Shown here: piece after piece, positions 1 to 36,823 of the stretch
How positions within the stretch are numbered: the first letter of the stretch is position 1
Layout of the letters: each line of letters opens with the position of its first letter
IMG/VR virus record: IMGVR_UViG_3300025913_000013
Span: 1 to 36,823 of that record
Length of the DNA stretch: 36,823 bases
Origin: a virus
Strand: one strand, 5' to 3'
Translations under genes and position numbers: made by a program
Notes under the pieces: model-generated
Databases searched by the model: none
Seen by the model: only the letters and a program-made list of their open reading frames with translations
What the model was told of the DNA's origin: nothing

Positions 1-127
1 CCAATGAGATTTGGCCCTTCAATTTCTCCGATTATGCCCAATGCTTATGGAACAGTTTATTATGATGGCACCATCATCACGACCGCAGACGCAGGATCGG
101 CAACTGATGTGTGGACATCTAACGGCC
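1..127. repeat. Terminal direct repeat, left copy
   Basis: Bases 1-127 are identical to 36697-36823. The length equals a k-mer size widely used by short-read assemblers, so this is most simply the overlap of a circular assembly graph. It would then mark a circular or circularly permuted molecule rather than a true biological terminal repeat. The repeat lies inside the spike reading frame, which stays open across the join. Confidence 0.95.
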
Positions 128-732
128 CCGGCGTAGCTCCTTCTTTCCAGCCAGTTGCAGCAAGCGGAGATGTGAGCGGCCCCGGCTCATCAACTGATAG
201 ATCAATTCCAACATGGGACGGTACGTCAGGGCAATTATTACAAGACAATCCCAATGCGATAATAGATGCCAATGGGGTTTATACAAATACAGATCAACCG
301 GCTTTCTATGCCTACCTAAATGCAAACACTGCAACCAATAAAACGGGTGATGGAACATTTGCAACTTTTGAATATGATACCCTAGCATTTGAAAGAGGGG
401 GATCGAATTTCAATACGGGCACGCATGAATATACAATTCCGAAATCAGGATTTTGGGAGTTTACCTTCACTCCTTATTGCTATAGGGTAGCAGGAACAAA
501 CAATGTCATGCTTGTCAATCTTAATGTCAATGGAACGAATTTCAGATTGTATGAAGTTGATTTTGAAAACTGTAACTCATCCGGAGAATTAATTTTGAAT
601 GGTACATGGGCAAATCTACTTACCGCCGGCGATGTGGTAAAAGTTGTTGTTGCCGTTGGAGGAGCCGCGGCGAATATCGGCTTTGGCGGTGGTTCCACAT
701 TGAACGCTTTCATTGGACGTTTGCTTTTCTAA
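1..732 (+). CDS. Tail spike, C-terminal part (gene continues from 35524 across the join)
   Basis: This is the 3' part of a gene that begins at 35524 and crosses the circular join. Position 1 is a codon boundary, and the whole protein would be about 634 residues, of which this part holds residue 392 onward. The last ~145 residues have the look of a C1q/TNF-like jelly-roll: alternating aromatic and small residues, a GxxTFATFEYDT stretch, a YTIPKSGFWEF strand and a hydrophobic FIGRLLF end. Such domains commonly cap and trimerise phage fibres and may bind receptors. A glycine/serine-rich linker precedes it. The ATG at position 4 is internal, not the real start. The fold is inferred by eye. Confidence 0.85.
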   Translation, partial: PMRFGPSISPIMPNAYGTVYYDGTIITTADAGSATDVWTSNGPGVAPSFQPVAASGDVSGPGSSTDRSIPTWDGTSGQLLQDNPNAIIDANGVYTNTDQPAFYAYLNANTATNKTGDGTFATFEYDTLAFERGGSNFNTGTHEYTIPKSGFWEFTFTPYCYRVAGTNNVMLVNLNVNGTNFRLYEVDFENCNSSGELILNGTWANLLTAGDVVKVVVAVGGAAANIGFGGGSTLNAFIGRLLF

Positions 733-748
733 AAAATAAACGCTAGAA

Positions 749-771
749 TCCCCCTTTTAACTATAGGGGGA
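749..771 (+). promoter_or_regulatory. Hairpin covering the ribosome binding site of the methyltransferase gene
   Basis: TCCCCC at 749-754 pairs with GGGGGA at 766-771 around an 11-base loop. The GGGGG arm is the only good Shine-Dalgarno sequence for the ATG at 774. Folding would therefore hide the binding site and lower translation. No U-tract follows, so it is not a classical terminator. The pairing is visible; the regulatory role is inference. Confidence 0.5.
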
Positions 772-773
772 AT

Positions 774-1505
774 ATGAAAAAACTTTTCAGTTTATTATCT
801 ATCTTATTTATTTTCAGTGCATTACATGCCGAGCCTTATCCTCATCGTTATGAGGGTATTATTCAGCATCAAGAAGAATATGCACTACCTTTAATTTCTG
901 CATGGATTCGCAGCAATCCGGTGATCTTAGAAGCTGGCGCCCATTATGGCATTGATACGCAGAAATTCGCAAAGATGTGGCCTAACGCTACAATTCTTAG
1001 CTTTGAGCCTAACCCTCACGCTTTTGAAAAACTCGTTGATGCAACCAAGGATTTTCCTCAAGTGCAGCCGATTAATCTAGCCTTGGCAAATTACAACGGG
1101 GAAGCTACTTTGCACGTCTGTTATGGGACAACCGGAGACGATGATCGCTTTGAAGGTGCAAGCTCTTTGCTGGACGCATCCGATGGTATGAAGATTCATT
1201 ATCAAGGCCCCGATGTTGTCGTGCCTTGCATGGTGCTTGATGATTGGTGCGAGCAAAACGCTGTCGATCGCATTGATTTCATGTGGTTAGATTTAGAAGG
1301 GATGGAGCTTCAAATTCTAAAATCATCACCCGACATCTTAAAGACTGTAAAAGTGATTTTCACCGAGACAAACTTTCAAGAATTCAGGAAGGGGATGACG
1401 CAATATGCCGAACTCCGCCAATTTTTAGAGGCCAATGGCTTTATTATGATGTGCCATTGGTATCGAGAAGGATTGCAAGGAAATGCTCTATTTCTACGGC
1501 GTTAG
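774..1505 (+). CDS. FkbM-family SAM-dependent methyltransferase with signal peptide
   Basis: This 243-residue protein has a classic N-terminal signal peptide: KK, a hydrophobic stretch, then a likely cut after ALHA at residue 19. A class I methyltransferase fold follows, with a SAM-binding motif ILEAGAHYGIDT at 51-62, acidic loop LSFEPNP, and the FkbM-type stretch WLDLEGMELQIL. FkbM enzymes usually O-methylate sugars or similar small groups. An exported version is odd because SAM is cytoplasmic; it may be a membrane-anchored or secreted effector. It sits 41 bases after the spike gene, in the position of a moron or late accessory gene. GGGGG at 766-770 fits the ATG start. The target is unknown. 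Confidence 0.85.
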   Translation: MKKLFSLLSILFIFSALHAEPYPHRYEGIIQHQEEYALPLISAWIRSNPVILEAGAHYGIDTQKFAKMWPNATILSFEPNPHAFEKLVDATKDFPQVQPINLALANYNGEATLHVCYGTTGDDDRFEGASSLLDASDGMKIHYQGPDVVVPCMVLDDWCEQNAVDRIDFMWLDLEGMELQILKSSPDILKTVKVIFTETNFQEFRKGMTQYAELRQFLEANGFIMMCHWYREGLQGNALFLRR

Positions 1506-1688
1506 ATCGATTTTGACGCCGGTTTCTATCTCGATGACTTTCTCAACTTCGGACTCAACAGGATTGTCCTTACCTAAGAAAATCACCGAGACGTAGCCGG
1601 CGGCAATACTAGCTATTATTATTACTATGATTTCCCATCTTTTGGACATGAAGTCCTTGATGGGATTTGCTATTTCCGGAGGAATCAT
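1494..1688 (-). CDS. Small single-helix membrane protein, lysis candidate
   Basis: This 64-residue protein has one transmembrane helix at about 20-38 (WEIIVIIIASIAAGYVSVIF), then an acidic tail with GKDNPVESEVEKVI and a TGVKIDLTP end. Its start overlaps the stop of the upstream lipoprotein gene as ATGA (1685-1688), so the two are probably translated as a coupled pair. A membrane protein paired with a small lipoprotein resembles phage holin or spanin arrangements, but no family is certain. Its 3' end overlaps the convergent methyltransferase gene by 12 bases. Function is inferred from topology and context only. Confidence 0.6.
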   Translation of the reverse strand: MIPPEIANPIKDFMSKRWEIIVIIIASIAAGYVSVIFLGKDNPVESEVEKVIEIETGVKIDLTP

Positions 1689-1867
1689 TTTGTGACCTTA
1701 ATCTCTGATCCCGGAGTTAGCGGCACCGTCACATTTGGAGATATGTTCGGTGTGTTGCTGGCTGTATCATCAATAACATCGTCCGCGGTGCCTTGAGTGT
1801 GCGCCATTGATACATTATAAGTGCAGCTCGAAAGTAGACACATAAGGGATAATAGCAAATATTTCAT
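1685..1867 (-). CDS. Small lipoprotein, spanin- or lysis-like candidate
   Basis: This 60-residue protein has a lipoprotein signal peptide, MKYLLLSLMCLLSSC, with lipobox LSSC. After lipidation the mature part would be about 45 residues, rich in Thr, Asp and Pro. I chose the ATG at 1867 rather than one seven codons upstream because AAGGAG lies six bases before it and the signal peptide then starts cleanly. It is translationally coupled to the one-helix protein downstream. A short outer-membrane lipoprotein beside an inner-membrane protein fits a two-component spanin, but the order and sequence are not diagnostic. It could also be a surface or exclusion lipoprotein. Confidence 0.65.
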   Translation of the reverse strand: MKYLLLSLMCLLSSCTYNVSMAHTQGTADDVIDDTASNTPNISPNVTVPLTPGSEIKVTK

Positions 1868-1901
1868 ACTTAACTCCTTTTCTTTCATCTTGCATAAACA
1901 C

Positions 1902-2771
1902 TTATTTTTGATCCAACATTATCGTCCAAGATGACGTTGATGATTTGCGGTATTTCTCTAGGTTAACACCTGATAATTCAGGAACGGAATCGTAATCGAT
2001 TCTTCCCTTAGTTACCTTTTTCATCACCTTAATTCCAGAGCCAAAACAGCTATCATCACCACATAGCTTCACTATCTCTTTTTTGTAGCTATCCTTCACT
2101 TCTTCTAGTGTTTTTATCTGTTCACAGAGTTTTCGGTATTCATTCGCATAAGAATACCACGCTCCGTTTTCGTTCATGTCTTTATAGTCTTTGTTTGTCA
2201 TTGGCGGGGCCTCAAAGAACACAACTCTTTGCCAAAATTCATTAGCTTTTTTCATGTAATCCGCAAGCCATTCACGATTGATTTTCTCCTCAATCACACG
2301 CGGCCCGGACTTGTGCCAACTAAGATAAAAGCACATCTCCGGGATGTTATCACAGGCGCGATATTGGTGCTGCATCTGCATAGAATGAAAGTCGGGAGGG
2401 CCGCCATTCAAGCCGAAATGATACTGATCTCCATTCGATTTGATCTCTAAAATGTACTTACCGCACTTGCTTAGTCCGTCAAGAGAAGCGCCAATAAAGT
2501 TAAACTCATCGCTTTCAACGCAGCAAGGCTCCATTTCTAGGCCATACTCTTTGTTAAACCATTCTCTAGCAATTGGCTCGTCTCTTTTTCCTCGGCGCAT
2601 TGGCTCCGTTTCTTGCTGTTCGGGTATTAAACCGAGTTTTCTTTGCCATCCTTTATATGGTGTGACATAAGGAGAGGCTCCCATAAGCATAGGCGCATCT
2701 GTTGCAGTCAATAAACCACGTCTCCAAACAAGCCAAGCATCTGATCCTTGGTCAAATTCTACTTTACGCAT
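1902..2771 (-). CDS. YqaJ/lambda-type recombination exonuclease
   Basis: This 289-residue protein carries the hallmarks of the YqaJ (lambda Exo-like) nuclease family. QGSDAWLVWRRG at 8-19 is the N-terminal helix motif, RRGKRDEPIAREWF lies at 59-72, Asp98 in SLDG and Glu109-x-Lys111 in LEIKS form the metal-binding D...ExK core, and MQMQHQY follows. Such enzymes degrade one strand from DNA ends and hand the 3' overhang to an annealing protein. The Erf-like gene two genes upstream is the expected partner. The C-terminal third is a Lys/Glu-rich helical region. GGGG lies seven bases before the ATG. Confidence 0.88.
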   Translation of the reverse strand: MRKVEFDQGSDAWLVWRRGLLTATDAPMLMGASPYVTPYKGWQRKLGLIPEQQETEPMRRGKRDEPIAREWFNKEYGLEMEPCCVESDEFNFIGASLDGLSKCGKYILEIKSNGDQYHFGLNGGPPDFHSMQMQHQYRACDNIPEMCFYLSWHKSGPRVIEEKINREWLADYMKKANEFWQRVVFFEAPPMTNKDYKDMNENGAWYSYANEYRKLCEQIKTLEEVKDSYKKEIVKLCGDDSCFGSGIKVMKKVTKGRIDYDSVPELSGVNLEKYRKSSTSSWTIMLDQK

Positions 2772-2772
2772 T

Positions 2773-3168
2773 TTAAACCCCGTATAATTTATGATTAGAT
2801 TGATGCTCTATTTCCTGTTCAGCAAAACAAAGATAACCAACGTTAATTAAAACCCATTGTTTGTTTTCTAAATCAAACATAAACTTAGGGTTAATATTGT
2901 TTCTGTCATACATTACATTAAGAAATACTCTATTTCCAAAGTGACGGCCAAATCTGATTGGATATTGAAAACTTTCAATCGAGAAAGCTCCCTCATCTAA
3001 CAAGTAAATCTCAATCAGGCTCCCATCTTCAAGCCATCCCCTTGTTAATTCATTCAGAGTAGGCAGCATATAAACCTTTTGGTCGTTCCTGAGCAAATTA
3101 ACTCCTAACTTTAAATTAGGAGCTTGGGGTTTTAACATTTGTGGCTTATGAAGATTACAATTACACAT
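2773..3168 (-). CDS. Hypothetical protein between annealing protein and exonuclease
   Basis: This 131-residue protein is not recognised. The N-terminus is Cys/Pro-rich (MCNCNLHKPQ), and the rest has mixed beta-type segments such as GRHFGNRVFLNVMYDRN. It overlaps the end of the Erf-like gene by eight bases, and the exonuclease begins one base past its stop, so it is embedded in the recombination operon. GAGG lies upstream of the ATG. A role as a recombination accessory is plausible from location only. Confidence 0.7.
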   Translation of the reverse strand: MCNCNLHKPQMLKPQAPNLKLGVNLLRNDQKVYMLPTLNELTRGWLEDGSLIEIYLLDEGAFSIESFQYPIRFGRHFGNRVFLNVMYDRNNINPKFMFDLENKQWVLINVGYLCFAEQEIEHQSNHKLYGV

Positions 3169-3874
3169 GCGCTACCTCTAGTTTTTGCTGTTCGATTTTC
3201 TGTTGCTCAACGTATTTCACTGCGTTCTCAAATGCGCCTAAAACCTTTTGGAAGGAATCAACAAGCAAATCTTCGATCTTGTCGGCTTTAAGATTGGAAG
3301 ACATCCAAGAATAAAGTTTTCCTTTGCTGTCTTTATCAAGTTTCGATTCAAGAGATTTGATCGCATTCACTTGCTGAGGGTTTATCTTAACCGCTTGAGC
3401 TGGTTGGGGTGTTGGAGCTGGACGCGGCGGCTGTCTTACTGGCTCCTCTTGTCTACCTCTACCAACGGCCGCTTCCCCGTCGTCATCTCCTTCCTCGTCG
3501 GCAACAATTCCAACCATTCCGCATAAGCTATAACGCTTAGCGTACGTCATGGCTGAGCCGATCCCTTGGCTATCCATCTTCGAGGGAATGAGGGGGAATT
3601 CTGATTTCATCCATTGGCCGGAAGTATGAGCGAGCATTGTTACAAGATTCAACTTGCCATCAATGGTTTCGCAATACTGAATCGGTGCCAATCCATTTTC
3701 GGAAAGAGGGCCACGGCAAGCATCCATGCAGCTTGTAAAATCAGCGTATCGAGTTTTAAAGTGTGGATTCACACGGTTAAACACGGCTGGTTTCATCACG
3801 CCTTGAGCTTTTGCCAAGGCTGCGACGAATTCTTTTATCTCTGGTGAGTGACTAATTTTCAATTCGGGATTCAT
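3161..3874 (-). CDS. Erf-family single-strand annealing protein
   Basis: This 237-residue protein matches the ERF family of phage annealing proteins. The N-terminal domain has the typical LAKAQGVMKPAVFN entry, NPHFKTRYADF (the common N..fKskYadl motif), LSENGLAPIQ, TMLAHTSGQWM, and the core MDSQGIGSAMTYAKRYSLCGMVGI ending in DEEGDDDG. A Pro/Arg linker then leads to a helical C-terminal region. These proteins anneal complementary single strands and form rings during circularisation or recombination of phage DNA. Together with the exonuclease it makes a Red-like pair. AAGGAG precedes the ATG. Confidence 0.9.
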   Translation of the reverse strand: MNPELKISHSPEIKEFVAALAKAQGVMKPAVFNRVNPHFKTRYADFTSCMDACRGPLSENGLAPIQYCETIDGKLNLVTMLAHTSGQWMKSEFPLIPSKMDSQGIGSAMTYAKRYSLCGMVGIVADEEGDDDGEAAVGRGRQEEPVRQPPRPAPTPQPAQAVKINPQQVNAIKSLESKLDKDSKGKLYSWMSSNLKADKIEDLLVDSFQKVLGAFENAVKYVEQQKIEQQKLEVAHV

Positions 3875-3885
3875 AATTTTTCTCC

Positions 3886-4080
3886 TTAAATTTGGCTGAG
3901 TAGTTTTTGACTAATTTTTTCATATGCTTCGGGAAAACAAACACTAAGATCGATCATAATGCTGCCTAAAACACCTTGAAGTGTGCCGACACACCCGGCA
4001 TAGGCGTAATCGCCATGATCTTTTTTGCATTTATCTAGTGTTGTATCTACAAACTTGTTAGCTATTTCCCATGATTCCAT
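3886..4080 (-). CDS. Hypothetical protein, first gene of the recombination operon
   Basis: This 64-residue, mostly helical protein begins MESWEIANKFVDT and contains two internal cysteines. No family is recognised. It lies 11 bases upstream of the Erf-like gene on the same strand. AAGGA sits in the leader and the leader also holds a 17-bp box shared with the partition locus. It is probably the promoter-proximal member of the annealing-protein/exonuclease transcript. Confidence 0.65.
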   Translation of the reverse strand: MESWEIANKFVDTTLDKCKKDHGDYAYAGCVGTLQGVLGSIMIDLSVCFPEAYEKISQKLLSQI

Positions 4081-4111
4081 TGTGTTTTTCCTTTGTTATC
4101 TTAACATTTTA

Positions 4112-4128
4112 TGTATTTTCCATGTACA
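4112..4128. promoter_or_regulatory. Partition-type 17-bp box upstream of the recombination operon
   Basis: TGTATTTTCCATGTACA is a partly palindromic 17-mer. It closely resembles the boxes at 13442-13458, 14127-14143, 14171-14187 and 10727-10743. A second TGTACA lies at 4145-4150, 22 bases away, about two helical turns. The surrounding 4081-4260 interval is AT-rich and must hold the promoter for the minus-strand genes starting at 4080, though no strong -35/-10 pair stands out. The protein that binds is not known; the ribbon-helix-helix protein encoded at 13166 is a candidate. Confidence 0.5.
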
Positions 4129-4261
4129 TTTTATATATATCGCATGTACACGATTAAAGCCATGTTCTTTTTGTGGTTGAACATATTTCTTGCACATTTT
4201 TAAATAATTCACTATACCTACATACGCATAGATTCCTCTAGTTTTTGTTAAGGTTGATAAT

Positions 4262-4285
4262 AGGGTGTGATGGTGGTCACACCCT
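4262..4285 (-). terminator. Perfect hairpin after the 4979-4293 genes
   Basis: AGGGTGTGA (4262-4270) pairs perfectly with TCACACCCT (4277-4285) around a six-base loop. It lies eight bases past the last minus-strand gene of the 4979-4293 cluster. On the plus strand it is followed by GTTTTCTTT and on the minus strand by ATTATC. It could end the early minus transcript, stop antisense plus transcription, or both. The U-tract is better in the plus direction, so the orientation is uncertain. Confidence 0.55.
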
Positions 4286-4292
4286 GTTTTCT

Positions 4293-4481
4293 TTAATAGC
4301 TACACATCAAGCAATAATTGCATCCGCTGCCTGAACATCGGGGACAACAATCGTCATCACAGTCATGTTCTTCCGTTTCACAATCATAATCATCCTCATC
4401 GTCATGGCATTCGTCCAACTCTACGCCATGTATGGACATTATTTCTGAATGGCTCCATTGGCCCCAATATGCACAGGACAT
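4293..4481 (-). CDS. Cys/Asp-rich small protein with zinc-ribbon-like end
   Basis: This 62-residue protein has a very acidic middle (DDEDDYDCETEEHDCDDD) and a Cys-rich C-terminus CCPRCSGSGCNYCLMC. That end resembles the CxxCxGxG knuckles of DnaJ-type zinc domains. It probably binds zinc and may act as a small adaptor or inhibitor, but no specific function can be assigned. It is the last gene of a three-gene minus-strand cluster and starts one base beyond the stop of its upstream neighbour. Confidence 0.6.
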   Translation of the reverse strand: MSCAYWGQWSHSEIMSIHGVELDECHDDEDDYDCETEEHDCDDDCCPRCSGSGCNYCLMCSY

Positions 4482-4482
4482 T

Positions 4483-4764
4483 TTAACCCCTATTTCCTAA
4501 AACTTTTTCAATAAATTCAAACATTTCTTCGATAGTCTGAACGTTCATAGGAATACCAGCTTGAAAGATAAACCCAAATCGCAAACCACATAATAAACCT
4601 TCAACGTTGTAGTTGCCGGAAATTTCATAATCCTTTCCCTTAACATTCCAAATGTTAATGCCGAAATTGCCGCCCGATTTATTTTTATTATGCCATCTAA
4701 AACACACCCGTTCGGCGTCAAGTTTTTTCTTTATAACGATACTTTTTAAATCTTTTATATTCAT
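4483..4764 (-). CDS. Hypothetical early protein
   Basis: This 93-residue protein is not recognised. It is basic at the N-terminus (MNIKDLKSIVIKKKLDAERV) and has beta-rich middle segments with several glycines, then a helical end containing TIEEMFEFIEKVL. It is the middle gene of a tight cluster driven from the promoter at 5027-5056. Position next to a repressor-like switch suggests an early regulatory or host-takeover role, but nothing in the sequence proves it. Confidence 0.6.
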   Translation of the reverse strand: MNIKDLKSIVIKKKLDAERVCFRWHNKNKSGGNFGINIWNVKGKDYEISGNYNVEGLLCGLRFGFIFQAGIPMNVQTIEEMFEFIEKVLGNRG

Positions 4765-4775
4765 CGCTGTTTTCC

Positions 4776-4979
4776 TTATGAATTGATGGTGTTTATGTAC
4801 TGTGTCAAACCGAACATGGATTCTAAATCACGCAAATCGTTAGCATGCTTGTGCATTTGCCAGCTCATCTGCTCTAAATAGTATGCCCAATCCGTGTTAT
4901 AGTTCTTCGGCTCATTTGCCGCTTTCTCTAGTGCTTGGCTCATTAACTCTAGGTTACTGATTGCTTCCTTGGTATTCAT
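4776..4979 (-). CDS. Hypothetical early protein, first gene after the leftward promoter
   Basis: This 67-residue protein is predicted to be all helical (ISNLELMSQALEKAANEPK, then WAYYLEQMSWQMHKHANDL). No family is recognised. Its leader carries AAGGAG before the ATG, and the start site of a strong minus-strand promoter lies about 40 bases upstream. It is therefore among the first genes expressed when the operator at 5030-5047 is free. Small helical proteins in this place are often anti-repressors or regulators; that is inference. Confidence 0.6.
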   Translation of the reverse strand: MNTKEAISNLELMSQALEKAANEPKNYNTDWAYYLEQMSWQMHKHANDLRDLESMFGLTQYINTINS

Positions 4980-4993
4980 AGGGCGTCTCCTTC

Positions 4994-5022
4994 TTGACTT
5001 TAAGTCTGGTTTCTGTTATGTT
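4994..5022 (+). promoter_or_regulatory. Rightward promoter of the HTH regulator gene (candidate)
   Basis: TTGACT (4994-4999) and TATGTT (5017-5022) are separated by 17 bases, giving 5/6 and 4/6 matches to the vegetative consensus. The predicted start is near 5029, directly at the edge of the palindrome 5030-5047. The regulator gene begins at 5100. Occupation of the palindrome would block early elongation, which suggests autorepression. Confidence 0.45.
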
Positions 5023-5026
5023 ATAC

Positions 5027-5056
5027 ACTATACAAGTTAACTTGTATTTATGTCAA
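5027..5056 (-). promoter_or_regulatory. Strong leftward early promoter
   Basis: Read on the minus strand, TTGACA (plus 5051-5056) is a perfect -35, and TATAGT (plus 5027-5032) is a 5/6 -10, with an 18-base spacer. The start would be near 5020, leading to the gene that starts at 4979. The spacer and part of the -10 are occupied by the palindrome 5030-5047, so a bound repressor would exclude RNA polymerase. Confidence 0.7.
5030..5047. promoter_or_regulatory. 18-bp perfect palindromic operator
   Basis: ATACAAGTTAACTTGTAT is a perfect 18-bp palindrome. It lies inside the leftward promoter spacer and at the start point of the rightward promoter, which leads to a Cro/CI-like HTH gene. This is the geometry of a compact divergent switch with one operator. 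No second copy was noticed elsewhere in the window. The palindrome is a direct observation; the identity of the binding protein is inferred from adjacency. Confidence 0.7.
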
Positions 5057-5099
5057 TGCGAAATGATACGAACACCAAAAAAAACATGGAGAATCATGC

Positions 5100-5327
5100 G
5101 TGAATAAGCTAGAAAAATACCTAAAACATCGAAGCGTTTCTCAACGTGGATTCGCTAAGAAAATAGGAACGTCACCTAACAATTTAAGCTCATTAATCAG
5201 GGGAAAAAGCATGCCGAGTTTATTGCTTGCTTATGAGATTGAAAAAAAGACGGGCGGCCTTGTAACCTTATATGATTGGATACCGGAAGATGTGAAAAAA
5301 GACAGTCAAGAAACAGACGATGAATAG
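5100..5327 (+). CDS. Small XRE/Cro-like HTH regulator
   Basis: This 75-residue protein is almost entirely one helix-turn-helix domain. SQRGFAKKIGTSPNNLSSLIRGKSMPSL at about 14-41 has the expected Q..fA.kiG.s..nlS..i.G pattern of XRE-family DNA-binding proteins. No dimerisation or RecA-cleavage domain is present, so it resembles Cro or a short plasmid repressor more than lambda CI. The start is GTG at 5100 with GGAG upstream. It probably binds the palindrome 5030-5047 and controls both divergent promoters. Confidence 0.8.
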   Translation: MNKLEKYLKHRSVSQRGFAKKIGTSPNNLSSLIRGKSMPSLLLAYEIEKKTGGLVTLYDWIPEDVKKDSQETDDE

Positions 5328-5380
5328 CAGAAAAATGAAAAGAGTATTTGCTTAAAATTATAAAAAATAATATTAAAGAA

Positions 5381-5412
5381 AGAGCATGCCCGACGCCAAT
5401 CAAACATGCTCT
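5381..5412 (+). promoter_or_regulatory. Hairpin downstream of the regulator gene
   Basis: AGAGCATG (5381-5388) pairs perfectly with CATGCTCT (5405-5412), with a 16-base loop. A second small hairpin, ACTCG/CGAGT at 5434-5446, follows. No U-tract is present after either. They lie in the 144-base gap between the regulator gene and the next gene, so they may be a weak terminator, an RNA stability element, or protein-binding dyads. Confidence 0.4.
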
Positions 5413-5471
5413 ATAGGGACAAGGATATAATTTACTCGCTGCGAGTGTATTACTCCCTTAGATAAAAATCA

Positions 5472-5759
5472 ATGTCTATTGTGAGGATCATGAACGACTA
5501 CGCAGAATTCCCACCTTTGGATTCTTTCAAAAGAGTCCTCCGAAGTAGCCCCCAATCAGCCGATTTATTCGCCTCGTTATGGAAGCTAAAACCGAAATCC
5601 AATCGGATTTCAATCAAAAGAAAAGACATCAAGAAAAACTTTTTGATTTCACCAACCCTTTTTCGGAATCACTTGTTGGCAATAGGCCGATTAGAGCTTA
5701 TCACTTTTGAAGAAACGACAGATTTTTTTCTTATAGATTTCTATGAAAATGACAACTAA
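5472..5759 (+). CDS. Hypothetical protein, possible winged-helix
   Basis: This 95-residue protein is basic and unrecognised. The central part, with SADLFASLWKL, then SIKRKDIKKNFLISPTLFRNHLLAIGRLELITFEET, has the spacing of a winged helix-turn-helix: a recognition helix around SPTLFRNHLLAIG, then a strand. It could be a second regulator or a replication accessory in the switch region. The start at 5472 has no clear ribosome site; an ATG at 5490 with GAGG close upstream is an alternative. Confidence 0.6.
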   Translation: MSIVRIMNDYAEFPPLDSFKRVLRSSPQSADLFASLWKLKPKSNRISIKRKDIKKNFLISPTLFRNHLLAIGRLELITFEETTDFFLIDFYENDN

Positions 5760-6048
5760 TCGGCTCCCCATATGCAAAGAATGCAAAACAAGGATTCAAA
5801 ATTATGGCTTTATCTGTCTTGATATTATGGCTCAGATTTGTACAAACACCATGCGCCTTGATATCAGCTATTATCACGAGTATTACAGCCCGGACTATCT
5901 CAAAACAATTGTTAAATTCCTCGAATCTAAGCGTTTGGTTGTCACAACCGACATCGACGGATTCAGGGTCGCCATGCGTCCGAATATCAAACATGGACAT
6001 TACGACAAGCAAAAACGAATGTTTTGTTGGTGCAAAGACAGATGTTAA
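5743..6048 (+). CDS. Hypothetical protein with Cys pairs
   Basis: This 101-residue protein begins with a CKECKTRI knuckle at about 11-18 and ends with CWCKDRC, enough cysteines for one zinc site. The middle (SPDYLKTIVKFLESKRLVVTTDIDGFRVAM) looks like a helix followed by two strands, as in a small winged-helix domain. It overlaps the previous gene by 17 bases, so the two are probably co-translated. No family is recognised. A role in control of replication or lysogeny is possible from position between the switch and the replication gene. Confidence 0.6.
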   Translation: MKMTTNRLPICKECKTRIQNYGFICLDIMAQICTNTMRLDISYYHEYYSPDYLKTIVKFLESKRLVVTTDIDGFRVAMRPNIKHGHYDKQKRMFCWCKDRC

Positions 6049-6067
6049 TTGTAATGAATTTAATTCT

Positions 6068-6073
6068 TATGAT
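6068..6073 (+). promoter_or_regulatory. Weak candidate -10 for a replication-gene leader transcript
   Basis: TATGAT at 6068-6073 matches the -10 consensus 5/6. A poor -35 (TTAATT) lies 17 bases upstream, inside the end of the previous gene. If used, the transcript would start near 6080 and begin with the hairpins at 6088-6172. The call rests only on the hexamers and is weak. Confidence 0.25.
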
Positions 6074-6087
6074 ATCGTGACAAAAAA

Positions 6088-6116
6088 AAACACCCGGATT
6101 CGCTGTCCGAGTGTTT
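6088..6116 (+). terminator. Terminator or attenuator upstream of the replication gene
   Basis: AAACACCCGGA (6088-6098) pairs with TCCGAGTGTTT (6106-6116) with one C-A mismatch and a seven-base loop. The right arm ends in a run of four T. Another run of A before the left arm would allow some bidirectional use. It lies 39 bases after the 101-residue gene and 90 bases before the replication gene start, so it can both end the regulatory transcript and attenuate replication gene expression. Confidence 0.6.
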
Positions 6117-6127
6117 TAAATTGTGCG

Positions 6128-6172
6128 GCATGCAACCGACATTGGGCCTTGGTAATCCCAATATTAGCATGC
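6128..6172 (+). promoter_or_regulatory. Nested inverted repeats in the replication gene leader
   Basis: An outer pair, GCATGC at 6128-6133 and 6167-6172, encloses an inner perfect pair, ATTGGG at 6141-6146 and CCCAAT at 6157-6162. The arrangement predicts a two-part RNA stem ending about 35 bases before the ATG at 6207. Such leaders often control translation of plasmid replication proteins, sometimes with an antisense RNA. The pairing is visible; the function is inference. Confidence 0.45.
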
Positions 6173-6206
6173 TACGCAAATTTAATCAACATTTTTGCGA
6201 GATGCT

Positions 6207-7172
6207 ATGTCTGAAATTCCGTATTACTTCGAGACACCCGTACCTAAATACTTCCGCGAAAACGGCTGGTATAGCAACCCAAATACCATACTTTTTTTGA
6301 CTTGGGCATTTTCTAAGTGTTCACTAGATGCAAGAACGGTCGTTCATGACGCAAAAATAATTAAGCTTCAACCATTCGAATTTATTACCGGTCGCGGCAA
6401 AAGTTCTGCCGATTGTCTTTTGACAGAGGACGCATTCAAGCACCAACTGAACACCCTACTAAAAGCTGGTTTTTTGAAAAAAAGCGCCAACTCAGTACCC
6501 AACCGATATACCTGCTACATATGGGTGACAGAGGCTTTTTCAAAAGGTAACACCCAACTGAACACCCAACTGAACGCCAACTCAACGCCAACTCAACGCC
6601 CACAATCTAGAAAGAAGAAGGAAAGAGATAAAGAAGATCATCAACCCTACCCTTCTTCAAACGATTCGCCTAATGGGGTTGATGATGGGAAAGGAATGAC
6701 TGATGACTTTTCTTTAAATCTTAAAAAAGATGAGGAAATGATCGAAGTCATTCCCGGCATACTCTTGAGCAAGGAAGACTTAAACGCTTGTATTAGCATC
6801 AAAGGCTCTCTGGATGCCGTAAAGCACGCTATCGAATACATTATGCGCTCTCCAAGCCGCAAGCGCAAAATATACAATTGGCCCAACACACTCACGAAAT
6901 GGGAAATCAAAGACGACATCAAACCACGACTCAAAGAAAATGAAGAAATGGGCAAAAGGCTTGATGCGGAATATTCCAACTCTGTTGGCTGGCGCTGTGA
7001 GTTTCACATTGATCGCAAGAAAGATCAAAAAGGTGTTTTGTTTTACAATACAGCCTCAACAGGTAATTCAGAGCCGATATTTATTTCGTTTATCGATCCT
7101 GAATTTAAAGAAAAAGCCTCTAAAGTGATAAGAGAGAAAAGGATGCAAAAGGGGAGAATATCGAATTCCTAA
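6207..7172 (+). CDS. Replication initiator / phage O-like protein
   Basis: This protein of about 321 residues has a winged-helix N-terminal domain. The stretch FEFITGRGKSS..LLTEDAFKHQLNTLLKAGFLKK followed by SVPNRYTCYIWVTEAF has the pattern of phage replisome organisers: enter helix, recognition helix, wing. A low-complexity polar linker (NTQLNTQLN..., then KKKERDKEDHQ) joins it to a C-terminal domain with KWEIKDDIKPRLKENEEM. The linker DNA carries iterons (6549-6604), as in lambda O. It probably melts the origin and recruits the host helicase. I prefer ATG 6207 over the in-frame TTG at 6195. The family match is by pattern only. Confidence 0.65.
   Translation: MSEIPYYFETPVPKYFRENGWYSNPNTILFLTWAFSKCSLDARTVVHDAKIIKLQPFEFITGRGKSSADCLLTEDAFKHQLNTLLKAGFLKKSANSVPNRYTCYIWVTEAFSKGNTQLNTQLNANSTPTQRPQSRKKKERDKEDHQPYPSSNDSPNGVDDGKGMTDDFSLNLKKDEEMIEVIPGILLSKEDLNACISIKGSLDAVKHAIEYIMRSPSRKRKIYNWPNTLTKWEIKDDIKPRLKENEEMGKRLDAEYSNSVGWRCEFHIDRKKDQKGVLFYNTASTGNSEPIFISFIDPEFKEKASKVIREKRMQKGRISNS
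6549..6604. repeat. Iteron array inside the replication gene, candidate origin
   Basis: Two perfect 12-bp repeats AACACCCAACTG (6549-6560, 6561-6572) are followed by two perfect 11-bp repeats AACGCCAACTC (6573-6583, 6584-6594) and a partial AACGCCCACA (6595-6604). A related CACCAACTGAACACCC lies at about 6440-6455. A purine-rich, AT-rich stretch of about 40 bases follows at 6605-6645. Iterons within the initiator gene followed by an asymmetrical AT-rich tract is the plan of the lambda origin. Confidence 0.65.
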
Positions 7173-7204
7173 AAAAATAGGAGAGATTAATCGCCTTGAA
7201 ATTA

Positions 7205-7213
7205 TGCTAGAAT
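7205..7213 (+). promoter_or_regulatory. Extended -10 promoter candidate
   Basis: ATGCTAGAAT ending at 7213 contains TGC directly before TAGAAT (7208-7213), an extended -10 element with 5/6 core match. No convincing -35 is found. It lies 35 bases before the ATG at 7248 and could give the SSB-like and RusA-like genes their own start. Confidence 0.35.
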
Positions 7214-7247
7214 GGTGTTAAAACAAATTTGCAAAAGGAGAATTGAT

Positions 7248-7610
7248 ATGAATAAGATTGAATTTATAAGCCACGATTCCTTTCCAGAGGATGAGTACAC
7301 AAAAGAGCTTGTTTACTTATGCCTTGAGGGGAAATATCGCATCGCTTATGTGCGTAAAGCTGCGAAGAATGGCGGCTTGTTTTGGAGTGTTGCAAGCGTT
7401 GGTGCTACCCGTAACGGGCAAAAAGAGTTCTTTCCAGCGTTCTTGCAAGATTCAAATTTCCTTGAGAAAGACATCAAGGATTTTCTTGACAAACGCAAAT
7501 GGGAAAGCGCTGGGCGTTCAGTGCATCAATCCCATGCCACGGATTCGGCAAGTTATGCCCAACCCCGTTCAATGGATGAGGTAGCACAAAATGAACAGCT
7601 CCCGTTTTGA
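7248..7610 (+). CDS. Phage protein with SSB-like C-terminal tip
   Basis: This protein of 120 residues has a compact N-terminal domain with beta-type segments (KYRIAYVRKAAKNGGLFWSVASVG) and FFPAFLQDSNFLEKDIKDFL, a Ser/Gln/His-rich linker, and an end MDEVAQNEQLPF. The short acidic, Pro-Phe terminus resembles the protein-interaction tip of bacterial SSB (DDIPF type). It lies between the replication and RusA-like genes. A single-strand binding role is plausible but not proven. I chose ATG 7248 because AAGGAG precedes it; the frame is open 12 codons further upstream. Confidence 0.6.
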   Translation: MNKIEFISHDSFPEDEYTKELVYLCLEGKYRIAYVRKAAKNGGLFWSVASVGATRNGQKEFFPAFLQDSNFLEKDIKDFLDKRKWESAGRSVHQSHATDSASYAQPRSMDEVAQNEQLPF

Positions 7611-8148
7611 GGATGCCTTAATTTCAAGCTCTAAGGCTCCAAGGCAGGCAAAACGTAAGGCTACTAATGGCAAGGTAGCCAAGAGAGTAAAAACTCGCGT
7701 AGAATCGAAATTAAAGCTGTTTATGGAAAAGGGCGATGGATGGCTGGAAATTACGATGCCAATTGTGACGGTCAGCGAAGCAAATGGCGGTGTTAAAACT
7801 TCTTACACACGCAACGGCAAAACTTGTTACAAATCCGAACATTGGTCGGATCAACATCGAAGGCATAAATTGCAAAAAGGCACCGTAGCTTTATCGCTTC
7901 GACCTCATCGCAATAACATCTCGATGCCATGCACGATTAAGCTGACGCGATATGCGCCTGATAAGCTTGATCGCTTTGATAATCTTCCGATGTCCATGAA
8001 ATGGATTTTGGATGCAGTGTGCGAAATCATCACCGGAGACTATAGGCCGGGTAGAGCCGACGCACATGAGGGTATTCTTGATGTAACATACGGTCAAGAA
8101 GTCTCAAACGCCTATGGCGTTAAGGTTAGAATTCAGGCCACCACCTGA
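7591..8148 (+). CDS. RusA-like Holliday junction resolvase
   Basis: This 185-residue protein has the RusA-type core in its last ~90 residues: a hydrophobic strand IKLTRYAPDKLDRFDNLP, then MSMKWILDAVCEIITGDY, then DAHEGILDVTYGQ. The D..D pair before NLP and the later Asp correspond to the carboxylates that hold magnesium in RusA. These enzymes cut four-way junctions made during recombination or replication. The N-terminal ~60 residues are basic and longer than in E. coli RusA. It starts inside the previous gene (20-base overlap). Sequence similarity is judged by eye. Confidence 0.65.
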   Translation: MNSSRFEDALISSSKAPRQAKRKATNGKVAKRVKTRVESKLKLFMEKGDGWLEITMPIVTVSEANGGVKTSYTRNGKTCYKSEHWSDQHRRHKLQKGTVALSLRPHRNNISMPCTIKLTRYAPDKLDRFDNLPMSMKWILDAVCEIITGDYRPGRADAHEGILDVTYGQEVSNAYGVKVRIQATT

Positions 8149-8496
8149 GTTCACTTTCAGATTCTTTTCGTATTCAGTTTTGTAATTAATATCGTCGGGT
8201 ATTGGAGGGTGAGGGCGCCATGCAATCACATCGTAAACAACCGTGCCGTTAGGCTCATGACTTCCATCTTTTTCTTTATGCTCGTCCCATGTTCTCCAAT
8301 CAAAAGGAATGCTACCTCTATCATATTCACCAACAGAAACAACGTAAAGAACGCCGTCTCTGAACTCTAACTTTCTAAGCAAAAGAATTCGCTTCGGGGA
8401 GTCACAAGGCTTGCCATACCAATCAACAATGTCATCTTCGGGAAGTTGTATCTTTGGGTCAATCCATCCATGTTCAAATATTTCTTCTTCTTTCAT
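8104..8496 (-). CDS. DUF551-like hypothetical protein
   Basis: This 130-residue protein has the flavour of DUF551 phage proteins: an N-terminal W-I-x-P...LPE pattern (HGWIDPKIQLPEDD), a central beta region, and a C-terminal VIAWRPHPPIPDD motif. Members are small and of unknown function. It is the last gene of the long minus-strand accessory block and overlaps the convergent RusA-like gene by 45 bases, tail to tail. No good ribosome site is visible. Confidence 0.55.
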   Translation of the reverse strand: MKEEEIFEHGWIDPKIQLPEDDIVDWYGKPCDSPKRILLLRKLEFRDGVLYVVSVGEYDRGSIPFDWRTWDEHKEKDGSHEPNGTVVYDVIAWRPHPPIPDDINYKTEYEKNLKVNSGGGLNSNLNAIGV

Positions 8497-8511
8497 TGGT
8501 TTTCTTGGTTG

Positions 8512-9618
8512 TTAAATTCTGTTTTTATATTCTTTTGTCCGTATCAGTTTCTTACATTCTTTGCAGTATTTTTGCTTAGATGCCTTTGATTCAAATTCTT
8601 TATTACAAACTGTGCAATTTCTATTTGGAAACTTTCTTCTTGCACATGAGCTTTCGATCTCTACGCCCATCAAACGCAAACGCTTTGAAATAGAGTTGTA
8701 AGTGTAACCTAATTGCCTTCCTACGTCGGCTAAGGATAATCCTGACTCGTAGAGAGCTTTAATCTTTTCATCGGGCCAGTTTTTTTTGCATCCTGAGTAT
8801 TTATGCCGCTTGCAAAAGACTGCTTCTTCCGGGGAGTAACCCTTTGTCAGTCTATCCAAGATCGTATGATGAGCTATTCCGGAAAGCTCGCTCCATTCAA
8901 AAACTGTCAGCTCTTTGCCTTGAATTGTAATCTTCTTTGCAAGCTGCAATCGCGTGCTTTCTTCCGGCGTAAGGATGATGCAATTCTCCGGCGAAAACTC
9001 TGTTGTGCCATGCTGCAAATGCACAATGTAATCTTGTTCCCATCCGTTAGCCATGCACCATTCATAAAAGTCCTTAGCTCCATTTCTCCATAGCTCGCAT
9101 ACTGTTATCCCCTTCTCCCCATAGTTTTTGTAGGCAACATTTTTCTCGTTATAGCAGGCTTGAAGTATGCGCGCTCTGATCGCATAAACACGGGTGACAG
9201 ACGTTAAATGCTGAGGAGGATAAAGCGTAGCATTGGCGCGCTTGGATTTCTCTTTCCGGCCAAGGCATCCGCAGCTCATTGACTTGCCACGTCTGCCCAA
9301 TGCGTATGTAGAGACGTAGCCAGTATTTCCGCAATCGCATTTGACAAACCATGTGGTTTTATTATTCTTGTCGAGCTGTCTTTCAATGACTGTCCAGCGA
9401 CCAAATTGGCGCCCTGTTAAATCAATTCCCCGGCGTCTTTCATATCTGCAAGGATGACATTCAAAAGTGTCACCTCGCTTGAATGACTGTGCAAGGCAAA
9501 TAAATTCTTTACCGCAATCACAAAGGCATTTCCATCGTGATTGTGTGCCTCGTTGAACTGATTCTAAAACTTTTACGCGCCCTATTTTTCTTCCCGTATA
9601 ATCGATGTATTTAGGCAT
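8512..9618 (-). CDS. HNH-like DNA-binding protein with repeated zinc modules
   Basis: This protein of about 368 residues has two copies of a module seen in phage homing-type proteins: TGRKIGRVKVLE...WKCLCDCG at 8-36 and TGRQFGRWTVIE...WFVKCDCG at 68-97, with SCGCLG at 115. An HNH/AP2-like region follows: RILQACYN, then YKNYGEKGITVCELW at 163-177 and FSPENCIILTPEE at 208-220. The usual catalytic His-Arg pattern is not obvious, so activity is uncertain. Two HTH-like segments and a terminal zinc ribbon (CTVCNKEF...CKECKK) close it. It may be a homing endonuclease or a regulator. ATG 9618 is preferred over TTG 9621. Confidence 0.6.
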   Translation of the reverse strand: MPKYIDYTGRKIGRVKVLESVQRGTQSRWKCLCDCGKEFICLAQSFKRGDTFECHPCRYERRRGIDLTGRQFGRWTVIERQLDKNNKTTWFVKCDCGNTGYVSTYALGRRGKSMSCGCLGRKEKSKRANATLYPPQHLTSVTRVYAIRARILQACYNEKNVAYKNYGEKGITVCELWRNGAKDFYEWCMANGWEQDYIVHLQHGTTEFSPENCIILTPEESTRLQLAKKITIQGKELTVFEWSELSGIAHHTILDRLTKGYSPEEAVFCKRHKYSGCKKNWPDEKIKALYESGLSLADVGRQLGYTYNSISKRLRLMGVEIESSCARRKFPNRNCTVCNKEFESKASKQKYCKECKKLIRTKEYKNRI

Positions 9619-9856
9619 CAAAACTCTGCTTTAAATTAATCTTATGGTCGCCATTGAAGTGAACGAATGTTCTTGTTTTCTTGTCATAGTCTCGAATCCA
9701 TTTATCACCCTTCTCATCCATGAAGACAAAGCCAATCTTGTCATCATTGTCGATGTCCATAGTCCAACCGCCGTCAGACATCATTTTCTTAATGGAGCGT
9801 TCCCATAAATCTTGCTCCATTTTCTTTGCCATTGGTGTGATAGAATTGAACATCAT
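9611..9856 (-). CDS. Small hypothetical protein
   Basis: This 81-residue protein has a helical start (KKMEQDLWERSIKKMM) then an acidic, beta-like half with DDKIGFVFMDEKGDKWIRDYD. The DxKGxKW pattern is shared with the 81-residue protein at 14507-14752, so the two may be distant paralogues. Start and stop overlap both neighbours (ATGA with the upstream gene, eight bases with the downstream gene). AAGGAG lies before the tandem ATGs. No function can be given. Confidence 0.6.
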   Translation of the reverse strand: MMFNSITPMAKKMEQDLWERSIKKMMSDGGWTMDIDNDDKIGFVFMDEKGDKWIRDYDKKTRTFVHFNGDHKINLKQSFDA

Positions 9857-10161
9857 GCAGCTCCTTGATCTAACGTTTGTTTTTCCAATCGTTTAAACAA
9901 ATCCTTGAAATTCATTTTGATGCTGCAAAGCTTGCCGGCATGGAATTCGGCTATCTTGGAGACGAGATAAACCGTACGAATCAGTCGTACGTTTCTTTCG
10001 TTCGACTCACCGACAGCCTCTTTAACCCAATCATTTTCGTCCTCAACATCATAAAGCTCAAAGAGAGGGATTATATCACGCAGGAAAGCAATCTGTTGTT
10101 TGCAATCCCATGATTCAAGAAATTCATTGATTTCCTGCTCTATTGTTTTCTTTTTCTTCAT
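9853..10161 (-). CDS. Hypothetical helical protein
   Basis: This protein of about 102 residues starts MKKKKTIEQEINEFLESW and is predicted to be almost all helical, ending DLFKRLEKQTLDQGAA. It is not recognised. The frame extends upstream to 10239, but that start is a TTG within the previous gene, so I prefer the ATG at 10161, which still overlaps the previous gene by 38 bases. Tight overlaps on both sides place it in the long accessory operon. Confidence 0.5.
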   Translation of the reverse strand: MKKKKTIEQEINEFLESWDCKQQIAFLRDIIPLFELYDVEDENDWVKEAVGESNERNVRLIRTVYLVSKIAEFHAGKLCSIKMNFKDLFKRLEKQTLDQGAA

Positions 10162-10327
10162 TTCTAACCGTGTAAGGGGATACAAAGTCCAAATAGGATT
10201 CTGGAATAGATTTATCGGCTTGATGGGCATATGAAACAACAGCCATTGCCTCTAAAAATGGTGTGCCGGCATCTCTCATCCAATCAATTATTGATCGATG
10301 AAATTCAAATTCTTCTTTGTTAATCAT
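10124..10327 (-). CDS. Small hypothetical protein
   Basis: This 67-residue protein contains helices with FHRSIIDWMRDAGTPFLEAMAVV and then a polar C-terminus. No family is recognised. AAGGTG sits five bases before the ATG. It lies nine bases downstream of the previous minus-strand gene and overlaps the next, as expected for a polycistronic accessory operon. Confidence 0.55.
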   Translation of the reverse strand: MINKEEFEFHRSIIDWMRDAGTPFLEAMAVVSYAHQADKSIPESYLDFVSPYTVRNEEKENNRAGNQ

Positions 10328-10336
10328 GGTAACACC

Positions 10337-10567
10337 TTAAATCTGTTGGAATTTGTCTTTAGCATCGAATTCTTTAATCATTTCTGCAACCTGATAGGTG
10401 AGCTTAATGAGATGATTAATTTTCTCTTTGGTAGTGTGTCCAAAGTGAAGTTGAAGCGCCAAATATGTAGCAATGATATCTAAATCACTATCACCGGGCA
10501 AATTCAGCTTTAAGAATATGTCATTCAAAAGCATGGCATATTGGCTATTAACTTTGAGTTTACTCAT
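10337..10567 (-). CDS. Small hypothetical protein coupled to the recombinase
   Basis: This 76-residue protein starts at ATG 10567, which overlaps the recombinase stop as ATGA, so its translation is likely coupled. It is helical, with LLNDIFLKLNLPGDSDLDIIATYLALQLHFGH. The frame is open 11 codons further upstream inside the recombinase gene, but coupling favours the inner ATG. No family is recognised. Its linkage suggests a recombinase accessory role, which is unproven. Confidence 0.55.
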   Translation of the reverse strand: MSKLKVNSQYAMLLNDIFLKLNLPGDSDLDIIATYLALQLHFGHTTKEKINHLIKLTYQVAEMIKEFDAKDKFQQI

Positions 10568-11223
10568 TTCATTACTCTCTTTACTGAAACGTGATTCCAA
10601 GGGCCATTTCTGTTCATTCGTTTGTAGAAATTCAGTTGATTGGCTATCTCACGAAGAGAGTTACCTTCCGACTTCATTTGTTGCATTAACTTTAATGTAT
10701 ATTGCTCATCTGTATCAAGCTCAATATGTACATTATCTGTACATAGCCTGTACCCGTAAGGTATATGCCCTGTACGTTTACCATCCTTTTTTAGTACAGA
10801 TAATGCGTATTTTGTGCGTTCGCCAATAATAAGCCGTTCATACTCTGCGAACGCATCAACCATGCGACGCATCAATATTGCCGAAGGGTCTTTACCATCG
10901 TTGACATCACCGCTTGCGCTAACAAGACGCGCTTTCTTTCGTTCAACAGCTCTTTCGATCATTGCGTTTACAATTGGGTCACGGCCGATTCGATCGCGCT
11001 TTGCAATAAGCAACACATCATCTTTTGAAAGGATATTAAGAGCCGAAAGTAGGGCCGGGCGCTTCTCCATTTCAAGAGCGCCGCTATAACCCTCATCGCA
11101 GAATTCTAAAACATGGGAATTGTTAGGCACCAGCTTTAAGCAAATCTGTCTTTGTGCTTCTAAGCCTAATCCTGAGCTAACTTGTTGATCTGTACTTACC
11201 CTAAGATAGATTATGTATTTCAT
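10564..11223 (-). CDS. Serine recombinase (resolvase/invertase family)
   Basis: This 219-residue protein has the full small serine recombinase catalytic domain: YLRVSTDQQ with Arg8 and nucleophile Ser10, GLEAQR, DEGYSGALEMEKRPAL, and the KRDRIGRDP motif, then VDAFAEYERLIIGERTK at the start of the long helix. The C-terminus, GHIPYGYRL...GNSLREIANQLNF...WNHVSVKRVMK, is a single DNA-binding module like the short end of the Recombinase family. It is too short to be a large serine integrase. With ParA nearby, dimer resolution is the likely job; DNA inversion is the alternative. Start TAATG overlaps the upstream stop. Confidence 0.88.
   Translation of the reverse strand: MKYIIYLRVSTDQQVSSGLGLEAQRQICLKLVPNNSHVLEFCDEGYSGALEMEKRPALLSALNILSKDDVLLIAKRDRIGRDPIVNAMIERAVERKKARLVSASGDVNDGKDPSAILMRRMVDAFAEYERLIIGERTKYALSVLKKDGKRTGHIPYGYRLCTDNVHIELDTDEQYTLKLMQQMKSEGNSLREIANQLNFYKRMNRNGPWNHVSVKRVMK
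10727..10743. promoter_or_regulatory. 17-bp partition-type box inside the recombinase gene
   Basis: TGTACATTATCTGTACA has the same TGTA...TTnnnTGTACA layout as the boxes around parA. Its inner part, ATTATCTGTAC (10732-10742), is repeated in inverted form at 10794-10804 as GTACAGATAAT, and further CTGTAC copies lie between. This could be a recombination site, a centromere box or chance within coding sequence. Confidence 0.35.
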
Positions 11224-11741
11224 TACTCACCGAACTGGCACTTATTACATAACCCCATGTAAGATTCACGACCCATCATCACCGATGTTGCGTCATTGCC
11301 ACACTTGCACTTGATATCCATTTCTTTGCCTTCAGAATCACACATTTTTCCTTGAGAAAATCCAATGTTGCCAGTTGTGCCATATTCTGTTTGAAGTACA
11401 TTGAGAACGGTTTCTCCAAGCTTTGTTTGCATTTCATCGTAAGTCATCGGTTGATCATCTAAAATGATCTGTCGAAGATCGATGTTGAAAGAACATTTGC
11501 TCATGAGACAGTCTATGCACTTCTCAATTCGATTAAACTCACCTGTGAGCTTGTTTTCAACGCCTGTGTCGTGTTGCTTTCCACATTCAACACAAAGTCG
11601 GATTGGTTTTGCTTTTATGGCTTGTGGAATAGCTTCAACCTTTACCCATTTGTCCAAGCATTCTTGGCAATCGCATTCGATTGCGTGTAAAACGTCATCT
11701 TTCATCAAATCTCCGAATTTTTTTTCTAACCTGCTTGACAT
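11223..11741 (-). CDS. Cys-rich zinc-binding-like hypothetical protein
   Basis: This 172-residue protein has many Cys pairs: CDCQEC near residue 24, CVECGKQ near 50, CIDCLMSKC near 75, CKCG near 145 and CNKC near 166. That is enough for two or three zinc ribbons. Between them is a helical segment TYDEMQTKLGETVLNVLQTEYG. No family is recognised. It directly precedes the recombinase (TAATG overlap). It could be a nucleic-acid-binding adaptor. Confidence 0.6.
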   Translation of the reverse strand: MSSRLEKKFGDLMKDDVLHAIECDCQECLDKWVKVEAIPQAIKAKPIRLCVECGKQHDTGVENKLTGEFNRIEKCIDCLMSKCSFNIDLRQIILDDQPMTYDEMQTKLGETVLNVLQTEYGTTGNIGFSQGKMCDSEGKEMDIKCKCGNDATSVMMGRESYMGLCNKCQFGE

Positions 11742-11744
11742 GAA

Positions 11745-12173
11745 TTATGATTCATATCGGTTGATAAATCCATCATCCCACGGCCTTCTCGTTTTGAATC
11801 TTTGCCACATCAAAGCTACAATTTCGTGATATATTTCTCTGTTTTCAACGGACGTATGAGCTACATTCATAATTGGCCCACGAGCACCACACTGCATACA
11901 TTGAATGACAAACTTTTTTGGTGAAAGGTTGGTGCTTATTCCTTCAATAATCTCTCCAGGTCCACCACACCAAGGACAACCTTCTTGTGGAGCATTACCA
12001 AAGATTAAATGGTAATAATTATTTGCGGTTTTAATGCGACCATATTCATATTGATATTGGTTGATTTTATCAGGCATAGGCGGATATTCAATTACACTCT
12101 CAAATGATAGGTCATCACGCAGATGTTTGATCTGCTCAAGATTGCTTGAGTGAAAATAAAGATGTCTTCTCAT
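11745..12173 (-). CDS. Lar-like restriction alleviation family protein
   Basis: This 142-residue protein has CPWCGGPGEI at 66-75, IQCMQCGARGP at 90-100 and then a helix ending in ALMWQRFKTRRPW. That is the CPxCGg...V.C..CGArGP...WN.R layout of the Lar family, which includes the Rac prophage protein that moderates host type I restriction. Many phage relatives have unknown roles. An N-terminal 60-residue extension is specific to this protein. A ribosome site AAAGGA precedes the ATG. The assignment is by motif. Confidence 0.6.
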   Translation of the reverse strand: MRRHLYFHSSNLEQIKHLRDDLSFESVIEYPPMPDKINQYQYEYGRIKTANNYYHLIFGNAPQEGCPWCGGPGEIIEGISTNLSPKKFVIQCMQCGARGPIMNVAHTSVENREIYHEIVALMWQRFKTRRPWDDGFINRYES

Positions 12174-12192
12174 TAATTATTCCTTTAAAGTT

Positions 12193-12218
12193 GTTACGGT
12201 ACCGGGCGGTAGCGTAAC
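12193..12218 (-). promoter_or_regulatory. Hairpin between two accessory genes
   Basis: GTTACG (12193-12198) and TACC (12200-12203) pair with GGTA (12208-12211) and CGTAAC (12213-12218), leaving a one-base mismatch and a four-base loop. It fills the gap after the gene ending at 12220 and before the gene starting at 12173. There is no clear U-tract on either strand. It may be a partial terminator or a processing site. Confidence 0.4.
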
Positions 12219-12219
12219 A

Positions 12220-12456
12220 TTATTCACGAGTCCATCCCTTAAAAACGCCAAGTTTATCATGAAGAAATCTTTTGAGATCGTCGATAGATTCCCAATCTTG
12301 GCTTATGATTACTTCTTCTCCGTTGTGCCGCCATTCACCAACTAAATAATAACCAATAGTGTCATCACCAAATTCCGCTTTATGTTCTTCAATCCAAATG
12401 TGTATGAAATCGTTTAGATTAAACCAGTCCTTTTCAAAATGAATCCAATTACTCAT
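12220..12456 (-). CDS. Small hypothetical protein
   Basis: This protein of 78 residues begins MSNWIHFEKDWFNLNDFIHIW and contains GEWRHNGEEVIISQDWESIDDLKRFL. It is rich in Trp and Phe and looks like a small folded domain. I chose ATG 12456 because AGGAG lies eight bases before it and it overlaps the upstream stop by eight bases. The longer frame up to 12651 would overlap the neighbouring gene almost completely and is unlikely. No family recognised. Confidence 0.6.
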   Translation of the reverse strand: MSNWIHFEKDWFNLNDFIHIWIEEHKAEFGDDTIGYYLVGEWRHNGEEVIISQDWESIDDLKRFLHDKLGVFKGWTRE

Positions 12457-12655
12457 TAAAAAAACTCCTATCAATTGGATGCTTGGTATAGATTTTGTCA
12501 AAGTCATCTTTGAGTTTTTCAACGGCTCTGCAATCTTCGCACTCGCAATGCTTTTCACCTTCTTCGTACATTCTGATAAACCCATACCAAGCAAATTCAA
12601 AACACCCGGCTTTCTCAGCAACAAGTTGCTCAAAGGTTTTCGTTGTCTCATTCAT
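12449..12655 (-). CDS. Small hypothetical protein
   Basis: This 68-residue protein starts MNETTKTFEQLVAEKAG and has a CECEDC pair at about 37-42, then KLKDDFDKIY. It is helical and acidic and may bind one metal ion through its Cys residues with a partner. It overlaps both neighbours by eight bases, in line with a tightly packed operon. No family recognised. Confidence 0.55.
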   Translation of the reverse strand: MNETTKTFEQLVAEKAGCFEFAWYGFIRMYEEGEKHCECEDCRAVEKLKDDFDKIYTKHPIDRSFFNE

Positions 12656-12851
12656 CTTGCGGCACTCTAAATCCTAAATATTGCAAATGCTGTTTCCACG
12701 TGTAGTCTTCAAATTTTGTGCCGTCATTGCAAACAACTGGTCCGGTGATTGTAACGGTTGCACCATAACTGCAAATTGCCGGAGGGCACTTGTAATTATC
12801 ACAAATACAATCCAAGCAATGCTCGCCGCATTTGTCACATTCACCGCTCAT
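12648..12851 (-). CDS. Cys-rich small protein
   Basis: This 67-residue protein has an N-terminal knuckle CDKCGEHCLDCICDNYKCPPAIC with seven Cys in 23 residues, probably one or two zinc sites. The rest is a short beta region and a helix ending FRVPQDE. It belongs with the other Cys-rich accessory proteins of this block. No family recognised. Confidence 0.55.
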   Translation of the reverse strand: MSGECDKCGEHCLDCICDNYKCPPAICSYGATVTITGPVVCNDGTKFEDYTWKQHLQYLGFRVPQDE

Positions 12852-13173
12852 TTTCTTCTCGATTAATTCTTTGGTTATATTCTTCTATTTCCATTGTACC
12901 TACATCAATGTAGAATGTGCCATCCTGTTTAATGCAGAATTCAGGCTCTGTAAAAGCATGAGTCTTTTTATAAATGTTAACGAAAGAATGAAATGTTTTT
13001 GACGCCATTTCGACAATAATACTTAATGTTTCATCATCAACATCAAACGTAAAACAATTCCAGCCTTCAAAAGTGATTTTATAAAAATTAGTTGGCATCC
13101 AATTAAGCGGTATTATTTTATGCTCATCTTCAACTAAAATATTTGAAAAGACATTCCTTATATAATCACTCAT
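12841..13173 (-). CDS. Hypothetical protein downstream of the partition genes
   Basis: This 110-residue protein is mainly beta-type, with WMPTNFYKITFEGWNCFTFDVDDETLSIIVEM and later DGTFYIDVGTMEIEEYNQ. It overlaps the 3' end of the ribbon-helix-helix gene by eight bases and so is probably on the parA transcript. No family is recognised. Confidence 0.55.
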   Translation of the reverse strand: MSDYIRNVFSNILVEDEHKIIPLNWMPTNFYKITFEGWNCFTFDVDDETLSIIVEMASKTFHSFVNIYKKTHAFTEPEFCIKQDGTFYIDVGTMEIEEYNQRINREENER

Positions 13174-13420
13174 CTTTTTGTTCTCTCTTTAGCTTTTCAT
13201 GAATGGCTTCGAGTATCCATCCCGTGCGAGTTATTCCGACTCTTTCCTCAACTGCTTCATCTACATCGCCCATCATTTCAACGGTGATGCGTAAATTCAT
13301 ATAAGTCCATTTCTTGCTTTCCGCGACTTGATCCTCCTTGACCTTGGCGCCTTTTTCAATTAAAGCATCGACATCGACTTCTTCAATCTTCGGCTTTTCC
13401 AATTTTTTCCTTACCGACAT
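13166..13420 (-). CDS. Ribbon-helix-helix partition partner (ParB/ParG-like)
   Basis: This protein of 84 residues has a flexible basic/acidic N-terminus and a C-terminal ribbon-helix-helix domain. WTYMNLRITVEMMGDVDEAVEERVGITRTGWILEAIHEKL contains the beta strand (NLRITVE), helix 1 and the TRTGWILEAI helix 2 typical of CopG/Arc folds. Such small proteins are the centromere-binding partner in type Ib partition systems, and their mobile N-terminus stimulates the ParA ATPase. The gene follows parA by 42 bases. GGGG precedes ATG 13420; a TTG two codons upstream is less likely. Confidence 0.75.
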   Translation of the reverse strand: MSVRKKLEKPKIEEVDVDALIEKGAKVKEDQVAESKKWTYMNLRITVEMMGDVDEAVEERVGITRTGWILEAIHEKLKREQKDE

Positions 13421-13441
13421 ATACAACCCCTATATATTAAA

Positions 13442-13458
13442 TGTATTTTCAATGTATG
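13442..13458. promoter_or_regulatory. 17-bp box between parA and its partner gene
   Basis: TGTATTTTCAATGTATG differs from the box at 4112-4128 at only a few positions. It lies in the 42-base gap between the parA stop and the partner start. A weaker inverted variant, TGTACATTTATTGTATA, lies at 13475-13491 in the last codons of parA. It may be a centromere or operator site. Confidence 0.5.
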
Positions 13459-13462
13459 TTAC

Positions 13463-14116
13463 CTATACCGATAGTGTACATTTATTGTATATAAAATCAT
13501 AAAGATCGCTCATCTCTTGAATGGCTTTCTTATCGGCTAACTTCATTTCTGAAACGCCAAGTCCATCACTGGCCGCATTCGCAAAGGATTTTCGCGAGCC
13601 TATTGTGGATTCAATGCACTTGATTTCTTCGCACTCTTGGAGGATGCTAATTGTATCCTCGTTATCGGTGCCTTTAGAATCTGCTTGATTGATTACGGCA
13701 AACGCTTGTAATTTTGGGTTTGCCGGTTTCATTTCTGCAATCAATGCCTTAACATCGCTGAGAGTCCAAATATCTAAGGAGCGAGGTTTAAAAGGAATGA
13801 TGCAGATATCCGCAATTGAAATCGCAGCTCTTAGAGAGGTTGTTTCCCGACCACCAACATCAATAATGACGTCATCGTAATCGACTTTCATCCTCTCTAG
13901 CTGTGATCTCAGGGCTTTTCCGCCTAATTGAATGGTTGACCATTTCGTCAAGATGTTTAGTCCATCTCTTTGATTCGCCCATACGGAGGTTGATTTTTGT
14001 TCGTCTGCATCAACTAGTAAGACTTTCTTACCGCTTGCCGATCTAAGTACGGCAAGATTCGTGGCAATGGTGGTTTTGCCTGTGCCGCCCTTAATTCCAC
14101 CGATTACGATGATCAT
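13463..14116 (-). CDS. parA: ParA-type partition ATPase
   Basis: This 217-residue protein is a short ParA/MinD-like ATPase. The deviant Walker A is KGGTGKTT at 9-16, Walker A' is VDADEQ at 35-40, and Walker B is DDVIIDVGGR at 81-90. No N-terminal HTH is present, so it is of the type Ib (ParF-like) class, which pairs with a small ribbon-helix-helix protein, as found here. It would move plasmid copies on the nucleoid so both daughter cells inherit them. In a phage genome it argues for plasmid prophage maintenance. GGGGG precedes the ATG. Confidence 0.9.
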   Translation of the reverse strand: MIIVIGGIKGGTGKTTIATNLAVLRSASGKKVLLVDADEQKSTSVWANQRDGLNILTKWSTIQLGGKALRSQLERMKVDYDDVIIDVGGRETTSLRAAISIADICIIPFKPRSLDIWTLSDVKALIAEMKPANPKLQAFAVINQADSKGTDNEDTISILQECEEIKCIESTIGSRKSFANAASDGLGVSEMKLADKKAIQEMSDLYDFIYNKCTLSV

Positions 14117-14126
14117 GTATTCCCCC

Positions 14127-14200
14127 TGTATGTTGTTTGTACATTGTGTATATACTTAACATATATTTCCTGTATATTCAATATACATTTAACGTATATT
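14127..14200. repeat. Array of 17-bp boxes upstream of parA, candidate centromere
   Basis: This interval contains TGTATGTTGTTTGTACA (14127-14143), TGTATATACTTAACATA (14147-14163) and the perfect palindrome TGTATATTCAATATACA (14171-14187), plus an ATATAC...GTATAT inverted pair at 14181-14199. Their starts are about 20 and 24 bases apart, near two helical turns. Upstream arrays of short repeats are typical parS/parC sites of type Ib partition systems and also act as operators. Confidence 0.55.
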
Positions 14201-14208
14201 GTTGACAA
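14180..14208 (-). promoter_or_regulatory. parA promoter
   Basis: On the minus strand, TTGTCA (plus 14203-14208) and TATATT (plus 14180-14185) each match consensus 5/6, with a 17-base spacer. The predicted start is near 14173. The palindrome at 14171-14187 covers the -10 and start, so binding there would repress parA, as expected for an autoregulated partition operon. Confidence 0.6.
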
Positions 14209-14217
14209 GGGGAGAGA

Positions 14218-14256
14218 TTTTTTCCATCCTCTCTCACACGGAAAGGATGGAAAAAA
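14218..14256. repeat. Perfect 13-bp inverted repeat
   Basis: TTTTTTCCATCCT (14218-14230) is exactly complementary to AGGATGGAAAAAA (14244-14256) with a 13-base spacer. In either direction the 3' arm ends in A rather than T, so it is not an ordinary intrinsic terminator despite lying after the gene that ends at 14274. It sits beside the partition array and may be a protein site, origin element or RNA stem. Confidence 0.6.
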
Positions 14257-14273
14257 CCATAACCACAATCATA

Positions 14274-14510
14274 TTAAAGACCGCCGGCCGACCAGTTACG
14301 TTTCAATTGGTTGAGTTCTACATCTTGATCATGGACGCGATCTACAACCCATAGACTACGATTCTTTTTAAGTTCGATGATATTGCCTTGCATTTCCTCG
14401 TCGACTCCTTCAACGAAAGATATGAGCTTTTCACCGGTTCTTTTGAGTTTAGGATTTCCCTTTTCTCGAATAACCCTTTCTAGTTCACATTGTCTCATGT
14501 TTTTCCTCAT
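14274..14510 (-). CDS. Small basic hypothetical protein
   Basis: This 78-residue protein is Lys/Arg/Glu-rich and starts MRKNMRQCELERVIREKG; a second ATG four codons in has GAGG upstream. The first ATG overlaps the upstream stop as ATGA. Possibly a DNA-binding or regulatory protein, but no motif is diagnostic. It ends directly before the 13-bp inverted repeat. Confidence 0.55.
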   Translation of the reverse strand: MRKNMRQCELERVIREKGNPKLKRTGEKLISFVEGVDEEMQGNIIELKKNRSLWVVDRVHDQDVELNQLKRNWSAGGL

Positions 14511-14752
14511 TTTTTAAACGTGTGGGACTTCATGTCATGTTCAACTTCTTCGTCATCATCTTTAGCTTTCACCCATTTCACCCCTTTTGAATCAACAAAG
14601 AAATCTTCATCGATTTCCTCGATTGTTATCTTGAATTTCGGGAATTCTATACCCCGACTAAAAGTGATAACTTGAGGGAATTTCCCTGACTTATCGTCAT
14701 TGATGATTTGGGCGATTACCCGCTTTAGCTCGACCGTTTTACTTAGTAACAT
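14507..14752 (-). CDS. Small hypothetical protein
   Basis: This 81-residue protein has a helical start (TVELKRVIAQIIND), a beta-type middle (ITFSRGIEFPKFKITIEEID) and an acidic end with DSKGVKWVKAKDDDEEVEHD. The DxKGxKW motif is shared with the protein encoded at 9611-9856. GGAGGAG precedes the ATG. It is the first gene of a two-gene minus unit with its promoter in the 14753-15025 gap. Confidence 0.6.
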   Translation of the reverse strand: MLLSKTVELKRVIAQIINDDKSGKFPQVITFSRGIEFPKFKITIEEIDEDFFVDSKGVKWVKAKDDDEEVEHDMKSHTFKK

Positions 14753-15025
14753 TTCTCCTCCTAGTTTTGGTTATGGTGGTGTGTGGAAACGAATACATTC
14801 ACATGCTATTTTGAGCTATGTTAAATGACATTCATCATCAATCTGTCAAGTAGCCTGCATAAGAACTACGACAAATAAGGCTTCTAAATGAAGCATTTGA
14901 GAATGATTTCACGGTGATTCACACCATGTTCACAAGAATCTCATTGCAACATTTCATCGCCTTGTTTATGACTTTACATGAAACGCCGCATATAATACCA
15001 TACATAATTTTAGGAGGCAACACAC
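14753..15025. promoter_or_regulatory. Divergent intergenic region with promoter elements
   Basis: This 273-base gap separates minus-strand genes from the late plus-strand block. A perfect TTGACA on the minus strand (plus 14844-14849) is a candidate -35 for the gene at 14752, though its -10 is weak. TGACA at 14826-14830 and TGTCA at 14844-14848 form an inverted pair with 13 bases between. Small dyads GCTTC/GAAGC near 14880 and GGTG/CACC near 14910 are also present. No reading frame of note is seen. Confidence 0.45.
14968..14996 (+). promoter_or_regulatory. Rightward promoter before the late block
   Basis: A perfect -10, TATAAT at 14991-14996, is preceded by ATGACT (14968-14973) at 17 bases, a 4/6 -35. 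It lies 30 bases before the ATG at 15026, which has AGGAGG. The sharp -10 makes this a likely promoter for the three small genes that precede the terminase genes. Confidence 0.6.
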
Positions 15026-15253
15026 ATGAATATAGTTGTGTCTTTTATGGCGAAATGGGGTAAAGATTTGTTTTATCCGGAAAGCGAAGATGCTTTGTTT
15101 TTAACAAAATTCACCGGACGTCCGACACTAACCAAAAACCAATTGAAAGTAGCGATCGAAAGAGGTTGGGATGTAAAAGTAGTCACAAAACAATTTAATT
15201 TAGAGGAGTATTTGAAAGACAATACACCTAAAGTAAAGGGACGAAAGAAATGA
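15026..15253 (+). CDS. Small hypothetical protein, first gene of the rightward block
   Basis: This 75-residue basic protein (MNIVVSFMAKWGKDLF, then TKNQLKVAIERGWDVKVV, ending KVKGRKK) is not recognised. AGGAGG lies eight bases before its ATG, a strong ribosome site. The next gene starts at its stop codon (ATGA at 15250-15253). Its position before the terminase genes could suit a late-gene regulator, but no DNA-binding motif is clear. Confidence 0.6.
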   Translation: MNIVVSFMAKWGKDLFYPESEDALFLTKFTGRPTLTKNQLKVAIERGWDVKVVTKQFNLEEYLKDNTPKVKGRKK

Positions 15254-15465
15254 GCGATGAACATGTAAAACTCGTAGCAAAAATACAGCATTTCTATGAT
15301 GTAATGATCAGGCGTTTACAAGAGATGGAGGACGGAAGTCTCACGTCTGTTAACAATATGGAAACCCTAGCGTACAGGGAGAAATCTTTAGAGCTAAATT
15401 TTTTAACGGCCGAATATGGAAAAACATTTGAAACCTTTCTTTATAAAGAAACCAATGACAAGTAA
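15250..15465 (+). CDS. Small helical hypothetical protein
   Basis: This 71-residue protein appears all helical: HVKLVAKIQHFYDVMIRRLQEM and NMETLAYREKSLELNFLTAEYG. Coupled to the previous gene by ATGA overlap. No family recognised. Confidence 0.55.
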   Translation: MSDEHVKLVAKIQHFYDVMIRRLQEMEDGSLTSVNNMETLAYREKSLELNFLTAEYGKTFETFLYKETNDK

Positions 15466-15745
15466 ACCTAAGAAATTAAAAAAAGTTTCCGTAAGAGGGG
15501 AATACTTACTCGAATTAATTCATTGGGCGCGTAGATATGCAGATAGACGTTGTACATTCGTTCCTAGTGAGTTTAATAAGATTTACACAGAGATAATGAC
15601 ACAATACCCATTCTTGAAAGAACATGAATTCATCGATGAAACGTTGTATGAAAACGGTAAATTCTTTCCTTATGCACAAGATGGTGATTTCAACGAAAAC
15701 ACCGGTCGTTACGATGCTAGATCGCGAATAAAACAGCTTGTGTAA
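15455..15745 (+). CDS. Hypothetical protein upstream of terminase
   Basis: This protein of 96 residues, if started at ATG 15455, begins MTSKPKKLKKVSVRGEYLLELIHWARRYADRR. It is basic at the start, and aromatic-rich toward the end (YENGKFFPYAQDGDF). The frame is open to 15416, but the inner ATG overlaps the previous stop by 11 bases and gives a cleaner arrangement. No family recognised. Confidence 0.5.
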   Translation: MTSKPKKLKKVSVRGEYLLELIHWARRYADRRCTFVPSEFNKIYTEIMTQYPFLKEHEFIDETLYENGKFFPYAQDGDFNENTGRYDARSRIKQLV

Positions 15746-15754
15746 CGCTTTGCG

Positions 15755-15783
15755 TTGACGTATAAAATTTGATTTACTATACC
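15755..15783 (+). promoter_or_regulatory. Late promoter of the packaging and structural genes
   Basis: TTGACG (15755-15760) and TATACC (15778-15783), 17 bases apart, make a good vegetative-type promoter 33 bases before the small terminase ATG. The -10 lies in the loop of the long inverted repeat 15762-15804, so a protein bound to that dyad would cover the promoter. Confidence 0.65.
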
Positions 15784-15804
15784 TTGAGTAAATACAAATT
15801 TTAT
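15762..15804. promoter_or_regulatory. 16-bp inverted repeat around the late promoter -10
   Basis: ATAAAATTTGATTTAC (15762-15777) is complementary to GTAAATACAAATTTTAT (15788-15804) apart from one inserted base, with a 10-base centre containing the -10. As RNA only the right arm would be fully transcribed, so it more likely acts at DNA level as an operator or activator site. Confidence 0.6.
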
Positions 15805-15815
15805 CTAGGAAACGC

Positions 15816-16259
15816 ATGGCTTCAACAAAAGCGCAATTGCTTGAAAAACGAAAAGCTGGTCGCCCACGGGAATATGACGCTCAAAAAATTGCCGATGAGC
15901 TACTGGAATGGTCAAAAGACGAAGAGTCAATCAATATAGCGCAATTCTGCGCTGATCGCGGATATCTACCCACACTAATTTGGCGCCTTGAAAAAGAAAG
16001 CGAGGAATTTTCTTACGCTTATACGATTGCTCGCCTGAAACTTGCCGAACGTCGCGAGAGATTGATGAATAATAATCTCTTAAATTATGGCGCATGGCAG
16101 AGATACCAACGCGGTTACGATCCTTTCTTGGCTAAAGATGAGGAAGATAAGGACGATAAAGACGCGGCAAGGAAAAAAGGAATTGTCGAAACTGAGCAAA
16201 CCAATCTCTTTTTGTTAGCGAAACTCGCCGCTGACGGTAAGATTTCACAGAAAGATTAG
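15816..16259 (+). CDS. Terminase small subunit
   Basis: This 147-residue protein has the profile of a small terminase. A basic start KRKAGRPREYDAQKIADELLEWSKDEESINIAQFCADRGYLP contains the helix-turn-helix that recognises the packaging site, and a helical middle (RLKLAERRERLMNNNLLNYGAW) would form the oligomerisation region. An acidic/basic tail follows. It ends directly against the large terminase gene (16260). It should select phage DNA and feed it to the motor. Confidence 0.85.
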   Translation: MASTKAQLLEKRKAGRPREYDAQKIADELLEWSKDEESINIAQFCADRGYLPTLIWRLEKESEEFSYAYTIARLKLAERRERLMNNNLLNYGAWQRYQRGYDPFLAKDEEDKDDKDAARKKGIVETEQTNLFLLAKLAADGKISQKD

Positions 16260-17756
16260 ATGTCGATTATCAACAATGAATGGCGCTTAAACAATCTCTA
16301 TCGCATCATAAATCGGGATGCGAATTCGATAAAATTTCAACTCAATCCAGTTCAAAAAAACGTCCTTGAAAATCTTCATTATCGCAACCTAATTTTGAAG
16401 GCTCGGCAACTTGGAATGTCAACGTTTGCTGTGCTTTATCTACTCGATCAGGTGCTTTTCTCAGAAAACCTCCAAGCCGGGATCGTTTCATACTCCCTAG
16501 AACACGCTCAGCATATCTTCAAAAGGATAATCGGACATGCCCTTGACACCTTACCTCCGGAATTCAAAGCTCTCACAGGAATCGTACAGCGATCAGCTCG
16601 TGAAATTACTTTCAATAACGGCAGCTCTCTCCGTGTTGATACAACATTGCGAGGAGGATCATACCCTCTCGTACTTGTCTCGGAGTTTGGAAAAACTTGT
16701 GCAAGAAACCCACAGAAAGCAGAAGAAGTTATCACAGGTACCTTGCAAGCCGTCCCCAAGGATGGGAAAGTCATTATCGAAAGCACAGGTGAAGGCAATG
16801 AAGGATTCTTTGCCGAAATGGTCATGGAAGCATCTCGACGCGGCAATGATGACCTTACCAGCTTAGATTATAAATTATTCTTCTACAATTGGCTACAAGA
16901 GCCTTCTTATCAGATTGAGGAAAAAGTTGACTACGATGTTTCGCTAACTGACTACTTCAACAAAGTCGAATTAGAATCCAACTGTAAAATTACTCAGCCT
17001 CAAAGAAACTGGTACGCAGTTCAGACACGCTTATTAGGGGATAAAATTAAGCAAGAATTCCCTTCAACAGTTTCCGAATCATTCCTCACTTCCAGCGATG
17101 CTTTTTATTTTGCCGAAGCAATTAATCGAGCCTACCAGTCGAATCGTTGTCTATTTTCTTCCCTGTACGACGCATTATTACCCGTTTATGTGGCGATGGA
17201 TATCGGGCTTAATGATTTAACTGTGATGGTTTTCTTCCAAGTAGCTCATGGAGAAGTCAGAGTCATCGACTACTATGAAGATAAAAATAAGGATGTCCCT
17301 TTTTATGCAAAATTTCTCCTCCAAGATAAACGCTTTCTCTATCACACTATTTTTCTTCCTCACGATAGCGTTAAGCGCGATCCTTTGGACATATCTAATA
17401 GTTATGAGCGTGATTTTCAACGTCTTTTTTCTGGTACCAACACGCGTTTTCATGTGCTTAAACGCATGGATAAGCAACTATCTATATCTCATGCGAAAGT
17501 GATGATGGATAGATGTGTTTTCAACGTGAATCGCGTGAAACCATTCCTTGATAAATTAGCGAAATATCGAAAGAAATGGAATGAATCTTTAGGCCGTTAT
17601 CTTGAAGAGCCATTCCATAACGACGCATCAAACTACGCTGATTCCTTCCAATACATGGCACAAGCAGTAGGGCATTTAGAGACTGTTTCTTCGATGAAAG
17701 GCGCACTTGACAAACATAAGAAAGTCGTAGAAAACAGATATAGACGCGTGCTGTAA
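16260..17756 (+). CDS. Terminase large subunit
   Basis: This 498-residue protein is the packaging motor and nuclease. The ATPase domain has a variant Walker A, KARQLGMST at 47-55, Walker B-like LVLVSEFGK at 137-145 (SE in place of DE) and coupling motif IIESTGEG at 172-179. The nuclease domain shows Asp314 in YVAMDIG, Asp369 in FLPHDS and Asp462 in ASNYADSFQ. This is the pattern of P22/Sf6-like and related terminases that cut by headful. It would move DNA through the portal encoded next. Confidence 0.92.
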   Translation: MSIINNEWRLNNLYRIINRDANSIKFQLNPVQKNVLENLHYRNLILKARQLGMSTFAVLYLLDQVLFSENLQAGIVSYSLEHAQHIFKRIIGHALDTLPPEFKALTGIVQRSAREITFNNGSSLRVDTTLRGGSYPLVLVSEFGKTCARNPQKAEEVITGTLQAVPKDGKVIIESTGEGNEGFFAEMVMEASRRGNDDLTSLDYKLFFYNWLQEPSYQIEEKVDYDVSLTDYFNKVELESNCKITQPQRNWYAVQTRLLGDKIKQEFPSTVSESFLTSSDAFYFAEAINRAYQSNRCLFSSLYDALLPVYVAMDIGLNDLTVMVFFQVAHGEVRVIDYYEDKNKDVPFYAKFLLQDKRFLYHTIFLPHDSVKRDPLDISNSYERDFQRLFSGTNTRFHVLKRMDKQLSISHAKVMMDRCVFNVNRVKPFLDKLAKYRKKWNESLGRYLEEPFHNDASNYADSFQYMAQAVGHLETVSSMKGALDKHKKVVENRYRRVL

Positions 17757-17813
17757 AATCATGATTTTATGATTTCTCTGTATTTTTAAAATTTAATATT
17801 TTAGTGTGATTAC

Positions 17814-19985
17814 ATGCTAACAGACAACGAAATTCGCGGTGAATTTCAAGAAAATTACCGCTATGCACATGATTATTGGGCGCCGTTCATCAAGGATGCT
17901 CAGGTATATACGCTGGCTGCGTCGGGTTATACTTGGTCGGATGACGAGCGAAAAGCGCTCATAAAAGAGGGGCGTGAGCCTCTGGAATTAAACATAATTC
18001 GTCGTCCCCTACAGTTTTTCTCAGGATATTTGCGCGATAACATCAACGAAATCGTGTATTCACCGGTCGAAGGATCAGATCAAAAAACAGCCGATCAGTT
18101 CACGAAACTCGGATATTACATATGGGATAAAGGGCTTGGATTTCCAACGTTTCTCGATGCGTGCGATGAGGCGTTCAAGTCAGGAATTTCATTGTGTGGC
18201 ATCCAAATGGATTACTCACGAGATTTCGTTAATGGCGATATAAAATTCTTCAAACGAACATACAATTCATTTTACCTTGATCCAACGTTTGAGTCGATCG
18301 ATCTGACCGACGCTTCATTTGCTATTACTCGCGACCTTATCGATAAGCAATATGCCAAGCAGTTAATGCCTTTCATTGACCCGAAAGAAATAGATAATCT
18401 TTCGATGGGCTATCGAGATGATAAATTTCTACAATACCATCCGGAATTCACAACCTTTTCAAGAAATCGTAACCTAATCGCCTACGACCAATATTACAAA
18501 AGAGTGACGCGAAAGAGAAAATTTCTCGTTGATATGAAATCGGCTTATTACCGAGATATCACGGATTTATCTAGCCAAGAGATTAATAAACTCAAGCTAG
18601 GCATGCGTCGATTCAAGGAAATGAGGGAGAACGCCGATGAATTGGGTATCGATCCGAACGAAATTCCGGAGATTGAAATTCGGGATGTTGATCGCAGTTT
18701 CATTGAGCTTAACATCATGCTCAACGGGCAGCGAATGTATTGTGGCGATGACAAGACAGGAATCAATCACACTTATCCTTTTGTCCCTGTTATTTGTTAC
18801 ATGGAGCCTTCAATCTGGATGCCCTCGCAGCGTATCCAAGGAATAGCCTCATGCAACTGGTCAGCCCAACGCCAATTCAATAAACGCCATATGAAAATTG
18901 TCGATATGATGGATTCAGACATCTCGACAGGATTCAAGTATCTGATCGGCTCTGTTCCTGATCCTCAAGATTTACAGCAATCAGGTCAAAATAAAATCAT
19001 CGGTATCGACCCGGAAAACGCTCCGGCCGGTATGGATTCTGTGCAGCAATTGAGTGGGGGCGGCGCTAATCCGGCCCTTATTCAATACCAACAAGTGCTT
19101 GATCAATTAACCCTCACACTTTCAAACGTCAATGAAAGTGCATTGGGCATTGATGAGAAAGGAAACACTCAAGTTTCCGGGCGCTTGGCTCAGGTCAGAA
19201 TCGCTCAAGGATTAAGAGGAAATCGCAAGATTTTTGACAACGTTGAAACGTCTCAAGAATTACTTGGCGGTTTAGTCCTTAAAGCAATTCAAAATCATTA
19301 CCCTCCGGGCAAAGTTGAAAGGATTCTTGCAGAGAAGCCGACCGATCAATTCTACGAGCAAGAATTCGAGCAATATGACGCTGTAATCAAAGAAGGCGTC
19401 CGCTCTAAATCTCAAAAAGATGCTTATTACTATGAACTCGTTAATCTTAAACGTGATGGTATCGTTGATGTACCTCAAGCAGAGATTGTTAAGTCTCTTT
19501 CAATGGCAGGATTAAGCGACCTTGAAGATGCAATCAGCAAGCAAGATGAAATGCTCGCGAAGAAAGCCGCTCAAGCCAGCGAAATCGATCGTGTGAAGAT
19601 GGAAGTTCTTGAAGCGACCAAGGAAGAAAAACTTGGGCTAGCTGCCGAACGTAAATCGAGGGTCGTAAGCAATCTATCTCTCAAAGACGAAAGAGAATCC
19701 GAAGCTCAACAAAATATTGCTCAAGCTGCACTTGATAGGGCACGCGCTATCACCGAAATTGCATCAATGCACGAAAGCCGAATCTTGAAAGTTCTCGATT
19801 TCGTAAATCGTCTTGAACAGCAAGAAGCCGGCGGCCGTGAAGCCCAAAAAGTACAGGTTAGCGCTCAAGCAAATCAGATTAATGACGGTGTAGAAAATTC
19901 TGATCAGGCGCAACAGCAACAATCGATGTTGCAACAGCAACAATCGGAACAAACCATAATGAATGATGTCAGCCAAGGAGGTTGA
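17814..19985 (+). CDS. Portal protein, P22-like
   Basis: This 723-residue protein fits the P22-type portal family in length and motifs: N-terminal YAHDYWAPFIKDAQ, LELNIIRRPLQFFSGYLRDN, a stretch with YDQYYKRVTRKRKFLV, and IQGIASCNWSAQRQFNKR in the core. A long Glu/Lys-rich helical C-terminus ends in a Gln-rich tail (QQQQSMLQQQQ), comparable to the barrel helix of P22 gp1. Twelve copies would form the ring through which DNA enters and leaves. No good Shine-Dalgarno precedes the ATG. Confidence 0.88.
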   Translation: MLTDNEIRGEFQENYRYAHDYWAPFIKDAQVYTLAASGYTWSDDERKALIKEGREPLELNIIRRPLQFFSGYLRDNINEIVYSPVEGSDQKTADQFTKLGYYIWDKGLGFPTFLDACDEAFKSGISLCGIQMDYSRDFVNGDIKFFKRTYNSFYLDPTFESIDLTDASFAITRDLIDKQYAKQLMPFIDPKEIDNLSMGYRDDKFLQYHPEFTTFSRNRNLIAYDQYYKRVTRKRKFLVDMKSAYYRDITDLSSQEINKLKLGMRRFKEMRENADELGIDPNEIPEIEIRDVDRSFIELNIMLNGQRMYCGDDKTGINHTYPFVPVICYMEPSIWMPSQRIQGIASCNWSAQRQFNKRHMKIVDMMDSDISTGFKYLIGSVPDPQDLQQSGQNKIIGIDPENAPAGMDSVQQLSGGGANPALIQYQQVLDQLTLTLSNVNESALGIDEKGNTQVSGRLAQVRIAQGLRGNRKIFDNVETSQELLGGLVLKAIQNHYPPGKVERILAEKPTDQFYEQEFEQYDAVIKEGVRSKSQKDAYYYELVNLKRDGIVDVPQAEIVKSLSMAGLSDLEDAISKQDEMLAKKAAQASEIDRVKMEVLEATKEEKLGLAAERKSRVVSNLSLKDERESEAQQNIAQAALDRARAITEIASMHESRILKVLDFVNRLEQQEAGGREAQKVQVSAQANQINDGVENSDQAQQQQSMLQQQQSEQTIMNDVSQGG

Positions 19986-19986
19986 A

Positions 19987-20199
19987 ATGGCCAAAAGTAA
20001 CGGCAAAGGCATGGGGGGAACACCCTTCATGAACAACGGTAAAGGGATGTGTTCTTATAAAGACAACCCAATGCCAAAAGCTAGAGAAGTTAAGCCTGAG
20101 TGTGGCCCCGGCATGAATGCCGACCAGCGCAAGGCTAATGGACTCTTACAGAAAGCTCACAAACAAAAAGATTCCCTTCGCGGAATGAGTGGGATGTAG
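19987..20199 (+). CDS. Small Gly/Lys-rich virion-region protein
   Basis: This 70-residue basic protein begins MAKSNGKGMGGTPFMNNGKGM and has a short CGPGMNADQRKANGLLQKAH segment. It is low in hydrophobic residues and likely unstructured. AAGGAGG lies five bases before ATG 19987, overruling the in-frame ATG at 19963. Small basic proteins here may coat or nucleate structures, but no function is established. Confidence 0.6.
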   Translation: MAKSNGKGMGGTPFMNNGKGMCSYKDNPMPKAREVKPECGPGMNADQRKANGLLQKAHKQKDSLRGMSGM

Positions 20200-20201
20200 G
20201 A

Positions 20202-20588
20202 ATGACGGCAAATTTGCTGCAAGACCCATCTTCCGGGCTTTTACTTCCTCGTCAACATGTTGATGAGAAGCAAGCCTTGAAAAAGGTCATAGATGATGTG
20301 ATTGATCGCTCTGTGTTGGATAACCAACACATTCGAGAAAATTATTATCTAACATTGCATGCCAAATTTGACAGATTCGACCCCTCTAAGTTTGTGATTA
20401 GCCGCCCGGTAATTTCGTATCGCTTGCCCCCTTTCACATCTAATCAGATGGTTTTTTGGGTAAGTAACAAGAAAGGGATATGTGAATTGCTTTGGATGGT
20501 TAGCCGTGGGAGTAACAAAAAGTTAAAAGTTGAATTTAATAAAACAGGTGTCGCCTACCTGCAAGCAAAGGGTGCCATGCCATCGTAA
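20202..20588 (+). CDS. Hypothetical protein between portal and scaffold
   Basis: This 128-residue protein has a helical start (DEKQALKKVIDDVIDRSVLDNQHIRENYYLTLHAKF) and a beta-type C-terminal half (VISYRLPPFTSNQMVFWVSNKKG). No family is recognised. It lies in the morphogenesis block and could be a head accessory protein. A perfect hairpin follows its stop. Confidence 0.6.
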   Translation: MTANLLQDPSSGLLLPRQHVDEKQALKKVIDDVIDRSVLDNQHIRENYYLTLHAKFDRFDPSKFVISRPVISYRLPPFTSNQMVFWVSNKKGICELLWMVSRGSNKKLKVEFNKTGVAYLQAKGAMPS

Positions 20589-20602
20589 GAGGCTATCTTA
20601 CG
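20584..20602 (+). promoter_or_regulatory. Hairpin before the scaffold gene
   Basis: CGTAAGA (20584-20590) and TCTTACG (20596-20602) form a perfect 7-bp stem with a five-base loop overlapping the previous stop codon. No U-tract follows. It may tune expression or RNA processing at the start of the scaffold and coat genes. Confidence 0.5.
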
Positions 20603-20623
20603 CTATAAATGACGGAGAAAAAA

Positions 20624-21262
20624 ATGGATGAGGAAGCCGTAGAGCCTCACGCAGAGCCGATTGAGCAAATTATGGATCAGCATGAAGCCGATACCAATGC
20701 TCAAGAGGGTAACGATCAGGCCGAAAGACCTGAAAAATCAATGGTTCCCCTTTCCGCGCTGCAAAAGCTTCGCGAAAAGAAGAAGGAATTAGAGCTTGAA
20801 CTTCAATGGGAAAGACAGAGGAACGCGCAACAAGCGCAGCCTCAAAAAGCTCCCGAAGAAGACAACTCCCGTTACGAATCTGCAACTAGAGAAGATTTAA
20901 GTCGTTCTAGGGAAGAAACGCTAAGAGATGTTGAAGAACGTCTTTGGGTGCGCCAAAACCCTGATAAGTACGAATTGATAAATGAGCAATTACCAACATT
21001 TTTGAAACAAAGACCTAATCTTGCTTTAGCAATAAACCAATCAGCAAACCGGTATGAAGAGGCATATACACTTATGACAGCATTATCACCGAAGCAACAA
21101 CAACAGCTAAGGAAAGAAGCGGCCCCGGCCCCTAAAAAGGAAGCACCAAATGCACCGGGAGGCGTTCCCAAAGCTGCCGCGTTGAATGAGGCGGTTGACG
21201 TTATGAGTATGTCCGACAAGGAATTTGCTGAGTGGAGGGCAAATAAGCGAAAGCGCAGATAG
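20624..21262 (+). CDS. Scaffolding protein
   Basis: This protein of 212 residues is highly charged and helical, with an acidic N-terminus, KLREKKKELELELQWERQRNAQQ, and a very basic C-terminal helix MSMSDKEFAEWRANKRKRR. The ending resembles the coat-binding helix-turn-helix of P22-type scaffolds. It lies directly before the coat gene, the usual place. I chose ATG 20624 because GGAG lies eight bases before it; ATG 20609 has no ribosome site. Confidence 0.8.
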   Translation: MDEEAVEPHAEPIEQIMDQHEADTNAQEGNDQAERPEKSMVPLSALQKLREKKKELELELQWERQRNAQQAQPQKAPEEDNSRYESATREDLSRSREETLRDVEERLWVRQNPDKYELINEQLPTFLKQRPNLALAINQSANRYEEAYTLMTALSPKQQQQLRKEAAPAPKKEAPNAPGGVPKAAALNEAVDVMSMSDKEFAEWRANKRKRR

Positions 21263-21277
21263 GCATAAGGAAAAATT

Positions 21278-22210
21278 ATGTCAGTAACAACCACATCCGG
21301 CTACGGCTCGATGGCTGATAGATGGGCACACCGTGCGCTTCTACAGAGATCGAAGCCGCGCTGTGTACACAATCTTTTTGGGCGAGCATTTACCCTCCCT
21401 CAAAAGAACACCGATACAATGGCGTTCAGACGTCAAGAGAACTTGAATTCTGACCCAGTTGTGCTTTCTCAAGATGCTGATCCAGCACCAGAGCAAGTAC
21501 AAAAATTCGACATCAACGTGACCATCCAAGAATTTGGAAAAGTCGTGTTGCTAGGTCGAAAAGTTCTATTAGTCGTTGAAGATGATACAGCCTCTGAAAC
21601 CGCTGATAACCTTTCACAGTGCATGCACACTATGCTTGACAAGGTTACACGCGATGTTTGGGACGCATCTGTACCGCAAATCACATGCCTTAACGGGTCA
21701 AATGGAAATGCGATTACGGAATTGACTCAAACAGACGTTAACAGAGCAATCCAATATCTTGATGACAATGACACTGAGAAGATGACTCCAACCATCGAAG
21801 GCACCTCACGATTTGGTACAGGGCCTGTCGAAGCCGGTTTTTGGGTTACTTCACACGTTAATTTGAAACCAGATATCAGAAATCTTGATTCATTCGTCCC
21901 GACTTCTCAATACGGTTCACAAGAGCCAGTGTTGCAAGCTGAATTCGGAGCTACCGATGAAGCAAGATGGGTAACATCGACATTAGTTAAAGTATCGGCA
22001 ACAAATCCCCCTGTGTACAACAACACATTCGTCGGCGCAAATGCTTACGGTTATGTTGGCTTGGATGAGGTTTCTACTGAAATGATCTTGAAACCGCTTG
22101 GTTTCAATGACTATTTGAATAGATTCCAATCGATGGGCTTTACCGCATGGTTTAACGCTGCAATCCTCGATGATTCCCATATCGTAACTTTACTTTCAAC
22201 TAAAGGATAA
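21278..22210 (+). CDS. Major capsid protein, N4-gp56 family type
   Basis: This 310-residue protein matches the N4-gp56 coat family pattern. The N-terminal arm has WAHRALLQRSKPRCVHNLFGRAF, then LPQKNTDTMAFRRQENL, INVTIQEFGKVVLLGRKV, and a long helix with LDKVTRDVWDAS. A conserved FWVTSHVNLKPDIRNLDSFVP segment follows, equivalent to the YiaivHp...dlr motif. It should form the HK97-fold icosahedral shell. The flanking scaffold and structural genes support this. Confidence 0.88.
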   Translation: MSVTTTSGYGSMADRWAHRALLQRSKPRCVHNLFGRAFTLPQKNTDTMAFRRQENLNSDPVVLSQDADPAPEQVQKFDINVTIQEFGKVVLLGRKVLLVVEDDTASETADNLSQCMHTMLDKVTRDVWDASVPQITCLNGSNGNAITELTQTDVNRAIQYLDDNDTEKMTPTIEGTSRFGTGPVEAGFWVTSHVNLKPDIRNLDSFVPTSQYGSQEPVLQAEFGATDEARWVTSTLVKVSATNPPVYNNTFVGANAYGYVGLDEVSTEMILKPLGFNDYLNRFQSMGFTAWFNAAILDDSHIVTLLSTKG

Positions 22211-22221
22211 GGAGGATCATT

Positions 22222-22989
22222 ATGTCAGACCTATTTTTAGGGCAAACTTGCACCGAAGCGTATAAATTCATTTCGGCTGGTACAGCTCACACTTTCAGAT
22301 TCAATTTTCAACCGGACAAGGTTACTTTTTATAACCTTTCCGATTGGACTGCTACTGCCGGCGGCAAGCCTATATCTGTTTGGTTTCGCGATCAAACTAC
22401 GGCTGCCCATGCTTTCCAAGAACAAGTTATTGATTCGTCTGCTGGCGCGTCTTTCAACTTTCTGGACACAACTACCAACGGTTTCACCGTTGCTAATTTG
22501 CCCGGTGGACAAGCGACATCACATGCGACTATCTCCGGAATCACACAAGCTGATCCCGGCGTAGTCACACACAGTGCTTACACTTTCCAAAATAACCAGA
22601 TCGTAAGGCTTACAAACCTTGGCGATTGTGGGGCTGTACAACACGGCATGGATGAGCTTAACAATAATCGCTATAAGATTACTGTCCTCAGCTCAACCAC
22701 ATTCTCTTTGAAAGATGTAATCACAGGCGAGCCAGTTGATACAACTGCGTTCGTAGCTTATGTTTCAGGCGGTATTATCACTCTTGAAACACATGTGATT
22801 AGCTTAAATAACCCTCAAGTATTGCCTTACTCAAATCTCAATCCTTACGACCCAAATCCTTATCAATATGATCCGGTGACGTATCAATTGACCGCAGGAA
22901 CGGCCGTTATGGGTTCAGACGGAGACAATTTCTTGATCGAAGTTATTAAGTACGGTCAAGTGACTGATTTAGGTGACTTACTCACCTAG
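22222..22989 (+). CDS. Capsid-associated protein with FCCH-like domain
   Basis: This 255-residue protein follows the coat gene and ends just before two hairpins. A central segment, VRLTNLGDCGAVQHGMDELNN then YKITVLSSTTFSLKD and a YVSGG end, is a small beta domain found repeatedly in phage tail and capsid proteins (FCCH-like). A related domain forms most of the next gene. GGAGG precedes the ATG. It may decorate the capsid or sit at the head-tail joint; the exact role is unproven. Confidence 0.65.
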   Translation: MSDLFLGQTCTEAYKFISAGTAHTFRFNFQPDKVTFYNLSDWTATAGGKPISVWFRDQTTAAHAFQEQVIDSSAGASFNFLDTTTNGFTVANLPGGQATSHATISGITQADPGVVTHSAYTFQNNQIVRLTNLGDCGAVQHGMDELNNNRYKITVLSSTTFSLKDVITGEPVDTTAFVAYVSGGIITLETHVISLNNPQVLPYSNLNPYDPNPYQYDPVTYQLTAGTAVMGSDGDNFLIEVIKYGQVTDLGDLLT

Positions 22990-22995
22990 ATAATA

Positions 22996-23039
22996 GGGAG
23001 GGGGCATTTTGTCCCCTCCCATCTACTAATTTGGTAGAT
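22996..23039 (+). terminator. Tandem hairpins after the coat genes
   Basis: GGGAGGGG (22996-23003) pairs perfectly with CCCCTCCC (23013-23020). Directly after, ATCTAC (23021-23026) pairs with GTAGAT (23034-23039). The first stem is very stable, but no U-tract follows either. The pair could slow or partly stop transcription or block RNA decay from the 3' side, so that coat transcripts exceed tail transcripts. Confidence 0.5.
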
Positions 23040-23069
23040 ATTGGTAGGAAATAGTTTTTAGGAAAAAAG

Positions 23070-23423
23070 ATGACAGCGCCCCCAATAGGACAGTTACCCG
23101 ATAGAGCAAGAATCGTGAATATCACGAATGCTTTGCCTTGCGAGGTTTTTACCGATGGGCCTCATTTTTTCCCAAACAAAGCTTTCGTCCGCATCACTGA
23201 TTTAAACGGAGCGATGCCAATACCGCGAGGCGAAGATGAGCTGAATAACGGCAAATTTAGAATCATAGTGACCGGGGAAGATTCGTTTTACCTTCAAGAC
23301 CCCATCACTTTCTTGCCGATAGATTCAACCACCTTTCCCCCTTATGTACTTGGGGGAAGTTGTAACTTGGTACAACCGAATTTTGTTTTTTATCCAAGCC
23401 CAGATCAAGTGTTTCCAAACTAG
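23070..23423 (+). CDS. Small structural protein, FCCH-like domain
   Basis: This 117-residue protein is nearly one beta domain. It shares GEDELNNGKFRII...DSFYLQDPITFLPIDSTTFPPYVLGG with the domain in the preceding gene, suggesting duplication. It is preceded by AGGAAA and by the tandem hairpins. A virion decoration or adaptor role is likely from place and fold type. Confidence 0.65.
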   Translation: MTAPPIGQLPDRARIVNITNALPCEVFTDGPHFFPNKAFVRITDLNGAMPIPRGEDELNNGKFRIIVTGEDSFYLQDPITFLPIDSTTFPPYVLGGSCNLVQPNFVFYPSPDQVFPN

Positions 23424-23434
23424 GAGTTAAAATA

Positions 23435-23908
23435 ATGGCAAAACACCAACATGTTGCACAGAAAGTAGAAGAAGATGTTTTAGAGAGTTCTCTAAAGACT
23501 GCTGAGGCAGAGAAATTACCTATAGAAGAAATGCCTCTTGAGACTATCAGAGACTATCGTTTGTACAACGAGGAAGCTCGCAAACTTAATAAGAAATTAA
23601 GAATGTGCCGCTATCCAATTAAACAATGCCCTGTTGAATTGCATCCTAAGCAAAGGATCAAGTTCGGCAACAATGATAAATCTTTGAATCCCGTGCCTGT
23701 TTTCTTAAGCAATCACCTCATTCATTTTGATGAGAAATTGATTCCCGGAAAGGTTTATGACCTTCCTGAGTGCATCGTGCATTATCTCAGTGAGAAAGGA
23801 TATCCCGTTTGGGATTGGGTAAATCTACCCGATGGCTCAAAAGAAACCCGTATGGTTGGAAAACAACCTAGATTCTCCTTAACTACTGTTTATCAGGAAG
23901 CATACTAA
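23435..23908 (+). CDS. Hypothetical structural-region protein
   Basis: This 157-residue protein has a helical charged N-terminus (PLETIRDYRLYNEEARKLNKKLRM) and a C-terminal domain with GKVYDLPECIVHYLSEKGYPVWDWVNLPDGS. Ending stop overlaps the next start (TAATG). No family recognised. Its position between coat and adaptor genes suggests a head completion role. Confidence 0.6.
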   Translation: MAKHQHVAQKVEEDVLESSLKTAEAEKLPIEEMPLETIRDYRLYNEEARKLNKKLRMCRYPIKQCPVELHPKQRIKFGNNDKSLNPVPVFLSNHLIHFDEKLIPGKVYDLPECIVHYLSEKGYPVWDWVNLPDGSKETRMVGKQPRFSLTTVYQEAY

Positions 23909-24600
23909 TGGGAACACGATTCGTTCAAGATGCCATCGACATTATGCGAGTGGCGCTAGGTAGAAGAAATGAAAATGATCCAGATGCTAGCGATGAGTTA
24001 TTTTTCAGATATCTCAATGATTTCGTTAGTCTGATCATGCCAAATGACACCAAGCTTTTCGAGAGCTTTGGCACATTAACTTTTACTATTGACGAATCAA
24101 ATACAAGCGGCGTTTACACATTCAATGATGTAGGCGCCGACTTTGAATTCATGAATCTTTCTCAAGAAGCATTCATCTCGCTACTTGATCCCGTTAATAA
24201 TTCTGTCTCATGGAATTGGCTACCTATCTACCAAGACCCCGGCGAATTCTTTGCCATTTGGGGGATAAATAACGATGAAATTTTGATCCCCGGCTATCCG
24301 ACAGGAATGCTCTATTATGGGAACGAAATGACATTCCGCACAATTCCTAATACCTCTTACCTCGTCAAGATTTATGGCTATAAGAAAAATGCAGACTATC
24401 CAAGCTTTGATACTCCATTACAGTTTGACTATTGGCTTCGCTATATTGCCTATGGCGCAGCCGTTAACTACGCTCGCGATTATCGCTATGAGGCCAGTGC
24501 TAGAGCTTTAATTGAAGCGACATTTAAAAGTGAAAGAAAACAACAACTGACACGCACGCATAATCAAGTCAAGATGGCGCGTGCTTGTCCAAGATTTTAA
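23908..24600 (+). CDS. Head-tail adaptor, P22 gp4-like candidate
   Basis: This 230-residue protein has an N-terminal helix-rich part (FVQDAIDIMRVALGR, then DELFFRYLNDFVSLIMP) and later beta segments, then a helical end with YWLRYIAYGAAVNYARDYRYEASARALIEATFKSERKQQLTRTH. This layout fits adaptor proteins that attach under the portal in short-tailed phages. Place in gene order (after the coat, before the nozzle-like protein) matches P22 gp4. The assignment is by order and look, not a clear family motif. Confidence 0.6.
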   Translation: MGTRFVQDAIDIMRVALGRRNENDPDASDELFFRYLNDFVSLIMPNDTKLFESFGTLTFTIDESNTSGVYTFNDVGADFEFMNLSQEAFISLLDPVNNSVSWNWLPIYQDPGEFFAIWGINNDEILIPGYPTGMLYYGNEMTFRTIPNTSYLVKIYGYKKNADYPSFDTPLQFDYWLRYIAYGAAVNYARDYRYEASARALIEATFKSERKQQLTRTHNQVKMARACPRF

Positions 24601-24614
24601 AAAGAGAGGGAAAA

Positions 24615-24782
24615 ATGCCGCTAGTAAAAGGTAAAAGTGAAAAGGCGATTCGCCAAAACATAGAAACCGAAATGAAAGTTGGAGGCCGGCCACAAAAACA
24701 AGCCGTCGCCATCGCTTTAAATGAGGCTAAAAAATCAGGATACAAACCAAAGAAAAAAGCTAAGAAAAAAGGAATGAAGTAA
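24615..24782 (+). CDS. Small basic phage protein (GKSxxxIxxNI type)
   Basis: This 55-residue protein starts MPLVKGKSEKAIRQNIETEM and has GGRPQKQAVAIALNEA, then a Lys-rich tail. This signature is common in small phage proteins of unknown role. GAGGG lies five bases before ATG 24615. It is first in a run of tiny basic genes with overlapping starts. Confidence 0.7.
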   Translation: MPLVKGKSEKAIRQNIETEMKVGGRPQKQAVAIALNEAKKSGYKPKKKAKKKGMK

Positions 24783-25015
24783 TGGCTAAAAAAATGTCAC
24801 CAAAAGGTAAAGCCGTCAAAGGATGTGATTATGCCGGCGATGATGAGGAATACGACAAGAAGCAGATTAAAAAGCAGGGCAAAAATATGCGTACTGCCGG
24901 TGTTGCCAAAGAGTTAAAAATTTCTCAGAAAGAACAGGGCTACTCGAAAAAACCTCGCGTAAAGCCTCAAAAGAAAAACATGAAACCGGTCACAGGGCAG
25001 AAGAAGGTTTACTAA
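24782..25015 (+). CDS. Lys-rich small protein
   Basis: This 77-residue protein is extremely Lys-rich, with an acidic patch YAGDDEEYDKK in the middle. Probably unstructured and nucleic-acid-binding. It is joined to both neighbours by TAATG overlaps. No family recognised. Confidence 0.6.
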   Translation: MAKKMSPKGKAVKGCDYAGDDEEYDKKQIKKQGKNMRTAGVAKELKISQKEQGYSKKPRVKPQKKNMKPVTGQKKVY

Positions 25016-25236
25016 TGACTACTCTGGCAGACTTCGCGACATGTGAGGAGTTTGTTCCTGCATTTCCTTGGGATGAATTTGAAAGGAAATGGCTATGCGA
25101 AACAGTAAAAAACGCAATTAAGGCGGTAGAAGATGGCAAAAGAAATGTGGATTGCAGGCGCAATCAAGAAGCCGGGCGCATTACGCAAAAGTCTCGGCGT
25201 AAAAAAAGGGGAAAAGATTCCCGAAAAGGCTCTTAA
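25015..25236 (+). CDS. Small protein overlapping the next gene out of frame
   Basis: This 73-residue protein has an ordinary-looking first 40 residues (MTTLADFATCEEFVPAFPWD, then FERKWLCETVKNAIKAVEDG). The basic end comes from the region where the next gene (25133) starts in another frame. Its start is coupled to the upstream stop by TAATG. The final 30 residues may be constrained mainly by the overlapping gene. Confidence 0.5.
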   Translation: MTTLADFATCEEFVPAFPWDEFERKWLCETVKNAIKAVEDGKRNVDCRRNQEAGRITQKSRRKKRGKDSRKGS

Positions 25237-25312
25237 AAAAGCCGAAAAGTCGAAGAATCCAAAAACCCGAAAACGGGCTGTTTTAGCTGAAACTTTAAGA
25301 AAAATGAAGTAG
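25133..25312 (+). CDS. Small basic phage protein (59 residues)
   Basis: This gene lies partly within the previous one in a different frame (104-base overlap). It encodes 59 residues starting MAKEMWIAGAIKKPGALRKS, then LGVKKGEKIPEKALKKAEKS, ending VLAETLRKMK. The GAIKKPGALRKSLGVKKGEKIP pattern with a following Lys-rich helix is typical of small conserved phage proteins from virion gene blocks. No strong ribosome site is visible; translation may be coupled. It ends eight bases before the next gene. Confidence 0.75.
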   Translation: MAKEMWIAGAIKKPGALRKSLGVKKGEKIPEKALKKAEKSKNPKTRKRAVLAETLRKMK

Positions 25313-25319
25313 GTGATTT

Positions 25320-25991
25320 ATGCCTTGGAATTCAACTTGGCCCGTCGGAAGTATTTCCGTTAAAGCCAACCGCGTTGTCGGTCAACAGAATACAACCTAC
25401 ATTGAAACTACGATGGGCAATAGCATTGTTGGTACCAATACAACAGCGACGCGTGACCATTTTTGGAATGTAGGTACAAATGAAGACGGACGCCATCGTT
25501 TCATTCAATCGCCAAAATTCACAGTGGGGGGCAATCCTGCCGATCCTGTGCTTGGCACTGGAATGGATGGAGTGCGCTATATTAAATCAGATGGATTGAC
25601 ACCGGCGAGAGTGGTTGGATTCTATAGGAATGCTCAAAACATTTTTCAATATATTCCGGTGCTTCTTACAGGTTCGGTTGTCATTTCTTCTTCTTCGACT
25701 TTTGTGGATATGGTAGCTGTTCCCGATAATTCCTATGGCGAAATATTCATGTACAATACTGATACCGATACGAATAGATTTTCTGGTCAGACAGGGTTTT
25801 ATAAAGCTAGAGGAGGAGTCGTTCAAGCATATGCAATTATTTATGCTCCCGAAGGCTCAGGCTCAGGTAATGCCCTGAAATTTGGTAACGGTTCAGATGT
25901 TTCGGGCCTTAATATTGCAGTAAGAAGAGGGGATATTAGTTCGAGTTTTACAAATTGGAATTACATAGTTACATACAGGAAATTAATCTAA
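25320..25991 (+). CDS. Structural-region beta-rich protein
   Basis: This 223-residue protein is beta-rich, with GSISVKANRVVGQQNTTYIE near the start and GEIFMYNTDTDTNRFSGQTGFYKARGG later. Its N-terminus resembles receptor-facing or fibre proteins, with DHFWNVGTNEDGRHRFIQSP. Located between small basic genes and the nozzle-like gene. It is probably a tail or capsid surface protein; the exact role is unclear. GTG-like starts are not needed; ATG 25320 follows AGGTGA. Confidence 0.6.
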   Translation: MPWNSTWPVGSISVKANRVVGQQNTTYIETTMGNSIVGTNTTATRDHFWNVGTNEDGRHRFIQSPKFTVGGNPADPVLGTGMDGVRYIKSDGLTPARVVGFYRNAQNIFQYIPVLLTGSVVISSSSTFVDMVAVPDNSYGEIFMYNTDTDTNRFSGQTGFYKARGGVVQAYAIIYAPEGSGSGNALKFGNGSDVSGLNIAVRRGDISSSFTNWNYIVTYRKLI

Positions 25992-27955
25992 TGGATGTCT
26001 ATGAAATTACCGGATATAAAACAGGTGTCGACGATTCCGGAGTTAATTATCTTTCGCCTGTTGATTCGTTTCAGAATATTGTCAACGGATTCATATACCG
26101 GCAGGTGCTTCAATCTCGTCAAGGATTTGGCTATTTTGCTCCTCGGCTAGCTGGCGCAACTCGCGTATTTGGAATATTTGAACACACTTTACCTGATTCA
26201 ACAAAACAGCTATTGGCATTCGACAAAAACTTTCTTTATAAATACAACACCGGTACGGGAGTTTTTGATCAGGTTGCTTTCGGCGGCAGCATGGCCGCTT
26301 ATACTGGATTTAACATAGCTGCAAAAGATTTATATATTTCCGGTACCTCATATCCTGCCGCTCAATTTTTAACTGGAGGCGGCGCAAACCCTGCTTTTAC
26401 TGCCGGTAATCAAGGAGCAAGATTTGTTTTTTGCGGAGAGGGGATTACCCCTAATGCAGCCGGTTCAGCAATTTTCTTTTATAACGGTACTGACGTTAGA
26501 GATTTTACAAACGTTTTAGACAATCCCAATTATGTAGCTCCTCCACAGGGGCAATTAACTACGGCTACTTATGTTCTTTGGTTCAATGAAAGATTGAATT
26601 TTGTCCTCCCTGTCATTGCAGGTATAGACTACAGCCAAGGCGTATTATTTTCGGGTATTAGAACTGCGAACGGCAATGGCGATAATTTCAACGTGGCTGG
26701 CTCAGGATTATTTCAGGCAGATACCTACCAAACTCTCACAGGCGCGTCAATTCTAGGACAGGTTTTGGCTCTTAATTTCGATCGCATGGCATACACTCTT
26801 GAAAAGACTCGTGATGCTTTCAATCCTTACTTTGGACGAGGTGTTCCCGGCCCATTGGGTACTAATGCGAAATTTTCTGCGGTTTCATGGAATGAAACTG
26901 TAAGATCGATTGGACGCACTGGAATTCTTGGACAAGATGGACGTCAAAACCTACGGGTTGATAATAAGATTCCTTACTTTACCGCAAACAACATAGATCA
27001 ACTATTATTTAATCTAACATATGGCGGCTTCGATAGACTTAATAATCAATTCTTATGGTCATATAAAATATCTGAAACTAGCTCAGAAACTCAAAACTCT
27101 GTTTTAGTAGGAAACTATGAAGAAAATACTTGGTCAACTTTCGATCAAAGATTCAGCGTTTTCGGACAAACTGATTTGGGTTTAAATCTTTCATGGGATC
27201 AGATTGAAGCCGCTAGCGGAAATCCTTCGTGGTCGCAATGGGATACAACGGAAGAAATTTGGGATCGAATAGGCTTAGGCCAAGCGGTTCAAAAAACTCT
27301 CGCCGGTGATGACCTTGGCTTTATCTATGAATTGAATCAGGATTTCGATGATTATTTCTCTACTATCAGCGCAGTGACTAAGGGAGCGACCACCGTGATT
27401 ACGGTCGCCGCCACGGGTATTTTGGCTGGAGATTTGGTTACAATCCAAGGAGTAGTTGGTTTATTGGATGCTGACGGAAATTCTGGCATCAATAACTATG
27501 ACCCGGAAGTCGATGACCCTAACTTCGAGCCTTATCTTGTGTTGGCGGCTACTCCAACAAGCATTACCATCAACCTAGATTCTTCATTGCTTACAAACTA
27601 CACCTCCGGCGGCACAATTTCTAAAATCATTAGCTTTTCCGCTGAGACGATTCCTTTCAATCCTTACCGTTCTCAAGGAAGGCGTTGTTACGTTTCACAC
27701 GTTGAGTTTTTTATTGAGTGCAATGGGGGAAGCTTAAAAGTTGACGTTTTAGCTGATCAACAAAAGGCTCCTTTTAAGCAAAATGTTTTGGTCAAGCCGA
27801 CTGCTTCCGATCAAGACGGTGAATGGATTGATATGACGGTTGATCAAGAGGCAAACTTCCTAACCTTCATTTTAAAACAACAGAGTCCAGCCGTACAAAT
27901 GCGGTTAACTTCAATGCGGATTCATTGCCAACCGGGAGGCATGACAAGTGGCTAG
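25991..27955 (+). CDS. Tail nozzle/stabilisation-like protein
   Basis: This protein of 654 residues is the right size and place for a podovirus nozzle or gp10-like tail protein. It is mostly beta, with SPVDSFQNIVNGFIYRQVLQ, LAFDKNFLYKYNTGTGVFDQ and later GGFDRLNNQFLWSYKI...SVLVGNYEENTWSTFD, a blade-like pattern. An FCCH-like insert (TVITVAATGILAGDLVTIQG ... TNYTSGGTISKI) lies near residue 460-550. ATG 25991 overlaps the previous stop (TAATG). Function assigned by context. Confidence 0.65.
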   Translation: MDVYEITGYKTGVDDSGVNYLSPVDSFQNIVNGFIYRQVLQSRQGFGYFAPRLAGATRVFGIFEHTLPDSTKQLLAFDKNFLYKYNTGTGVFDQVAFGGSMAAYTGFNIAAKDLYISGTSYPAAQFLTGGGANPAFTAGNQGARFVFCGEGITPNAAGSAIFFYNGTDVRDFTNVLDNPNYVAPPQGQLTTATYVLWFNERLNFVLPVIAGIDYSQGVLFSGIRTANGNGDNFNVAGSGLFQADTYQTLTGASILGQVLALNFDRMAYTLEKTRDAFNPYFGRGVPGPLGTNAKFSAVSWNETVRSIGRTGILGQDGRQNLRVDNKIPYFTANNIDQLLFNLTYGGFDRLNNQFLWSYKISETSSETQNSVLVGNYEENTWSTFDQRFSVFGQTDLGLNLSWDQIEAASGNPSWSQWDTTEEIWDRIGLGQAVQKTLAGDDLGFIYELNQDFDDYFSTISAVTKGATTVITVAATGILAGDLVTIQGVVGLLDADGNSGINNYDPEVDDPNFEPYLVLAATPTSITINLDSSLLTNYTSGGTISKIISFSAETIPFNPYRSQGRRCYVSHVEFFIECNGGSLKVDVLADQQKAPFKQNVLVKPTASDQDGEWIDMTVDQEANFLTFILKQQSPAVQMRLTSMRIHCQPGGMTSG

Positions 27956-28214
27956 ATTACCAGAGAGTTTCAACTTCGGCGACCGCGAAAAAATGACTGT
28001 AGAAGATCTTTTAGTTGTGCTAGAAAGAATGTATATCGATCTCGCTGAGGCTATTAATTCAAAGCCTGATTTAGTTCAGAGAGTAGTTGATGGTCAAACA
28101 GATGACACATTCTTGGCTCAAGGTACATTCAATATTAATTTGAGTACAAACAAAGTAGAAATGTTGACCAATCATCCGACGCAAACGACGGTGACTTGGA
28201 CACAATTATCGTGA
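27948..28214 (+). CDS. Small tail-region protein
   Basis: This 88-residue protein starts with GTG at 27948, eight bases inside the previous gene. It has a helical segment MTVEDLLVVLERMYIDLAEAINSKPDLVQR then a beta end. Similar short helix-plus-beta proteins precede ejection proteins in short-tailed phages; possible needle or chaperone role is speculative. Confidence 0.6.
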   Translation: MARLPESFNFGDREKMTVEDLLVVLERMYIDLAEAINSKPDLVQRVVDGQTDDTFLAQGTFNINLSTNKVEMLTNHPTQTTVTWTQLS

Positions 28215-28221
28215 GGTTTTT

Positions 28222-28809
28222 ATGACTTTTGGTGCAGAAGTATGGGGGCCGGCATTAATTCAAGCGGCTGGTTCGATTGGTAGCGGCTGGTTGGCTGGTC
28301 GTGGAGCTGCCGGTCAGGAAACCAAGATGCAAAAGACGCAAAGAAAGCTTGTTGACAAGCTTATTTCTTCTTTGACTGGTAACGGGCCTTATGCCGATCT
28401 TTTTAATTCGGATGAAGGGGCGTTTCAGAAATCATTTGTTGAGCCGGCACAAGCTATGTTTCGGAATCAGATAGCGCCGCAGATTCAGCAACAATATATT
28501 GCCAATGGACAGCAACGAGGAACGGGCCTTGATGATACTTTAACTCGTGCCGGGGTTGATTTAGACTCATTGCTTAACCAGCATATGTATCAATTCCAGC
28601 AAGATGCTTTGAATCGAAAACAAAACACTATAAACTCAATTTTAGGTGCTGGCTCTGGCGCTCCGAATTCTACAACAGGCGGCCAAGATATTATGTCCGG
28701 CCTGAGCGGTTATTTATCAAGCCAAGGGTTTGCAGATACAACGGCAAACCTATTTAAGAAAGCGCCTGCGGCCGCTGAGCCTGAGAGAAAAGGTTTTGAA
28801 AACGATTAA
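28222..28809 (+). CDS. Ejection protein candidate 1 (P22 gp7-like by position)
   Basis: This 195-residue protein has a Gly/Ala-rich start (ALIQAAGSIGSGWLAGRGAAG) that may be membrane-active and a helical Gln-rich body (FRNQIAPQIQQQYIANGQQRGTG, LNQHMYQFQQDALNRKQNTI). This matches internal proteins ejected into the host to make the DNA conduit. It is the first and smallest of three, as in P22 gp7-gp20-gp16. The claim rests on composition and order. Confidence 0.55.
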   Translation: MTFGAEVWGPALIQAAGSIGSGWLAGRGAAGQETKMQKTQRKLVDKLISSLTGNGPYADLFNSDEGAFQKSFVEPAQAMFRNQIAPQIQQQYIANGQQRGTGLDDTLTRAGVDLDSLLNQHMYQFQQDALNRKQNTINSILGAGSGAPNSTTGGQDIMSGLSGYLSSQGFADTTANLFKKAPAAAEPERKGFEND

Positions 28810-28823
28810 ATTTTGGAGTAAAA

Positions 28824-30065
28824 ATGTCAGCACCTTCCCCGTTTCAAGTAGCTAGAGAAGCCTCGAATAATTTCGGAAGCGCATTTAAAAGAGTTAGCGA
28901 TGAGAACGCCATTGAAAAAATTCTCTCGCAAGCCATGAATACCGGCAACCCTGAAATGATTCAAAATAGTATTGGACAAATACTTTCTCAGGTATCTCCG
29001 GAGCGTCAAGGTGTGGCATTGCAATATCTGCAAAACACCTTTAGCAATCTTCAACAGAAACAAGAAAAAGCTAAGATTGAAGCTAGAGATCGAGCCGCAG
29101 CGCAAGAAGCCGGCTATACCTATGGGGCACCTCCTCAAGTTCAAGGCCAACAGGTAAAGGATAAAGCGAAGGGTGGAAGGCTAGCTCAATATGGGCTTGG
29201 TGGTGAACAGCCTAATGCCGGACAAATGGGACAACCCGGACAAATACAACCTGCATTAGCCGGAAATCCTGCAAATCCTGCCGCTGGTCAACCGCCTTTA
29301 TCAACTCCAAATCAAGCGCCTGAAAACGTATTTAAAAAACTTTCTAAAGAACAGCTTATCGTTGCGACGGGAGCGCCTGATCGTGAGATTTCTGAGCCAG
29401 CAAAAGCCGAGCTTCGACAAAGAGAGCATGAGGAGAAATTGGCTGAGAAAGACGTCAAGCGTACTCGCGATGAAGAACTCCAATTTCATAAAGAAGGGGA
29501 GAAGTACGATGAAGAACTGTTTAAACAAACGAAGATTGCCAAGAAACAAGTTGATACCATCGGCGATATTGAAAAAGCAATTGATAGCGGCAAAGTAACA
29601 CCTACATCATTGGCTAACATTTTCAAAGGTTTTGGAAAGATAGGCGACAAGATTTCCGAAGCATTGATTAATAAAGATGAAGCCACAATTCTCGCATCTA
29701 TTCCTCAGCTTTTGGAAGGATGGAAAGAGGTTTTCGGTGTTCGTTTAAGCGATGCCGACTTAAAGCTTTTACAAGACAAATTACCCTCCATTGGTAAGAC
29801 AGCCGAGGCAAACAAAGCTATTGTCAAAGTATTAAGAAAATACGCTGATATGACTCTTTTAAGATCGACCATTGCGAGAGAAATAAAAGAAGCGAATAAG
29901 GGATTAAGGCCGCTAGGTTATGCTGATAAAATCGAACAAAGATTTGATGACATGATCGCACCGGTGAAAATCATTAATCCTAAAAATGGCAAAGAAATTG
30001 AAATTCCAGCCTATAAAGTTTCCGATGCAATTAAAGCAGGGGCAAGGTTATCAAATGGACAATAA
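28824..30065 (+). CDS. Ejection protein candidate 2 (P22 gp20-like by position)
   Basis: This 413-residue protein is helical, with a Gln-rich N-terminal region (GQILSQVSPERQGVALQYLQ), a Pro/Gly/Gln low-complexity linker at about 100-165, a charged helical stretch (KDVKRTRDEELQFHKEGEKY) and a C-terminal folded region. This composition suits an internal virion protein released on infection. It ends 11 bases inside the next gene. Confidence 0.55.
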   Translation: MSAPSPFQVAREASNNFGSAFKRVSDENAIEKILSQAMNTGNPEMIQNSIGQILSQVSPERQGVALQYLQNTFSNLQQKQEKAKIEARDRAAAQEAGYTYGAPPQVQGQQVKDKAKGGRLAQYGLGGEQPNAGQMGQPGQIQPALAGNPANPAAGQPPLSTPNQAPENVFKKLSKEQLIVATGAPDREISEPAKAELRQREHEEKLAEKDVKRTRDEELQFHKEGEKYDEELFKQTKIAKKQVDTIGDIEKAIDSGKVTPTSLANIFKGFGKIGDKISEALINKDEATILASIPQLLEGWKEVFGVRLSDADLKLLQDKLPSIGKTAEANKAIVKVLRKYADMTLLRSTIAREIKEANKGLRPLGYADKIEQRFDDMIAPVKIINPKNGKEIEIPAYKVSDAIKAGARLSNGQ

Positions 30066-32370
30066 CTTTGATTTTTCTCTCTATGACAATGAGGATGATT
30101 CTCCTATTGTGCAAGTAAAACAACCGCCTCAGAAACAGAATCAACCGAAACAAAAGGCTGAAATTTTTGATTTCGATGCTTATGATTTTTCTGAGCCTGA
30201 GCAAGCTGCATCTAAATCACCTCAAGCTTCTCAAGAAAATTTACCGCGATCTAAAAGAGATAAACCTTTTGAAACTGCGCCAGTATCGAAAGAAGATTAC
30301 GCTAAAATGTCCATGTCTGAAAAGATTCAATACGCTAAGGATTTGGAGAAAGAGCAAAGATATGAATCCTCAAGAGCATTTACAAAGAATGCCGCGAGTG
30401 CGTTAAGCTTTGGTTTCTCCGAAGACATTCCGGGATTTAAACCCGAAGAAGGGGAAGACCCTGTTGCTGGATGGGCTGGAACTGTTGCAGGTCATACACC
30501 GGCAATTTTAGGAGCTGGAAAACTTGTAGGGGCAGGATTAAATCTTGCTTACAGAAATGCTCCGAAAGTTTTACAACCTCTTTATCGTTTTCTGCATGCC
30601 TTTGGAACAGGTGCAACCGTTGAATCAGGAAAGCAAGGTGCAAATGCAATTCGCGGAGAAGAAGTTAACCTATCTGAAATACCAATTCGTGGAGCTGAAT
30701 TTGCAGCTTTTGACACTGTAATTCGTGGACTAGGGGCGTTGGGTAAAAAGTTTCTTCAAATATCACCTGCTCATCAAGCTCAAATTCTTGAGCAAGGTGT
30801 TATTCCATCTGATTTACCAAAAAGCCAATATGAGACAGCCGAGGAAGTTCTTCGACATCTACGCCAAACGAATCAAGCACCTAACAATTTCCCTCGACCC
30901 GGCGGCCCTCCCCCTCCTCCGGATGGTGGCACTCCTCCTCCCGGCGGTAGCGCTCCACCGGCACGAATAAATCCTAATCGAGTAAGGGCAAATGGTGAAG
31001 ATTTAGGTTTAAGGCCAGCTCCTCAACCACAATCGAATAGGCCGGATTTAGCCGATTCCGTCGGGGATATTTTCTCTCGTGAAAGGTTCTATAATACCAC
31101 GCAAGGCGGCCAAGCTTTTAAAAACGAAATCATGAATATAGATGAAGACGTTTATAGGGGCGTTGGTGAGCTTTACAATACTTCGAGAGCTTTAAATTCA
31201 GAGATAAACACTATCCAACCTCAGCTTGTGAATAGATTAGAGGCTAGAGTTGCTGAATTGAGTGATATTCCTGAGCCTTCCGATGTTCAGAGAAGACTTT
31301 TAAGAGCATCTCAAAACGTGTTAAATCGATTAGCTCAATATGAAAATGTCTTAGATGAGGCAGGAAATGTCATTGGTAGGGAAATTACCGGATACACCCC
31401 GATAAATAATCAAACATTGATCGATCAGGTGCAATCATTACGTCAGATTATCGACTATGATTTTGCTCACGGTAACACTAAGAACATTTTCCGTCCTTTA
31501 ATCAATGACTTGCAAGATGCAGCCATTCGATCAGCCGAGCAGATGGGCGCACCGGAAGCGGCTGAAGCTTTGAATGAGGCAAGAAGCGCTTATCGTGCAT
31601 GGGTAGAGGCTTTTGATAATGATTATATTCGGCCTTTCAGAGATGCAAGCAATCAAGATTTTAGCAAGCTCTTTAAGAGTGCTTTAGATTTTGATGAATC
31701 TAACATGATTAGAAACATTTTGAATCTTTCAGAGAACGGCCAACGTTTAGGCGCTGCATCAACCCGTGAGATAGTTGAGAAGCACTTAGGAAAATATTTT
31801 GAAAATCCAAGATCAGCAACGCCACGAGAATTTGATAAAGTTGTCAGAGAGCTTGAAGCGGTTATAACACCTGAGCAAGCTCAACAAATTCGAGATCAGT
31901 TTAGAGAAGCTCAAAGACGTTTTGGCTTCCGTGCTAGAGAAGCACCTAAGCGTCAACCTACCAATGATGAAAGAATTGCGGCCAAGTATGAAGGGAAGGA
32001 GCCGGAAGATATTCAAAAATTGATGAATAAACGCTCAGGCATCAAGCAACTGCGTGAGGATTTAAACACCCCTCAAAAGCAAGCTACTTTTCAAAGACTT
32101 CAACAACAAAAGATTCGCTCAATACTGCGAGAAGGTAATATCGAGAAGGATTTTACCGGTGACGATCTTTATCGTTTCTTGAATAAGGAGCATAATTATG
32201 AGCTTCTTTCAGAGATGTTAGGGGAAAGTGAAACAGAAGCAATGAGGCAGGCTGCAAAAGAAATAGGAAAGTCTCAGGTTAAATCAGAACTTAGAAAGAA
32301 AAACGTTTCAAAGGCTGCACATAAAGTTGCTGCGTTTAAAGCTCTTGAGATTATTCTAGGGATTCTTTAA
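30055..32370 (+). CDS. Ejection protein candidate 3, large, with proline hinge
   Basis: This protein of about 771 residues is the largest in the genome. After an acidic/polar start it has a hydrophobic amphipathic region (AGWAGTVAGHTPAILGAGKL, then VGAGLNLAYR), a proline hinge (PGGPPPPPDGGTPPPGG) near residue 280, and a long helical body (LYNTSRALNSEINTIQPQLV and similar). The C-terminus ends in a hydrophobic helix, AFKALEIILGIL. It fits the third ejection protein, like P22 gp16. I chose ATG 30055, 23 codons into the open frame, because it overlaps the previous stop and follows AAGG. Confidence 0.6.
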   Translation: MDNNFDFSLYDNEDDSPIVQVKQPPQKQNQPKQKAEIFDFDAYDFSEPEQAASKSPQASQENLPRSKRDKPFETAPVSKEDYAKMSMSEKIQYAKDLEKEQRYESSRAFTKNAASALSFGFSEDIPGFKPEEGEDPVAGWAGTVAGHTPAILGAGKLVGAGLNLAYRNAPKVLQPLYRFLHAFGTGATVESGKQGANAIRGEEVNLSEIPIRGAEFAAFDTVIRGLGALGKKFLQISPAHQAQILEQGVIPSDLPKSQYETAEEVLRHLRQTNQAPNNFPRPGGPPPPPDGGTPPPGGSAPPARINPNRVRANGEDLGLRPAPQPQSNRPDLADSVGDIFSRERFYNTTQGGQAFKNEIMNIDEDVYRGVGELYNTSRALNSEINTIQPQLVNRLEARVAELSDIPEPSDVQRRLLRASQNVLNRLAQYENVLDEAGNVIGREITGYTPINNQTLIDQVQSLRQIIDYDFAHGNTKNIFRPLINDLQDAAIRSAEQMGAPEAAEALNEARSAYRAWVEAFDNDYIRPFRDASNQDFSKLFKSALDFDESNMIRNILNLSENGQRLGAASTREIVEKHLGKYFENPRSATPREFDKVVRELEAVITPEQAQQIRDQFREAQRRFGFRAREAPKRQPTNDERIAAKYEGKEPEDIQKLMNKRSGIKQLREDLNTPQKQATFQRLQQQKIRSILREGNIEKDFTGDDLYRFLNKEHNYELLSEMLGESETEAMRQAAKEIGKSQVKSELRKKNVSKAAHKVAAFKALEIILGIL

Positions 32371-32462
32371 TCAGAAGTTAGGTAGTAAATTGCTACCCAA
32401 AAGGCGAGAGCCGGAGAGCCAAAAACAAGCAATCCGGCCATAAAAACACCGATCGTAATCAT
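32367..32462 (-). CDS. 31-residue membrane peptide, coupled to the upstream membrane protein
   Basis: This tiny reading frame starts at an ATG overlapping the stop of the 69-residue gene (ATGA, 32459-32462). It encodes MITIGVFMAGLLVFGSPALA followed by FWVAIYYLTSD: essentially one transmembrane helix. Its end overlaps the convergent stop of the large ejection gene by three bases. Being translationally coupled to another one-helix protein makes a real product plausible. It may be a holin-type partner or antiholin. No family match can be made at this length. Confidence 0.5.
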   Translation of the reverse strand: MITIGVFMAGLLVFGSPALAFWVAIYYLTSD

Positions 32463-32668
32463 GGATCGGTTCTCGGCTTATTTCTTTCATTCAAGGTGCA
32501 AAGTCTGCCGTGGAAATCTTTCATTTCTTTGTTGATTTCCTCTTTCCAACCTCGAATTTCAGTCTCAAAAGATTTCATGTCTGATCTGAGCCAAGAAATA
32601 AGAGCAATATTTGACCCGATGATTGCGGCGGCTGTTCCTATTACTGTTAGAATTATTGTTAAGTCCAT
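32459..32668 (-). CDS. Membrane-anchored coiled-coil protein, holin or spanin candidate
   Basis: This 69-residue protein has an N-terminal transmembrane helix (LTIILTVIGTAAAIIGSNIALISWL) and a helical tail containing EINKEMKDFHGRLCTLNERNK. The EMKDFHGRLC stretch looks conserved, and I have an impression of similar phage proteins, without being able to name a family. TM plus coiled coil is common for phage lysis or exclusion proteins. It starts on the upstream stop (TAATG) and ends on the downstream start (ATGA). Confidence 0.6.
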   Translation of the reverse strand: MDLTIILTVIGTAAAIIGSNIALISWLRSDMKSFETEIRGWKEEINKEMKDFHGRLCTLNERNKPRTDP

Positions 32669-32958
32669 TATTTACCGTCCTTTCCTACATAAACGTGATT
32701 ATAAACCGCTGCCATTTGATCGGCAACTTCTTGATCCTTTGGGTCATTCGCTTCGATCTTAATAGGGCATCCAAACATAATTCGATTTAACTCGTTCATG
32801 TGTTCATGCCTAAAATCAATCTCCGATTGAAGCTCTTTTAATCGTAAGGCTTTTTTCAATTCTTCTCGCTTTTCTAACTCTACCATCATCCTTTGAGGCA
32901 TAGTCTCAAGCAGGTTAATAAGAAGATCAAGCTTTTTTTCAATTTGGTGATTGCTCAT
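32668..32958 (-). CDS. Helical hypothetical protein in the membrane cassette
   Basis: This 96-residue protein is helical at first (IEKKLDLLINLLETMPQRMM, then RLKELQSEIDFRHEHMNEL), probably a coiled coil, and ends in a small domain with VADQMAAVYNHVYVGKDGK. No family recognised. Starts on the stop of the ribbon-helix-helix gene (ATGA). Confidence 0.55.
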   Translation of the reverse strand: MSNHQIEKKLDLLINLLETMPQRMMVELEKREELKKALRLKELQSEIDFRHEHMNELNRIMFGCPIKIEANDPKDQEVADQMAAVYNHVYVGKDGK

Positions 32959-33119
32959 TTTGGCTGTTGCATCCGTATTTGATTAATTTTATCTATTATT
33001 GCCAGCCTTATAAACTCACCCATACTTTTCTCGGTCAGCATACACATGGTTTTAAGCTGCGTATGGAGGTGATGCGAGATTTGAAATGTCGTCGTCTTGT
33101 GATGACTTTTTTCTTTCAT
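32955..33119 (-). CDS. 54-residue ribbon-helix-helix regulator
   Basis: This short gene encodes MKEKSHHKTTTFQISHHLHT, then QLKTMCMLTEKSMGEFIRLA, ending IIDKINQIRMQQPK. The pattern of a beta strand (TTFQIS), helix 1 and KSMGEFIRLAI helix 2 is a clear Arc/MetJ/CopG ribbon-helix-helix fold. It would act as a dimeric repressor, probably of its own minus-strand operon from the promoter at 33387-33415. Its stop overlaps the next start as ATGA (32955-32958). Confidence 0.75.
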   Translation of the reverse strand: MKEKSHHKTTTFQISHHLHTQLKTMCMLTEKSMGEFIRLAIIDKINQIRMQQPK

Positions 33120-33120
33120 A

Positions 33121-33369
33121 TTAAGCCATTATTATAAGGTCGATGTTATGCTTATGTAAGTTGCTATGTTTTATTTTCCTTTTAAGACCTTTAAATTGAA
33201 AATAACATTCATCTAAATCAAACTGATAATGTGCAGGGCATTCAAATATTCTAAAAGTATTAGAATGTATTAGCTGCCCAAAAAGATTTCTCATCACTTC
33301 ATCTTTAGGCCATAAAAAAATATCTCTATTGGTTCGATTCACAATCTGAATCACCGACGCTATCTTCAT
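33121..33369 (-). CDS. Hypothetical protein, first gene of the minus cassette
   Basis: This 82-residue protein is basic and mixed in structure (MKIASVIQIVNRTNRDIFLW, then FRIFECPAHYQFDLDECYFQ, then FKGLKRKIKHSNLHKH). No family recognised. It follows GAGGTGAG and a strong promoter. Its job in the interrupting minus-strand cassette is unknown. Confidence 0.55.
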   Translation of the reverse strand: MKIASVIQIVNRTNRDIFLWPKDEVMRNLFGQLIHSNTFRIFECPAHYQFDLDECYFQFKGLKRKIKHSNLHKHNIDLIIMA

Positions 33370-33386
33370 TACTCACCTCTTATTCA

Positions 33387-33415
33387 ATTATTCAAGTTTC
33401 TGACGTTTTTGTCAA
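33387..33415 (-). promoter_or_regulatory. Strong promoter of the minus-strand cassette
   Basis: On the minus strand TTGACA (plus 33410-33415) is a perfect -35, and AATAAT (plus 33387-33392) a 5/6 -10, with 17 bases between. The start falls near 33380, just before the gene at 33369. This is one of the best vegetative promoters in the window and suggests expression independent of the late program, for example from the prophage. Confidence 0.7.
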
Positions 33416-33483
33416 GATTTCCTATCCCATGAATGTTCGGGCTGTGTAATTTGAAATTGAAACTAACCTAAAAGGAGGGGAAA

Positions 33484-34161
33484 ATGCCCAAATTTGCAAG
33501 ACCAAATTCATACACTGGCAAGCAGTCGAATCAACAATGGACGGGCGATGTTCGCGCGTCAACACTGCCAGAAACACTAGCCGGTTCAAGCTCTCAATTG
33601 TATGTGTCACCTGCGACATTGGCGGCCGCTGGAACAGCTCTAATTCCTGCCGCAACCACACTAGTTGCCGGAAAGACATTTCTAGCTACAAACGCCGAGG
33701 CTGTGACAGGAACAGCAAACACTAACAAGGCGATCATCCCTTCATCTTTAACAGCTCGCTTGCAAGCTCCGGGCGCAATCGGAGGCACAACTCCGGCCGC
33801 TGGTACTTTTACCGCTGTCAATGCAACTAGCATAGGAGCAACGACTCCCGGAAGCGGCGCATTTACAACTTTAGCATCTACTGGCGCATCCAATATTGCG
33901 TCGGGTGCCGGTGTTGCAGCTCAGTTAGGAAACTCTACAGGAACACTAGGATTTTTTGGCTCTGCTGGAGCAACGAAAGTGACACAAGGCGCCATAACAA
34001 ACAGCGTCACTGCTGGCGGTGTTGCTGGTACAATTGCCAACTACACTGATTTATCAACGTATGCTAACGATGCGGCTGCAATTCGCAACGATATTTACCA
34101 GCTTGCATTGGCCTTATCTAACGTTGTTTCTGCATTGAGAAGCTACGGATTACTCGTATAA
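33484..34161 (+). CDS. Tail fibre protein
   Basis: This 225-residue protein is Ala/Thr/Gly-rich. It has two copies of a repeat (APGAIGGTTPAAGTFTAVNA and ATSIGATTPGSGAFTTLAST) that is common in phage fibre shafts. The C-terminus has TDLSTYANDAAAIRNDIYQL then ALSNVVSALRSYGLLV, a helical end that is frequent in fibre tip or attachment parts. AAGGAGGGG precedes the ATG. It probably attaches to the tail and helps host recognition. Confidence 0.75.
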   Translation: MPKFARPNSYTGKQSNQQWTGDVRASTLPETLAGSSSQLYVSPATLAAAGTALIPAATTLVAGKTFLATNAEAVTGTANTNKAIIPSSLTARLQAPGAIGGTTPAAGTFTAVNATSIGATTPGSGAFTTLASTGASNIASGAGVAAQLGNSTGTLGFFGSAGATKVTQGAITNSVTAGGVAGTIANYTDLSTYANDAAAIRNDIYQLALALSNVVSALRSYGLLV

Positions 34162-34254
34162 ATTTGATGTGAATTCTTATTTGATTGTAAGGCAAACATA
34201 AAATTTTATAGAGTATGAATTTAAACGAAAACACTAAAAAAAAAGGTAAATTCA

Positions 34255-34512
34255 ATGCAAAAACCAGTGACCCAATTTACAAGTGATTGCGAAAGAGCAA
34301 AAATTTATGTGGATAATGACATGCCAATTGGCGTTTTTCATGACTTCCTAATGTCCATCAAAGGATTGATGGTCGATCGCATGGTTGCCGCTCACCAAGA
34401 GCAAACAGCTCAAGCGGAAGCCGCAAAACAAATGCCTCCTCACGAAAGCGAATTGCCAGCAAGTGAAGGATGCGAATCTCAAGGTTGCGCCGATGGTGCA
34501 AAGGGGGAATAA
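34255..34512 (+). CDS. Small hypothetical protein
   Basis: This 85-residue protein has a helical core (MPIGVFHDFLMSIKGLMVDRMVAAHQEQTAQ) and an acidic, Cys-containing tail. AAGGT precedes the ATG, and its stop overlaps the next start (TAATG). It may be a fibre chaperone or part of the tail. No family recognised. Confidence 0.55.
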   Translation: MQKPVTQFTSDCERAKIYVDNDMPIGVFHDFLMSIKGLMVDRMVAAHQEQTAQAEAAKQMPPHESELPASEGCESQGCADGAKGE

Positions 34513-34853
34513 TGGCCGCAGGAGTATCAAGAGCTTTTTTTGAGCCGCTTAGATCATTAGCATCGGGGGGTATTTCTGCCTCTTATGCCGCTGTGGGAAC
34601 ACCGCTTGAGCATCAAGTGCGTGCGTTTTGTATTACAAATAACACGCAAGGGGACATGATATTCTCTTTGGATAATGGTGTTGCTGCCGGACAAATGTTT
34701 GTCGCGAAAGGAAGCTATAAGCTTTACGACGTGCAAGCAAATATGAATACGCAATTCGATGACAAGTATGTGCTTGCTGTCGGTACGCAATTCTATGTTA
34801 AGCAGTCTACGGCTCCAACATCCGGCGATGTTTATGTTGAGTGTTTATACTAA
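34512..34853 (+). CDS. Small beta-rich virion protein
   Basis: This protein of 113 residues contains FEPLRSLASGGISASYAAVG, then VRAFCITNNTQGDMIFSLDNG and a beta end. The R..dplrsi..g.isasY..vGtpl pattern is frequent in small phage tail or decoration proteins. ATG 34512 overlaps the preceding stop and follows GGGGGA, while the longer frame from 34470 lies inside the neighbour. Likely a structural accessory. Confidence 0.65.
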   Translation: MAAGVSRAFFEPLRSLASGGISASYAAVGTPLEHQVRAFCITNNTQGDMIFSLDNGVAAGQMFVAKGSYKLYDVQANMNTQFDDKYVLAVGTQFYVKQSTAPTSGDVYVECLY

Positions 34854-35527
34854 TGTTAAAAAAATCTGATTTAGCAAAACAATTTGAATTGGTAGTAAAA
34901 CAAGAAATAAAGAATTACCAAGATTCTTTAAATTTTGTACTTCAATCTATTAGAGAATTGAAGGACTCCATCGAAGAAGTACGCAATGAATCTCTAGAGA
35001 ATTATGCGTTGATTCACAGTCAGCAAAATGATCTAGAGATTCTTTGCCAGCTTTTCAGAGAAAATCAGGGTAAAACCGAGAAAAAATTGCAGAGTCATAT
35101 CAATGACACGGAAGCTTTTAAGAAAAAAGCTACAGATGAAATTGGTATGCACGGCGATACCTCCATGCAAAATTCTCGAAAAAATGAATATAACGAAAAT
35201 CAAATTTCTCACACAAATGGACGCTTAGAAACTGTTGAGGATGAGATGAGAGGTCATTCCTTATTCATCTCTACAGCACTAGAAAACATGAAGTTCAAGC
35301 TTTCAAAAGACATGAACAAATTGAAAGAAGAAATTCTTTCAATGCCTTCCGATGCTCAAGGCATTCGCCAAGAATTAATTGATAAGATTAACACTCATAA
35401 TGTTGATGTAGAAGGTATCTTGAGAGAGATTCGCGTCAGTCGACATGATATGATGGTGTTCGAGAAGAAGTTAGAGAACATTTACATGCTAATCGAAAGA
35501 TTAAGCAAACCGGAGGTGAAACCTTGA
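34853..35527 (+). CDS. Coiled-coil tail protein
   Basis: This protein of 224 residues is almost all heptad-type helix, from KSDLAKQFELVVKQEIKNYQ to FEKKLENIYMLIERLSKPEV, with a short non-helical MHGDTSMQNSRKNEY break near residue 104-118. It could be a trimeric stalk, needle or adaptor for the spike encoded next. The start overlaps the upstream stop (TAATG), and the stop overlaps the spike TTG start. Confidence 0.6.
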   Translation: MLKKSDLAKQFELVVKQEIKNYQDSLNFVLQSIRELKDSIEEVRNESLENYALIHSQQNDLEILCQLFRENQGKTEKKLQSHINDTEAFKKKATDEIGMHGDTSMQNSRKNEYNENQISHTNGRLETVEDEMRGHSLFISTALENMKFKLSKDMNKLKEEILSMPSDAQGIRQELIDKINTHNVDVEGILREIRVSRHDMMVFEKKLENIYMLIERLSKPEVKP

Positions 35528-36823
35528 GCCAAGTATCCATTATAGACATCGAGGGGAATCATCCGCAAATACCGACAAGATTCAACGCCAATATTGGTTT
35601 TGCAATTCCAATTGCGAACGTTTTAGAAATTTTCGGAGATACAACTCCGGCCGGCACAAATCCCGTTCACACTGTAGGAACAGGGAATAATATCACAACT
35701 TACGTTCAAATCACTCAAGCAATTGCCGCATCAAATCTTTCTAACGTTGGCTTAGCGGCTTTTGATGAAGATTTCTTTTCAGTAGATGCAAACGGATTCG
35801 TTTCCTTTATCGGAGTTACTCAAGATTTACACGTTGCAAGATTCATTGTTTCGGCCGGCGGAACAGCCGACGGAGCTAATTACACGACATTTGCCGCCGC
35901 TTATGCCGCCGCTGTATCAGCCGGGGGCAATCAGACAATCTTCCTACAGCCGGGCACATACAACATAGGGACACAGGTTTTAGCCGCAGGAATCAACGTA
36001 GCCGCCTTTGATTGCGATGCTCAAACACCTAATGTGACGATAAATGGAAAGATGACAGCCAACATCACTGGCACTTGCTCATTTAGCGGAATTCACTTCG
36101 TCAATAATTCAGATAACATCCTTGCCGTAAGCGGATCAGGTGGATGCGTATTCAATTTTAACGAATGTTTCATTGAAGTTGGTGGAAACTTTAAAGCCTT
36201 TTTAAACACTAACCCAAACTGTGGAATTATAATTGCAACCTCTGAGGGTGATATCACAGGAACAGATGTTTATTTTGATATGACTGGAGGGGCTGTATCT
36301 ATACGCACAAGCTTCTTCTTTAATGGGACGAATGACACTACGCAGAATATTTTCTCAAATGCTTCATTTGACCTTGAAAATGCTACTTTTGACTCTGCGA
36401 TCATTGCTACAGGTACCGGAGGGGATGTTTCTGTAAAACATAGCACGATGATTTTGCTAGATGCTACCCTGATTACTACAAGCGGAGGCCCAAATGATGA
36501 CTTAGTGATATTTGAAAGCCATATCGATTCAAATAATGCGACAGCAATTTCTATCGGGGCCGGCTCTACAATGAAAATCGTAGAAAGCTCAGTTGGTTCA
36601 AGCGCAACAGATGCAATCGATGGAGCTGGCGTTCTTCTTTACACTCCGATTTCATTTACTAAATCCTCGTCGAATGTCACGACAGCGACTCAAACACCAA
36701 TGAGATTTGGCCCTTCAATTTCTCCGATTATGCCCAATGCTTATGGAACAGTTTATTATGATGGCACCATCATCACGACCGCAGACGCAGGATCGGCAAC
36801 TGATGTGTGGACATCTAACGGCC
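35524..36823 (+). CDS. Tail spike, N-terminal part (gene continues at position 1)
   Basis: The frame opens with TTG at 35524, overlapping the previous stop (TTGA) and preceded by GGAGGTG seven bases upstream, which decides the start. It stays open to the window end and, after removing the duplicated 127 bases, continues at position 1 to 732, giving about 634 residues. Residues ~1-100 are an N-terminal attachment domain. FIVSAGGTADGANYTTFAAA at about 108 opens a beta-helix of the pectate-lyase type (FLQPGTYNIG and repeated Asn/Thr/Gly strands) to about residue 385. It should bind or cut a host surface glycan. Confidence 0.85.
   Translation, partial: MSQVSIIDIEGNHPQIPTRFNANIGFAIPIANVLEIFGDTTPAGTNPVHTVGTGNNITTYVQITQAIAASNLSNVGLAAFDEDFFSVDANGFVSFIGVTQDLHVARFIVSAGGTADGANYTTFAAAYAAAVSAGGNQTIFLQPGTYNIGTQVLAAGINVAAFDCDAQTPNVTINGKMTANITGTCSFSGIHFVNNSDNILAVSGSGGCVFNFNECFIEVGGNFKAFLNTNPNCGIIIATSEGDITGTDVYFDMTGGAVSIRTSFFFNGTNDTTQNIFSNASFDLENATFDSAIIATGTGGDVSVKHSTMILLDATLITTSGGPNDDLVIFESHIDSNNATAISIGAGSTMKIVESSVGSSATDAIDGAGVLLYTPISFTKSSSNVTTATQTPMRFGPSISPIMPNAYGTVYYDGTIITTADAGSATDVWTSNG
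36697..36823. repeat. Terminal direct repeat, right copy
   Basis: Identical to 1-127; see the left copy. Counting it once gives a unique genome of 36,696 bp. The spike reading frame crosses it without a shift, which supports a real circular join. Confidence 0.95.

Follow-up and report, generated by a model that had tools for sequence, protein, structure and literature searches.

The locus lies on IMGVR_UViG_3300025913_000013, a 36.8-kb metagenomic virus contig from a podovirus lineage that has been seen in metagenomes only. The whole contig (36,823 nucleotides) was analysed and is referred to here as the window. The last ejection-type gene and the first fibre gene are separated by five minus-strand genes (33369–32367), which are antisense to both and have a promoter of their own. 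Neighbouring genes are 1 bp apart or overlap by 1–4 bp. Both plus-strand late blocks that flank this cassette consist of virion-type genes. The first-pass annotation had described five packed minus-strand genes with a strong promoter within a plus-strand late block; this layout was borne out and its gene list was right. The features of the locus are as follows:

29986–32370, plus strand: last ejection-type late gene, 794 aa, in the position of P22 gene 16
32367–32462, minus strand: one-helix micropeptide, 31 aa
32459–32668, minus strand: one-helix membrane protein with a C-terminal coil, 69 aa, containing a ...KDFHGRLC... motif
32668–32958, minus strand: ORFc, helical/coiled-coil protein, 96 aa
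32955–33119, minus strand: predicted ribbon-helix-helix (RHH) repressor, 54 aa, Arc-sized
33121–33369, minus strand: ORFa, 82 aa, between the operator and the RHH gene
33380–33395: candidate RHH operator, TTGAATAATTGAATAA on the minus strand and TTATTCAATTATTCAA on the plus strand
33387–33415, minus strand: promoter of the minus operon, -35 TTGACA (33415–33410), 17-bp spacer, -10 AATAAT (33392–33387)
33447–33462, plus strand: AT-rich element TAATTTGAAATTGAAA upstream of the fibre gene
33484–34161, plus strand: first fibre gene (MPKFARPNSYTGKQSNQ...), tail collar fibre (phrog_910, 8e-7)

The micropeptide gene and the ejection-type gene meet tail to tail, with a 4-bp overlap at the stop of the latter, while the fibre gene and the RHH operon diverge. 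The label 'ejection-type' was assigned by gene position, and the 794-aa protein has no sequence similarity to P22 gp16. On comparative evidence, the cassette genes are real and no chance ORFs, because homologues of ORFa, the coiled-coil protein, the RHH protein and the 69-aa protein exist in relatives. ORFa and ORFc have 37–40% homologues in the same order in G006. A pattern-based search of IMG/VR found no relatives of these two proteins; their homologues in G006 and G061 came from mapping and reading of the slots. An alternative ORF at 32371–32490 (39 aa) is probably spurious.

Family searches recognised TerL, a virion structural protein and the tail collar fibre among the window products. 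The portal is of the P22 type (PF16510, 1e-46) and the capsid belongs to the N4-gp56 family (6e-47). Other genes encode a YqaJ/RecE-type exonuclease, Erf, ParA and a serine recombinase, and there was a weak match to RusA. The late gene order (TerL, portal, coat, tail, ejection-type genes, fibre) is common to many IMG/VR relatives retrieved by a portal-based search. None of the annotated phages is close to the window virus, and a DNA search of the locus against a phage database gave no match.

The AlphaFold (AF2) model of the RHH protein (pLDDT 91) comprises an N-terminal strand segment followed by helices 16–29 and 33–51, the strand-helix-helix fold of RHH (Arc/MetJ/CopG) repressors. A Foldseek search with this model returned P22 Arc (1par) as the best PDB match, followed by CopASO, ParD and further RHH folds. 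The individual E-values were weak (0.2 and above), which is to be expected with about 50 residues, and the evidence lies in the agreement across the list. The predicted fold is the same as in RHH transcription factors such as Arc, CopG and the DNA-binding domains of ParD/RelB-type antitoxins, whereas the sequence has diverged from them. The match to Pfam RHH_1 was below the Pfam cut-off (E 0.19), and Arc-like PHROGs matched weakly (E 0.0015–0.002). Fifteen relatives align with the window protein; RHH_1 matches 8 of 15 family members, weakly (best 5e-4), and the alignment is too diverged for a pattern scan. Comparison by hhalign gave no sequence homology to Arc (E 0.08, probability under 1%) and a marginal match to Mnt (E 0.005, probability 7%). 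A PDB sequence search with the RHH profile yielded chance matches only.

The promoter of the minus operon agrees with the consensus at 11 of 12 positions and is the top match within 32000–34300, a region in which the scan found 10 sites against 4.9 ± 2.3 expected in shuffles. The TTGnnn-17-AATAAT spacing is also readable in G001, G004 and G006. The candidate operator overlaps the -10 element and has AATT at its centre. Allowing up to three mismatches, it is the single such site in the window. When each genome was searched for its own site with up to two mismatches, 13 of the 14 genomes tested had one copy, and G030 had a weaker second match. The position of the site is conserved in relatives (Gibbs LLR 226 against 172–183 in shuffles), and the site is usually AATT-centred there as well. 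In relatives that lack an inserted gene, the motif sampler placed it 89–112 bp from the fibre start; where a gene is inserted, the site was placed at a matching position. The palindrome signal exceeded that of shuffles by a modest margin (100 against 88.5 ± 3.4). On the fibre side, the window and its relatives share the AT-rich element, 27–48 bp ahead of the fibre start. Its position is again conserved (LLR 204 against 166–172 in shuffles), and it is perhaps a fibre or late promoter element.

A presence/absence comparison in relatives, as the first-pass annotation had proposed, was run. The RHH profile matched 28 of 50 portal-clade records, including 17 of 17 records of at least 30 kb; the 22 records without a match were all under 30 kb. 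The profile did not match any of 21 more distant phages that have the 69-aa membrane protein in common with the window. The cargo, on the other hand, differs between relatives. The earlier view of the cassette as an inserted block therefore holds for the variable cargo and fails for the core, as RHH gene, operator and fibre gene occur in every near-complete relative. The RHH gene cannot be called an optional insert.

The RHH and fibre genes diverge in all 26 genomes, window included, in which the fibre start was recognised. Their starts are 92–124 bp apart in 22 of these and 316–369 bp apart in the window, G006, G061 and G003. The latter four carry an inserted gene between operator and RHH gene (ORFa in the window, G006 and G061), which leaves the distance from operator to fibre gene unmoved. 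In five relatives (G017, G023, G047, G048 and G049) the pair is found beside TerL, away from the ejection gene. What stays constant is therefore the RHH-fibre pair and not its slot.

The operator sequence covaries with the predicted DNA-contacting strand of the RHH protein. Class I proteins have a T(T/S)(F/L)-type strand, with GAATAA half-sites in 12 of 15 cases and GACATA in none of 15. Class II proteins have a TT(I/V/L)(Y/W) strand, and GACATA is present in 5 of 7. The class II site reads GACATAATTATGTC; examples of the GACATA type are TGACATAATTATGTCA in G025 and TTGAATAATTATTCAA in G004. The distribution of GACATA between the classes gave a Fisher p of 0.0008, with relatives that are not independent, and a site-preference score for RHH class gave p = 0.0003, in a type of test that is inflated by relatedness. 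For seven RHH proteins that belong to neither class, no site of class I or II could be recognised. Two further observations argue against mere descent behind the covariation. G009 carries a class II RHH inside a class I portal clade. Between G017 (15940–16182) and G023 (16510–17455), two phages of about 88% identity, operator and RHH gene have been exchanged cleanly, with an HNH gene added in G023; the flanks are 80–88% identical, and the differing stretch begins about 30 bp upstream of the fibre start and ends shortly before TerL. At the level of sequence, the RHH-operator pair is swapped between phages like an immunity module.

Autoregulation of the minus operon by the predicted repressor is well supported at the sequence level. 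The self-regulated unit proposed in the first-pass annotation gains sequence support from an operator-like site that lies over the -10 element, is unique in the window and follows the RHH class in relatives.

The remaining genes of the cassette vary in their distribution. ORFa is predicted to be a compact beta-rich protein (pLDDT 88), for which fold searches of the PDB and BFVD gave no convincing match. Apart from a homologue in G006 (40%) and a protein of G004 that is shorter, at 64 aa (36%), ORFc is an orphan. The 69-aa membrane protein has 25 relatives at 44–77%. Counterparts of the micropeptide, alike in position, length and hydrophobicity, recur in relatives: G001, G002, G013, G016 and G030 encode hydrophobic proteins of 27–35 aa towards the same end of the slot. 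By a hydropathy cut-off, and with G026 corrected, at least one short one-helix protein is encoded in 14 of 22 ejection-adjacent slots. The 'membrane ORF' of G026 proved to be an artefact, antisense inside an 882-aa gene, and this genome is therefore counted among the five that have the RHH gene without cargo (G007, G010, G011, G026 and G060). Since these five relatives keep the RHH gene, exclusion cannot be what preserves it. Other slots contain a DUF29 protein (G002) or an HNH-like gene (G009).

The family of the 69-aa protein also occupies the same antisense slot in distant phages that lack the RHH gene (L086, L089 and L106), with at least three one-helix proteins in L106. Members are found after parA and its small partner in L091, and antisense just downstream of the portal gene in L095. 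Genes placed in this way behave as morons, and the placement fits expression that is not part of the late programme.

Three slots had unusual contents. In G003 (L109), about ten genes on the RHH strand, here the minus strand, extend over 4 kb upstream of the fibre gene at 5552; several of them encode strongly hydrophobic segments, and those that were searched against Pfam had no match. Five consecutive membrane proteins, each with one helix and a coil, are encoded between the ejection-type and fibre genes of L089 (7287–8498, record G037). In L086 (7793–8210, record G035), a 61-aa putative helix-turn-helix protein, called as excisionase-like by inspection, replaces the RHH protein upstream of the 69-aa family member.

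In phage P22, the interval from gene 16 to gene 9 contains sieA, orf59a and mnt in antisense orientation, and the Arc and Mnt operators lie over divergent promoters. The P22 'ant moron', immI plus sieA, has been described as an optional, fast-changing insert, and many P22-like morons also lack ant. The window cassette lies in the same type of slot, which in P22 is bounded by the last ejection gene and the tailspike, and in both cases the unit is on the minus strand and converges with the ejection gene. Both loci combine an RHH repressor of 53–54 aa (predicted in the window), an operator over the promoter (a candidate in the window), membrane protein cargo, a high turnover of content and the character of a moron with its own promoter. 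By position, strand, predicted repressor fold and membrane cargo, the cassette is a counterpart of the P22 'ant moron'. The two differ in that neither ant nor a second RHH gene nor sar RNA was found in the window locus, and in that the window RHH gene shares one leftward operon with the cargo and diverges from the fibre gene. No match to the ant family was obtained among the cassette genes. SieA resembles the window proteins as a phage membrane protein encoded antisense beside ejection genes, but has 162–164 aa and three helices, whereas the window proteins have 31–69 aa and a single helix, to which the longer protein adds a coil. In hhalign, cassette protein A4 reached a probability of 5% against P22 SieA, in the membrane-helix region only, and there was no convincing homology. 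Because ant is missing and no homology to Arc, Mnt or SieA could be demonstrated, we describe the locus as one that would work like immI, and do not file it as immI. New here, as far as the compared genomes indicate, is that the RHH gene is constant and universal in the window clade, whereas its P22 counterpart is optional. Phages that are distant from P22 here have a slot of comparable kind with a constant repressor-operator core, specificity classes that are swapped as units, and recurring membrane cargo.

We consider it fairly probable that the locus is of the P22 'ant moron' type, with an RHH-autorepressed leftward transcript, exchangeable specificity and exclusion cargo. The elements that can be read directly from the sequences are gene order, the position of the operator and its uniqueness in the window, covariation, module swap and the recurrence of membrane cargo. 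The Arc/Mnt-like RHH protein would bind the AATT-centred operator over the -10 element of its own leftward promoter, and its repression would maintain a separate, self-limited transcript inside the late block. The products of this transcript would be the RHH protein and, in some phages, small one-helix membrane proteins. The transcript would most likely be on in the prophage, as the first-pass annotation had suggested, or early; in lytic growth, late transcription that enters from the other side would override it. Phages would exchange the repressor-operator pair as an immunity-type specificity module. In this model, the membrane cargo would most likely block the DNA entry of related phages through a SieA-like action on the ejection proteins encoded next door. 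Taken by itself, superinfection exclusion, which the first-pass annotation had also raised, is the likeliest of the functions considered for the cargo, and is assigned tentatively, by analogy with P22 sieA.

The constancy of the RHH-fibre pair invites a different reading, in which the RHH protein is foremost a regulator of the tail fibre, setting its level or timing from the shared intergenic region, and the membrane genes are passengers. We regard this as possible but doubtful. The pair is kept at close spacing in both architectures, beside the ejection gene or beside TerL, five genomes carry no cargo with the RHH gene, and nearly every genome tested has a single operator. However, this operator overlaps the RHH promoter and is about 60 bp from the fibre-proximal element, the candidate fibre promoter; the inserted gene that leaves the operator in place in the window, G006, G061 and G003 fits either reading. 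It is rather unlikely that the core RHH protein, with its exchangeable operator specificity, controls the fibre gene and the membrane cargo jointly from one intergenic operator, as a fibre-linked immunity switch. If it did, phages of different RHH class would be hetero-immune at this locus.

The first-pass annotation had also raised a toxin-antitoxin-like module or other defence, in which the RHH protein would be an antitoxin-type repressor and its neighbour a toxin. RHH antitoxins are indeed structural neighbours of the window protein, and there was a weak match to a RelB antitoxin (E 0.017, far below the cut-off). This suggestion nevertheless fared poorly, and we consider it very unlikely: the RHH gene has no constant partner, standing alone in the five cargo-free genomes and beside different genes elsewhere, ORFa matched no toxin fold in the PDB and BFVD searches, and no toxin family was found in the searches of the cassette proteins. 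PADLOC gave only a weak coiled-coil-type match (PbeC, 16 bits, E 7e-4), and a 54-aa RHH protein leaves little room for a toxin-binding tail. It is equally improbable that the one-helix proteins are lysis effectors in a lysis or holin-like unit. They are small, and a partial survey detected no lysis genes elsewhere in the window among the families searched, but the cassette is opposite in strand to the late genes and has its own vegetative-type promoter. One-helix genes of other phages are also found near parA or within operons of early type. Several relatives with a complete slot have no membrane genes, which contradicts an essential lysis unit. The constant core, the swapped classes and the recurring cargo raise two questions: do moron repressors determine how much tail fibre is made, and do short-tailed phages in general use small one-helix proteins encoded next to ejection genes for exclusion?

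Elsewhere in the window, the stretches 13166–14116 and 10564–11223 encode ParA, accompanied by a small RHH-like partner, and a serine recombinase; few relatives share them. ParA and the recombinase suggest a plasmid-like prophage and a temperate life cycle, while ParA is too widespread to point to any host. A coat protein search of metagenome-assembled bins found the protein in two only, on short contigs. These capsid-gene relatives (L147, 98%, and L148, 81%) are on contigs binned as Bacteroidales and Parcubacteria and are the sole host hints; both contigs are probably misbinned phage. Finally, an FkbM-type methyltransferase with a signal-like N-terminus (774–1505) adjoins the fibre genes and is a possible surface-modifying moron.
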